49,628 bases of DNA, taken from contig PWHW01000002.1 of NCBI GenBank assembly GCA_003555075.1, positions 160,210-209,837 of the forward strand, in the 5' to 3' direction. The translations under genes and the position numbers were made by a program. This document shows positions 1 through 49,628 of the stretch, one piece after another (positions within the stretch are counted from its first letter, which is position 1; each line of letters starts with the position of its first letter). The notes beneath the pieces were generated by a model that saw nothing but the letters and a program-made list of their open reading frames with translations, had not been told where the DNA came from and made no database searches. Source of the DNA: Candidatus Nealsoniibacteriota bacterium (lineage in GTDB: Bacteria; Patescibacteriota; Minisyncoccia; Minisyncoccales; PWPS01).

Positions 1-2
1 AG

Positions 3-128
3 GTACCGAAAGACCCATTTTATGAAGATAGAAATATTCAATATTCTAGAGAAGAAAGAGTGATTTATTCGCTTCAAAAAGAAGAGGTTAGAGAGGGGAG
101 GAAAGATGATTACATATTTGATTTTTAG
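3..128 (+). CDS. C-terminal end of a protein of unknown function (truncated by window start)
   Basis: Open frame from the window edge to TAG at 126-128 (VPKDPFYEDRNIQYSREERVIYSLQKEEVREGRKDDYIFDF*). Confidence 0.5.
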   Translation, partial: VPKDPFYEDRNIQYSREERVIYSLQKEEVREGRKDDYIFDF

Positions 129-231
129 TTGATCAAATAAGATTCATTGAGGTGCAATAAAAAATCTTCATTAATGCCCAAAGAGGAAGCACAACAAAAT
201 TTTACGAAGAATTTTATAAAAAGAAAAAATG

Positions 232-256
232 ATCCGAGGAAGTTCCTCGGATTTTT
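232..256 (+). terminator. Rho-independent terminator
   Basis: ATCCGAGGAA/TTCCTCGGAT hairpin followed by T run. Confidence 0.75.
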
Positions 257-319
257 TAATTTATTGTAGAATTAAGAAAAATGAAAATGCACAATTAAAT
301 AAAGCTAATTGTTTTTTAA

Positions 320-2059
320 ATGATCAAAAAAGAGTTGGCGAAAATTTTTTACGAGATTGCCGCCTTTTTGGAAATAAAGGAGGAAGACTTCAAACCTCGT
401 GCTTATAGAAGGGCTGCCAGTTCGCTCGAGTCTATGGAGGGAAGTTTGGAAGATATTTATAACGGAGGGGGAGTGGATGCTTTACAAAAAATTCCGGGTA
501 TAGGAAAGAGTATTGCTTTAAAAATTGAGGAATACATAAGAACGGGAAAGGTGAAAGAGCATGAGAAACTAAAAAAAGAGACTCCCGTGGAAATGAAAGA
601 AATGACAAAAATTGAGGGAGTGGGCCCGAAAACAGTAAAGACCTTATACAAGGAGCTCGGTGTGAAGAATATAAAAGAGTTGGAAAAGGCAGCGAAAGAG
701 AAAAAGATATCTCCTCTTTTTGGATTTGATGAAAAAACCGAGAAAAATATTTTGGAAGGTATTGATTTTCTGAAAAAAACCAAAAGCAGATTTCCCCTAG
801 GAGAGATATCTTTTCGTGCCAAAGAAGTGCAAAAGGAGCTTGAAAAACTTTCCGAGGTCAAAAAAATAAACGTAGCAGGTTCTTTAAGAAGAATGAAAGA
901 AACAGTAGGGGACGTGGATTTTTTGATAGTTTCTGACGATCCGGAAAAAGTTATGGAATATTTCGTTTCTTTACCCGGAGTTTTGAAAGTTTGGGGGAAG
1001 GGGAGTACTAAAGCCTCCGTGAGAACCGCGGAAGGATTTGATATAGACTTGCGCGTAATTCCCGAAGAAAGTTATGGAGCGGCTCTGCAATACTTTACAG
1101 GGTCAAAAGAACATAATATAGCTTTGCGAAAGATTGCAGTCGAAAAAGGCATGAAAGTTAACGAGTATGGAGTTTTCAAAAAAGAAAAGATGCTTGAAGG
1201 AGGGTCGGAAAAAGGAATCTATGAAATTCTGGGAATGAAATGGATACCCCCCGAATTAAGGGAGGATAAGGGAGAAATAGAGGCCTCTCTTGAAGGGAAA
1301 TTACCGGATATTCTTGATTACAAAGGCATAAGAGGAGATCTTCATTGCCATACTGATTGGTCGGGAGGAGAGAATGGAATTGAGGAGATCGCCCGGGCGG
1401 CGGAGCTTATGGGGTATGAATATATAGGAATTGCCGATCACACCAAGGCATTAAAAATAGAAAACGGATTAGATGAGAAAGAACTTTTAGAGCAAAGAAA
1501 AGAGATTGATAAGATAAGAACAAAAAGAAAATTGAAGGTTGAAATATTGCAGGGATGTGAAGCCAATATTTTAAAGGATGGCTCGATAGACATTGAAAAG
1601 GAGGTGCTAAGGGAGCTTGATTTTGTGATTGCCGGAGTTCATTCTCATTTCAAAATGGAGGAAAAGGAAATGACAAGAAGAATGATGAAGGCAATGGAAA
1701 ACCCTTATGTGGATATAATTTCTCATCCCACAGGGCGTCTTATAGGAATGCGTGACACTTATAATATTGATCTTGAAGAGATATTGAGGTCGGCCAGAGA
1801 AACGGGAACTGTTTTGGAAATAAACGCTTATCCTTTAAGACTTGATCTAAGCGATGTAAACATCAAAAAAGCGAAAGAGGCAGGAGTAAAAATGATCATA
1901 AACACTGATGCGCACCAAAAAGAACAGATGGAATTTATGGAGCTCGGGATTTCCCAGGCCAGAAGAGGATGGGCCGGAAAAGAAGATATTGTAAACACCG
2001 AAAAAAAGGATAACTTCTTAAAAGCTTTAAAGAGAAGAAAATTAAAACAAGATTCTTAA
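320..2059 (+). CDS. polX: DNA polymerase X family protein with C-terminal PHP domain
   Basis: HhH motifs (IPGIGKSIALKIEEY, IEGVGPKTVKTLY), pol-beta motif GSLRRMKETVGDVDFLI with FDIDLRV, PHP motif GDLHCHTDWSGG. Confidence 0.93.
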   Translation: MIKKELAKIFYEIAAFLEIKEEDFKPRAYRRAASSLESMEGSLEDIYNGGGVDALQKIPGIGKSIALKIEEYIRTGKVKEHEKLKKETPVEMKEMTKIEGVGPKTVKTLYKELGVKNIKELEKAAKEKKISPLFGFDEKTEKNILEGIDFLKKTKSRFPLGEISFRAKEVQKELEKLSEVKKINVAGSLRRMKETVGDVDFLIVSDDPEKVMEYFVSLPGVLKVWGKGSTKASVRTAEGFDIDLRVIPEESYGAALQYFTGSKEHNIALRKIAVEKGMKVNEYGVFKKEKMLEGGSEKGIYEILGMKWIPPELREDKGEIEASLEGKLPDILDYKGIRGDLHCHTDWSGGENGIEEIARAAELMGYEYIGIADHTKALKIENGLDEKELLEQRKEIDKIRTKRKLKVEILQGCEANILKDGSIDIEKEVLRELDFVIAGVHSHFKMEEKEMTRRMMKAMENPYVDIISHPTGRLIGMRDTYNIDLEEILRSARETGTVLEINAYPLRLDLSDVNIKKAKEAGVKMIINTDAHQKEQMEFMELGISQARRGWAGKEDIVNTEKKDNFLKALKRRKLKQDS

Positions 2060-2074
2060 AAATTACAAAAGAAC

Positions 2075-2698
2075 ATGAAACTTCTTATTGCCAGCCATAA
2101 TTCGGCTAAAGTAAGTGAATACAAGCAATATTTGTCCGACTTGTCTTTTGACGTGATATCGTTGTCGGACTTAGGTGTTACGGAGGAGTCTCCGGAAGGA
2201 GCAGAAACATTTGAAGAGAACGCAATAAACAAGGTAAAATTTTACCACAAATTAACCGGGTTTCCGGCCATTGGCGATGACGGAGGTTTAATGATTGATG
2301 CACTGGGTGGCGCGCCCGGTGTTAAAAGTCGTTACTGGCTCGGGTACAAAATGACCGATGAAGAGATGCTCGAAGCGGTCATGAAGAGAATGAAGGATGT
2401 ACCACCGGAAAAAAGAACGGGTCGCTTAGTAGGAGTGATTACTTTAATAACTCCAGATGGTAAGATTTATACCGAGTGGACCCAGATCGAGGGTGTGATA
2501 GCCGAAAAACCTTCCAGCAAGCGCCTGGCCGGTTATCCTTATAGATCCTTTTTTTATCTGCCGCAACTAAAAAAGTTTTATATCGAGTTAACCGACGAGG
2601 AACATAAAGAGATTAATCATCGAAAAGTGACTTTATCGAAATTAAGACCATATTTAAATAAAATTAATGAAAATGAAATAAGCCACCGACGTTTATAA
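2075..2698 (+). CDS. HAM1/RdgB-family non-canonical purine NTP pyrophosphatase, divergent
   Basis: IASHNSAKVSEYKQYL, FEENAINKV, IGDDGGLMIDALGGAPGVKSRYW, NHR near C-terminus. Confidence 0.85.
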   Translation: MKLLIASHNSAKVSEYKQYLSDLSFDVISLSDLGVTEESPEGAETFEENAINKVKFYHKLTGFPAIGDDGGLMIDALGGAPGVKSRYWLGYKMTDEEMLEAVMKRMKDVPPEKRTGRLVGVITLITPDGKIYTEWTQIEGVIAEKPSSKRLAGYPYRSFFYLPQLKKFYIELTDEEHKEINHRKVTLSKLRPYLNKINENEISHRRL

Positions 2699-2713
2699 AG
2701 TAATTTAAAAAAT

Positions 2714-3121
2714 ATGACAAAACAAAAACAGATATATAAGTGCAATATTTGTGGTAATGTAGTTGAGGTCTTGCATACCGGAGTGGGGGAACTTGTTTGT
2801 TGTAATGAGCCTATGGAGTTGATGGCCGCAAAAAATAGGGAAGAGGGAACAGAGAAACATCTTCCGGTCAAGGAAGAGCTTCCCGCGGAAAGTTGTGCGG
2901 TAAGAGACGGGTTTAAAATAAAGATCGGAGAAGAAGAGCACCCGATGGAAGAAGGACACTATATCGAGTGGATAGAAATAAATACCGTTGAAGGGAGGTC
3001 CGGTAAAAAGTTTCTTCAGCCCGGAGAGAAGCCGGAGGTAGACTTTCATACAAGAAAAGAAGTTGCTTCTGCCAGAGCTTACTGTAATGTTCACGGCTTA
3101 TGGGAGATGAAGTGGAGTTAA
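2714..3121 (+). CDS. dfx: Desulfoferrodoxin / superoxide reductase (two-centre type)
   Basis: CNICG..CCNEPM (centre I) and EKHLPV, EEHPMEEGHYIEWIEI, YCNVHGLW (centre II His4Cys). Confidence 0.93.
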   Translation: MTKQKQIYKCNICGNVVEVLHTGVGELVCCNEPMELMAAKNREEGTEKHLPVKEELPAESCAVRDGFKIKIGEEEHPMEEGHYIEWIEINTVEGRSGKKFLQPGEKPEVDFHTRKEVASARAYCNVHGLWEMKWS

Positions 3122-3216
3122 TAGAAACTAAAATAAATCATTGGCATTCTTCTTAGCCTTTCGGGATACGTGTACTGCTGGCTGAAGAAATAAAGAAGAT
3201 TGGTTTTCTAAAATTT

Positions 3217-3693
3217 ATGGAAGAAGTGTATAAAAAACTTGAAGAACTTAATATTCCTTATAAAAAGTATGATCATCCTGCCGTATATACTACTAAGGAA
3301 GCGGAAAGATACACTAAGGACATTGAAGGGGTGGATACCAAAAATCTTTTCCTGAAGGGTAAAAAGGGAAGAAGATATCACCTTGTTATTCTCCCGGCGG
3401 AGGAAAAGGCGGACTTGGAGAAGTTGGCCGAAGAATTAAACGAGAAAAAACTCAGTTTTGCTTCTTCTGAGAAGCTAATGCGTTATCTGGGATTGGAGGC
3501 CGGCTCTGTTTCTCCTTTTGGCCTTGTAAACGATAAGCACTCGGAAGTGGGAGCTCTTGTTCATGAAGACCTTGTAAAAGCAGAAGAAGTAGGATTTCAT
3601 CCCAATAAAAACACGGCGACAGTTGTTATAAGTGGAGAAGACTTTGAAGCCTTCTTAAAGCATACGGGGAACAAGATCTCTTATTTTTCGTAG
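3217..3693 (+). CDS. YbaK/ProX-family aminoacyl-tRNA deacylase
   Basis: YKKYDHPAVYTTKEAE, NLFLKGKKGRRYHLVILPAEEKADL, AGSVSPFGLVNDK pattern of prolyl-tRNA editing domain proteins. Confidence 0.88.
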   Translation: MEEVYKKLEELNIPYKKYDHPAVYTTKEAERYTKDIEGVDTKNLFLKGKKGRRYHLVILPAEEKADLEKLAEELNEKKLSFASSEKLMRYLGLEAGSVSPFGLVNDKHSEVGALVHEDLVKAEEVGFHPNKNTATVVISGEDFEAFLKHTGNKISYFS

Positions 3694-3796
3694 TTGGAAA
3701 GTAGTAAGAACGATCAGATTTTTTTGTTGACAAAGGGAGGGTATTCGGTGAAACTTAAATACAGAGGTTGCAAACAAACAATTAATTATTTTAGTT

Positions 3797-4561
3797 ATGA
3801 AAACAGTATATATCATTTTATTCATTATTATTATCGCACTGGTCGGGGGTTGGTACTTTATGACGATGGAAGAAGATATGGATACAGAAAATGACTTTGC
3901 AGAGATGGATTTACGGGTAGAATTTATTCCCGAGGAGGGGATAGAGTCCCAAGAAATAAGAGTAGTAAGCAAGGAAGATGAGGTCATGTTTCAACTTACA
4001 ATTGATGAGTTAAATCAGTGGACTCAAGAGAACTGGGACATTTTTGAAGAGGAACCGGAAGTAGGTGGGAGAGAGGTTGACCCGGGAGGTTTTGGTTTCT
4101 TTGACAGAGCCGCATCCATCTCCCCCAATAACAGGAAGATGATTTTTTCCGTTTCCGATTATGCGGTTGCTACTACCGTTTCTTTTGTTATTGTTGCCGA
4201 CATCGAATCGGGAGAAATGGGTATGATCAATAAACCGGTTCCCGGAAGCATTGAGGACTTTTCTTGGACAGAGGACAGCGAGATGGTCGCCTACAGCTTG
4301 GGAACAGCCAGAGCGGCGGGAGACTTTCTCTCAGTGGATAATGTGGTTGATCTCGAAAGAGAATTTATGCTAAGCGAAGAGGAGCTCTTGGAAGTTTTAG
4401 ACCCTGAAGAGGAGATGGTGGAAGTCGGTCAGTTTATGCCCGTATTTCAAGACTTGGAGTGGTCAGAAGGAAGGTTCTACTTTACCACCGAACACCCTGA
4501 AGAAGACCGTACAGACTGGTCTGTCGACAAAGAGGGTGTGGATCTAAGACTGGAAGAGTAG
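3797..4561 (+). CDS. Membrane-anchored protein of unknown function
   Basis: N-terminal TM segment (VYIILFIIIIALVGGWYF), acidic extracytoplasmic region. Confidence 0.65.
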   Translation: MKTVYIILFIIIIALVGGWYFMTMEEDMDTENDFAEMDLRVEFIPEEGIESQEIRVVSKEDEVMFQLTIDELNQWTQENWDIFEEEPEVGGREVDPGGFGFFDRAASISPNNRKMIFSVSDYAVATTVSFVIVADIESGEMGMINKPVPGSIEDFSWTEDSEMVAYSLGTARAAGDFLSVDNVVDLEREFMLSEEELLEVLDPEEEMVEVGQFMPVFQDLEWSEGRFYFTTEHPEEDRTDWSVDKEGVDLRLEE

Positions 4562-4605
4562 GCGATTGGATTAAAAAAAGAGGCGAGGGTTTTCTACTCT
4601 AATTT

Positions 4606-5115
4606 ATGAAAAAAGTAAGGGTCGATGATTTGATGCAGTCGGGGTATGTTTATGAACTTTCCCATCCGGAAGGAAAAAATTTTCATTCCAATTTCAAGCC
4701 GGATCTTACTCCCAAGGAAATGCTGGAAATGGGAGTTTTTGGAGGTGTTTATATGCGTGATTGCAAAAATGAGTTTCCGAAAGATTGGTTCAAGAAAGCA
4801 AAATTGGCACCGGCGAATATAAAGGATCATTTGGCGGAACTAAATTACTTTAAAGTAAATGCCAGCCAACCCCTTTCCGTTTGGAGAGAGAAGGGTTGGA
4901 TACACAAGGATGATCCGAGAGGGTGGTTTCAGTGGTATTGCAGGTATTATATAGGCAGAAGACACGAGGATGACGAAAGGCAGATAAAAAGATGGAGACA
5001 GATCAAGCGGCATATCGGACAGATAAAAAAGAATTGCAAAAAAGGGGACGAAGATTGTAGAAGAAAGCAAAGGCAGGCCGTTTTGCACTGGGCCTATGAC
5101 AGTAGAAAAATATAA
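4606..5115 (+). CDS. Conserved protein of unknown function (DPRGWFQWYCRYY motif family)
   Basis: Complete ORF; motif GWIHKDDPRGWFQWYCRYYIGRRHEDDERQIKRW. Confidence 0.75.
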   Translation: MKKVRVDDLMQSGYVYELSHPEGKNFHSNFKPDLTPKEMLEMGVFGGVYMRDCKNEFPKDWFKKAKLAPANIKDHLAELNYFKVNASQPLSVWREKGWIHKDDPRGWFQWYCRYYIGRRHEDDERQIKRWRQIKRHIGQIKKNCKKGDEDCRRKQRQAVLHWAYDSRKI

Positions 5116-5124
5116 AAATTTATT

Positions 5125-5373
5125 ATGGAGAATATTTACTTGAGCATATTTTTTTTCGGATTATTGATCTTACTTGCAGCTGTCCTGGTTAATTTTTTGG
5201 CCGGCACCCTGGGCGTTTCCACTTGGTATGATTTTTTGAAAAGCATTCAAGCAAATGGATTACTGGAAACAGTCAAAGACACAGGACTTTTTTCTTATAT
5301 TTTCTTGTTCTTGATCTATCCTTTTTTCTTGGGACTTATCGGTTATTTTGCTTTTTATTATTTAATTAAATAA
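5125..5373 (+). CDS. Small two-TM membrane protein
   Basis: Two hydrophobic segments, directly downstream of the preceding gene. Confidence 0.6.
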   Translation: MENIYLSIFFFGLLILLAAVLVNFLAGTLGVSTWYDFLKSIQANGLLETVKDTGLFSYIFLFLIYPFFLGLIGYFAFYYLIK

Positions 5374-5546
5374 AAGGAAAAAGAATAAAGAAGCTTAGTT
5401 TTGATGTTCATTTACGGAAATGGCTTTTATTTTGATAGAAACGGTGCAATAATTAACAAATTGTTATATTTTTTTGTAATAAAGAAAGGATCAAGAAAAA
5501 TATCCAAAACTGATCAATGAATTTATAAGCAATAAACTTAATTTTT

Positions 5547-5939
5547 ATGAGGTTATTTTCAAGAAAAAGCATAAAGAACATATCAAAGCCCATAAAAGGA
5601 ATGATTATTGGCGTGGCATTGCTTCTTATTCTAATTATATGGTTTTTATTCAATCCGATAGTTACAGAAGAAAGGGTGGAAAGAGAAATAGAGGCGATCA
5701 AAGAAGAGATCAGTGCAGTAGAGGAGGAAGGGTGGAGAAAACTGGAAGAGGGCGAGGCCTATAATGGAGATTATTTCATTTATTATTCCGAGAGACTTAA
5801 TGAATTGGAAAAAGAAGCCAGAGAGATTTCTCAGGCAGTGGAAGAAGGAGATGCTTCTCTTGAAAGTGCATGGGAGGAAATCAAGCGAATCAATAGAGAG
5901 GTGAGTGAAATAAGAAGAGCGGTGGAAGTATGGAATTAA
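5547..5939 (+). CDS. Membrane-anchored coiled-coil-like protein, unknown function
   Basis: N-terminal TM then Glu/Lys-rich predicted helix. Confidence 0.6.
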   Translation: MRLFSRKSIKNISKPIKGMIIGVALLLILIIWFLFNPIVTEERVEREIEAIKEEISAVEEEGWRKLEEGEAYNGDYFIYYSERLNELEKEAREISQAVEEGDASLESAWEEIKRINREVSEIRRAVEVWN

Positions 5940-5973
5940 ATGAACTCAATTTTTTAATGCAAACGAAAAATTA

Positions 5974-6645
5974 ATGGACATAAAGAAAAGAAAAATTGGG
6001 ATAATCATTTTCGGGGGAGTTGCTGTCGTATTTTTTGGCTTTTTTGCTCTTTCTATCAATGAAAATGTTCGTTCTTCTGCCCGTGAAGGGGAGCGTGAAA
6101 AAGAAGATATTGTGGTTGCGGCTTGCCCCACATTTCATTATATGCTTGAAAAATTAAAAGATGTTGAGAATGTAAGGGTGGTGAAGACTTCCAGTACCGG
6201 GGAAACATTAAAGATGATTGATGGGGAAGTCGCGGATATGGGCATTTCAGGTAGGCCATTAAAAGAAGGTGAGCCCTCTCTTTCTTATGAAGTTATCGGA
6301 GAAGGGTATGATTTCATCTTTTTGGAAGAGTTTGTGATCAGAGAGCAAAATATGAGCAAACTCCTTTTTTATACCGATATTGAAAAAGAAAAGATCTTGG
6401 AGGATTTTGACCATATTTCAAATGACAATCTGGTAAAAGCAGATGATGCCAAAGAATATATGAGGGATGGTGTGGTAATTACTTTTTTAGATGGAAGGAT
6501 GGAGGGGGAGAGTGTACATATTTTGAAGAACAACGGGGAGAGGGTTCGCCTCTCAAGAAGACCAAGAGTTTATTATTCACCGGAGAGTAGAATAAAAGAA
6601 AGAGAGTCAATCAAAAAGGTGATACTGGATTCCATAAGAGAATAA
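5974..6645 (+). CDS. Membrane-anchored periplasmic binding protein-like (phosphate-binding PBP-like)
   Basis: N-terminal TM; VVAACPTFHYMLEKLK...VVKTSSTGETLKMIDGEVADMGISGRPLKEGE resembles PstS-like substrate-binding fold. Confidence 0.55.
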   Translation: MDIKKRKIGIIIFGGVAVVFFGFFALSINENVRSSAREGEREKEDIVVAACPTFHYMLEKLKDVENVRVVKTSSTGETLKMIDGEVADMGISGRPLKEGEPSLSYEVIGEGYDFIFLEEFVIREQNMSKLLFYTDIEKEKILEDFDHISNDNLVKADDAKEYMRDGVVITFLDGRMEGESVHILKNNGERVRLSRRPRVYYSPESRIKERESIKKVILDSIRE

Positions 6646-6772
6646 ACAATAGCGATGCATTCCGGCAATAAAGCCACCGACTCCTTTTATAGATATAAAA
6701 AAAGGAAAACTGTTTGCTCTCAAAATGGAAATACTGCTTAAAGCCCAAAGTCGAAATTAAAATCTTTATTTT

Positions 6773-7258
6773 GTGATCATGCTATTTGAGAAGTATAAAA
6801 AGATCATCAATTACGGTGCGACATCGCTACTGGCCTTGGTGCTTCTCTTGTCAATTTTTATTCTTATAGAGAAAGAAGGTGAAACGGGTCAGCCGGGGGA
6901 AGTTACGGAGATGTTTGAGGTCAGGCTGCCTGTCGAGGTTATGTTTGCCGATGTGTTTATGGATGGAAGAACAAAGTTTGTTTTAGTAAAGGATGGAAAA
7001 GAGGATTTTTTTGAATTTTGCCTTGACGGAAGAAGAGAAGAAAGAGGGTATTTTTATATAAATGCGATCCATCCAAGTGATGAAAATGCTCAAAAGATAA
7101 CATATAAAGGAAAAGGAGAAAGAGAGCTATTGAAAATACTAAATAGCTGGGATTCTTCGGACTGGGAGCCAAGAAATGAATATGATGACACAAAGGAAAT
7201 TGCAAAAGGGTTGATAGAAAAGCTTGAAAAAAGAACGAGGTGGTGGGAATTATTCTAG
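6773..7258 (+). CDS. Membrane-anchored protein of unknown function
   Basis: N-terminal TM segment; complete ORF. Confidence 0.6.
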   Translation: MIMLFEKYKKIINYGATSLLALVLLLSIFILIEKEGETGQPGEVTEMFEVRLPVEVMFADVFMDGRTKFVLVKDGKEDFFEFCLDGRREERGYFYINAIHPSDENAQKITYKGKGERELLKILNSWDSSDWEPRNEYDDTKEIAKGLIEKLEKRTRWWELF

Positions 7259-7271
7259 ACGATACATAATA

Positions 7272-7299
7272 TTGACAAGGTGTAACAATTTGATATCAT
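7272..7299 (+). promoter_or_regulatory. Sigma70-like promoter for intergenic RNA
   Basis: TTGACA (7272-7277), 16-nt spacer, TATCAT (7294-7299). Confidence 0.65.
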
Positions 7300-7305
7300 G
7301 CAGTT

Positions 7306-7447
7306 GGTGAAGGTCCTCATAAGCACCATATTTTGAGGTAGAGACTTTCCAAAGTGATTCTTAAAGGGGGCCTTCGCCATCCAATATATTGTTCTTTTAA
7401 GGTAAGTTCTTTACCAAACGCCCGTCGGAATATCCGACGGATTTTTT
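7306..7447 (+). ncRNA. Candidate structured non-coding RNA of unknown class
   Basis: Promoter upstream; 11-bp helix GGTGAAGGTCC (7306-7316)/GGGCCTTCGCC (7368-7378); inner hairpins CCTCA/TGAGG and ACTT/AAGT; GGTAA/TTACC hairpin; intrinsic terminator at 7422-7447; no ORF over 60 aa on the + strand. Confidence 0.6.
7422..7447 (+). terminator. Rho-independent terminator
   Basis: CCGTCGGA-ATA-TCCGACGG followed by A and six T. Confidence 0.85.
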
Positions 7448-7521
7448 CTTAAAAATACTTTTAAAAAGCTTTCTTTGTATTATAATAACTGAAGCATCTA
7501 TAAAAATATCTGGTTTTGGCA

Positions 7522-7665
7522 ATGAAAAAACATTCCTCCAAAAGAGCCACAAAAGGAAAAATCGCCTATAGAACGCCATCGGTCTTTCTTCATAAAAAAA
7601 CGATGGAGAATGAGAAGAGAAAGATGAGAAAAAATCAACAAATAAAGAAACATGGAAAGAACTAA
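7522..7665 (+). CDS. Small basic protein (47 aa), candidate
   Basis: ATG...TAA frame MKKHSSKRATKGKIAYRTPSVFLHKKTMENEKRKMRKNQQIKKHGKN overlapping the downstream start by 14 nt; TATAAT-like box upstream. Confidence 0.4.
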   Translation: MKKHSSKRATKGKIAYRTPSVFLHKKTMENEKRKMRKNQQIKKHGKN

Positions 7666-8329
7666 GTGGGAAAAGGAGTTAAGGGAGGTCGTTAGCAAAG
7701 AGCTTTTTTGTTCTGCTCACAAGATGGATCATATAGAAAGAGTTTACGATCTTTGTCTTGTTTTGGCCGAAGGGGAGTCGGTTAATATTGATGTTCTCAA
7801 GGCGGCAGCATTATTGCATGATATTGCAAGAGTAAAAGAGGATAATGACCCCACTGGCGAAACAGATCATGCAAAAGAGGGTGCCAAGATGGCAAAGGAT
7901 ATCTTAAGGAAAAAAAGTTTTCCCGAAGAAAGCGTGAAACACGTTGAAGAATGTATTATCTCTCACAGGTACAGAAGTAATGAGGTTGCAGTTTCCAAGG
8001 AGGCCAAGATCCTTTTTGATGCCGACAAGCTGGACAATATCGGGGCCATTGGAGTTGCTCGTGCCTTTGTTTGGGTCGGAAAGAATAACGCTCTTATTTT
8101 TAACAAAGAAGACTCGGATGATTATACAAAGAGTAATCTGCACGGAGGGAAAAAAGGAAGGATAAAAGATGCTTCAAAGCATAGTCCTCAAATGGAATAT
8201 GAGACAAAGACCAAATTCTTGATCGACAAGATGTATACTAAAAAAGGAAGAGAAATGGCAAAAGAAAGGATGAGTTTTTATGAAGACTTCCTAAATAGAC
8301 TTGAAAAAGAAATAAGAGGGGAAATATAG
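7652..8329 (+). CDS. HD-domain metal-dependent phosphohydrolase
   Basis: MDHIERVYDLCLVLA...AAALLHDIARVKED...ADKLDNIGAIGVAR. Confidence 0.88.
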   Translation: MERTKWEKELREVVSKELFCSAHKMDHIERVYDLCLVLAEGESVNIDVLKAAALLHDIARVKEDNDPTGETDHAKEGAKMAKDILRKKSFPEESVKHVEECIISHRYRSNEVAVSKEAKILFDADKLDNIGAIGVARAFVWVGKNNALIFNKEDSDDYTKSNLHGGKKGRIKDASKHSPQMEYETKTKFLIDKMYTKKGREMAKERMSFYEDFLNRLEKEIRGEI

Positions 8330-8345
8330 AGATCATTCGTAAAAA

Positions 8346-8483
8346 ATGATAATAAAATATTTCATATACAAAAGAATAAGAAAATATTTAGCGGAAAGAA
8401 AAAAAGGAAATAAAAAGAAAGAAATGTACCCGGCACAAAAAGATATCAGTATTTTTAAGAGAACAAGAGGCGGGATTCTATGA
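8346..8483 (+). CDS. Small basic protein (45 aa), candidate
   Basis: ATG...TGA frame MIIKYFIYKRIRKYLAERKKGNKKKEMYPAQKDISIFKRTRGGIL, ATGA overlap with the GNAT gene. Confidence 0.35.
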   Translation: MIIKYFIYKRIRKYLAERKKGNKKKEMYPAQKDISIFKRTRGGIL

Positions 8484-9022
8484 GGATCATACATCGTAAT
8501 GGGAGAAAGATAAGAATAAGAAGTATTTCAAGGAACGACCTCAATAAGGTGGATAAGTTCTTGGATTTTGTCAATTCATTGGTTGACGAAAATGCAATGA
8601 TCTTTATGAAGTACAAAAAGACTTTTGCCGAGGAAAAGAGTTGGCTTTGGGAGAAAATAAAAAGCGTTGAACGAAGTGAGGAGGTGGCGCTGATAGCGGA
8701 AGGCGAAAATGAAATCGTGGGAATCACAAGCATTTCTTCACACACGGAAACGGAGGATCATGTCGGCGAGCTTAGCATTGCAATAAAAGATGGATATAGA
8801 GGATTTGGATTAGGAGGGGAGTTAACAAAAGAAATCTTAAAAGAAGCAAAGGAAAGATTGAAGGTTACCCCGAAAGTTGTAAGGTTGAGTGTTTTTTCAA
8901 ATAACGACCCTGCTATAAAACTCTATGAGAAAATGGGATTCAAAGTGGTTGCCAAGATACCGAAGCAGATCCAGTATGAAGGGCGCCTATTGGATGAAGT
9001 GGTTATGATGAAGGAGTTGTGA
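8480..9022 (+). CDS. GNAT-family N-acetyltransferase
   Basis: ELSIAIKDGYRGFGLGGELTKEIL...LSVFSNNDPAIKLYEKMGFKVV. Confidence 0.9.
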   Translation: MRIIHRNGRKIRIRSISRNDLNKVDKFLDFVNSLVDENAMIFMKYKKTFAEEKSWLWEKIKSVERSEEVALIAEGENEIVGITSISSHTETEDHVGELSIAIKDGYRGFGLGGELTKEILKEAKERLKVTPKVVRLSVFSNNDPAIKLYEKMGFKVVAKIPKQIQYEGRLLDEVVMMKEL

Positions 9023-9062
9023 GCGTGAAAAATGACAAATTCTTTGATATTCTAAAGAAAGA

Positions 9063-9578
9063 ATGGTGAAAAATATTTTCATAACCGGCTCCCCGGGAGT
9101 TGGGAAGACCACCCTGATAAGAAGAATAATTGATAGTGGAAGCTTGAGGAAAGCAAAGGGTTTTTATACTCAAGAAATACGTGAAAATGGCGAACGTAAG
9201 GGATTTAAGGTAGTTGACCTAAAGGGGAGGGAGGGGGTGCTTGCGCACATAAATATTGGTGGCCATCACAAAGTGGGAAAGTATAAAGTTGACACCAAAG
9301 CCTTGGAAGAAGTTGGCATTAAGGCGATAAAGGAGGGGTTAAACGAGGGAGCAACAATCATAGTGGATGAGGTGGGTCCTATGGAGCTTTGCTCCGAGAG
9401 TTTCAGGAAAACGATTCTTGAGGTCTTGGATAGCGAAAATAAGGTTATTGGTACAATAAAACTTTCCAAGGATAGGTTTTTGGAAAGTATAAAAAACAGG
9501 GAGGATACCAAGATATTTCACCTTGAAAAAAACAACTTCGAAGATTTAAAATGGGAGATAATGATGGATTATTTGTGA
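9063..9578 (+). CDS. THEP1-family nucleoside-triphosphatase
   Basis: Walker A GSPGVGKTTL, KGFYTQEIRENGERKGFKV, Walker B IIVDEVGPMEL. Confidence 0.88.
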   Translation: MVKNIFITGSPGVGKTTLIRRIIDSGSLRKAKGFYTQEIRENGERKGFKVVDLKGREGVLAHINIGGHHKVGKYKVDTKALEEVGIKAIKEGLNEGATIIVDEVGPMELCSESFRKTILEVLDSENKVIGTIKLSKDRFLESIKNREDTKIFHLEKNNFEDLKWEIMMDYL

Positions 9579-9595
9579 TTGCGAGCACAACGCTT

Positions 9596-9668
9596 GCGGC
9601 GGTAGCTCAGTTGGTAGAGCATCTGCTTCCCAAGCAGAAGATCGCGGGTTCGAGCCCCGTCCGCCGCT
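9596..9668 (+). tRNA. tRNA-Gly (anticodon CCC)
   Basis: Cloverleaf GCGGCGG..CCGCCGC acceptor, D arm GCTC/GAGC, anticodon loop TTCCCAA, T arm CGGGTTCGAGCCCCG, discriminator T; 3' CCA not encoded. Confidence 0.95.
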
Positions 9669-9711
9669 CAATGCTTTAATTTTATTCTCATCTTATTTAC
9701 TCTGATAAAAA

Positions 9712-9936
9712 ATGAAGATTTTTGTTACCGTTAAGTGCAACGCAAGGAAGGAGATCGTTGAAAGGATCGACGAAGATCATTTTAAAATTTCGGTAAAGGA
9801 GTCGCCTCTCAAAGGAAGAGCTAATGATGCAGTAAAAAAACTTTTAGCAAAACACATTGATATCTTGCCCGATCATCTAAAGATCGTTTCGGGGAAAAGT
9901 TCTTCCAAAAAAGTGATTAAAACAATCAGTAGGTAA
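9712..9936 (+). CDS. DUF167 / YggU-family protein
   Basis: MKIFVTVKCNARKEIVERI...SPLKGRANDAVKKLLAKHI...IVSGKSSSKKVI. Confidence 0.88.
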   Translation: MKIFVTVKCNARKEIVERIDEDHFKISVKESPLKGRANDAVKKLLAKHIDILPDHLKIVSGKSSSKKVIKTISR

Positions 9937-9950
9937 ATTATCAAAAAGAA

Positions 9951-9977
9951 AAAAGGAGGTTTACTAGCCCTCCTTTA
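9951..9977. terminator. Bidirectional intrinsic terminator
   Basis: AAAGGAGG/CCTCCTTT dyad flanked by A and T runs between convergent genes. Confidence 0.65.
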
Positions 9978-10164
9978 TATGTTGCTTTAACATTGATTTT
10001 AGATCTTCTAAATTCTCTTCTTTTCTTTTCTCGATCCTTTTCCACATTTCCGTACAATCTTGGCATTGATCGGCATCATTCTTGTATTTTCCCTTTATCC
10101 TCCACAAACTTTTGTGCTCTTCAATAAGTTGATTTGTTAAATTATACAGATGGTCGTCAAACAT
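9964..10164 (-). CDS. Small conserved protein of unknown function
   Basis: 66-aa ORF MFDDHLYNLTNQLIEEHKSLWRIKGKYKNDADQCQDCTEMWKRIEKRKEENL with CxxC. Confidence 0.65.
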   Translation of the reverse strand: MFDDHLYNLTNQLIEEHKSLWRIKGKYKNDADQCQDCTEMWKRIEKRKEENLEDLKSMLKQHIKEG

Positions 10165-10274
10165 TTTAATAAAAGCTTGATTTATAGACAGACCTTTTAA
10201 ATGATCCCAAAAGTTATATGATTTTTTTGCTTTCTGTTATAATATAATTGTTAGAAAAATAAATAAAGAGGAAA

Positions 10275-10685
10275 ATGAAAAAATTGAAAAAAAGCGAAAA
10301 AAACAAGGTTCTTGCTGGAATATTCGGGGGGATCGGGGAGTATTTCAACGTGGATCCCGTATTACTTAGATTACTGGGTCTTTTGCTGTGTCTTGTAACG
10401 GGAATCATTCCATTCTTGGTTGTTTATATTATTGCTGCCATGATCGTGCCAAAAGAAGAGGGTAAAGAAAAAGAGGCAACCTCTCTTTTAAGAAAATGGT
10501 GGTTCTGGGTCATTGTTGTGATCATTTTATTCTTGTTCGTGTTGCCAGTAATTGCTCTTCTCGGGCTTGGGCACAAAATGGTGGAAACAGGAGGTCCGAC
10601 GAAGATAGAAGAGCAGGTGGAATACTATCATGATGATGTAAAAGAATTGATCACAAAGGAAGAAGAATCTTTATTAGAAGAGTAA
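10275..10685 (+). CDS. PspC domain membrane protein
   Basis: NKVLAGIFGGIGEYFNVDPVLLRLLGLLLCLVTGIIPFLVVYIIAAMIVPKEE. Confidence 0.9.
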   Translation: MKKLKKSEKNKVLAGIFGGIGEYFNVDPVLLRLLGLLLCLVTGIIPFLVVYIIAAMIVPKEEGKEKEATSLLRKWWFWVIVVIILFLFVLPVIALLGLGHKMVETGGPTKIEEQVEYYHDDVKELITKEEESLLEE

Positions 10686-10698
10686 TTTATATTGTTTT

Positions 10699-11526
10699 AT
10701 GAAGAAGGTGCCGTTGAATCCAAAAAAGAAAGAAGTAAAGGACAGTACTATGGTTGCTATCATAATAGGACTTCTTGTCGTAATGGTCGTTTTGGGCTTC
10801 TTCATTTTCAGGTTTCCCAAGGAAGAGGAAAGAAGGGCAGGTGAAGAGAGGGTGGCATCGGAGGATAAAGAGAATAATGATGAAGAAATATCTTTTGATG
10901 AAAGAAAAGAAAAGGTTTTAAGTGACTTTATCGGGAAGATGCACGAAAGCAACCCCCTTGATGAGGATAATCTTTATAACAAAGAAGGTTTCAACTCTAC
11001 TACTCTAATATTGTCAGTAGCAGCCAAGGCCAATTCCGAGGATGAGGATCCGCGAGAAGAAATGAAGCATGTAAATTATCACCCTCCCGGGGAAGTGAGT
11101 TATGAGAACAGGTTGCATTTTTCAAGCTACAGGAACGAGGTTTCCGACTATTTTGAAGATATAACAAAAGAGGTGGGAGGCGATCATGTGAGCAAAAAGA
11201 GTGTTGTACTGAATAAGGAGTATGAAGAAGGGGAACGACTTATTGATATTGATTGGGAAAAGGATATGGATCTTTACTATGTTCCCTCCGAGTACGTAAT
11301 TGATGTAATGAGAGATCTTCCCACGTTTGTTGGAGCAATGTTCATTAAAGAAGGAGATGATGTTATCGGGCTTGACGTAAGAAGTGAAGGAATTGTTGTA
11401 GAGCAAAGCGATATTGTTCATGCATCAAGCAAAGAAGGGAAGGTTGTAAGAGGAAGTTTTCTAGATCACATAGATGAGGCGGATTTCCATGGCGTTATCT
11501 TCTTTGAGTTCAATGAAGTGAAGTAA
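10699..11526 (+). CDS. DUF1460-like membrane-anchored protein, catalytic residues substituted (probable pseudoenzyme)
   Basis: Paralog of the next gene; FNSTT replaces FDCTS and VRSEG replaces ITHEG. Confidence 0.7.
   Translation: MKKVPLNPKKKEVKDSTMVAIIIGLLVVMVVLGFFIFRFPKEEERRAGEERVASEDKENNDEEISFDERKEKVLSDFIGKMHESNPLDEDNLYNKEGFNSTTLILSVAAKANSEDEDPREEMKHVNYHPPGEVSYENRLHFSSYRNEVSDYFEDITKEVGGDHVSKKSVVLNKEYEEGERLIDIDWEKDMDLYYVPSEYVIDVMRDLPTFVGAMFIKEGDDVIGLDVRSEGIVVEQSDIVHASSKEGKVVRGSFLDHIDEADFHGVIFFEFNEVK
11087..11147 (+). repeat. 61-bp direct repeat, copy 1
   Basis: Identical to 11869-11929 (CCGGGGAAGTGAGTTATGAGAACAGG...AGGTTTCCGA). Confidence 0.95.
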
Positions 11527-11528
11527 AC

Positions 11529-12302
11529 ATGAAGAGATTTTCACTTATTATATCGGGATCTCTTGTTATTCTTGTTTTTCTTGTGATCCTAGCTCTGCTT
11601 ATTTCAAGAGAGGAAAAGACGATGCAAGAAGAGATCAGTTCTGCGGAAAAAGAGGAAGAGAAGATAGAGAGAGAAGAAAGTATAAAGAGCATCGCTTATG
11701 AATTAAAAGGTTCTCCTTATGAACTTGGTCCTATCGGGGAAGAGAAAGGAGAAAAATTGGTGAGAAAAGATGCTTTTGATTGTACTTCCTTTGTGCTTAC
11801 AGTAGCAGCATTATATGCAAACAAAGAAGAGGTGAAAGAAGAAATGAAGCATATAAATTACCATCCTTCCGGGGAAGTGAGTTATGAGAACAGGTTGCAT
11901 TTTTCAAGCTACAGGAACGAGGTTTCCGATCGTTTCGCGGACATAACAGAGAAGGTGGGGGGAAACTTTGTGGTCACGGAAGAGGTTCTGTTAAACAAAC
12001 ATGTTCCCGGTCAAGGGAGAGTTATTGATATTGATTGGGAGAAGAAGTTTGATCTGAGCTATATTCCCGAAGAACATGTCTTACAGATCCTTGATGATCT
12101 TCCGGAAGAAGTAGGTGTGGGTTTTGTCGGTGAGGAATCTTTCCAAAAGGGTCTTGATATAACTCATGAAGGTTTTGTTTTTGGAGGAGAAATTCTTGTT
12201 CATGCTTCGGCAAAAAGAGGCGAGGTGTCGGAGGAAATGTTCTTGGATTATTTATCGGATGAAAAGCACAAAGGGGTTATCTTTTATAAGGTTGAAAGCT
12301 AA
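11529..12302 (+). CDS. DUF1460-like (NlpC/P60 superfamily-like) membrane-anchored amidase/peptidase
   Basis: DAFDCTSFVLTVAAL, GEVSYENRLHFSS, DITHEGFV, ILVHAS. Confidence 0.7.
   Translation: MKRFSLIISGSLVILVFLVILALLISREEKTMQEEISSAEKEEEKIEREESIKSIAYELKGSPYELGPIGEEKGEKLVRKDAFDCTSFVLTVAALYANKEEVKEEMKHINYHPSGEVSYENRLHFSSYRNEVSDRFADITEKVGGNFVVTEEVLLNKHVPGQGRVIDIDWEKKFDLSYIPEEHVLQILDDLPEEVGVGFVGEESFQKGLDITHEGFVFGGEILVHASAKRGEVSEEMFLDYLSDEKHKGVIFYKVES
11869..11929 (+). repeat. 61-bp direct repeat, copy 2
   Basis: Identical to 11087-11147. Confidence 0.95.
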
Positions 12303-12351
12303 GGAATATTGTATTATTATTAAGTTACTATCAATATAAAAAGATAAGATC

Positions 12352-12924
12352 ATGAAAAAAACGATCAACAACCTTACAAAAGCTTTTATTGGGGAAAGTC
12401 AGGCAAGGAATAGATATACTTTTTATGCAAGTGTTGCCAAAAAAGAAGGTTATGAGAAGATAGCGGAGATCTTCAATGTGACTGCGGAGCAGGAAAAACA
12501 ACACGCAAAGTGGCTTTTTAGGCACTTGCAAGAGATAAAAGGAAATATGGATGAGGTGGAAGTGGAAGCCGATGCCCCGCTTGTTTTTGGAGATACGAAG
12601 GAAAATCTGAGATCGGCAATAAAGGGGGAGAACTATGAACACACCGACATGTATCCCGAATTTGCAAAAGTGGCCAGAGAAGAGGGTTATGAGAAAATAG
12701 CAAATAGATTGGAGGCTATTGCAAAAGCGGAAGAGCACCACGAAGAAAGATATTCCAAGTTACTTGAGAACCTTGAAAATGAAACGCTCTTCAAAAAAGA
12801 AGAGAAGGTGTGGTGGGTTTGTCGCGAGTGTGGTTACTATTTGTTATCCACTGAGCCTCCGGAAAAATGTCCATCTTGTGATCATCCAAAGGGATTCTAT
12901 GAGGTAAAGTGCGAAGAATATTGA
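12352..12924 (+). CDS. Rubrerythrin
   Basis: Ferritin-like [31 protein letters not shown]...[10 protein letters not shown]-terminal rubredoxin [10 protein letters not shown]...[11 protein letters not shown]. Confidence 0.95.
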
Positions 12925-12945
12925 TCAAAGAGTGCTACTAAAACC

Positions 12946-12975
12946 AAAAAAGAAGGGTTTTAAATCCCTTCTTTT
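12946..12975. terminator. Bidirectional intrinsic terminator
   Basis: AAAAGAAGGG/CCCTTCTTTT dyad between convergent genes. Confidence 0.7.
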
Positions 12976-13850
12976 ATTTTATCTATTATAGAGAACATGT
13001 CTGCTTCTCTATTCTCTGAGTGAAGAATGACTATTCCGACAGGTTTTTCGTTTATGTTAAATATTGCGGTAGAGGTTTGCTTTGCTTGAGGAAGATAACC
13101 GTTCTTTCCTCCCATGTAATTGGATAAATGGTAGAAACGATTGGTGTTCATGAATTTGAGAAGTCTTCCTTCTTCATTAGGGAGCCAAAAGTCATTATCT
13201 CTACTTATTTCTAAAAGTTCGGGGTGTTCTTTGTGAACATAAGAAATGAGTTTTGCGAGATCTCCGGCAGTGGAACGATTATTTGGATTCAAACCATGAC
13301 TATCGACAAAATGGGTGTGATGCATGCCCAAATCTCTTGCTTTTTTGTTCATAAGATCAACGAATCGATCCTTTCCTTTAAAATACGACAAAGCATTCGC
13401 GGCATCGTTGGTCGATTGGATAAGAGAAGCTTTTAATAAATTTTCGGCGGTTACCTCAAGACCCTTAAATAAGGCCGGACTATGTCCGTGAGTATCCAAC
13501 ATTTTTTCCGAGAGCACAATCTTTTCGTTTTTTTCCATATTTTCCGCGACGATCACCCCGGTCATCATTTTGGTCACCGATGCTACGGGATAGGAGTGTT
13601 GGGGATTCTTTTCTATTATCACGGAACCTTCCTCCAAATCCATTGCCAAATAAGAGGAAGCGGTTATATCATCTCGGGAATTCATGTTTTCTATGAGTTG
13701 CTTCAAAACGGAGATCTCACGTTTTACTATCTCCAATTGCTGGATCAATCTATCCCGGTTCCAATTCGATATAGATGATCCTTCAGCAATAAAGGGAGTG
13801 AAAAGAAGAACTGCGGAGAGAATAGGGAATAAAAAGGAAAATTTTTTCAT
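12960..13850 (-). CDS. D-alanyl-D-alanine carboxypeptidase-like (S11 family)
   Basis: SVTKMMTG (SxxK), STNDAAN (SxN), GGKNGY in KTG-box position; signal peptide. Confidence 0.88.
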   Translation of the reverse strand: MKKFSFLFPILSAVLLFTPFIAEGSSISNWNRDRLIQQLEIVKREISVLKQLIENMNSRDDITASSYLAMDLEEGSVIIEKNPQHSYPVASVTKMMTGVIVAENMEKNEKIVLSEKMLDTHGHSPALFKGLEVTAENLLKASLIQSTNDAANALSYFKGKDRFVDLMNKKARDLGMHHTHFVDSHGLNPNNRSTAGDLAKLISYVHKEHPELLEISRDNDFWLPNEEGRLLKFMNTNRFYHLSNYMGGKNGYLPQAKQTSTAIFNINEKPVGIVILHSENREADMFSIIDKIKEGI

Positions 13851-13921
13851 ATCACAAAAACTTAATGTTTATCTGTTAGTTATAATTATATTAAGTATCA
13901 AAAACAAAGCAAGTAAAGAGA

Positions 13922-15043
13922 TCACGTAAAAACTCTTTTAATGCGGGGATTAAGGCAAGTTATTATTTCGTAGGTCGATGTTCCCGCAAGAAAAGAAAGA
14001 TCGTCCGCGGCTATTTCTTCTTCTCCTTCTTTTCCTATGAGAGTGACTTCGTCTCCAATTTTTACATCTTTTATATCGGTAATATCTACAAGCGTCATGT
14101 CCATGCAAACCCTTCCGAGGACCTTTGCTTTTTCCCCTCTTATTATTACTTCTCCTATACTTGAAAGAGAGAGGGGGAATCCATGCCAATAACCAATAGG
14201 GAGTATGGCCACCCTAGAGGGCCGATCCAATCTCTCGGTCATGTCGTAACCGACAAAACTTCCCTCGGGAAGTTCTTTTACTTGACTTATTATTGTTTTC
14301 CAAGAAAGAACCGGTTTTAGTGATAATTTGTTTTTGAAGGCAGCTTTGGTCTCCTTTGACGGCCATAATCCATACACTCCTATTCCCACTCTAACCATGT
14401 CAAAATGAGATTCCGGAAATATGATGGTACCTGAGGTGGCTGCGGCATGCTTTGTAAGATTTTGAAAACCCTCTTTTTCCATTACATCGGTCGCTTTTTT
14501 AAAATCACCTATTTGTCCCATGGTCACAGCTCTGAAGGAAGGATTCTTTGCGGAAGCAAAATGGGTGTAAATTCCTTCCGTGACAATTTTGTCCTTTAAC
14601 CTTTTTAGTGTTCTAATAACTTCTGGTATCTCGGAGACAAAGAATCCTTGCCGATGCATCCCCGTGTCAATCTTCAAATGGATCTTTATTTTATTTTTCC
14701 CGGATTTGATGTTTTGAAGATTTTCCAAGGTGGGGAAGTCGGCTATTGTTAAAGAGATATTATTTGAAGCTGCATACTCTACATCATCTTTTAGAGTGTA
14801 CCCCAATACCAAGATGGGCTTTTTGACCCCCTTTTCTCTCAAGGTCTTCCCTTCTATGATAGAATCCACGGCCAAAAGATCGATATCCATACTCTCCGCT
14901 TCCAAGGAAAAATCTATCAAGTTGTGACCGTAAGCATTTGATTTTACTACTGCCGCAAGAAGGCGATCGGGACCGATCAAGCTCCTGAATACCTTGCAGT
15001 TGTGTTCAATATTTTCTTTTTTAACCTCTATCCATGTACGCAT
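13922..15043 (-). CDS. alr: Alanine racemase
   Basis: AAVVKSNAYGHN PLP lysine motif, KIDTGMHRQGF, MVRVGIGVYGL, GRVCMDMTLVDIT. Confidence 0.95.
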   Translation of the reverse strand: MRTWIEVKKENIEHNCKVFRSLIGPDRLLAAVVKSNAYGHNLIDFSLEAESMDIDLLAVDSIIEGKTLREKGVKKPILVLGYTLKDDVEYAASNNISLTIADFPTLENLQNIKSGKNKIKIHLKIDTGMHRQGFFVSEIPEVIRTLKRLKDKIVTEGIYTHFASAKNPSFRAVTMGQIGDFKKATDVMEKEGFQNLTKHAAATSGTIIFPESHFDMVRVGIGVYGLWPSKETKAAFKNKLSLKPVLSWKTIISQVKELPEGSFVGYDMTERLDRPSRVAILPIGYWHGFPLSLSSIGEVIIRGEKAKVLGRVCMDMTLVDITDIKDVKIGDEVTLIGKEGEEEIAADDLSFLAGTSTYEIITCLNPRIKRVFT

Positions 15044-15083
15044 TTTAAAGGATTATATACCATAAATAAGCTTTTTGAAAGAA

Positions 15084-15114
15084 AAAGTCACTCTTTTTAG
15101 AGAGCGACTTTTTA
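15084..15114 (-). terminator. Intrinsic terminator-like hairpin
   Basis: AAAGTCACTCT/AGAGCGACTTT dyad with T tract. Confidence 0.5.
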
Positions 15115-15121
15115 TTGTTTC

Positions 15122-15892
15122 TTACTCCCATGGCCAATTAATACCTTTCCAATGCAAATATCCCGGCGGGATCGATTCCAGCTTGGAGAGAAGGTCTTCA
15201 AATCCGTAGCTTTCCTTAACTTTATTTATATAATCATGTTCATTCAGTTTTCGGGGAGTTCTACTCAGTCTTGTCTTTTGGAGTTCATCGGACCTGTGAA
15301 GAGGATCCCAAAGGTGAAGCTCTCCATTGATGTTTTTCGTCATTCTTCTCATCGTGATCGCCTCTCCTTTTACTGCTCTTTCTCTTTGAGCAAAAGAAAG
15401 GTGGCGATCTCCTGAAGAAAGAAGAGAAAAAGAAGATATCTTAAGTCCCACGGCGATCGCGTTGAATCTTTGCCCTTTGAATCCGAAGCTGACAACGGTC
15501 ATTGTTTCGGGCCATTCCTTTTTCTTTTCATAAAAAGCAAGGCACGAGAATAAGACATTTTCAAAAGAATCTCTGGCAAAATTCTCACACACTATTTCCG
15601 GTAAAAAGAAAGAGTTTTCGTGGGAATTATTGCAGAAGATAGTATCAGAAAAGAGTCCGGGGTAACTTTCTTGAATGAAGTTTCTCATTCCTTGCGCTTC
15701 CGTTTTGGCGGTATTGAGGTGAGGTCTTGTTTGTCCTCCGCTAAGCACCAGAGTGGAATTGTTTTTCATTGTTGCCAACTTGATGCCCCAAAGAAGATGT
15801 TCCTCGTATGCACCTTCTTGTCCGGAATAACCGCCTTTCCACACGCCATCTTCCCATATCGCATGACCGGCAACCAAAATCAGATGAGCCAT
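15122..15892 (-). CDS. DUF218-like protein
   Basis: LILVAGHAIWEDG...LLWGIKLATMKNNSTLVLSGGQTRPHLNTAKTEAQGMRNF...VSFGFKGQRF; AAGGAGGG upstream of ATG. Confidence 0.65.
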   Translation of the reverse strand: MAHLILVAGHAIWEDGVWKGGYSGQEGAYEEHLLWGIKLATMKNNSTLVLSGGQTRPHLNTAKTEAQGMRNFIQESYPGLFSDTIFCNNSHENSFFLPEIVCENFARDSFENVLFSCLAFYEKKKEWPETMTVVSFGFKGQRFNAIAVGLKISSFSLLSSGDRHLSFAQRERAVKGEAITMRRMTKNINGELHLWDPLHRSDELQKTRLSRTPRKLNEHDYINKVKESYGFEDLLSKLESIPPGYLHWKGINWPWE

Positions 15893-16029
15893 AATACCCT
15901 CCTTTTTCTTAGATGTTAATGAGCTTACGTACCATTTTTATAGTACTTTTTTGATTTTTTGTCAAAGAACTTGAAAATTTTGCAAAAATAGTTATAATAA
16001 AAAATACTTGAAAAAAGGGGGTGAAAGAA

Positions 16030-16347
16030 TTGAGTGTACCTGGACCTTTTACAACCAGAAGGAGAAAAGGATCCCTTTACCACGAACCTCATCTTCCCAG
16101 GCAAAGAGATGATTTTACATTACGATATATAGCTTCATTCTGGAGTTCTTATATTAGCTTACCCATGACCGGAATAATGCTCATTGTGATGGGTCTTCTT
16201 CTTGCGGCATTTGAGGGAGCTCTCATCGAAATGATGAGGGCAGCTACCTTTGAGGTGGGAAGCGCATCATTTATTCCTCAAAAAATAATGTCATACACAG
16301 GAGCGGTCTTCGTAGCTAAAGGGTTCTATAATTTCTTAAACAGGTAA
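16030..16347 (+). CDS. Small membrane protein of unknown function
   Basis: Supplied ORF starts at GTG 16021; AAGGGGGTGA then TTG at 16030 is the better initiation context. TM segment MTGIMLIVMGLLLAAFEGALI. Confidence 0.6.
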   Translation: MSVPGPFTTRRRKGSLYHEPHLPRQRDDFTLRYIASFWSSYISLPMTGIMLIVMGLLLAAFEGALIEMMRAATFEVGSASFIPQKIMSYTGAVFVAKGFYNFLNR

Positions 16348-16361
16348 AAAGGGAATATTAA

Positions 16362-16386
16362 AGCCGCAATAATGCGGCTTTTTTTA
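16362..16386 (+). terminator. Rho-independent terminator
   Basis: AGCCGCA-ATAA-TGCGGCT followed by T run. Confidence 0.85.
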
Positions 16387-16413
16387 TTTTTCTTTTTTTG
16401 GTAAAATGAAAAA

Positions 16414-16743
16414 ATGCAGGATAACATAGAATTTGAAGATTTTAAGAAGATCGATATTCATATAGCGGAAGTGGTACAAGCGGAGAGAGTAGAAGGTTCT
16501 GAGAAACTACTTAAGGTGGAAGTGAAATTGAAGGACGAAAAAAGAGTTATTGTTGCGGGAATTGCTGATACTCATAGACCGGAAGATCTTGAGGGAGAGC
16601 AAGTAGTGGTGGTAAGCAATCTGAAGCCCAAAAAGATATTCGGCATAGAAAGCCAGGGCATGTTGCTCGCGGCCGAAGAAAACAAGGAAGCGATATTATT
16701 AAAACCCGAGAAAAAGGTTTCTTCGGGATCTAAGATACATTAA
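16414..16743 (+). CDS. tRNA-binding domain protein (MetRS C-terminal/CsaA-like)
   Basis: FKKIDIHIAEVVQAERVEGSEKLLKVEV...VAGIADTHRPEDLEGEQVVVVSNLKPKKIFGIESQGMLLAAE. Confidence 0.9.
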   Translation: MQDNIEFEDFKKIDIHIAEVVQAERVEGSEKLLKVEVKLKDEKRVIVAGIADTHRPEDLEGEQVVVVSNLKPKKIFGIESQGMLLAAEENKEAILLKPEKKVSSGSKIH

Positions 16744-16747
16744 GGGT

Positions 16748-17218
16748 ATGAGAAAAATAATAATTATTGTCCTGATCTCTTTTTTGGTAATCGGGGGATC
16801 GTTGTATTATTTTGCTTGGGAGAGACAACTTCCGGAACCTTTTCACGGATGGTTCTCCGATGAAGAGGTAGAAGTTCCGGAAGAAGAGGAAGAGATGACG
16901 GGGGAGCAAAAAAGGAATAAAGAAAGGGAAGAGCATTTGGAAGCAATAGCGGGGGCTATACTGTCTTATGCCGAAGACAACGAAGGAAGATACCCGGCTT
17001 GTATCACCGAAGGAGATGTTCCTCTCCCTCCGGAAGAAGAGGCGGGGGATCGTTTGAGAGTTTGCGGTGAATTGAGGGATTACTTGGGAGAATTGCCCGA
17101 TGATCCTTTGAGTAATGAGCATTATAGAATAGGTTGGTACAAGGATAATCCAAATAGGGTTATTATATGGTCCACGGCCGAAGAAGCTATTGAGGGTCAT
17201 ATTTGGGCCATTCGGTGA
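16748..17218 (+). CDS. Membrane-anchored pilin-C-terminal-like protein
   Basis: N-terminal TM; AIAGAILSYAEDNEGRYPAC...YLGELPDDPLSNEHYRIGWYKDNPNRVIIWSTAE resembles pseudopilin C-terminal region. Confidence 0.55.
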   Translation: MRKIIIIVLISFLVIGGSLYYFAWERQLPEPFHGWFSDEEVEVPEEEEEMTGEQKRNKEREEHLEAIAGAILSYAEDNEGRYPACITEGDVPLPPEEEAGDRLRVCGELRDYLGELPDDPLSNEHYRIGWYKDNPNRVIIWSTAEEAIEGHIWAIR

Positions 17219-17238
17219 TAAATTAAAAGCAAGTAACC

Positions 17239-17697
17239 ATGAATAAAAATATATTAGCCATATTAATTGGAGCTGTTATTATTTTGGCAGCGTTCTATTT
17301 TGCCGCTCTTCCGGAGGAAAGAATAGATACAACAAACAATAATGTGACAGAAGAAGAGGATGGTGAAGAAAGGGAGGAAGATGAGGTGGTAGAGAACGAA
17401 GAGAGTATCAGTGAAGATGATGTAGACATAACAGAAGATTTCATTAGTTGCTTAGAGGAGAAAGGAGTGGTCATTTATGGCAGTAAGTTCTGCCCCGCTT
17501 GCACAATGATGGTAGAATCTCTCGGAGGTCATGAAATGGCAGAACCGGTATATGTGGAATGTACGGAAGAAGAAGCGAGGTGTGACGAGGAAATGGAAGG
17601 AGGAGCGGTTCCTGAGATACAGATAGAAGGAGAGGTCTTTAAAGTGGGTGCGATTGCTCCCGAAGTTCTTGCCAAAGAAACAAATTGCGAATTATAA
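17239..17697 (+). CDS. Membrane-anchored thioredoxin/glutaredoxin-fold protein
   Basis: N-terminal TM, acidic linker, VVIYGSKFCPACTMMVESLGG (CPAC) and VPEIQIEGE (cis-Pro). Confidence 0.82.
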   Translation: MNKNILAILIGAVIILAAFYFAALPEERIDTTNNNVTEEEDGEEREEDEVVENEESISEDDVDITEDFISCLEEKGVVIYGSKFCPACTMMVESLGGHEMAEPVYVECTEEEARCDEEMEGGAVPEIQIEGEVFKVGAIAPEVLAKETNCEL

Positions 17698-17715
17698 GAT
17701 TAAGCGGTTGCCGTT

Positions 17716-18885
17716 ATGAAAAAGAAGGGAATTCTTTTGATCCTTTTTTTTCTCTTTATGGCACTCCCTTTTTTCGTCATCGGAGAAGGGGATAGCGATA
17801 AAGATTCTAAAGGATCACTTCTTATAGATGAAGAAAGATTGGAGGAAGAGGTCGTTATTCATTTCTTTGATGATAGGCTTTGCCCTGTTTGCCAGAAGGC
17901 GAAGGATTATGCAAAGGAATTGGATGAGAGATATACTCAAGTAAGCTTGGAGCTTTACTCCATCACTGAAACGGAAAAATTGCATCAATTGGCCGATGAA
18001 AGGGGAGTTGAGGACTATGACATCATGGCTCCCACCATTTTCATCGGGGATAGTTTTCTTCAGTTTGCAAGTTTTTCCGAGAGGCATGAAAAAATGATGG
18101 TTGATGCCATTAAAGGAGAGGCAGTAGAAGAAGATTGTTGTATAATCGAGGTTCCTTTTTTGAATATAGAGGTAGATACAAGTGAGTGGTCTCTGGGTCT
18201 TGCCGCGGTAGTTCTTGGAACAGTGGACGGGTTCAATGTGTGCTCCATAGGAGCTCTCATGTTGATACTTTCCATGGTTCTTATGTTTGACTCCAAGAAG
18301 AAGATACTCTTTTTCGGAGGACTTTTTATTGTTACGGCTGTCATAGTATATGGAATACTGGTTTTTGCTTGGGGGTGGCTTCTCAACGTTCTGGTGAAGG
18401 AGATGGAACTTCTGCGAGCGATCATAGGTGTTGCGGCACTGGGAGGAGGTGCTTATTTCTTTAGAGAGTTTCTGCGATTCTATAGGCATGGACCGACTTG
18501 TAAGTCTTCGGAGTCAGCTTTGGCCCAGAAGGCTACCGAAAAATTGAAGAAATCTTTTCAGGATCCCAAAAAGGGGATGTGGTATTTGGCTCTTTCGGTC
18601 ATGTCGTTCGCAGCAATAATTACTTTAGTAGAACTTCCTTGCTCCATAGGGATACCTCTTACCTTTTCGGGAATATTGGCAGCTTCTGAAATATCTCTTG
18701 TTTCGTATATTCTTTATATAGCCATCTTCCTTTTCTTTTACATGCTCATTGAGCTCGTTATTTTTCTTGGAGCGGTATTTACCAAAGACATTTGGTTTGT
18801 AGGATCCAGAGTTATTACCTGGATAACGTTTGTTGGAGCAATGGTATTGTTCTATTTGGCGTTCTATTATTTACCGTTCTTTTAA
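17716..18885 (+). CDS. Thioredoxin-fold plus DsbD/CcdA-like transmembrane thiol protein
   Basis: Signal/TM, VVIHFFDDRLCPVCQKAKDYAKEL, then multi-TM domain with FNVCSIGA and VELPCSIGIP. Confidence 0.82.
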   Translation: MKKKGILLILFFLFMALPFFVIGEGDSDKDSKGSLLIDEERLEEEVVIHFFDDRLCPVCQKAKDYAKELDERYTQVSLELYSITETEKLHQLADERGVEDYDIMAPTIFIGDSFLQFASFSERHEKMMVDAIKGEAVEEDCCIIEVPFLNIEVDTSEWSLGLAAVVLGTVDGFNVCSIGALMLILSMVLMFDSKKKILFFGGLFIVTAVIVYGILVFAWGWLLNVLVKEMELLRAIIGVAALGGGAYFFREFLRFYRHGPTCKSSESALAQKATEKLKKSFQDPKKGMWYLALSVMSFAAIITLVELPCSIGIPLTFSGILAASEISLVSYILYIAIFLFFYMLIELVIFLGAVFTKDIWFVGSRVITWITFVGAMVLFYLAFYYLPFF

Positions 18886-18896
18886 TTAAAAAAATC

Positions 18897-19805
18897 ATGT
18901 ACGAATTAGTAATAATAGGAGGCGGCCCTGCAGGGATTACTGCCGGAATATATGCCGCAAGAAAAAAAATAAAGACCTTACTGATAACAAAGGATTTTTT
19001 GGGGCAAGCCGGTCTTACGGGAATTATTGAAAATTGGCCGGGGGAAAAAAAGATCAGCGGACCGGATCTCATGAGAAAATTTGAGGATCATCTCAAAGAG
19101 CATGATATTGATATAAAGGAAGGGGAGCAAGTATTTTCATTAAAAAAGAAAAAAAGATTCGTTGTATCTACGGAATGGGAGAGTATTGACGCAAAAGCGG
19201 TCATTGTTGCTACCGGAAGAAGACAAAAAAGGCTGGGGGTCAGAGGGGAAAAAGAGCTTACGGGTAAAGGAGTGGTTTATTGCACCACTTGTGATGCTCC
19301 TTTATTCAAGAACAAGAGTGTAGTTGTAGCAGGAGGGGGAAATGCCGGATTTGAAGCTGCCATTGAACTCACTGATCACGCGAAGAAAGTATTCCTTTTT
19401 GAGGGTGCCAACGATTTTAGCGCTGATGAGTTTTTGCAAGAACAAGCCAAGGAAAGAGGGGTAGAGTTATATACCGGAAGAACAATAGAAGAGATAAAAG
19501 GAGATAATTTTGTAGAAGAAGTTATTTACAATGATGCAGGCAACAAAGACAGAGACTCTATGAAAACCGAAGGCGTTTTTGTACAAATAGGATCTGTCGC
19601 TATAAATGATTTTTTAGATGACGAATTAGTGGATTTTGATAAGAATGGGGATATAATGATAGATCAAGGAAATTGCTTTACAAAGACCGAGGGGCTTCTT
19701 GCCGCCGGAGATGTTACTAACACAAGGGATAAGCAAATAATAGTTTCTTCGGGAGAGGGGGCCAAAGCAACTCTTTCTTTGTATGAATATCTAAAAAGAA
19801 AGTAA
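18897..19805 (+). CDS. Thioredoxin reductase-like / AhpF C-terminal-like flavoprotein
   Basis: GGGPAGITAGIYAARK, YCTTCDAP, AGGGNAGFEAA, GVFVQIG, GLLAAGDVTNTRDKQIIVSSGEGAKATLS. Start moved from 18792 to ATG 18897. Confidence 0.9.
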   Translation: MYELVIIGGGPAGITAGIYAARKKIKTLLITKDFLGQAGLTGIIENWPGEKKISGPDLMRKFEDHLKEHDIDIKEGEQVFSLKKKKRFVVSTEWESIDAKAVIVATGRRQKRLGVRGEKELTGKGVVYCTTCDAPLFKNKSVVVAGGGNAGFEAAIELTDHAKKVFLFEGANDFSADEFLQEQAKERGVELYTGRTIEEIKGDNFVEEVIYNDAGNKDRDSMKTEGVFVQIGSVAINDFLDDELVDFDKNGDIMIDQGNCFTKTEGLLAAGDVTNTRDKQIIVSSGEGAKATLSLYEYLKRK

Positions 19806-19827
19806 TGATGGTATCAAGGATATAAAG

Positions 19828-19860
19828 AAAAATGACAGGAACAAGACCTGTCATTTTTTG
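19828..19860. terminator. Bidirectional intrinsic terminator
   Basis: AATGACAGG-AACAAGA-CCTGTCATT flanked by A and T runs between convergent genes. Confidence 0.85.
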
Positions 19861-20096
19861 TATTTTTTCTTTAAAGCCATCCCTCCTCTCTTAGACCTCA
19901 CTTCTTTATGATAATTTAGTAATTCCCTAACCTCTTTATAAAGATACGGATCGACATTTTTCAGTCTTTTGCTTACGTCAATATGGATCGTGGTTTTACT
20001 TACTTTCAAGATTTCCGCGGCTTTTCGGACAGTAAGGCGCTTCTCCACCATCAGATGTCCCGCCCGCTTGACTCTCTCATAGCAATCTTCTTTCAC
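19851..20096 (-). CDS. SpoIIID-like transcriptional regulator
   Basis: VEKRLTVRKAAEILKVSKTTIHIDVSKRLKNVDPYLYKEVRELLNYHKEVRSKRGGMALKKKYKK; GTG start with AAGGAGGGGG. Confidence 0.88.
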   Translation of the reverse strand: MKEDCYERVKRAGHLMVEKRLTVRKAAEILKVSKTTIHIDVSKRLKNVDPYLYKEVRELLNYHKEVRSKRGGMALKKKYKK

Positions 20097-20115
20097 AGAA
20101 CCCCCTCCTTTTTCG

Positions 20116-20655
20116 CTAAACCTCCAGAGCCTTTCTGGTAATCAGGCTCATTGTGTCGTATTTGGCACTCATTAGATATCCTATTTCTTTGCCACTTATT
20201 CCGTAGAATGTGTGGTAAAAATTTCTTCCCAAAAGAGAATAATCTTTGAGAGTCATTGTTCTTCTATGGGCCCTTCCTATGAATACGGTGCAAATAAGAA
20301 AGCATACATCCCCAGCTCTTTGCCAGCTCAAATAATCGTTCATGTCCTCTACTTGTGAGAGATAGTCTATAGCGTAAAAACTGGGTAAAGGGTCTTTTAC
20401 GGTACTGGAGATCGTTTTTGCAATATACTTTCCGCAGAGAAAGAAGTCGGATTCCAGATGATTCTCCGTGATCAAGACCCCGGAGATCCTCTTTTCTATC
20501 ATTTTTTCCAGCTCATCGAAGTCTGCAAGCAATAGCTTCTCGCCGACAACTCTCTCTTTTTCTTTTTGCATTCTTTGCGCTTCCTTCATTAATTCTGAAA
20601 GTGTCCTTCTAAAGGATGCCTTTTTGAGATTTTTAAAGTGCAGAATATCTCCCAA
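20116..20655 (-). CDS. Protein of unknown function, cotranscribed with SpoIIID-like gene
   Basis: TTG start at 20655 preceded by AAGGAGGTG; the upstream ATG lies in the apparent -10 box so the 20700 start is unlikely. Confidence 0.65.
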   Translation of the reverse strand: MGDILHFKNLKKASFRRTLSELMKEAQRMQKEKERVVGEKLLLADFDELEKMIEKRISGVLITENHLESDFFLCGKYIAKTISSTVKDPLPSFYAIDYLSQVEDMNDYLSWQRAGDVCFLICTVFIGRAHRRTMTLKDYSLLGRNFYHTFYGISGKEIGYLMSAKYDTMSLITRKALEV

Positions 20656-20686
20656 CTTAAACACCTCCTTTTTGTGTAATGCTTGC

Positions 20687-20716
20687 ATATTTAACACCAC
20701 TTGTTATTTTTGTCAA
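20687..20716 (-). promoter_or_regulatory. Sigma70-like promoter with overlapping dyads
   Basis: TTGACA (20716-20711), 17-nt spacer, TAAATA (20692-20687) on the minus strand. Confidence 0.65.
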
Positions 20717-20811
20717 CACTATTAAGATAGTTAACAAGAGCAAAAGAGGTATTGGTATGGGTATTGAACGTGAACAAGGGTCCAATAAAAAAGATAACTA
20801 CATTAAGGAGT

Positions 20812-21411
20812 ATGAGTAAAATATTTCTTGCCACGCGAAATAAATACAAAGAAAAACAATTCTCTTATTTATTAAAGGATACGGGAATTGATATTGTGAC
20901 GATCACGGAATACGGTTTCAAGGAATCTCCGGATGAGGACGGGCTCACGGCAAGAGAAAACGCTCTTCTAAAGGCTCGTTTTTGGGTCAGAAGGTCGGGC
21001 CTTCCGACTCTGGCAGATGATGCGGGGCTGGAAGTGGATGCTTTAAACGGAGAACCGGGGGTAAAAGCAAGAAGATGGGGAGGGAGATTTCCCGATGATG
21101 TAAGCGACGAAGAGTGGCTCGATTATCTTTTAGAAAGAATGAAAGGGATTCCTTTTAGCAGGAGAACAGCACTATACAGGGCTGCTTGGGCACTGGTTCT
21201 ACCCAATAAGAAAGAGTATGTGAGAGATATAAAATTGAAATTTATCATACTCAAAGAACCGAAAAGAGGATATTCTCTGGGCTCTCCGATGAGCGCAGTA
21301 AGGTATTTTCCCGAGTATGGCAAAGTTGAGAACGAATTAACAGAAAAAGAGCAATGGGAGGAGCTTTATAGGGAAATGAAAGGTTTTGATATTCCAAGCA
21401 AGATCCGATGA
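20812..21411 (+). CDS. HAM1/RdgB-family protein, second divergent paralog
   Basis: LATRNKYKEKQF, ADDAGLEVDALNGEPGVKARRWGG; start at ATG 20812 behind AAGGAG. Confidence 0.8.
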   Translation: MSKIFLATRNKYKEKQFSYLLKDTGIDIVTITEYGFKESPDEDGLTARENALLKARFWVRRSGLPTLADDAGLEVDALNGEPGVKARRWGGRFPDDVSDEEWLDYLLERMKGIPFSRRTALYRAAWALVLPNKKEYVRDIKLKFIILKEPKRGYSLGSPMSAVRYFPEYGKVENELTEKEQWEELYREMKGFDIPSKIR

Positions 21412-22253
21412 AAAAAATATTTTTTTCTAAAGAGTGTTTAAATTATGGAGCGTTCCATATTGAGGGCCCTGAAAGAATAGAAGGAGCTGTAAAAGGGCTT
21501 AAAGAGAAGGGGTATCTTTTTTGCAAACCGGAAATTGCCACTGAAAAAGAACTTCTTCTGGTTCATAGTAAAAAATATATAGAAGAACTTAAAAGAGGGG
21601 AATTGATGAGGTGCCCCGATACTCCCGTTTATGATGGTATCTATGATCATGCAAGGTTTTCTGCGGGAAGTGCGATATCGGCAGCAAAGTCGGAAGGCTT
21701 TTCGATGATGAGACCTCCGGGACATCATGTGGGAAGTGAGGGGTTTGCTCTTGGAGTCAAAAGCAGGGGTTTCTGTTATTTGAATAATATTGCAATAGCT
21801 GTGAAGTGTCTTGGAAAGAGAACTCTCATCATTGATATTGACGGGCATCATGGGAACGGAACAGAAGAGATCTTCAAAGGTAATAAGGATGTGAGCTTCC
21901 TATCCCTTCATTGCAGATCGATCTATCCGGGAACCGGCTTGAGTTCTCAGGGAAATTGCTTCAATTTTCCCTTAAGGGAAAATTGTGGCGGAGATATTTA
22001 CCTAAGAACACTTAAAAGAGGCTTAAGGATGATCGATATGGAAAAAGTAGAGCTTATAGCTGTTTCTGCGGGATTTGACGGTTTTAAAGGAGATCTGGCG
22101 TCTTTGGGACTTGCGGGAGATGATTTTTTTGAGATAGGGAAACTTCTTGGTAAAGAGAAGAGGCCAACTTTTTTTGTTCTTGAAGGAGGTTATGTTTCCG
22201 CCAATATAGAGGAGGGGATAGATAAGATCCTAAAAGGCTTTGAACGCAAATAG
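21408..22253 (+). CDS. Histone deacetylase superfamily protein
   Basis: RPPGHHVGSEGFALG..GFCYLNNIAIA, IDIDGHHGNGTEEIF, LHCRSIYPGTG, SAGFDGFKGD. Confidence 0.93.
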   Translation: MKKIFFSKECLNYGAFHIEGPERIEGAVKGLKEKGYLFCKPEIATEKELLLVHSKKYIEELKRGELMRCPDTPVYDGIYDHARFSAGSAISAAKSEGFSMMRPPGHHVGSEGFALGVKSRGFCYLNNIAIAVKCLGKRTLIIDIDGHHGNGTEEIFKGNKDVSFLSLHCRSIYPGTGLSSQGNCFNFPLRENCGGDIYLRTLKRGLRMIDMEKVELIAVSAGFDGFKGDLASLGLAGDDFFEIGKLLGKEKRPTFFVLEGGYVSANIEEGIDKILKGFERK

Positions 22254-22321
22254 ATAATCCATTTACAAAATATTTTTTTATTGTATTATATAGCAAAGAA
22301 ATTCAAGAAGGAGGGTTTAAT

Positions 22322-22534
22322 ATGCAGATCTATTCCGCGCCAAAGAGTGTACTTGAGGACGAAAAGAAGAAAAAAACTCTGAAAATAATGGAATCCGTAG
22401 GAGTAAGAATAGAAGAAAAAGAAGATAGGGTCGATGTACATTTCTTAAACGGAGTGGATGTAAGAGCACTGATGGAAAAATTTCCGGAAGTGGAAGAATT
22501 GAATTTAAAAAAGCTCTTTGAGAGGGTCAAATAA
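22322..22534 (+). CDS. Small protein of unknown function
   Basis: 70-aa ORF with AAGGAGGG upstream and terminator downstream. Confidence 0.65.
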   Translation: MQIYSAPKSVLEDEKKKKTLKIMESVGVRIEEKEDRVDVHFLNGVDVRALMEKFPEVEELNLKKLFERVK

Positions 22535-22542
22535 TGACCATA

Positions 22543-22571
22543 AAAACCGAGAATATTTTCTCGGTTTTTTT
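22543..22571 (+). terminator. Rho-independent terminator
   Basis: AAACCGAGAA-TATT-TTCTCGGTTT plus T run. Confidence 0.88.
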
Positions 22572-22675
22572 ATATATTGCTGCCAATAAGCAAGTTCTGT
22601 TGTAAGATGGAAAAGTATTTATCTTTAAGTGGAAAAGATGTATATTGAATAAGAAATTATATTTTGATATTCTCA

Positions 22676-23287
22676 ATGAAGGTGAAAACATATTGCTTTG
22701 ATTTTGATGGCACGATAGCTGACACCGTCCCCATTATCACGGGAACAATGAGAGGGTTTCTTAAAGAGAGAAAAGAAAGAGAGGATGGTGAAAAGTTTTT
22801 GCAGATGATAAGGGATGGGGGAGTCGAGGAAGCGCTTGAAGATACGAATATTCCCCGATATAAACTATTTTTTTTATACAGGGAAGTAAGAAAAAGGATG
22901 GAGAAGGAGATTTCGGAAGCTGTTGTTAAAGAAGGGATGAAAGATGTTATCTGTAATCTAAAGAAAGATGGTAATAGGCTGGGAATATTGACTTCCAATT
23001 CGCAAAGCAATGTGATAGGCTTCCTTAAGAAGAATGACCTGCTGGTCTTTGATTTCATAAAAGAGTCGGGGTTATTCGGAAAAGGGAGGGAACTTAAAAA
23101 ATTAAAAAGAAAAGGAGGGATTTTTATTTATATTGGCGACGAGGTAAGAGATATAAAGGCCGGGAAAAAGGCTGGCGCAATAACAATTGCCGTTCCATGG
23201 GGTCTTGGCTTAAAAAAATCTTTATCCCGCTCCGGTCCGAATGTATTAATAGAGAAGCCCGTCGATCTATTGAAACTCTCTTTTTAA
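22676..23287 (+). CDS. HAD-superfamily hydrolase
   Basis: YCFDFDGTIADTVP, LGILTSNS, YIGDEVRDIKAGKKAGAITIAVPWG. Confidence 0.9.
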   Translation: MKVKTYCFDFDGTIADTVPIITGTMRGFLKERKEREDGEKFLQMIRDGGVEEALEDTNIPRYKLFFLYREVRKRMEKEISEAVVKEGMKDVICNLKKDGNRLGILTSNSQSNVIGFLKKNDLLVFDFIKESGLFGKGRELKKLKRKGGIFIYIGDEVRDIKAGKKAGAITIAVPWGLGLKKSLSRSGPNVLIEKPVDLLKLSF

Positions 23288-23316
23288 AGTTTTGATAAAA
23301 TTTTTGTCATATTATT

Positions 23317-24522
23317 ATGGGAAAGAAGGTGCTTATGTTCGGTTGGGAGCTTCCGCCCCAAAATAGCGGGGGACTGGGGGTGGCTTGCTTGGGGCTTGCA
23401 AAGGGTCTGTCAAGAAAGAGCACAGAGATTACGTTTGTTCTTCCCAGAAAAAGTGAAGAAAACCCTTTTTTCCGTATCATTCCTGCCGGAACTTATTATA
23501 AAAAGAAAATAGAAGTGAACTCAATTTTATCTCCCTATCTTAACGAGAAAAGTTATAAAAGTGCTTTATCAAAAGAGGAGAATGATCTATACGGGAGAGA
23601 TCTTTTTGATGAGGTTGCAAGGTACAGAAAGCAAGGAGGGATAATTGCCAAAGGAGAAGTGTTTGATATTATTCATGCTCATGATTGGCTATCCTTTGGA
23701 GCGGGGATAGAGGCTAAAAGAGTATCCGGAAAACCTCTTGTGGCCCATGTGCATGCTACTGAGTTTGACAGAGGAGGAGATAGTATAAATCAAGAGGTAT
23801 ACTTAAGAGAGAAGGAGGGAATGGAGGTGGCGGACAAGGTAATAGCGGTGAGTAATTACACAAAAGGAATCATAACCAATCATTACGGAATAGATCCGAA
23901 AAAGGTTGAAGTGGTGCACAACGGAGCGGGTTTCCTGGAAAAAGGGGACGAAAACTCAAGCGAGATACATAGATTAAAACGAGAGGGTAAGAGAGTGGTG
24001 CTTTTTGTGGGCAGGTTAACGCTCCAGAAAGGTCCTGATTATTTCATTCGTGCTGCAAAAAGAGTTTGTGATATCTCGGATGATGTTTATTTTGTTATTT
24101 CGGGTTCGGGGGATATGGAGACGCAGTTAATGAGAGAAGTTGCCGGAATGGGTATTTCGGATAAAGTATTTTTTACAGGATTTTTGCGTGGAGAAAAGCT
24201 TAGGAGAATCTATAGAGAAGCCGATCTTTTTGTTATGCCCTCTGTTTCGGAACCTTTTGGGCTTACGCCGCTTGAATCGATAATAAATGGCACACCTGTG
24301 CTTTTGTCCAGACAATCCGGAGTATCGGAAGTACTTTCTCATGCTTTGAAAGTTGATTTTTGGGATATAGATGAAATGGCAAGTAAGATCTTATCTGTTT
24401 TAGAGTACAAACCCCTTTCACCTTGTCTTGTAGAAAATGGTAAAAAAGAGGTAGAAGGTATCACATGGGATGATGCTGCGGATAAGTGCGTAGCGGTGTA
24501 CAATGACCTTTTGAGCCGGTAA
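23317..24522 (+). CDS. Glycosyltransferase family 4 (glycogen synthase-like N-terminus)
   Basis: MFGWELPPQNSGGLGVACLGLAKGLS, HAHDWLS, VGRLTLQKGPDYF, MPSVSEPFGLTPLESI. Confidence 0.9.
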   Translation: MGKKVLMFGWELPPQNSGGLGVACLGLAKGLSRKSTEITFVLPRKSEENPFFRIIPAGTYYKKKIEVNSILSPYLNEKSYKSALSKEENDLYGRDLFDEVARYRKQGGIIAKGEVFDIIHAHDWLSFGAGIEAKRVSGKPLVAHVHATEFDRGGDSINQEVYLREKEGMEVADKVIAVSNYTKGIITNHYGIDPKKVEVVHNGAGFLEKGDENSSEIHRLKREGKRVVLFVGRLTLQKGPDYFIRAAKRVCDISDDVYFVISGSGDMETQLMREVAGMGISDKVFFTGFLRGEKLRRIYREADLFVMPSVSEPFGLTPLESIINGTPVLLSRQSGVSEVLSHALKVDFWDIDEMASKILSVLEYKPLSPCLVENGKKEVEGITWDDAADKCVAVYNDLLSR

Positions 24523-24584
24523 ACATTACAAATATATATAACCCATATTGCAAAAAGAAGTTTATATTTGCAAATTTCAAGATC

Positions 24585-25829
24585 ATGCCTTCTGTTTGTT
24601 TTTACTTTCAAGTTCATCAACCTTTCAGAATAAGAAGATACAGTTTCTTCGATATAGGAACCAATGCTTCTTACTTCAGTGAAGAAGGGGGTGATGATCT
24701 TAATAACAAGAGGGTAATGAAAAAGGTGGCGGAAAAATGTTATTTACCTACAAACAAGATACTTTTACAACTTCTTAAAGAGTATCCTGAATTTCGTATA
24801 AGTTTTTCTTTTTCAGGGGTTTCCATAGAGCAGATGGAAAAGTATGCCCCAGAGGTGCTAAAAAGTTTTCGTGATCTTGTAGATACGGGAAAGGTAGAGG
24901 TGCTCTCTGAAACCTATTATCATTCGCTTGCTTTTCTTCATTCCAAAGAAGAGTTTCGAGAGCAAACGGAAATGAATAAGAGGAAGATCGAAGAAGTGTT
25001 CTCCGTTAAACCAAGAATGTTCCGTTGTACAGAACTTGCCTACAGTAACGATATCGCAAAAGAAGCAAAGGAAATGGGTTTTGAAGGAATATTGGGAGAG
25101 GGTGTCGATCAGATTCTCGGATGGAGGAACCCCAATTTTCTTTATAAGCCGAAAGATGTTGATATGAGTTTATTCCTTAAGAATTACAGGCTTTCGGATG
25201 ATATAGCTTTTCGCTTCTCGGAAAGAACGTGGAAGGAGTATCCTCTTACGGCAGATAAATTTGCTCGCTGGATATCAAAGGTCAACGGTAACGGGGAGAT
25301 TGTCAACCTTTTCATGGATTATGAAACTTTTGGGGAGCACCAGTGGGAGGATACGGGAATCTTTGAATTCTTAAAGAACCTCCCGAAAGAAGTGTTAAAG
25401 AATAAAGATAATGATTTTGCGACCCTAACAGAGTGTGTAGAAAGATATTCCATAAAAGATGAGGTGGATGTTCCCTACATAACCTCTTGGGCTGATCTGG
25501 AAAGGGACCTTTCTGCTTGGGTTGGTAATGAAATGCAAAGAGATGCTCTTTCTAAGCTTTATAAAATGGAAAAAGATGTGATTTCCACGGGAGACGAGGA
25601 AATAATCGATACTTGGAGAAAATTTCAAACCTCTGATCAATTCTATTACATGAGTACCAAAGGAATGGGTTGCGGGGAGGTTCATAACTATTTTAATCCT
25701 TACAAATCTCCTTATGATGCCTTTATATCTTTTATGAATGCTTTGAATGATTTTAAGTTGAAAGTGGAAGATAAAAAGAAGAAAAAAAGATCTCCCAAGG
25801 GGCGTAGTAAGAGCAAATTAAAAAAATAA
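24585..25829 (+). CDS. Glycoside hydrolase family 57 protein (alpha-amylase-like)
   Basis: CFYFQVHQPFRIRRY, RCTELAYS (nucleophile region), NLFMDYETFGEHQW. Confidence 0.9.
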   Translation: MPSVCFYFQVHQPFRIRRYSFFDIGTNASYFSEEGGDDLNNKRVMKKVAEKCYLPTNKILLQLLKEYPEFRISFSFSGVSIEQMEKYAPEVLKSFRDLVDTGKVEVLSETYYHSLAFLHSKEEFREQTEMNKRKIEEVFSVKPRMFRCTELAYSNDIAKEAKEMGFEGILGEGVDQILGWRNPNFLYKPKDVDMSLFLKNYRLSDDIAFRFSERTWKEYPLTADKFARWISKVNGNGEIVNLFMDYETFGEHQWEDTGIFEFLKNLPKEVLKNKDNDFATLTECVERYSIKDEVDVPYITSWADLERDLSAWVGNEMQRDALSKLYKMEKDVISTGDEEIIDTWRKFQTSDQFYYMSTKGMGCGEVHNYFNPYKSPYDAFISFMNALNDFKLKVEDKKKKKRSPKGRSKSKLKK

Positions 25830-25840
25830 TCAAGGAAAAT

Positions 25841-27646
25841 ATGTATTATAACAACAATCTCGAAAAAGTTGCCCCCAAGTCCGATAAATTGTTCGAGGTA
25901 TCTTTTGAGGTTTGTAATAGAGTAGGAGGAATATATCGTGTATTAGAATCGAAGGCGAGCAGAATGATAGATAGTTATGGAGATAAGTATTTCCTTATAG
26001 GTCCTTATTACGAGGAAAAGGCAAAAGGAGAATTCAGGGAAGAGGAGCCTCCGGAGAGAATGGGAAGGGTTTTCGATAAGATGAAAAGAGAGGGGGTGGA
26101 TTGTTATTATGGAAGGTGGCTTGTAAAGGGGAAGCCGGTAGCAATACTGGTCGACTTCAAAAACTATTTCCCCAAGGTGAATGAAATAAAAAAGGAGATG
26201 TGGGATCATTTTGGTATAGACTCTCTTGATGCGGGACATGATTTTGATGAGCCGACATGCTTCTCATATGCCGTGGGAAAGTTCTTGCAGGAAATTTCTT
26301 TGGAGTATGAGGGCGAAAAGTTGGTCAGTCATTTTCATGAATGGCTCACGGGAATGGCGCTACTCTTCCTTGGCATGAAGAATGTGAAAATGAAGAGGGT
26401 TTTCACCACTCATGCTACAAGTTTAGGCCGAACACTGGCGTTCAATAGTATTAATTTTTATACCTCAATAGATGACATAGAGCCTGAAAAAGAGGCAAAA
26501 AACTACGGAGTAACAGCAAAGCATTTAACGGAGAAAGCTGCTGCCAAGGAAGCGGAGGTGTTCACTACGGTGAGTGAGATCACCGGCATGGAAGCAAAGA
26601 ACTTCCTAGGAAGGGAGCCGGATTTGATCTTGCCCAACGGACTCGATATTGAAAAGTTCTTGAGCTTTGAAGACATAGCGGTCAAACACCGTTTGCAAAG
26701 AAGAAGGCTTAGAAATTTTGTTGCCTCTTATTTCTTTCCTTATTATACTTTTGACCTGGAAGAAACTTTATTCTACTTCATTATAGGGAGAAAAGAGATA
26801 CGTGCAAAAGGAATAGATGTTTTTATAGATTCTCTCGGAAAGCTAAACAAGAGAATGAAAGAAGAGGGAAGTGATCGCACCATAATATCCTTCTTTTTCA
26901 TTCCCACGGAGACCGCCGGAGTAGACCCTTCTCTTATAGAGAATGTGGAGTACTTCCGGGACTTGCAAGATTCGGTAGAAGCCTCTTTTCCGGAAATAGA
27001 AGAAAGAATTCTTCACAATATTTTATGTGAAAATGAGCTTACCAAGGAAAACCTGATCAGCGAGGATCATTTGTTTGATATAGAGAAAAAACTTCATAGA
27101 ATGAAAAGAGGGCAAGGAAGTCCCTCACTTTGCACTCATCTTCTTGCCGCTGCAAGTGATGAAATAATGGAGCATTTAAAGAGCGCCGAATTACTGAACA
27201 GAGAAGAGGATAGAGTAAAGGTTATTTATTATCCTGTTTACTTGACGGGTCACGACGGTCTTTCCAATTTGAATTATGAAGAGGCACTGGAGGCTTGCCA
27301 TATGGGAGTTTTTCCGAGTTTTTATGAGCCGTGGGGATACACACCTTTAGAAGCGGCTGCTTTGGGAGTATCTTCTGTAACTACGGATCTTGCGGGATTT
27401 GGAAGGTTCAGGGCGGGACTCGAGACCAGAGAGGATCGTCCCGGAATCTATATTCTCAAAAGAGAAAAGAAAAAAGATGAGGAGATAGTAGAAGACTTGC
27501 ACCAGTTCTTATACAGTTTCATGAAGACCACGAGACGTGAAAGAGTGGAAAATAAAATAGAGGCAAGAAAGATAGCGTCCAAAGCGGACTGGAGAAATTT
27601 TGTTTCATTTTATATAGAAGCGCATAATAAATCCTTAGAAACTTGA
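25841..27646 (+). CDS. GT3-type glycogen synthase
   Basis: FEVSFEVCNRVGGIYRVLESKA, FSYAVGKFLQEI, SHFHEWLTGMALLFL, FTTHATSLGRTLA, FPSFYEPWGYTPLEAAALGV. Confidence 0.92.
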   Translation: MYYNNNLEKVAPKSDKLFEVSFEVCNRVGGIYRVLESKASRMIDSYGDKYFLIGPYYEEKAKGEFREEEPPERMGRVFDKMKREGVDCYYGRWLVKGKPVAILVDFKNYFPKVNEIKKEMWDHFGIDSLDAGHDFDEPTCFSYAVGKFLQEISLEYEGEKLVSHFHEWLTGMALLFLGMKNVKMKRVFTTHATSLGRTLAFNSINFYTSIDDIEPEKEAKNYGVTAKHLTEKAAAKEAEVFTTVSEITGMEAKNFLGREPDLILPNGLDIEKFLSFEDIAVKHRLQRRRLRNFVASYFFPYYTFDLEETLFYFIIGRKEIRAKGIDVFIDSLGKLNKRMKEEGSDRTIISFFFIPTETAGVDPSLIENVEYFRDLQDSVEASFPEIEERILHNILCENELTKENLISEDHLFDIEKKLHRMKRGQGSPSLCTHLLAAASDEIMEHLKSAELLNREEDRVKVIYYPVYLTGHDGLSNLNYEEALEACHMGVFPSFYEPWGYTPLEAAALGVSSVTTDLAGFGRFRAGLETREDRPGIYILKREKKKDEEIVEDLHQFLYSFMKTTRRERVENKIEARKIASKADWRNFVSFYIEAHNKSLET

Positions 27647-29343
27647 TCATGAGAATAGTCCATTCTTTAAAGCAAAAAACTGTAGAGCAAAAAGAAGTAA
27701 AGAATGAAATTCCCAGCCTTCTTGCTTTAAGCAATAAAGGGGATTATCTTTGGATGAAGGGTATTCCGGAAAGTCGCTACGAAGGGTGGTTTTGTAAACT
27801 AAAAGGCGACCTCTATAAAATAATAGAGGGGATTAATGTGGAAGGATCGGAGCCGGTATCCGAAATAAGAAATAATTTTGGTTACTTGACTCGAAAAAGG
27901 GGAGATCTTGAAGAGTTCTTCACTTTATCGAAATTGTCTCATGCTTTGGCATACGAATTGAATGAAAAAAGGAGAGTAGAAATCTTCTTTGACCAAAGAA
28001 GATCTTATGATCCCGGAGAAGGGTGTGATTACGATTTTTATATAGAAGAGGGAGCTTATATAGTGGAGTTTCATAACGGTATCTTTCTTGCAATTGATTG
28101 CGAAGAAGCTACGGACATAAGAGAAGCAATGGAGCGTTACTATCCCTACGACGAGAAGCGCATCTCTCCACCATTCTCAAAAAAGGTGCAAAAAGGAGTT
28201 TCTCTGTATGGCAAAAGATTCATTTTTGTGGCAGGTGAGAGCAAAAAGGAAGTACTTGGTCATATAAGGAAAGTTTTTATAAGAGAGGGTGCCGAAGAAT
28301 CAAAAAGAATTGATATTCATTGTGCTCAACAATCTTTGGCAGGGCTTCTGGTTTCAGAGGAAACGGGACTATATGCGGGAATACCATGGTTTTTTCAATT
28401 TTGGCCGCGAGATGAGGCTGTTTCTCTAAAATCCTTGTTTACTGTTAGCCCCAAGAAAGCCAGGGAGATATATTTTCGAATAATTGAGGATACTATGCAA
28501 AAAGGCCCGGCAGGAACAATGAATGCCGATGCAGGAGGATGGGCCTTCAAAAGAACGGAAGATTTTCTTCCTTTTTTTAGTCTTTCCGAAAAGGAAAAAG
28601 TAAGAAGGATGCTCAAAAAGTGTATTGAGGAGTGCTTATGGTCCTTTACAGAAGACGGGCTTGCTATCAGTCGCCCCCATGAAACATGGATGGATAGCTT
28701 AAGAAGGGATGGTGCAAGGATAGAGATCCAAGCAATGCGTCTTAATATGTATAAGTTGGCAGCTTCTTTGGCAAAAAGAAGGAGTGAAAAAAATCTCTAC
28801 ATGAAAATGGAGAAAGAGATGAAAGAAAAGGTGCGCAAAAGATTCTTTGACGGGAAAATGCTTTATGACGGATATTGCCCGCGCAAGAAAGAAATTGACA
28901 AGAGTATCCGCCCCAATATTTTCATCGCTGCATATATTTATCCCGATCTTCTTTCAAAGGAAGAATGGAAAAAATGTTTTGATGATGCTTTAAAAGCCCT
29001 GTGGTTACCATGGGGAGGCTTATCCACTCTAAGTAAGGACGATGATGATTTTCACGAGATTCACACAGGAGAGGACGCGCGCAGTTATCATCAAGGAGAT
29101 AGTTGGTTTTATTTAAACAACTTGGTTGCTTTGGTGTTACACCGTTTTGACAGTGAAAGATATGCCTTTCATATAGATAAAATAATGCAGGCAAGTAAGG
29201 AAGAGCTTATGTGGAAAGGAGCAATAGGCTGTCATGGGGAAGTTAGTTCGTCCAAGGAACTAAAAAGCGAAGGTTGTGCCAATCAGGCTTGGAGTAATGC
29301 TATGTACTTGGAGGCAGTAGAAGAAATAGAGGACTTAAGTTAG
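27643..29343 (+). CDS. Glycogen debranching enzyme-like (amylo-alpha-1,6-glucosidase)
   Basis: AGIPWFFQFWPRDEAVSLKSL, SRPHETWMDS, RPNIFIAAYIYPDLL; ATGA-type overlap with GT3 gene. Confidence 0.88.
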   Translation: MIMRIVHSLKQKTVEQKEVKNEIPSLLALSNKGDYLWMKGIPESRYEGWFCKLKGDLYKIIEGINVEGSEPVSEIRNNFGYLTRKRGDLEEFFTLSKLSHALAYELNEKRRVEIFFDQRRSYDPGEGCDYDFYIEEGAYIVEFHNGIFLAIDCEEATDIREAMERYYPYDEKRISPPFSKKVQKGVSLYGKRFIFVAGESKKEVLGHIRKVFIREGAEESKRIDIHCAQQSLAGLLVSEETGLYAGIPWFFQFWPRDEAVSLKSLFTVSPKKAREIYFRIIEDTMQKGPAGTMNADAGGWAFKRTEDFLPFFSLSEKEKVRRMLKKCIEECLWSFTEDGLAISRPHETWMDSLRRDGARIEIQAMRLNMYKLAASLAKRRSEKNLYMKMEKEMKEKVRKRFFDGKMLYDGYCPRKKEIDKSIRPNIFIAAYIYPDLLSKEEWKKCFDDALKALWLPWGGLSTLSKDDDDFHEIHTGEDARSYHQGDSWFYLNNLVALVLHRFDSERYAFHIDKIMQASKEELMWKGAIGCHGEVSSSKELKSEGCANQAWSNAMYLEAVEEIEDLS

Positions 29344-30605
29344 ATCCTTTCTATTATTTCTTTTATTATTCTCATGTTTTCTTCGTCAAGATCTTCTTTT
29401 GTGATCTTTTGAGATACGAACAAAGCCGCAAGAGGTTTTGTTTCTTTTTTCTTGTATTCTTTATATCTTTTGGGATAGGTTCCCTCAAGGTCCTTTTTCA
29501 AAATGAAAATATCGTTCTCTTTTAAAATTTTCAGTTTTTCCTTGAAAGAGACACTTTTTTTAAGACGGGGAAACTTTTTGACTCTTGAAAGAGAGGTTGA
29601 ATTGATAGCATCTCTATCAAGCATTATAGCATAGGGGATATGGTACGCTTCACAGAGATCGGCATAAAGATCCACAGAACCCTTGCCGCTGGTATATACT
29701 ACTTTTATATCTTTGTCTTTCTCATAGAACTTATTTATCATTTCCCGCATGAAAATATGATCTGAAACTCCCTCTACCAAAAGTACTTTGTCCGAAAAAA
29801 GCATAGATGAGTTGTCGTCGTTTATCTCTTGAATGAAGCGTTGTATATCTATATTTTGCTCGGGAAATCCATACACAGAAGTGTTGTTTCTTTCGTTTCG
29901 CGCGACACGCCATGTTCTGGGGAGATGTTTTGCTTGAATAAAAGAGGGGTGATGAGTGGTAAGAAATACTTGATTGCCATGATTCTCCGTATCGAGGATA
30001 TGAAGGAATTTTTTTATAATGGAAGGATGCAGATGGCTCTCCGGTTCATCAATAAGTATGATCTTGTATTGCGGATGGAAGATGTAAAAAAGTATCACAA
30101 AAAGGCGTTTAAAACCTTCTCCCATTCTTTTGATGGACCTTTTTTTGTGGTCGGCAAAAACATTGAGAAAGAAAAGTTCTTCGCTTATTTCCACTTCCTT
30201 AAAGTAATTTTGCAAAGTAGCAGTGAACTTTTCATATGACATTGGGTGCTCTTTTTTGAATTTTTTGACCATTCTTGCTACATTCTCGTGATTCACATTA
30301 CCATCGATTCTTATAAAGTACTTCTCTTGATCAACTTCTTGTAGTCCGTGGAATTTTCTTCCCTTGCAGCCGAGCTTATATTCTTTATTGTTTTCATCTA
30401 CAAGTGTCAGATCTATATCGGCATCTTCATCTGTGAATCTTTCTTCTTCCAAGTGGGGGTCAAAAAAAAGATGAAGAGCATCCAATATGTTGGTTTTGCC
30501 GGCATTGTTGGGCCCTACCAGAACTTGAAAACGGGAAAAGTCCCTAAGGTGCATCGGATCCTTAATGCTTTTATAGTGATTGATCGATATCTCTTTTAAA
30601 TGCAT
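29340..30605 (-). CDS. OLD-family ATP-dependent nuclease (AAA ATPase + TOPRIM)
   Basis: VGPNNAGKTNILDAL, IILIDEPESHLHP, TTHHPSFI, TOPRIM LLVEGVSDHIF and MLDRDA. Confidence 0.92.
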   Translation of the reverse strand: MHLKEISINHYKSIKDPMHLRDFSRFQVLVGPNNAGKTNILDALHLFFDPHLEEERFTDEDADIDLTLVDENNKEYKLGCKGRKFHGLQEVDQEKYFIRIDGNVNHENVARMVKKFKKEHPMSYEKFTATLQNYFKEVEISEELFFLNVFADHKKRSIKRMGEGFKRLFVILFYIFHPQYKIILIDEPESHLHPSIIKKFLHILDTENHGNQVFLTTHHPSFIQAKHLPRTWRVARNERNNTSVYGFPEQNIDIQRFIQEINDDNSSMLFSDKVLLVEGVSDHIFMREMINKFYEKDKDIKVVYTSGKGSVDLYADLCEAYHIPYAIMLDRDAINSTSLSRVKKFPRLKKSVSFKEKLKILKENDIFILKKDLEGTYPKRYKEYKKKETKPLAALFVSQKITKEDLDEENMRIIKEIIERI

Positions 30606-30767
30606 TCGCTTATTATAAATCCTTGAAATAAAAAATCAAAATTTTTTCTTGACATTTCCGGAGAGCAAGTTATCCTTATAAACAAGGGAAGCTTGCAAAG
30701 TTTTGACAATAATATATAATGATACAAGATTATTAAAGGTCGGTTTTTAACATAAAACAATTCAGGT

Positions 30768-31001
30768 ATGGACAATAAAAAGATACTCACTATAGTTGGA
30801 ATAGTTTTGGTAGTGATCGTAGTTGTTGGTGCTGTAGCCCTCATGGGAGAGCCCATAGAAGAACCTGTTGAGAATGATGAGCCCATCGAGCTTAATGATG
30901 AAGTTGAAGAAGAAGATGAAGATGTAGAAGAAGAGGAAGAAGACGAAGAAGAGGAAGAAGAGGAAGATGAAGACGAAGAAGAGGAGGAAGAGGAGGAATA
31001 A
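30768..31001 (+). CDS. Membrane-anchored polyacidic protein
   Basis: N-terminal TM then an almost pure Glu/Asp C-terminal tail. Confidence 0.7.
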   Translation: MDNKKILTIVGIVLVVIVVVGAVALMGEPIEEPVENDEPIELNDEVEEEDEDVEEEEEDEEEEEEEDEDEEEEEEEE

Positions 31002-31032
31002 TTAGAGCCTAAAAACTCAACGTGAAATCAGG

Positions 31033-31063
31033 ATCCCCTCCCTTTTATAGGGAGGGGATTTTT
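31033..31063 (+). terminator. Rho-independent terminator
   Basis: ATCCCCTCCC-TTTTATA-GGGAGGGGAT plus T run. Confidence 0.9.
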
Positions 31064-31115
31064 ATTGCAAAAAGATACCCAGTGTGGTACTATTTTTTAA
31101 GGATTTTTTAAAGAA

Positions 31116-32141
31116 ATGCGTGCAGGATATAAGCAAATAACGATAACGGGCATTGTCTTAACAGTTGCGGCCATTACTGTATTTTTTATTATAATGGGAA
31201 ACTCTCATTTTCCCGTAAGACAGTCGCCCACCAAGGAGGAGAAAATAATTCTTGCCGAAAATTGGATAAAGAACCTTTCTTCAAGATATCCCGCTTATGG
31301 TAGAGATCTTTCCTTGGAGGAAGAAAGAAGATTGGGAGAAGACCTTTATAGTTTCAAATTCTCTTTTGTCGCTGATCACCCCGGTTATGGAACACATCAG
31401 CATGAGATAGTTGCAAAGGTGGAGGGATCGGAAGTGATAAGCGTCATAAGGGATGATATTTTCGATGAAAAAGAGAGGTCTTACTTAGAGAAAGAAAAAG
31501 ATATTGATATTTATTTTGTCTTTAAAGAGAATGAAACAAAGAGAGTTGACCCTGTAAGAAGGGAAATATCCTATCTCCCGGAGCATGACATAAAAAGTGT
31601 TGTTTTTACCGATCTTTTAAAAGGGCCTACCGATAAAGAGAACGAGATGGGTTATGATAATTACATTGATGATGAGGTAGTGGATGTTTTGTCCTTTTAT
31701 CTTGACGAGGAGGGGAGTTTGGAGATCGTAATGTCAGGAATTGAAGAAGAAAAATTGGAATTGGCAGAAAAGCAGGTTGAAATGACCATGATGCAGATCA
31801 AGGAAGTAAAGAATGTAAATGTGAAAATATTGGAAATTAACGGAGAGATATCAATAGAGGGAATTCCAGAAGATTTTGAATTTTCAAGGAATATGAGTCC
31901 GGGTGTTCGAGGAGAAGATGTGAGATATCTGCAAATATTGCTCAACGATGATCCTGAGACTATGCTTACGGATTCGGGGCCGGGATCTTCCGGGAATGAA
32001 ACCGAGTATTTCGGAGAAATCTGCAAGAATGCGGTGGAAAGATTTCAGAAGAAGCATTTTACCGAGATAGAGGATCCTAGGGGTCATGTTGGTGACAATA
32101 CAATGGAGAAATTGAATAATATCTTGAGAGGTAATCCTTAA
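31116..32141 (+). CDS. GerMN-domain protein with C-terminal peptidoglycan-binding-like domain
   Basis: N-terminal TM; LLKGPTDKENEMGY; MSPGVRGEDVRYLQILLN...CKNAVERFQKKH. Confidence 0.82.
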   Translation: MRAGYKQITITGIVLTVAAITVFFIIMGNSHFPVRQSPTKEEKIILAENWIKNLSSRYPAYGRDLSLEEERRLGEDLYSFKFSFVADHPGYGTHQHEIVAKVEGSEVISVIRDDIFDEKERSYLEKEKDIDIYFVFKENETKRVDPVRREISYLPEHDIKSVVFTDLLKGPTDKENEMGYDNYIDDEVVDVLSFYLDEEGSLEIVMSGIEEEKLELAEKQVEMTMMQIKEVKNVNVKILEINGEISIEGIPEDFEFSRNMSPGVRGEDVRYLQILLNDDPETMLTDSGPGSSGNETEYFGEICKNAVERFQKKHFTEIEDPRGHVGDNTMEKLNNILRGNP

Positions 32142-32177
32142 AAAGGAAAAGGTCGAATAATAATTAAAGAGAAAAAT

Positions 32178-32945
32178 ATGATCAATAAAATTTTAATAGG
32201 AGTTGTTATAGTTTTCGTTGTTGCATTGATAGGGTTCTTCATTGCCACTTTTGAATCTCCCGAGCCTGTAGAAGATGATCCGATAGAAATAGCGGAAGAG
32301 TGGGTACTGGAAAATGCTTCCACTTTTACCGAAAGGGGAGGATTTGATCTCCAATATGAGGATATTGAGGAAACGGAAGAAGGGGTATACGAAGTGACCT
32401 TCCATTTTGATTCCGAGTTTGCCGGATATGGTCCTGTAGAGGAAGAGGAAGCATATGCTCAAGTTATTACCCCTCACAGCATTGTGATCACCGTAAAAGA
32501 CGGGGAAGTGGTCAAAGCAATTACTGATGAGGTGTATGACGAGATCAATAAAGAGATGTTAGAAGAAAAGGAGGACAAGGTAGAGTTCGATCTTTACTTC
32601 TATATCATAGAGGATGGAGAAGAGAAATTGAGTTCTGTAAGTAGAGAAATTCCGGTTCCACAAGATAAGAAAGAGGCGGCTCTCTATGAGCTATTGAAAG
32701 GGCCTACGGAAGAAGAAAAAGAAGAAGGTTATTCTACGGCAATAGATGAGGGGACAAAGCTTTTATCCTTCCATATCGAGGAAGGAACCGGTTATGCCGA
32801 TTTCAGCGAAGAATTGGATGCTTCCGGATCCGCTACAGTAATCATGATTCGAGAACAGATAGAAAAAACACTTCTTCAGTTTGACATGGTGGATGATGTT
32901 GTTATATCGATCGAAGGAGAGACGGAAGATATCTTGCAACCGTAA
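32178..32945 (+). CDS. GerMN-domain protein
   Basis: N-terminal TM; ALYELLKGPTEEEKEEGYSTAIDEGTKLLSFHIEEGTGYADFSEEL. Confidence 0.85.
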   Translation: MINKILIGVVIVFVVALIGFFIATFESPEPVEDDPIEIAEEWVLENASTFTERGGFDLQYEDIEETEEGVYEVTFHFDSEFAGYGPVEEEEAYAQVITPHSIVITVKDGEVVKAITDEVYDEINKEMLEEKEDKVEFDLYFYIIEDGEEKLSSVSREIPVPQDKKEAALYELLKGPTEEEKEEGYSTAIDEGTKLLSFHIEEGTGYADFSEELDASGSATVIMIREQIEKTLLQFDMVDDVVISIEGETEDILQP

Positions 32946-32967
32946 TTTGTGCCTTAAAATAAAAAAA

Positions 32968-32994
32968 GGCGGCGATTTTTCGCCGTCTTTTTTT
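32968..32994 (+). terminator. Rho-independent terminator
   Basis: GGCGGCGA-TTTT-TCGCCGTC plus T run. Confidence 0.9.
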
Positions 32995-33029
32995 GTGATA
33001 GTCTTTAGGAAACTAAAGGGAACAAGAAG

Positions 33030-33887
33030 ATGAAAAAAAAGCCAAAGATCGGAGCACATATATCTGTTGCCGGAGGGATAAAGAGGGGTCTTGAAAGAGC
33101 AAGAAAAATGGAGGTTGAGTGCATGCAAATCTTTTCCGGCACTCCCAGGAGATATGCGATATTATTTCCAAAAAATGAGGAGTTGACGCTCTACAAAGAA
33201 AGCATTGGGGAGATGGAGGATTTTCCAGTATATGTTCATGCCAATTATCTTCTCAATTTGGTCCCTGAAGAAAAGAGTATTAGAAACAATTCCATAAAAA
33301 GCTTAAAGGAAACGTTTGAATTTGCTTCTCTTATAAATGCTCGAGGAGTGGTCTATCACCCGGGTTCTCCAAAAGGGGGTGATAAAGAAGCAGCAATAAA
33401 GAGGGAAATAGAAGGCGTAAAAAAGGTTTTACAAGAAGCTCCTTCCGATATACTCCTTCTAATAGAGAATACCGCCGGAAAGAGAAAAATAGGGGTTACT
33501 CCCGCGGAAGTGGGCCATATTATTAAAGGAGTGGGGGGCGGCAATGTCGGTGCTTGTATTGACACCGCTCATTCGTTTGCATCGGGTAATATCATTAATT
33601 TCAAGAAAGAAAATATTGAAAAGTGGATGAATTCTTGGAAGAAAGAAGTAGGTCTCTCAAATATCAAACTTCTTCATGCCAATGATTCTCGTAGTGATCA
33701 CAATTCTCAAAGCGATCGCCACGAGAACACGGGAGAAGGCCATATCGGAAAAGAAGGGTTTTTGAATTTGATGTTACATGAAGTGTTGAAAAGCGTTCCT
33801 TGGATAACGGAAGCCCCCGGCTTTGATAAAAAAGGTCCCGATAAAAAGAATGTAGATATTTTGAAGGGGATAAGAGAAGGAATATAG
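33030..33887 (+). CDS. nfo: Endonuclease IV
   Basis: IGAHISVAGGIKRGLERA, MQIFSGTPRRY, YVHANYLLNL, YHPGSPKGG, IENTAGK, ACIDTAHSFASG. Confidence 0.94.
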   Translation: MKKKPKIGAHISVAGGIKRGLERARKMEVECMQIFSGTPRRYAILFPKNEELTLYKESIGEMEDFPVYVHANYLLNLVPEEKSIRNNSIKSLKETFEFASLINARGVVYHPGSPKGGDKEAAIKREIEGVKKVLQEAPSDILLLIENTAGKRKIGVTPAEVGHIIKGVGGGNVGACIDTAHSFASGNIINFKKENIEKWMNSWKKEVGLSNIKLLHANDSRSDHNSQSDRHENTGEGHIGKEGFLNLMLHEVLKSVPWITEAPGFDKKGPDKKNVDILKGIREGI

Positions 33888-33950
33888 TTTGCTTTTTTAA
33901 GGTATCAAATATAAAATTAAAGAGTTGTTATTAATTTAATTTTTGTTTTT

Positions 33951-34388
33951 ATGAGAAAAGTAGTTGTAGGAGGAACATTCGATCTTCTTCATAAGGGGCA
34001 CAGACATCTTTTAATGGAAGCTGATGCTGTGGGAGAGGTTAAGGTGGGGCTTACTTCCGATGATATGGCAGAAAAAACCAAAGGAGTCAAGGTAGAGGAA
34101 TATGAAAAAAGAAAAGAAGGAGTCTTAAGTGTTATTCCCGAAGCTCAGGTGGAAAAGATAGATGATCCTTCCGGCTTCGCACTAGAAGAAGATTTTGATT
34201 GTATCATCGTGTCTCCTGAAACAAGGGCAAGAGCGGAAGAGATAAATCAAAAAAGAAAAGATATGGGAAAGGAGGAGATGGAAATCAAAGAAATAGACCT
34301 TATTCTTGCAGAAGATGGTGAAACCATATCTTCTACCAGGATAAGGAATGGAGAAATAGACAGAGACGGAAATTTAATAAATAATTAG
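33951..34388 (+). CDS. Nucleotidyltransferase, archaeal-type phosphopantetheine adenylyltransferase-like
   Basis: VVVGGTFDLLHKGHRHLLMEA, VGLTSDDMAEKTK, IIVSPETRARAEEIN, ISSTRIRNGEID. Confidence 0.82.
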   Translation: MRKVVVGGTFDLLHKGHRHLLMEADAVGEVKVGLTSDDMAEKTKGVKVEEYEKRKEGVLSVIPEAQVEKIDDPSGFALEEDFDCIIVSPETRARAEEINQKRKDMGKEEMEIKEIDLILAEDGETISSTRIRNGEIDRDGNLINN

Positions 34389-34409
34389 TCTTCGGCACTC
34401 ACTCATCCC

Positions 34410-34700
34410 ATGAACGGCCCTTCAAGTTTCAAGAAAGTCTCTGAAGCCATTGAAAAAGCTTATTTAGGGGACGGCAGTATTGAAATATATTACTCGCGAA
34501 CGGAAAAAAGCTCTGAAGGATGGAGAGAGGTCAATATTCATAGCATTACCACTGATATCCCTCCTCTTGGAGAGGAGCTTGTTATAGGAGAGGATAGACT
34601 TAGTCCGGGTCATATCATGAATGCATATGATGTGAACGCAAAAGATGGCGAGCTGCGATCCTTTATTATTGGAAAGATCAAGGATATTCGGCAAATATGA
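34410..34700 (+). CDS. Small protein, possible WYL-like domain
   Basis: 96-aa ORF overlapping the kinase start by 4 nt (ATGA). Confidence 0.6.
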   Translation: MNGPSSFKKVSEAIEKAYLGDGSIEIYYSRTEKSSEGWREVNIHSITTDIPPLGEELVIGEDRLSPGHIMNAYDVNAKDGELRSFIIGKIKDIRQI

Positions 34701-36130
34701 ACGAAGAAAAAGGTTCAATTTTACATAATCTTGGAGATGCGGTAATAAGAACGGAAGAAAGTATCATAAAATACGCCAACAAAGCAGCCGGGAAGTTGCT
34801 TGAGTGCGATGAGAATGAGCTTTTGGGAAAAGATCTTCTTGATGTTGTAAAAGAGAGTTATAAAGACATCGTCAAAAGGAATTACGAGAGACTGGAGGAA
34901 GAAAACGAAATACATCCTTATGAGGTAGAGTTAATAAGAGAAGGCGGTAGTGTGACGGGAGAAATAGGAATGCGCCGCATGAAACACGAGGGGAGGTCAT
35001 TTGAGATATTGGTGATAAGGGATATTGATGCTCGTAAAAGAAGGGAAGAAGTGTTTTGGGAACAAGAAGAAAGGTTTCAAGCAGTAGCCGATAATACTCC
35101 CGATATAATTGCTCGCTTTGATGAAGAAGGGCGCTATGTTTATGTAAATAAAACAGCGGAAGAGGTTTATGGCATTCCCAAGAAAGATTTTTTTTGGAAG
35201 ACGGATGAGGATTTAGGGATCAACAAAGAAAGAAAAGAGGTATTTCGGGAGACCATAACTCTTGTGTTTAAAACGCAAGAAAAAAAGACCTTTTATAGCG
35301 AAACAGTAATAGGGGGAGAAAGAAAGTATTTTTACACCATACTGGTTCCTGAATTTCTGAAGGATGGTGTGATGAATTCCGTACTTAGCATTACAAGGGA
35401 CATAACCGAAATAAGAGAAATAGACAAGGTGAAATCGGAATTCATTTCAATTACTTCTCATCAATTACGTTCTCCTTTGGCGACAATAAATTGGTGCATC
35501 TTGTCACTTCTACAGGAGGAGGCGAACGGGATCACGTCTCAACAAGAGGAATACTTGGAACAGATCCACGGGGCTACGAGGAATTTGATAAAAATAACCG
35601 ATGTTTTCTTGAATACCACAATGCTTGATCTTGAGATGTTCGTTCTTAACCCGGAAAGGTTCGATCTTTTGGATTTTACAAAGGAAGTGAAAAAAGAATT
35701 TGAAAAGAGAATAAAGGAAAAGGAGCTAAATTTTTCAGAAACACATGATGATTCGATTTCCTATATAAGAATGGATAAAAAGGTTCTAAAGATCATCTTG
35801 AGAGGATTGATATCCAATGCGATAGAGTATACTCCGAAAAAAGGGAAGATTCATTTTGCGACAAAAAAAGGAGATGGAAGAATAGTATTGGAGTTGGGTG
35901 ATAGTGGTTGCGGAATACCCCCGGAAGAGAAAAAGAGGATTTTCACAAAATTTTACCGCACCGAGGAAGCGCGCAAAATGAAAGCTTATGGAACGGGGCT
36001 TGATCTCTATCTTATAAAGTCCCTCCTTGATAAGATCGGGGGGAATATCAGGGCGGAGTCTCCAAATCCTGAATTCGGAAAAGGAACCGTTTTTTATGTG
36101 GAGTTTCCCGTGGCATGGGAAAATACCTAA
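34697..36130 (+). CDS. PAS-domain sensor histidine kinase (no TM segment)
   Basis: PAS-like regions, HisKA SEFISITSHQLRSPLATI, HATPase ISNAIEYTPKKG, DSGCGIPPEEKKRIFTKFYR, GTGLDLYLIKSL. Confidence 0.92.
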   Translation: MNEEKGSILHNLGDAVIRTEESIIKYANKAAGKLLECDENELLGKDLLDVVKESYKDIVKRNYERLEEENEIHPYEVELIREGGSVTGEIGMRRMKHEGRSFEILVIRDIDARKRREEVFWEQEERFQAVADNTPDIIARFDEEGRYVYVNKTAEEVYGIPKKDFFWKTDEDLGINKERKEVFRETITLVFKTQEKKTFYSETVIGGERKYFYTILVPEFLKDGVMNSVLSITRDITEIREIDKVKSEFISITSHQLRSPLATINWCILSLLQEEANGITSQQEEYLEQIHGATRNLIKITDVFLNTTMLDLEMFVLNPERFDLLDFTKEVKKEFEKRIKEKELNFSETHDDSISYIRMDKKVLKIILRGLISNAIEYTPKKGKIHFATKKGDGRIVLELGDSGCGIPPEEKKRIFTKFYRTEEARKMKAYGTGLDLYLIKSLLDKIGGNIRAESPNPEFGKGTVFYVEFPVAWENT

Positions 36131-36145
36131 TGTATTCCATATCCG

Positions 36146-39100
36146 ATGAGTTTTAGTGAGAGATATAGAAATCTTAATAGAGAACAGCGCCTCGCTGTTG
36201 ATCAAATAGATGGTCCCTTGCTTGTAGTGGCGGGCCCGGGAACGGGAAAAACCGAGCTTCTGGGAGTAAGAATTGCCAATATATTAAAGAAAACCGATAC
36301 CCCGCCGGGAAGCATTCTTTGCCTTACTTACACCGAGAGTGCCTCTGTTAATATGAGAGAACGGCTTATAGAGCTCATAGGAGAGGATGCTTACAGAGTT
36401 TCTGTACATACTTTTCATGCATTCTGCCAGAGGATAATAGAAGAGTACCCGGAAGAGTTTCATGATACCGGGAATTTTTTTCTTGCGGACGAAGCAATAC
36501 AGACCAAGATACTGGAGGAAATATTGGATGAACTTGATCACGGTGATCCTCTTTCCGCATTTCATCCCAGCAAGGGGTTCGTATATTTGAGGGATATAAG
36601 TAAAGCATTTTTAGAATTAAAGGATAGCGGCTTATCACCCAATGATCTCAAGAATTTAATAGATCATAATGAAAAAGTGCTAAGGAGTACAAAAGAATCC
36701 TTTGACAGTGTATTCAACAAAAGGGTGGGAAAGAATTCTCATTCCGAAGTAAAGGAACTCGTAAAAGAGCTTTATGAAATGAAAACGGAGTCTCTCATAC
36801 CCCATGTAAAGCCGCTTAACGAGGCATTGGCCATATCTCTCTCTGTTGCTTCCGGGGATGACAATCTTTCGGAATGGAAAAAAAAGAGAACAGTAAAAAA
36901 AGCAGGAAAAAGAGTTTTGAAGGAATTTCAAGATCTCGAGAAAATGAGGAGCCTGGAGGGCATTTACAAGGAATACAGAAAAAGAATGCACGAGAGAGGG
37001 TATTATGATTTCTCGGACATGATCTTGGACGTTATTGAAAGAATGGAATACAACGAGGATCTCAGGGATGAGGTAAGGGAAAGATTTTTTTACGTGATGG
37101 TGGATGAGTTTCAAGATACAAGCGGTGTTCAAATGCGTTTCCTTGATCTTTTAATGAGAAGTGACGAGGATGAAAGTCCCAACATATGTGTAGTGGGAGA
37201 TGATGATCAAGCCATTTATAAATTTCAAGGGGCGGAAGTTTCCAATATATTGGAATTTAAAGATAGTTACCAGCGGGCAAACGCTGTTACTCTAAAAAGA
37301 AACTACAGATCTTTGAGTAGATTAATTGACGTTGCTTTGAATGTAATAAAAAAAGGAGAAAGAAGGCTTGAGAATATATATGATGATATAAAAAAGGAGT
37401 TGATCCCGAACAATAAAGGCAAAGGAGAAATCTCATATAAGCGCTTCAAATCCGAAGAAGAAGAGTTTTCATTCGTAGCAAAGGAGGTTAAAAAATTGAT
37501 GAAGAATACTTCTCCCGAAGAAATAGCAATAATAGGAAGAAAACACGAATCTCTTGTTAGAATTCTTCCATTCTTGAATGGGGAGGGTATTCCCGTTTCG
37601 TATGAAAGAAAGGAAGAAGTGTTAAGAAAAAAGCATATTCTGCAAATAATAGGAATAATGAGGTTTTGTAATGCGTTCTTAAAAGGGGATTCGAAAGAAT
37701 ACGAGGAATTTCTTCCCGAGATATTGAGTTATCCTTTCTGGAATGTGAAGAAAGAAAAGATATGGAAGATATCCTTGGAGGCCTTCTACGAAAGACTTTC
37801 TTGGATCGATTGCATGAAAAGAGATCCCGAGCTGAAAGATATAGCCGACTTTCTTATTGATACGGCCGTAAAAAGTAAGAGCGAACCGGCAGAGGAGGTG
37901 ATAGATATCATAATCGGAAACAAGAAGGGTGCTATAAAAAGTCCTTATAAGGATCATTATTTTTCGAATGAGTTGTTCAAGGAGAAGAAAGAAGAATACT
38001 TGAGCCTATTATCCTCTTTGCGATGCTTCGTGGGAGCAGTGAGAAAACACAAGCCCTTGGAAAATATCAAGGTCAGTGATCTCTTGGAATACTTTGATAT
38101 AATGGAAAAAAATGAAATACCTCTTATTGATAACGATCCTCTTGTCGGTGAAGACAATGCCGTTGCACTTTTGACCGCTCATAGCGCAAAAGGGAAGGAG
38201 TTTGAGTCAGTATTCGTCCTGAATTGCGATCAAGATAATTGGGCCGGGGGCAGAGCAGGAGGTAGAATCGATCTTCCCATGAATACTCCTTATAAGAGAG
38301 CGGGAGAAGAGAGGGATGACAAATTGCGCCTTTTCTATGTTGCTCTTACAAGGGCAAAAAAATACCTTTCCTTAACTTGCTACGGGCAAAAAAGAAACGG
38401 AAGAGAGTGCATCCCTTTGGAATTTCTAAACGACCTCTCTCCGGAAAAAACAAGAAAGAGTGTTAATTTAAAAGGGCTTGATTCGATCTCGAAAGAATCT
38501 CATCAACTCTCTTTAGTAAAAGAGGAAAAGGACCTCCTTCTTCCACTTGTAAAAGAGCATAAATTGAGTGCTACGGGTTTTACCAAGTTTCTCAATGTTG
38601 CTGAAGAAGGGCCGATTAGTTTTTTTGAAGAGAATATATTAAGATTTCCAAAAAAGAAAGAGCTTCCTCTTTCTTATGGTACTGCCATTCACGGAACCTT
38701 GGCCGAAGTGCATATGGAATTGAAGGAAGGGGATGGGTTACCGTCCGAAAAAAGATTACTGGAAGTGTTTGAAAAACATCTTTTAAGAGAAAGGTTATCG
38801 GAAAGGAATTATCAGAAATTATTCAAAAGAGGTAAAGATTCTCTTTTATTGTTCTATAAACAAAGAAAAGATTTCTTTGATCGTGATTCCGAAATAGAGA
38901 AGAATTTCAAGGATCAGGGCTGTTTCGTGGATGATGTTGGAATAACGGGGAAAATAGATAAGATGATAAAAAAAGGGAAAGAAATCGAGGTTACCGATTT
39001 TAAAACGGGAAAGCCGCTGCAAAGCTGGAATAATGAATTAAAGTCCTGGAAATACAAATATCAACTTATTTTTTACAAGATCCTGATAGAGTCATCTAGA

Positions 39101-39343
39101 GATTTTAATCAGTACAGGGTAAGAAACGGTCTTTTGGAGTTTGTTGAACCGGACAAAGAAGGTAATATTATTTTACTACCCCTTGAGATAGATGAAGAGG
39201 AGGCTCGTGAAGTGAGAGAATTGATCCGTATTGTGGGAAAGAAGATAAAAAACTTAGATTTCCCTTCCACAGAGGAATACAAGAGTGGTTCCCTGAAAGA
39301 TGTCAGAAATTTCACTGAAAGCATTTTAAAAGAAGAAACATAA
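36146..39343 (+). CDS. UvrD/Rep-family helicase with C-terminal PD-(D/E)XK nuclease domain
   Basis: VVAGPGTGKTELLGVRIANIL, MVDEFQDTSGVQ, VVGDDDQAIYKFQGA, RLFYVALTRAKKYL, EIEVTDFKTGKP. Confidence 0.92.
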   Translation: MSFSERYRNLNREQRLAVDQIDGPLLVVAGPGTGKTELLGVRIANILKKTDTPPGSILCLTYTESASVNMRERLIELIGEDAYRVSVHTFHAFCQRIIEEYPEEFHDTGNFFLADEAIQTKILEEILDELDHGDPLSAFHPSKGFVYLRDISKAFLELKDSGLSPNDLKNLIDHNEKVLRSTKESFDSVFNKRVGKNSHSEVKELVKELYEMKTESLIPHVKPLNEALAISLSVASGDDNLSEWKKKRTVKKAGKRVLKEFQDLEKMRSLEGIYKEYRKRMHERGYYDFSDMILDVIERMEYNEDLRDEVRERFFYVMVDEFQDTSGVQMRFLDLLMRSDEDESPNICVVGDDDQAIYKFQGAEVSNILEFKDSYQRANAVTLKRNYRSLSRLIDVALNVIKKGERRLENIYDDIKKELIPNNKGKGEISYKRFKSEEEEFSFVAKEVKKLMKNTSPEEIAIIGRKHESLVRILPFLNGEGIPVSYERKEEVLRKKHILQIIGIMRFCNAFLKGDSKEYEEFLPEILSYPFWNVKKEKIWKISLEAFYERLSWIDCMKRDPELKDIADFLIDTAVKSKSEPAEEVIDIIIGNKKGAIKSPYKDHYFSNELFKEKKEEYLSLLSSLRCFVGAVRKHKPLENIKVSDLLEYFDIMEKNEIPLIDNDPLVGEDNAVALLTAHSAKGKEFESVFVLNCDQDNWAGGRAGGRIDLPMNTPYKRAGEERDDKLRLFYVALTRAKKYLSLTCYGQKRNGRECIPLEFLNDLSPEKTRKSVNLKGLDSISKESHQLSLVKEEKDLLLPLVKEHKLSATGFTKFLNVAEEGPISFFEENILRFPKKKELPLSYGTAIHGTLAEVHMELKEGDGLPSEKRLLEVFEKHLLRERLSERNYQKLFKRGKDSLLLFYKQRKDFFDRDSEIEKNFKDQGCFVDDVGITGKIDKMIKKGKEIEVTDFKTGKPLQSWNNELKSWKYKYQLIFYKILIESSRDFNQYRVRNGLLEFVEPDKEGNIILLPLEIDEEEAREVRELIRIVGKKIKNLDFPSTEEYKSGSLKDVRNFTESILKEET

Positions 39344-39392
39344 AGCACCCAGAGATCTTAAAAATTAATAAAATATAAATAAATCTTAATTC

Positions 39393-39869
39393 ATGCTTAA
39401 AAAAATAAAACCGAATTTTATACTTATTCCTTTTATAGTATTGATAGTAGCCGCTGTCGGAGGTTACTTTACATCACAGGGTCTTAATGGATGGTATGAA
39501 GAGCTTACAAAGCCGGAATGGACCCCTTCGGGAAGTTTTATAAGTGCGATGTGGACATTCATTTATGTTCTTGTGGCTTCCATAGTTTTAGTATATTTCA
39601 ATAAATTCAAAAATAGCAAGAATTTCAGTCTTGTTATCGTTCTTTTCGTATTAAATGCTATTTTGAATGCAACTTGGTCTCTTTCCTTTTTCACTCTCAA
39701 TTTATTGCTTTTCTCTTTTGTGCATATAATGATACTCAATCTTACAATAATCGCTCTCATAATCCTTTTGTGGAAGGATAATAAATTTCTTTCTCTGGGT
39801 CTTCTTCCTTATACTGCATGGGTTACCATTGCCAGCGTATTGAATTATTCCATCTTTTTGATGAACTGA
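39393..39869 (+). CDS. TspO/MBR family protein
   Basis: WYEELTKPEWTPSGSFISAMWTFIYVLVA...NATWSLSFF...LLPYTAWVTIASVLNYSI. Confidence 0.93.
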   Translation: MLKKIKPNFILIPFIVLIVAAVGGYFTSQGLNGWYEELTKPEWTPSGSFISAMWTFIYVLVASIVLVYFNKFKNSKNFSLVIVLFVLNAILNATWSLSFFTLNLLLFSFVHIMILNLTIIALIILLWKDNKFLSLGLLPYTAWVTIASVLNYSIFLMN

Positions 39870-40915
39870 TGCGCACCATACTCCATATGGACATGGATTG
39901 TTTCTTTGCTCAGATTGAAGAGCGGGAGAGCCCTCATTTCAAAGGAAAGCCTATTGTTGTAGGAGCCGATCCCAGAGAAGGAAGAGGAAGGGGAGTGGTC
40001 TCTACTTGTAATTACGAAGCCCGAAAATACGGAGTGAGATCCGGGATGCCGATCTCAAAAAGTTACCAATTAATTCCTGGTGGCGTATTTCTGCCTGTAA
40101 ATATGGAGTTGTACAAGAAAGTATCGCATTCCATTTTCAAGATAGCGGAAAAATATTCCAAGAAGATTGAGAAAGTATCCCTTGATGAAGCTTATATAGA
40201 TCTCACAGGAAAAGTAGATAGTTTCAAGGAAGCGGAAAAGAAAGGGGGGATTATCAGAGAAGAAGTTTTTGAAAAAGAAAACCTAACATGTACAGTGGGA
40301 ATCGGTGAGAATAAAATGATGGCAAAAATTGCTTGTGAACTTGCAAAGCCGAATGGTCTGATGAGCATTTCTCTTTTTGATTCAAGCGTTGTCTTGTCGG
40401 AGATGGATGTGGAAGTTATTCCAGGAATAGGGCCAAAGACAAAGAAAAAAATAAGTGCATACCTTGACAAAAAAGAGGTAAGGGTAAGGGATGCAAAAAA
40501 GATCACAAAAAGAGAATTTTTGAAATTGCTCGGTAAAAGGGGTGGTGAGTTTTATTATAAATTGCGTGGAAAAGATGATTCTCCGGTGGAAAGCAAGAAA
40601 AAAACGAGATCGATCGGAAAAGAGCACACCTTCAAAAGAGATACAAAGGAGCTTAAAAAGATCATCGAAGTTTTCAAAAGAATGGTGTTTTCAGTGGCCA
40701 AGCGTTCCAATGAAAGAAATATTGCAATAAAAGGCGTTGTTGTTACATGTCGCTATGAGGATTTTAAAACGCACAGCAGACAAACATCGTTTCCTGCCGA
40801 CTTTTACAAGGGGGAGTTTCTTTACAAGAAAAGCCTTCCGTCCTTGTTCGGATTTTTGACGGGAAACAGTAAAAGAATAAGGCTTGTGGGGTTTAGGGCG
40901 AAAATAAAAGAGTGA
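39869..40915 (+). CDS. dinB: DNA polymerase IV (Y family)
   Basis: ILHMDMDCFFAQIEER, KYGVRSGMPISKSYQLIPG, VSLDEAYIDLT; start moved to ATG 39869 overlapping the TspO stop (TGATG). Confidence 0.94.
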   Translation: MRTILHMDMDCFFAQIEERESPHFKGKPIVVGADPREGRGRGVVSTCNYEARKYGVRSGMPISKSYQLIPGGVFLPVNMELYKKVSHSIFKIAEKYSKKIEKVSLDEAYIDLTGKVDSFKEAEKKGGIIREEVFEKENLTCTVGIGENKMMAKIACELAKPNGLMSISLFDSSVVLSEMDVEVIPGIGPKTKKKISAYLDKKEVRVRDAKKITKREFLKLLGKRGGEFYYKLRGKDDSPVESKKKTRSIGKEHTFKRDTKELKKIIEVFKRMVFSVAKRSNERNIAIKGVVVTCRYEDFKTHSRQTSFPADFYKGEFLYKKSLPSLFGFLTGNSKRIRLVGFRAKIKE

Positions 40916-40979
40916 AGAAAGAAATTTTACCTATCTTTTGATCTATTATATACTCCGAAAGGCTAACCAATCATACTCT

Positions 40980-42203
40980 ATGGAAAAAATATTAAAAGAT
41001 GTAAAGAAACAAATAAAAAAAGCGGGAAAGGACAGTAAAATTGAAAGGGCAACCATAAAGAGATTGCTTTACCCGGAGCGCATATTGGAGTTCTTCATTC
41101 CAGTCGGAAAGGAAAATTATCTTGCTGCATATCGCGCACAGCATAGCAGTATATTAGGTCCTTATAAGGGCGGCATTAGGTTTCATGAGGACGTAAGCAA
41201 GGATGAGGTGGAGGCACTATCCGTTTTAATGACTCTCAAATGCTCTTTAATAGAGGTTCCTTTCGGAGGTGGAAAAGGGGGTATAAAAATGGATCCCAAG
41301 GAATTCTCAGAAAATGAAATAGAGGAGATATCCAGAAAGTATGTAAGGGGAGCATATCCCATTCTCGGACCGGATACGGATATTCCCGCTCCTGATATGA
41401 ATGCCGGAGAAAAGATCATTTCCATAATGACAGATGAATTTTCCAGGATTTTCGGAGAACCATCTCCGGGATGTTTTACGGGGAAATCACCGGAAGATGG
41501 AGGAGTAGAGGGAAGAGTGGAATCTACCGGATATGGAGGTTTTGCAATATTAAAAGAGCTTTGTAATCTATATAACCTTCATTATCCTCGAATAAATATT
41601 CAGGGGCTTGGCAATGTCGGATCGAACTTTGCTCGTTTTGCCCAAAAGGAAGGTTTTAAAATAACAGCGATCTGTGAACGTGACGGAGGGATGGAGAATC
41701 AAGAAGGAATGGACATGGAGGAAGTATTGGAACAAAAAAAGAAAGGAAAATACCTTCCTTTAAAAGAAGGGGATAAAGAGTTTAATAACAAGGAGTTTCT
41801 TAAAAAAGAGAGTGATATTCTTGTTCTGGCTGCTACCGGAGGCGTGATAACAGAAGAAAATGCGAAAGATGTCAAGGCCAAGTATATCATAAACTTGGCC
41901 AATGGTCCGGTTACAAGAAAGGCGGAAAAGATATTAAGCAAAAGGGGAGTGGTGGTGGTTCCGGATATTCTTGCCAATGCGGGGGGAGTTGCTGCTTCCT
42001 ACTGCGAATGGAAGCAATGCAAAGAAAAAAGAAAATATTCCAGAGAAGAAGTTTATTCTTTTATAGAAAAAACTCTCACCAAAGCCTTTAAAAAGGTGGT
42101 CAATTTACAGCAAGAGAGAGGTGTGAAAAATTTCACACTTTCAAGAGCTGCATTTTCCGTTTCTCTTTTAAACCTTGAAGAAAAAATGAAAAATGACCAA
42201 TAA
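40980..42203 (+). CDS. Glu/Leu/Phe/Val dehydrogenase family (glutamate dehydrogenase-like)
   Basis: GPYKGGIRFHEDVSKDEVEALSVLMTLKCSLIEVPFGGGKGGI, PAPDMNAGEKIISIM, STGYGG, NLANGPVT; start at ATG 40980. Confidence 0.94.
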   Translation: MEKILKDVKKQIKKAGKDSKIERATIKRLLYPERILEFFIPVGKENYLAAYRAQHSSILGPYKGGIRFHEDVSKDEVEALSVLMTLKCSLIEVPFGGGKGGIKMDPKEFSENEIEEISRKYVRGAYPILGPDTDIPAPDMNAGEKIISIMTDEFSRIFGEPSPGCFTGKSPEDGGVEGRVESTGYGGFAILKELCNLYNLHYPRINIQGLGNVGSNFARFAQKEGFKITAICERDGGMENQEGMDMEEVLEQKKKGKYLPLKEGDKEFNNKEFLKKESDILVLAATGGVITEENAKDVKAKYIINLANGPVTRKAEKILSKRGVVVVPDILANAGGVAASYCEWKQCKEKRKYSREEVYSFIEKTLTKAFKKVVNLQQERGVKNFTLSRAAFSVSLLNLEEKMKNDQ

Positions 42204-43554
42204 TTCCCAGAATCAAAAGAATGTCTTCTCGGAAGAACCTATTTCGGTGTCGGAATACATATCTGTCTTAAATGAGGTTTTATCGCGTTTTGAGGTCAAA
42301 TTAATGGGAGAGGTTTCCGAAGTGAAGAAGGCAAGCAGCGGTCATGTTTATTTCTCACTAAAAGATGAAGAGAGCGGAGATGTGATCAATTGCGTAATAT
42401 GGAGGTCGATATATCGAATGTGTGGAGTCGATCTTGAGGAAGGTATGAAAGTGATCGTTTCCGGGCATGCTGACATATACAGAGTTAGAGGGACGCTTAC
42501 GTTCAAAACAAGGACGGTGGAACCGGCTGGCGAAGGAGCACTAAAGAAAGCTTATGATAAATTAAAGGAGAAATTGAAAAAAGAAGGATTTTTCAGCAAG
42601 GAAAGAAAAAGAAAGCTTCCCGAATATCCTCAAAGAGTGGGCTTGATCACTTCCAAGGAAGGAGCTGCCATTCATGATTTCATGAATAATCTTGGAAAGT
42701 TCGGATTTCATGTTCTTCTCTGCGATTCAAGAGTGGAGGGACAGGAGGCAGTAGAGGATCTTTTGCGGTCGATAAAAGCAATGAAGAAGAAAAATTTGGA
42801 CGTGCTGGTCATCATAAGAGGAGGAGGGTCGTTGCAGTCCCTTATTGCTTTTGACAATGAAAACCTTATTCGTGAGTTGTCCGAGTTTCCCGTACCGGTG
42901 ATTACCGGAATAGGTCACCATGAAGATGTTCCCTTGGTGGCCCTTGCCGCGGATGCGGCCGAGTCCACCCCTACAGGCGTGGCCAATCGACTCTCGGAAG
43001 GATTTGTCAAGGCAAGAGAAGCGGTATATTTCCATGAAAGAAATATAAACAATACTTTCAAAAGCATCTTGCATGAAAAGAATAAGCAGCTTTCCGGTTC
43101 TCTTACAGAGATCACACGTTTTTTCAGAGAATTACTTAAAAAATATAAAGAAAATGAAAGCAGAATAAAGAGAGTTGTTTCCTTGGGCTATCATCTTGCG
43201 GAAAGAAAAAGAGAAGAAATGAATTCTTCGGCAAAGAGGATAGAGAGAGAGTTCTTTCTGGCAATAAGAAAAAAGAAAGAAGAGCGGAGTGAATCAACAA
43301 AGAACATACTATCCTCATTTTTACTCCTATTTAAGAATACGAAAAATAAAATGGAAGAGCATAGCAAAGTGATCATGGCAAATGATCCGAAAAAGCAGCT
43401 GAAATTGGGATATGCTATAATGAAAGGGCAAAGGGGTAAAGTAATAAAAAGCGTTCGCGATGTAAAAAAGGGAGAAGAGACAAAGACCGTTGTCTCCGAC
43501 GGAGAAATAGACTCTCATATTACAAACATTAATAAAAAAAACGACCATGCCTGA
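42193..43554 (+). CDS. xseA: Exodeoxyribonuclease VII large subunit
   Basis: GEVSEVKKASSGHVYFSLKDEESGDVINCVIWR, RVGLITSKEGAAIHD, VLVIIRGGGSLQSL, PVPVITGIGHHEDVPL. Confidence 0.95.
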   Translation: MTNNSQNQKNVFSEEPISVSEYISVLNEVLSRFEVKLMGEVSEVKKASSGHVYFSLKDEESGDVINCVIWRSIYRMCGVDLEEGMKVIVSGHADIYRVRGTLTFKTRTVEPAGEGALKKAYDKLKEKLKKEGFFSKERKRKLPEYPQRVGLITSKEGAAIHDFMNNLGKFGFHVLLCDSRVEGQEAVEDLLRSIKAMKKKNLDVLVIIRGGGSLQSLIAFDNENLIRELSEFPVPVITGIGHHEDVPLVALAADAAESTPTGVANRLSEGFVKAREAVYFHERNINNTFKSILHEKNKQLSGSLTEITRFFRELLKKYKENESRIKRVVSLGYHLAERKREEMNSSAKRIEREFFLAIRKKKEERSESTKNILSSFLLLFKNTKNKMEEHSKVIMANDPKKQLKLGYAIMKGQRGKVIKSVRDVKKGEETKTVVSDGEIDSHITNINKKNDHA

Positions 43555-43780
43555 AGAGAATAACTTGAGTAAGAATCTTGAAAAACTTTCAAAAATAGCG
43601 GATTGGTTTGAGCAAAGAGAAGATATTGATGTCGAGGAGGGATTGAAAAAAGTAAAAGAGGCGGCAAAGATAATAAAAGAAAGTAAGAAGAGATTACAAG
43701 AAATAGAGAACGAATTCGAAGAGGTAAGAAAGGAGTTGAGCGATGAAGAAGGGGAAGATGATAGAAGTGGGCGAGAATAA
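43547..43780 (+). CDS. xseB: Exodeoxyribonuclease VII small subunit
   Basis: SKNLEKLSKIADWFEQREDIDVEEGLKKVKEAAKIIKESKKRL; overlaps xseA. Confidence 0.85.
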   Translation: MPEENNLSKNLEKLSKIADWFEQREDIDVEEGLKKVKEAAKIIKESKKRLQEIENEFEEVRKELSDEEGEDDRSGRE

Positions 43781-43830
43781 TCTTGTTTTATAGCCTTAAA
43801 GCAATAAAGCTTTGTTTTTTTACAAGGAAA

Positions 43831-45747
43831 ATGATCGATTTTAACAAGGAATTGAATAAAGAACAATCCAAGGTGGTATACGAGGGTGACGGCCCTTGTC
43901 TTGTTTTAAGTGGTCCGGGAAGCGGAAAGACTCGTACTTTGGTGTATAGGGCCGCATATCTTTTGGAAAAAGGGGTTCCTTCCGATAGAATACTACTTCT
44001 AACTTTTACGAAAAAAGCGGCAGAGGAAATGCTTTCTCGAATAAAAGACATCTCTCCCGATGATCAAAGCGAAATATGCGGAGGCACATTTCATCACGCG
44101 GGCAATCTTTTTTTGAGAGAGTTTGCTTCAAAACTAGGATACTCACCTCACTTTATCATTATTGACAAAGAGGATTCCAAAAGCATTTTATCGGATATCA
44201 TTAAAAAGAGAAAAGAAGAAGGGGTTCCCAAGGCACCGGTAGTGCAAAGTATAATTTCTTTGGCAGTGAATTCAAAGAAAAGAATAGAAGAAGTGCTAGA
44301 AGAGCAATTCTCTTATTTGGATCACGGTATTATGGATGCACTTCTTGATATTCATAAAGAATATGAAGAAAGAAAAAAGGATCAAAATCTCATGGATTAT
44401 GATGATCTTCTTTTAAAATGGAGAGAGCTATTGGAAATACCCGATGTTTTAAAAGTTTTATCAGAAAGATTTCTTTATATTCTAATTGACGAATATCAAG
44501 ATACGAACCTTCTTCAGGACGAAATAGTGCATAAAATGAGTAGTGCTCATGGAAATATTCTTGTTGTGGGGGATGACTCGCAGAGTATATATTCCTTCCG
44601 TGCCGCCAATATAGATAATATCTTGAAATTCTCCGAAAAACATTCTGGCGCAAAGATATTCAAGCTGGAAACCAATTATCGTAGTACTTTTGAGATACTT
44701 GATATGGCCAATAACGCTATTATGAATAATCGCAAGGGGTTCCCCAAGGAACTAAAGAGCGTTAAGGGCGAGGGGAACTTTCCTTGCATAATCCCTTTTT
44801 CAGGAGAAATGGATCAAGCAAGATATATCTCCAACTATCTTATGGAAAATGACAAAGAGGCTCATGATACGGCCATACTTTTTAGAGCTCATTTTCATTC
44901 CGTAGAATTGGAACTCGAACTTGCAAGGAAAAATGTGCCTTATACAATGCGAGGAGGAATGAAGTTTGTTGAGCAGTTTCATGTAAAGGATCTAATGGCT
45001 TTTTTACGTATTTTCTTGAATTTTAGAGACGAATCATCTTTGAAGCGTCTTTTTTTAAGACAAGAGGGAGTTGGGGAGGTTGGGTCTCGCCAAGTTATTG
45101 ATGAGTTTTTGAAGTATAATGGACTACAAGAAGTGCTCAGTAAAAAGAAGACGATACTGGACAATGTATCTTCTTCTCGAAATCGCAAAACACTGGAGAG
45201 ATTGTTCTTTTTAATGGAAGAAGCGGCGGAAAAAGATATAAAAGAAAAGATAAGCGTTTTCAGAAATAATTTTTATGACCAATTTCTCGATCTTTCTTTT
45301 GATAATGCAGGGGAAAGAAAGAATGACCTTAAGAGGATCGAGGAAATGTCTCTCAAGTATGATAGCTTGGAAAGAATGGTCGCTGATTTTTCCTTGAGTG
45401 AAAATTTCAAAAAGGAACGAGAAAACAAGGGAGTTACATTGAGTACGATTCATCAAGCAAAGGGATTGGAATGGAAAAATGTCTTTGTCATTTCCTTGAA
45501 AGAGGGGGATTTTCCTCATTCCAAAGCGATACAAGAAAATCTGATCGAAGAGGAGAGAAGACTTTTCTATGTAGCCATAACAAGATGCAAAGAAAATCTT
45601 TTTCTCACTTATCCCACTTACAGCTTACGAGAAAGAAGAGCATCCTCTCCTTCAAGGTTCTTGCGAGAAATTGATCCCAATCAAGAGGATGAAGATGTGA
45701 TCGATGATGAGATAATTGAAGAGGAAGGAGAGTGGGAGGCTTTTTAA
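43831..45747 (+). CDS. UvrD/PcrA-type DNA helicase
   Basis: VLSGPGSGKTRTLVYRAAYLL, LIDEYQDTNLLQ, VVGDDSQSIYSFRAA, LSTIHQAKGLEWKNVFVISL, RLFYVAITRCKENL; start at ATG 43831. Confidence 0.93.
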   Translation: MIDFNKELNKEQSKVVYEGDGPCLVLSGPGSGKTRTLVYRAAYLLEKGVPSDRILLLTFTKKAAEEMLSRIKDISPDDQSEICGGTFHHAGNLFLREFASKLGYSPHFIIIDKEDSKSILSDIIKKRKEEGVPKAPVVQSIISLAVNSKKRIEEVLEEQFSYLDHGIMDALLDIHKEYEERKKDQNLMDYDDLLLKWRELLEIPDVLKVLSERFLYILIDEYQDTNLLQDEIVHKMSSAHGNILVVGDDSQSIYSFRAANIDNILKFSEKHSGAKIFKLETNYRSTFEILDMANNAIMNNRKGFPKELKSVKGEGNFPCIIPFSGEMDQARYISNYLMENDKEAHDTAILFRAHFHSVELELELARKNVPYTMRGGMKFVEQFHVKDLMAFLRIFLNFRDESSLKRLFLRQEGVGEVGSRQVIDEFLKYNGLQEVLSKKKTILDNVSSSRNRKTLERLFFLMEEAAEKDIKEKISVFRNNFYDQFLDLSFDNAGERKNDLKRIEEMSLKYDSLERMVADFSLSENFKKERENKGVTLSTIHQAKGLEWKNVFVISLKEGDFPHSKAIQENLIEEERRLFYVAITRCKENLFLTYPTYSLRERRASSPSRFLREIDPNQEDEDVIDDEIIEEEGEWEAF

Positions 45748-45811
45748 CTTCCCTGTTTCAATTTTTCAATTTTTTGTTAAAATGATTTCATATTAATTAA
45801 CTACTACAAGT

Positions 45812-46054
45812 ATGCAAAACAAAGTATTTCTGACCATTGTGGGCCTCTACTTCTTTCTTTCAGCCATCCTTCACTTTTCGAGAATGGCTTTGGACTTGAA
45901 TATTGATATCGGAGGGTATGAAGTGCCCAGCATAGTGAGCGGTATTTATTTCATTTTTGCCGTTTTCATTGTTTATTGGATCATCAGAGAGATGAAAGAA
46001 AAAAGCAAAGAAGTAAAAGAAGAGACGGAATTAAAGAGGGAAGTAGAGCAATAA
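45812..46054 (+). CDS. Small membrane protein of unknown function
   Basis: Two hydrophobic segments and charged C-terminus. Confidence 0.6.
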   Translation: MQNKVFLTIVGLYFFLSAILHFSRMALDLNIDIGGYEVPSIVSGIYFIFAVFIVYWIIREMKEKSKEVKEETELKREVEQ

Positions 46055-46101
46055 GTTCTCAACCTCAAACGTCAATTACAAGTCATTAATTTTTTATTAT
46101 T

Positions 46102-46830
46102 ATGGAGTTTTACAAACAAGTCTGGTTTTGGATAATACTGGCGGCGCTTCTAATAGCAGGAGGAATAATCATTTTTAGGGACGAGATAAGCATAGAGCCG
46201 TCGGTAAAAGAAGAAAATGTTGCGATAAGGGTTGATGGAGAGGTGATCACCAGAGATGAGTTTTCTCATTATGTCGACCATATTGCAGAAGAAAGACAAA
46301 TGACGGGAAGGGAGCTAGACAAGGAGGAAATTTTAGATGAAGCAGTGGATAACGCTATTAAAGAAGTTCTTTTTTCCAGATATATCGAAGAAAAGGGTTA
46401 TGAATTGGAAGAGAAAGAAATAGAGGAGATATATGAGATGGAAAAAATGCAAATGGAGGCTTTCATGCCTGAAGGAGAGGATTTTCCGGAGTTTGAAGAG
46501 GCTAAGGAGCAAATAAAAGAAATGATGAGAGCGGAAAAATTGATAGATGAATATGCGGAAGGTATAGAAATAACAGAAGAAGAACTCAGAGATATGTACG
46601 AGGAGGAAATTGCTTATATGGAGATGCAAGATATGGGCGAAGAGGACATCCCTCCTTTCGAGGAAATAAAAGAGGATATAAAGGAGAATCTTATGATGCA
46701 AAGGGCTGTCATGCTCATTGAGGAGAAGTTGGAGGAACTAAAAGAAGAGGCAGAAATAGAGGTTCTGGTCAGTGTGGATGATATTGACCTTCCCGAAACC
46801 GAAGGGGCACCTGAAGGATTTGAAATGTAA
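46102..46830 (+). CDS. SurA N-terminal-like membrane-anchored chaperone, no PPIase domain seen
   Basis: N-terminal TM; VAIRVDGEVITRDEFSHYVDHI...EEILDEAVDNAIKEVLFSRYIEEKGYEL. Confidence 0.75.
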   Translation: MEFYKQVWFWIILAALLIAGGIIIFRDEISIEPSVKEENVAIRVDGEVITRDEFSHYVDHIAEERQMTGRELDKEEILDEAVDNAIKEVLFSRYIEEKGYELEEKEIEEIYEMEKMQMEAFMPEGEDFPEFEEAKEQIKEMMRAEKLIDEYAEGIEITEEELRDMYEEEIAYMEMQDMGEEDIPPFEEIKEDIKENLMMQRAVMLIEEKLEELKEEAEIEVLVSVDDIDLPETEGAPEGFEM

Positions 46831-46903
46831 TTTAAAAAGTAGTAGTTTATGAACATTTCGAATGCAAATAGAAGAGCTTTACTAGATGATTTTTTAGAGT
46901 GTC

Positions 46904-47944
46904 ATGAGTCTTAAAAGAACTTTGTGGATCTCACATTCCGCTCTTTCCGCTTTTGATCGTTGCCCCTACTTATATTATCTTGAGTATATATACAGAAACC
47001 CTCGAACCGGAAGACGAATACAGATCGTCAATCCTTATCTCTCTTTGGGTTCCGCGGTTCATGAGACCATAGAAGGGCTTTCAGAATATTCTCCCAAAGA
47101 AAGAAGTAGAATTTCTTTAAAGGAAAGGTTTGAAAAGATATTTGAGAGTTACAAGGGGGTACAAGGAGGGTTTATTTCAGAAAGGAAAGAAGGGGAGTTT
47201 AAAAAAAGGGGCTTGGAAATGGTGGAAAGAGTTGAGAAAAGTTCCTTTCTTGAGCGTCCATCTGTTGCAACGAAAAGCAATCTTTTGTCAGTTGATCTCA
47301 TGGGAGAAAATGTCAAGCTGGTGGGGAGTATAGATTGGATAGAGGAGCTTCCGGAAGGGGAGGCGCATATAATTGACTTTAAGACCGGTAACAATAAAGA
47401 GAGGAACGGATCATTGCAGCTTCCCATTTATTCTGTTTTGGCAAAAAATAATATACCTCAAAAAATAAAAAAAGTAAGCTATTGGTATCTTCAACATGAT
47501 GATCATCCTGTTTCGCAGGATATAGAGGAAGCGGATAATTATTTGGAATCTTTAAAAGAAAAAGCTTCTGTGATCGAAAAAGCTGTGATTAACGATCATT
47601 TTCCCTGTAGTTATCCCGGGAGATGCTTTGCTTGTAATGATTATGAAAAGATCTTTCAGGGAGAAGCCGAACTTATTTCCTCCAATCAGAATCACAGCAA
47701 GGATGCTTTTTGCGTATTCAAGGAGAATGAGGTCATAGAAAAGATACTTGAAGAAGACTTTTTAGACGAGCGCGAAAAGAAGATGTTCGAAATAAGAGTG
47801 AAGAGAGGTATGGAAACTGCAAGCAAGGAACTTAGGTTGTCAAGAGAAAAAAGTGGTCAAATAGCGGAAAGCATCAAGGAGAAACTAAAGAACAATCTTC
47901 GCCCCAAAGAACTCAAGGTTATTGTTAAGACGTTGAAGGAATAA
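46904..47944 (+). CDS. RecB-like PD-(D/E)XK nuclease with likely Fe-S cysteine set
   Basis: HSALSAFDRCPYLYYLEYIYR, LGSAVHETIEG, AHIIDFKTGNN, LQLPIYSVLAK, FPCSYPGRCFACNDYE. Confidence 0.9.
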   Translation: MSLKRTLWISHSALSAFDRCPYLYYLEYIYRNPRTGRRIQIVNPYLSLGSAVHETIEGLSEYSPKERSRISLKERFEKIFESYKGVQGGFISERKEGEFKKRGLEMVERVEKSSFLERPSVATKSNLLSVDLMGENVKLVGSIDWIEELPEGEAHIIDFKTGNNKERNGSLQLPIYSVLAKNNIPQKIKKVSYWYLQHDDHPVSQDIEEADNYLESLKEKASVIEKAVINDHFPCSYPGRCFACNDYEKIFQGEAELISSNQNHSKDAFCVFKENEVIEKILEEDFLDEREKKMFEIRVKRGMETASKELRLSREKSGQIAESIKEKLKNNLRPKELKVIVKTLKE

Positions 47945-48543
47945 TGAAAAAAACAGACCTGCTTTATGAGATAAAAAAAGAGATCGTAGATCTCAAAGAA
48001 TCTCCGTTGTATCAAGAAAGAATAAGAAATAAGGTTTTCCCGGTAATAGGGGAGGGTTGTCATGATGCAGATATTATGTTCGTAGGAGAGGCACCGGGAG
48101 CACGAGAAGCGGCAACAGGAAGACCTTTTTGTGGAAGTGCGGGAATGGTGCTCACTGAAATACTCGAAGCAATCGGAATAGAAAGAAAGAATGTTTATAT
48201 AACCAATATATTAAAGGACAGACCTCCGGGGAATAGAGATCCTTTTTTAGAGGAAATAGAGGTCTATACGCCTTTTTTGGACCGACAAATAAAGATAATA
48301 GAACCAAATATAATTGTTCCCTTGGGAAGATTTGCCGCAAGACATATCTTGGGGAAGTATGAAATAAGGGTGGAACCCTTTTCAATATCAAATATTCATG
48401 GTATAATATACAATGCATCCTCTTCTTATGGGAGCATCAAGATTGTGCCGCTAAAGCATCCGGCGACAGCGGTGTATAATCCCAACAGGAAAAAGGAGCT
48501 TCTTGAGGGGTTTGAATCTCTCAAGAAAATAAAAGGAGGATAA
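47944..48543 (+). CDS. Family-4-type uracil-DNA glycosylase lacking canonical cysteines
   Basis: ADIMFVGEAPGAREAATGRPFCGSAGMVLTEIL, VYITNILKDRPPGNRDP, IIVPLGRFAARHILG, LKHPA. Confidence 0.88.
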   Translation: MKKTDLLYEIKKEIVDLKESPLYQERIRNKVFPVIGEGCHDADIMFVGEAPGAREAATGRPFCGSAGMVLTEILEAIGIERKNVYITNILKDRPPGNRDPFLEEIEVYTPFLDRQIKIIEPNIIVPLGRFAARHILGKYEIRVEPFSISNIHGIIYNASSSYGSIKIVPLKHPATAVYNPNRKKELLEGFESLKKIKGG

Positions 48544-48581
48544 AAAGTTCTTTTAAAAACAAACAAAGGAGGTGAAAGAAG

Positions 48582-49049
48582 TTGACAGTAGGAAGGAAAT
48601 GGAAAAGATCCGTGTCAAAACGGAAAGGAAAGCAACATGATCAAAAAATAGAAGAATTTTTTGAGCACCCGGAAAAGATGGGGATAGAAGAGTTAAAAAA
48701 AGGAAAAGTGGTGTATAGAGAAGCCTTTCCGAGAGATAAGTACAATAATGAAGTAGGGGACTTAATAATCGTTTCCGAACATCAAAAGAAATTCAAGATT
48801 TTCATTATTGAGCTTACTTTGGGAAAGAGAGGAAGCAAGATCATGACCGATCGAAAAAAACTCAGAAAAAGCGAAGAATATTTTCGAAATCCTGTCAATG
48901 CTAAAAATTTCTTTAGCAAAAGGTTCAAACAGATGGGTGAGAAAATAGAATATGTTGCAAAAGGAGTTATAGTACTTTATGTGGAAGCAAAACTCCTTAA
49001 TGAGAAGCCGTACATTGAAGAGGTTTTCAAGATAAAGAGCGCCTGCTAA
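48582..49049 (+). CDS. Protein of unknown function, possible PD-(D/E)XK-like fold
   Basis: TTG start with AAAGGAGGTGA; NEVGDLIIVSEHQKKFKIFIIELTLGKRG. Confidence 0.65.
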   Translation: MTVGRKWKRSVSKRKGKQHDQKIEEFFEHPEKMGIEELKKGKVVYREAFPRDKYNNEVGDLIIVSEHQKKFKIFIIELTLGKRGSKIMTDRKKLRKSEEYFRNPVNAKNFFSKRFKQMGEKIEYVAKGVIVLYVEAKLLNEKPYIEEVFKIKSAC

Positions 49050-49066
49050 CATTTAGGCGCTTTTCT
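49038..49066 (+). terminator. Intrinsic terminator overlapping the preceding CDS end
   Basis: AGCGCCT/AGGCGCT dyad followed by T-rich tract. Confidence 0.75.
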
Positions 49067-49094
49067 TTTTGGAAAGGGGTGTTAAAATTAAAAA

Positions 49095-49628
49095 ATGATA
49101 GTGCCTGTATACAAGAAAAAAGGGCCAACATCCAGAGAGGTTCTAAATGATATAAAAAAAGTGGTAAAAGAGAAGAAAGTGGGTCATGCAGGAACCCTCG
49201 ATCCTCTTGCGGAAGGTGTGTTGGTAGTCGGAATAGGAAGGAAGAGTACCAAAGAACTTCACAAAAAAAACCTCAACGAAAAGGAGTATATTGCTTTAAT
49301 AAGACTCGGGGAGTCCAGCACTACCGATGATGCCGAGGGGGAAAAACTTAAGGGTAGAATAAGGCATAATCCTGCAATGGAAGAGATAGAGAGTGTCATT
49401 TCTTCTTTTTGTGGTATCATAAAGCAGATCCCTCCCAAATTCTCTGCAATAAAACTGGAAGGTCGAGAAGCTTACAAATGGGCAAGAGAGGGAGAGAGTT
49501 TTGATCTAAAAGAAAGAGAGGCGGAAGTAAAGGAGCTTGAAGTAATGAGTTACAGATACCCCTTGTTGAAAATAAGAGTTATTACAGGGAGAGGAGCTTA
49601 TGTGCGTTCACTTGCGAGAGATATCGGA
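49095..49628 (+). CDS. truB: tRNA pseudouridine55 synthase TruB (truncated by window end)
   Basis: MIVPVYKKKGPTSREVLNDIKK..KVGHAGTLDPLAEGVLVVGIGRKSTKEL...QIPPKFSAIKLEGREAYKWAREGE...RGAYVRSLARDIG. Confidence 0.95.
   Translation, partial: MIVPVYKKKGPTSREVLNDIKKVVKEKKVGHAGTLDPLAEGVLVVGIGRKSTKELHKKNLNEKEYIALIRLGESSTTDDAEGEKLKGRIRHNPAMEEIESVISSFCGIIKQIPPKFSAIKLEGREAYKWAREGESFDLKEREAEVKELEVMSYRYPLLKIRVITGRGAYVRSLARDIG

Follow-up and report, generated by a model that had tools for sequence, protein, structure and literature searches.

Does a family-4 uracil-DNA glycosylase (UDG) need its [4Fe-4S] cluster? The question is raised by an open reading frame (ORF) in a stretch of 49,628 nucleotides from a Candidatus Nealsoniibacteriota bacterium (the window, by which the whole analysed stretch is meant), for which an earlier reading of the letters alone (the original prediction) had proposed a family-4 enzyme that has lost all four cluster-binding cysteines. 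Here, the gene product was assigned by profile and structure comparison, the former ligand positions were followed through related genomes, and possible reasons for the loss of the cluster were weighed.

Gene, fold and former ligand positions

The ORF at 47944-48543 is complete, with an ATG start and 199 codons for amino acids, and shares 1 base at its start with the stop codon of the upstream nuclease gene. The features to which the text refers are as follows:

46904..47944, + strand: PD-(D/E)XK nuclease (PDDEXK_1, Cas4/AddB-like), upstream of udg (PF12705, 5.4e-25)
47944..48543, + strand: udg, family-4 UDG of the predicted cluster-free LSDY type (ORF, profiles, AlphaFold2, Foldseek)
47992..48003, + strand: L17-K-E-S20, in place of the CxxC pair (Cys1 and Cys2; 4zbx alignment)
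48085..48099, + strand: motif 1, G48-E49-A50-P51-G52 (E41 and G42 of Thermus thermophilus), followed by E55 and F62 (alignment)
48205..48219, + strand: N88 (uracil recognition; T. thermophilus N80) through D92 (in place of Cys3), followed by N97 (T. thermophilus N89)
48265..48267, + strand: Y108, in place of Cys4 (Tyr in 138/139 Cys-free sequences, in several independent lines)
48457..48465, + strand: motif 2, HPA, with the catalytic H172 (T. thermophilus H155; His in 139/139 Cys-free sequences)
48582-49049: 155-aa ORF just downstream of udg, with a TTG start and no Pfam or NCBIfam match

Profile searches matched the udg product to TIGR00758 (UDG_fam4) with 183.6 bits, against a curated cut-off of 125.3, and to PF03167 (3.8e-31), while the stricter equivalog NF040953 was not reached (193.6 versus 250). 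An AlphaFold2 model, generated from 39 related sequences and no templates, gave a mean pLDDT of 95 and a pTM of 0.91, with the residue blocks around the four ligand positions at pLDDT 93-96. The top Foldseek match of this model was the Sulfolobus tokodaii UDG 4zbx (TM 0.89, rmsd 1.4 Å, 191 columns), followed by other family-4 UDGs and, more distantly, UdgX, so that the predicted fold is that of family 4. Among solved proteins, the closest relatives are the UDGs of family 4 (UDGa) from T. thermophilus, Thermotoga maritima and S. tokodaii (1ui0, 1vk2 and 4zbx), to which the model aligns with TM 0.84-0.89 and 36-44% identity in the structural matches, and with which it shares GE(A/G)PG, GRPF, N...RPPxNR, HPA/HPS and the pocket residues; BdiUng of Bradyrhizobium (5gn2) belongs to the same superfamily and is remote (TM 0.56, 14% identity). 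Family 4 is described by motif A, GE(A/G)PG, and motif B, HPA (PMC10359453), which in the window UDG read GEAPG (48-52) and HPA (172-174). The motifs quoted in the original prediction were thus correct, and the surroundings of the ligand positions are preserved. A defence function for udg was rejected, the gene giving no PADLOC match.

In the three solved enzymes four cysteines bind the [4Fe-4S] cluster, whereas the window UDG carries Leu, Ser, Asp and Tyr, just as had been predicted: pairwise alignment to 4zbx places the ligand cysteines of CKKC, KCRPP and TACSPY opposite L17, S20, D92 and Y108. Every family-4 defining feature that was tested is present except the cluster ligands. As the four cluster-binding cysteines read LSDY, the protein is classed as a family-4 variant lacking the cluster and, judged by its residues, is not a standard member under the strict definition; it is no new kind of enzyme. 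The same alignment excludes a [4Fe-4S] cluster bound through the usual ligands. Only two cysteines are retained, C39 and C63, of which the former is essentially private (1/127 members of the LSDY clade) and the latter lies within the GRPFCG motif and is also found in 47/123 of the CCCC rows, i.e. in cluster-bearing relatives. Furthermore, of the 127 distinct LSDY-clade sequences, 18 lack cysteine throughout the aligned span and 70 contain a single one. The possibility that other cysteines fill the vacated site was rejected on these grounds. Chance and annotation, assembly or sequencing error were similarly discarded as sources of the cysteine loss, because genus and family share it, including all 15 other family members searched, and because the substitutes are conserved: most of the 139 distinct Cys-free sequences have Leu or Phe at position 17 and Ser at position 20, and 123 of them have D92.

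Predicted catalytic function without a cluster

In T. thermophilus UDGa, residues E41, E47, F54, N80, N89 and H155 bind uracil or catalyse, as established by mutation (PMC5387724). Their counterparts in the window UDG are E49, E55, F62, N88, N97 and H172, and among the 139 distinct Cys-free sequences E49, E55 and F62 are invariant while N88 and N97 are each present in 138. The ratio dN/dS between the closest Cys-free pairs is about 0.05-0.17. The retention of pocket and catalytic residues, together with this low ratio, indicates that the gene is functional and constrained and, by homology, that it encodes a uracil glycosylase; the protein is a conserved and almost certainly active UDG, predicted to be cluster-free. 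It is probably also the main uracil-repair enzyme of its cell, since it is the single UDG-superfamily protein found in the genome, where an HhH-GPD glycosylase was not detected either.

Excision of uracil from DNA would follow the usual family-4 mechanism, with the flipped base held by N88 and F62, the leaving uracilate stabilised by H172 and a water molecule positioned by N97. Protein packing would take the place of the cluster itself: Tyr stands at the fourth ligand position, and the remaining three hold Leu/Phe, Ser and Asp. The original prediction had spoken of new contacts at the vacated site, a conjecture that agrees with the Asp of the third position and with the Tyr that is almost universal at the fourth, and this Tyr, being present in 138/139 sequences, looks like a convergent filling of the cluster cavity. 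In the family-4 UDGs studied so far, the cluster is described as mainly anchoring and stabilising a flexible loop rather than serving the chemistry, and Cys-to-Ser mutants of the Pyrococcus furiosus and Archaeoglobus fulgidus enzymes as losing just about 40% of their activity (PMC5295032 and works cited there). With so modest a cost and a loop-stabilising role, loss of the cluster appears mechanistically cheap. According to a report cited in PMC8307549, the cluster loop of A. fulgidus UDG is important for efficient recognition of uracil, and the Cys-free enzyme could therefore be weaker.

We put the probability that the window protein is a true family-4 UDG working without a [4Fe-4S] cluster at about 0.88, since no alternative cysteines are available, fold and active site have been retained and selection on the gene is purifying; in these respects the original prediction of a cluster-free variant is supported at the level of sequence and model. 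Loss of a cofactor sometimes goes with loss of activity, and UdgX of Mycobacterium smegmatis is an example of a repurposed UDG fold, so that a degenerate or repurposed protein without glycosylase activity, e.g. a uracil-DNA binder, has to be considered. The chance of this is small, given that the mapped catalytic and pocket residues persist in 138-139 of the 139 Cys-free sequences, that dN/dS lies well below 1 and that the genome holds no second protein of the superfamily. Furthermore, while UdgX resembles the window UDG in its family-4-like fold (TM about 0.79), it has a [4Fe-4S] cluster, the covalent R-loop KRRIH and GEQPG, none of which is present here; RPPGNRD and GEAPG stand in place of the latter two, and the TIGR03914 score is 97.1 bits against a cut-off of 189.95.

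In certain ferredoxins an Asp serves as a [4Fe-4S] ligand, and such ligation may apply to the intermediates with a CCDC set. Some other metal at the old site of the window UDG nevertheless seems unlikely from the residues available, and there is a very slight chance that a single Fe or Zn is held by Asp92, Tyr108 and Ser20 or that a cluster is bridged between subunits by C63. D92 and Y108 are indeed strongly conserved, but position 17 is mostly Leu or Phe and unable to ligate, the third position is variously Asp, Arg, His, Leu, Val or Ala across the Cys-free lines, C63 is common in cluster-bearing relatives too and is insufficient on its own, and 18/127 clade members have no cysteine.

Another DNA glycosylase family provides a parallel to a UDG predicted to function without its cluster. 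Cluster-less MutY, reportedly described by Trasvina-Arenas et al. in 2016, likewise comprises natural members without ligands in a family that normally carries [4Fe-4S], but it belongs to the HhH superfamily, has an unrelated fold and has its cluster site at the C-terminus. Its documentation among DNA glycosylases is cited in PMC11078426. No published description of a cluster-less family-4 UDG, and hence no already described subfamily to which the window protein would belong, was found in open-access papers; as many subscription papers lay outside this search, the missing report is weak evidence of novelty.

Distribution and history of the Cys-free type

The (L/F)-S-D-Y set defines a large clade of Patescibacteria, with about 127 distinct sequences in this analysis, and is also found in Chloroflexota. 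While the predicted cysteine loss is real, it is not the oddity of one genome: it is clade-wide, has evolved repeatedly and is accompanied by intermediates. A survey of cysteines in related genomes, which had been proposed as a check, revealed the loss throughout the window's family, where all 16 of 16 genomes are of the LSDY type (one sequence being truncated before the first two positions). A family-4 UDG is present in 108 of the 247 genomes of the window's order, and the ligand positions were read in nearly all of these 108, giving 44 relatives with CCCC (a CCCC tally of 45 includes 4zbx), 12 with CCDC and about 40 without any of the four. A few have other sets (CCDY, GCDY, CHLF, CCYG, CCHC and others), so that the relatives form a graded series of CCCC, CCDC, CCDY, GCDY and LSDY. 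Among 40 sequences spread over the matches listed for the class, 21 have none of the four cysteines and 12 have CCCC, and among 40 spread over the matches listed for the phylum just 4 have CCCC, with many different broken sets.

A pattern scan of named genomes returned 80 loci, comprising 78 of the Cys-free type, one GCDY and one CCCC, although these figures give no estimate of frequency as the patterns favoured 'YITN[IV][VL]KD', and thereby the Cys-free type. Many Patescibacteria contributed loci, as did eleven Chloroflexota (Anaerolineae, Caldilineae and unplaced), one of which also has a CCCC UDG. Contamination of the Chloroflexota bins by Patescibacteria (CPR) is unlikely, since these loci have a GC content of 52-62%, versus 39% in the window, and one of them (L154) lies amid ordinary ORFs on a 170-kb contig; the Chloroflexota copies are therefore probably resident genes.

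Several divergent proteins were encountered in the same searches. An Anaerolineae genome that also has an LSDY UDG encodes a divergent Cys-free UDG-like protein (L244) with LDRY at the ligand positions and an RMPPGDADRP stretch. A separate group of Patescibacteria has xCYC sets, in which two of the four cysteines are left (L211, L212, L214, L220, L223, L322, L325, L327, L340 and L343). Additionally, a 1081-aa ORF (L116:789-4034) combines an N-terminal UDG-like domain with family-A DNA polymerase-like sequence, possibly with an intein, and resembles the phage polymerase 9qhs; further long ORFs with a UDG domain occur in genomes G045 and G171.

In a broader tree, from which the four ligand columns were removed and to which outgroups were added as root, the 32 LSDY-type rows are recovered as a single group (SH-aLRT 95). 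Beside it stands a group made up of CCDC, CCDY, GCDY and CCCC rows, and both belong to a larger group in which CCCC rows branch at the base. The Chloroflexota rows are nested inside the LSDY group, which suggests transfer of udg between Patescibacteria and Chloroflexota. Within the LSDY clade, Cys3 was probably replaced by Asp at the outset, Cys4 then by Tyr and the CxxC pair last. In an earlier tree, midpoint-rooted and unevenly sampled, the Cys-free LSDY rows did not form one group; the single origin of the LSDY type thus depends on sampling, and the exact order of loss is less secure than the pattern itself. That uneven tree, though not the broader, outgroup-rooted one, suggested that cysteines had been regained from a Cys-free ancestor. 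Cys-free UDGs whose third position holds Arg, His, Leu, Val or Ala branch elsewhere, and one single loss for all Cys-free UDGs was rejected (lnL 260 lower, p-AU 6e-7), so that the state must have arisen several times. Parsimony gives 7 changes of the Cys-free state, a change being a gain or a loss, of which at least 4 are forced by well-supported branches.

Iron-sulfur proteins and cluster assembly around the loss

The nuclease encoded upstream of udg was predicted to keep a cysteine set of the iron-sulfur type, and Cys20, 235, 241 and 244 are indeed conserved in 15-16 of 16 homologues. Their spacing, C...C-x5-C-x2-C, resembles the Cas4/AddB set, in a different order, and the similarity of the protein to Cas4/AddB is weak; an iron-sulfur cluster in this nuclease is plausible from its residues. 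The adjacency of nuclease and udg recurs in relatives belonging to families f1 and f3. In line with the contrast drawn in the original prediction, the cell seems to retain a cysteine set in the nuclease and to dispense with it in the other repair protein, encoded by the next gene.

The likely permissive causes of the loss would be that the cluster is dispensable and that reduced genomes are under pressure to save iron-sulfur assembly. A stronger version, compatible with cluster-free function, is that the cysteines were lost since the cells cannot assemble iron-sulfur clusters, which as a general cause is possible but rather doubtful. In a survey of 80 genomes of the window's order, in which the search for scaffolds was confined to SufBD and IscU, one or the other was found in 29/29 genomes with a CCCC UDG, while all 20 genomes with neither had an incomplete ligand set (Fisher p 2.7e-5), 15 of them a UDG without any ligand cysteine. 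The within-family contrasts (f5, f21, f22 and f26) all pointed in the same direction, and the Nth homologues of four assembly-free genomes also lacked some of their cluster cysteines. Against this, phylogenetically independent pairs amounted to 0 to 3 concordant and none discordant, which is not significant (median p 0.5), SUF alone showed no association under the same control, and the Chloroflexota carriers of the Cys-free UDG have genomes of 4-7 Mb. The window's genome is itself among 18 Cys-free genomes with IscU, and a family search returned six radical-SAM matches in it; inability to make clusters is consequently unsupported for this cell and is not the current reason for the Cys-free UDG in this genome. 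Loss of SUF as the sole driver is likewise unsupported once relatedness is controlled. Given the few independent pairs, the missing link to SUF alone and the IscU of the window's genome, missing assembly is a plausible driver for some lineages but does not explain the case of the window's genome.

Further observations concern cluster supply in other lineages. At L006:1-1986, a sufC-like gene, a sufB/D-like gene and a CCCC-type udg form one tight operon with a 2-bp gap, which suggests that the UDG of this lineage has a cluster supply of its own. In the endonuclease III (Nth) homologues L394, L395, L392 and L393 (genomes G171, G170, G231 and G237, respectively) the last two cluster cysteines are lost, e.g. 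CPARSHDCKSHPLTKIY, while endonuclease III of G131, a genome with SUF, keeps C-x6-C-x2-C-x5-C. Families f8 and f33 include near-complete genomes (e.g. G195, G196, G231 and G232) without SufBD or IscU and with 0-1 radical-SAM matches, cells which are possibly almost without iron-sulfur proteins. A broader scenario, to which we would give somewhat less than even odds, is that Patescibacteria repeatedly shed the UDG cluster through an Asp- or His-ligated intermediate with a convergent Tyr at the fourth position, and that in some lineages DNA repair, or whole cells, came to be nearly devoid of iron-sulfur proteins (neither SufBD nor IscU, no more than one radical-SAM match and a cluster-less Nth).

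Why DNA glycosylases carry iron-sulfur clusters has long been argued, with structure, charge-transfer sensing of DNA and redox control as the proposed answers. In this case, close relatives with every number of ligands from four down to none appear, by all signs in their sequences, to perform one and the same task, and loss of the cluster occurred repeatedly, so that the role of the cluster can be tested with natural enzymes rather than damaged mutants. Annotation by family name would mislabel many such proteins as iron-sulfur proteins. The window UDG would be expected to be a cofactor-independent member of family 4, and together with its relatives it may serve as a natural experiment on whether a family-4 UDG needs its cluster.
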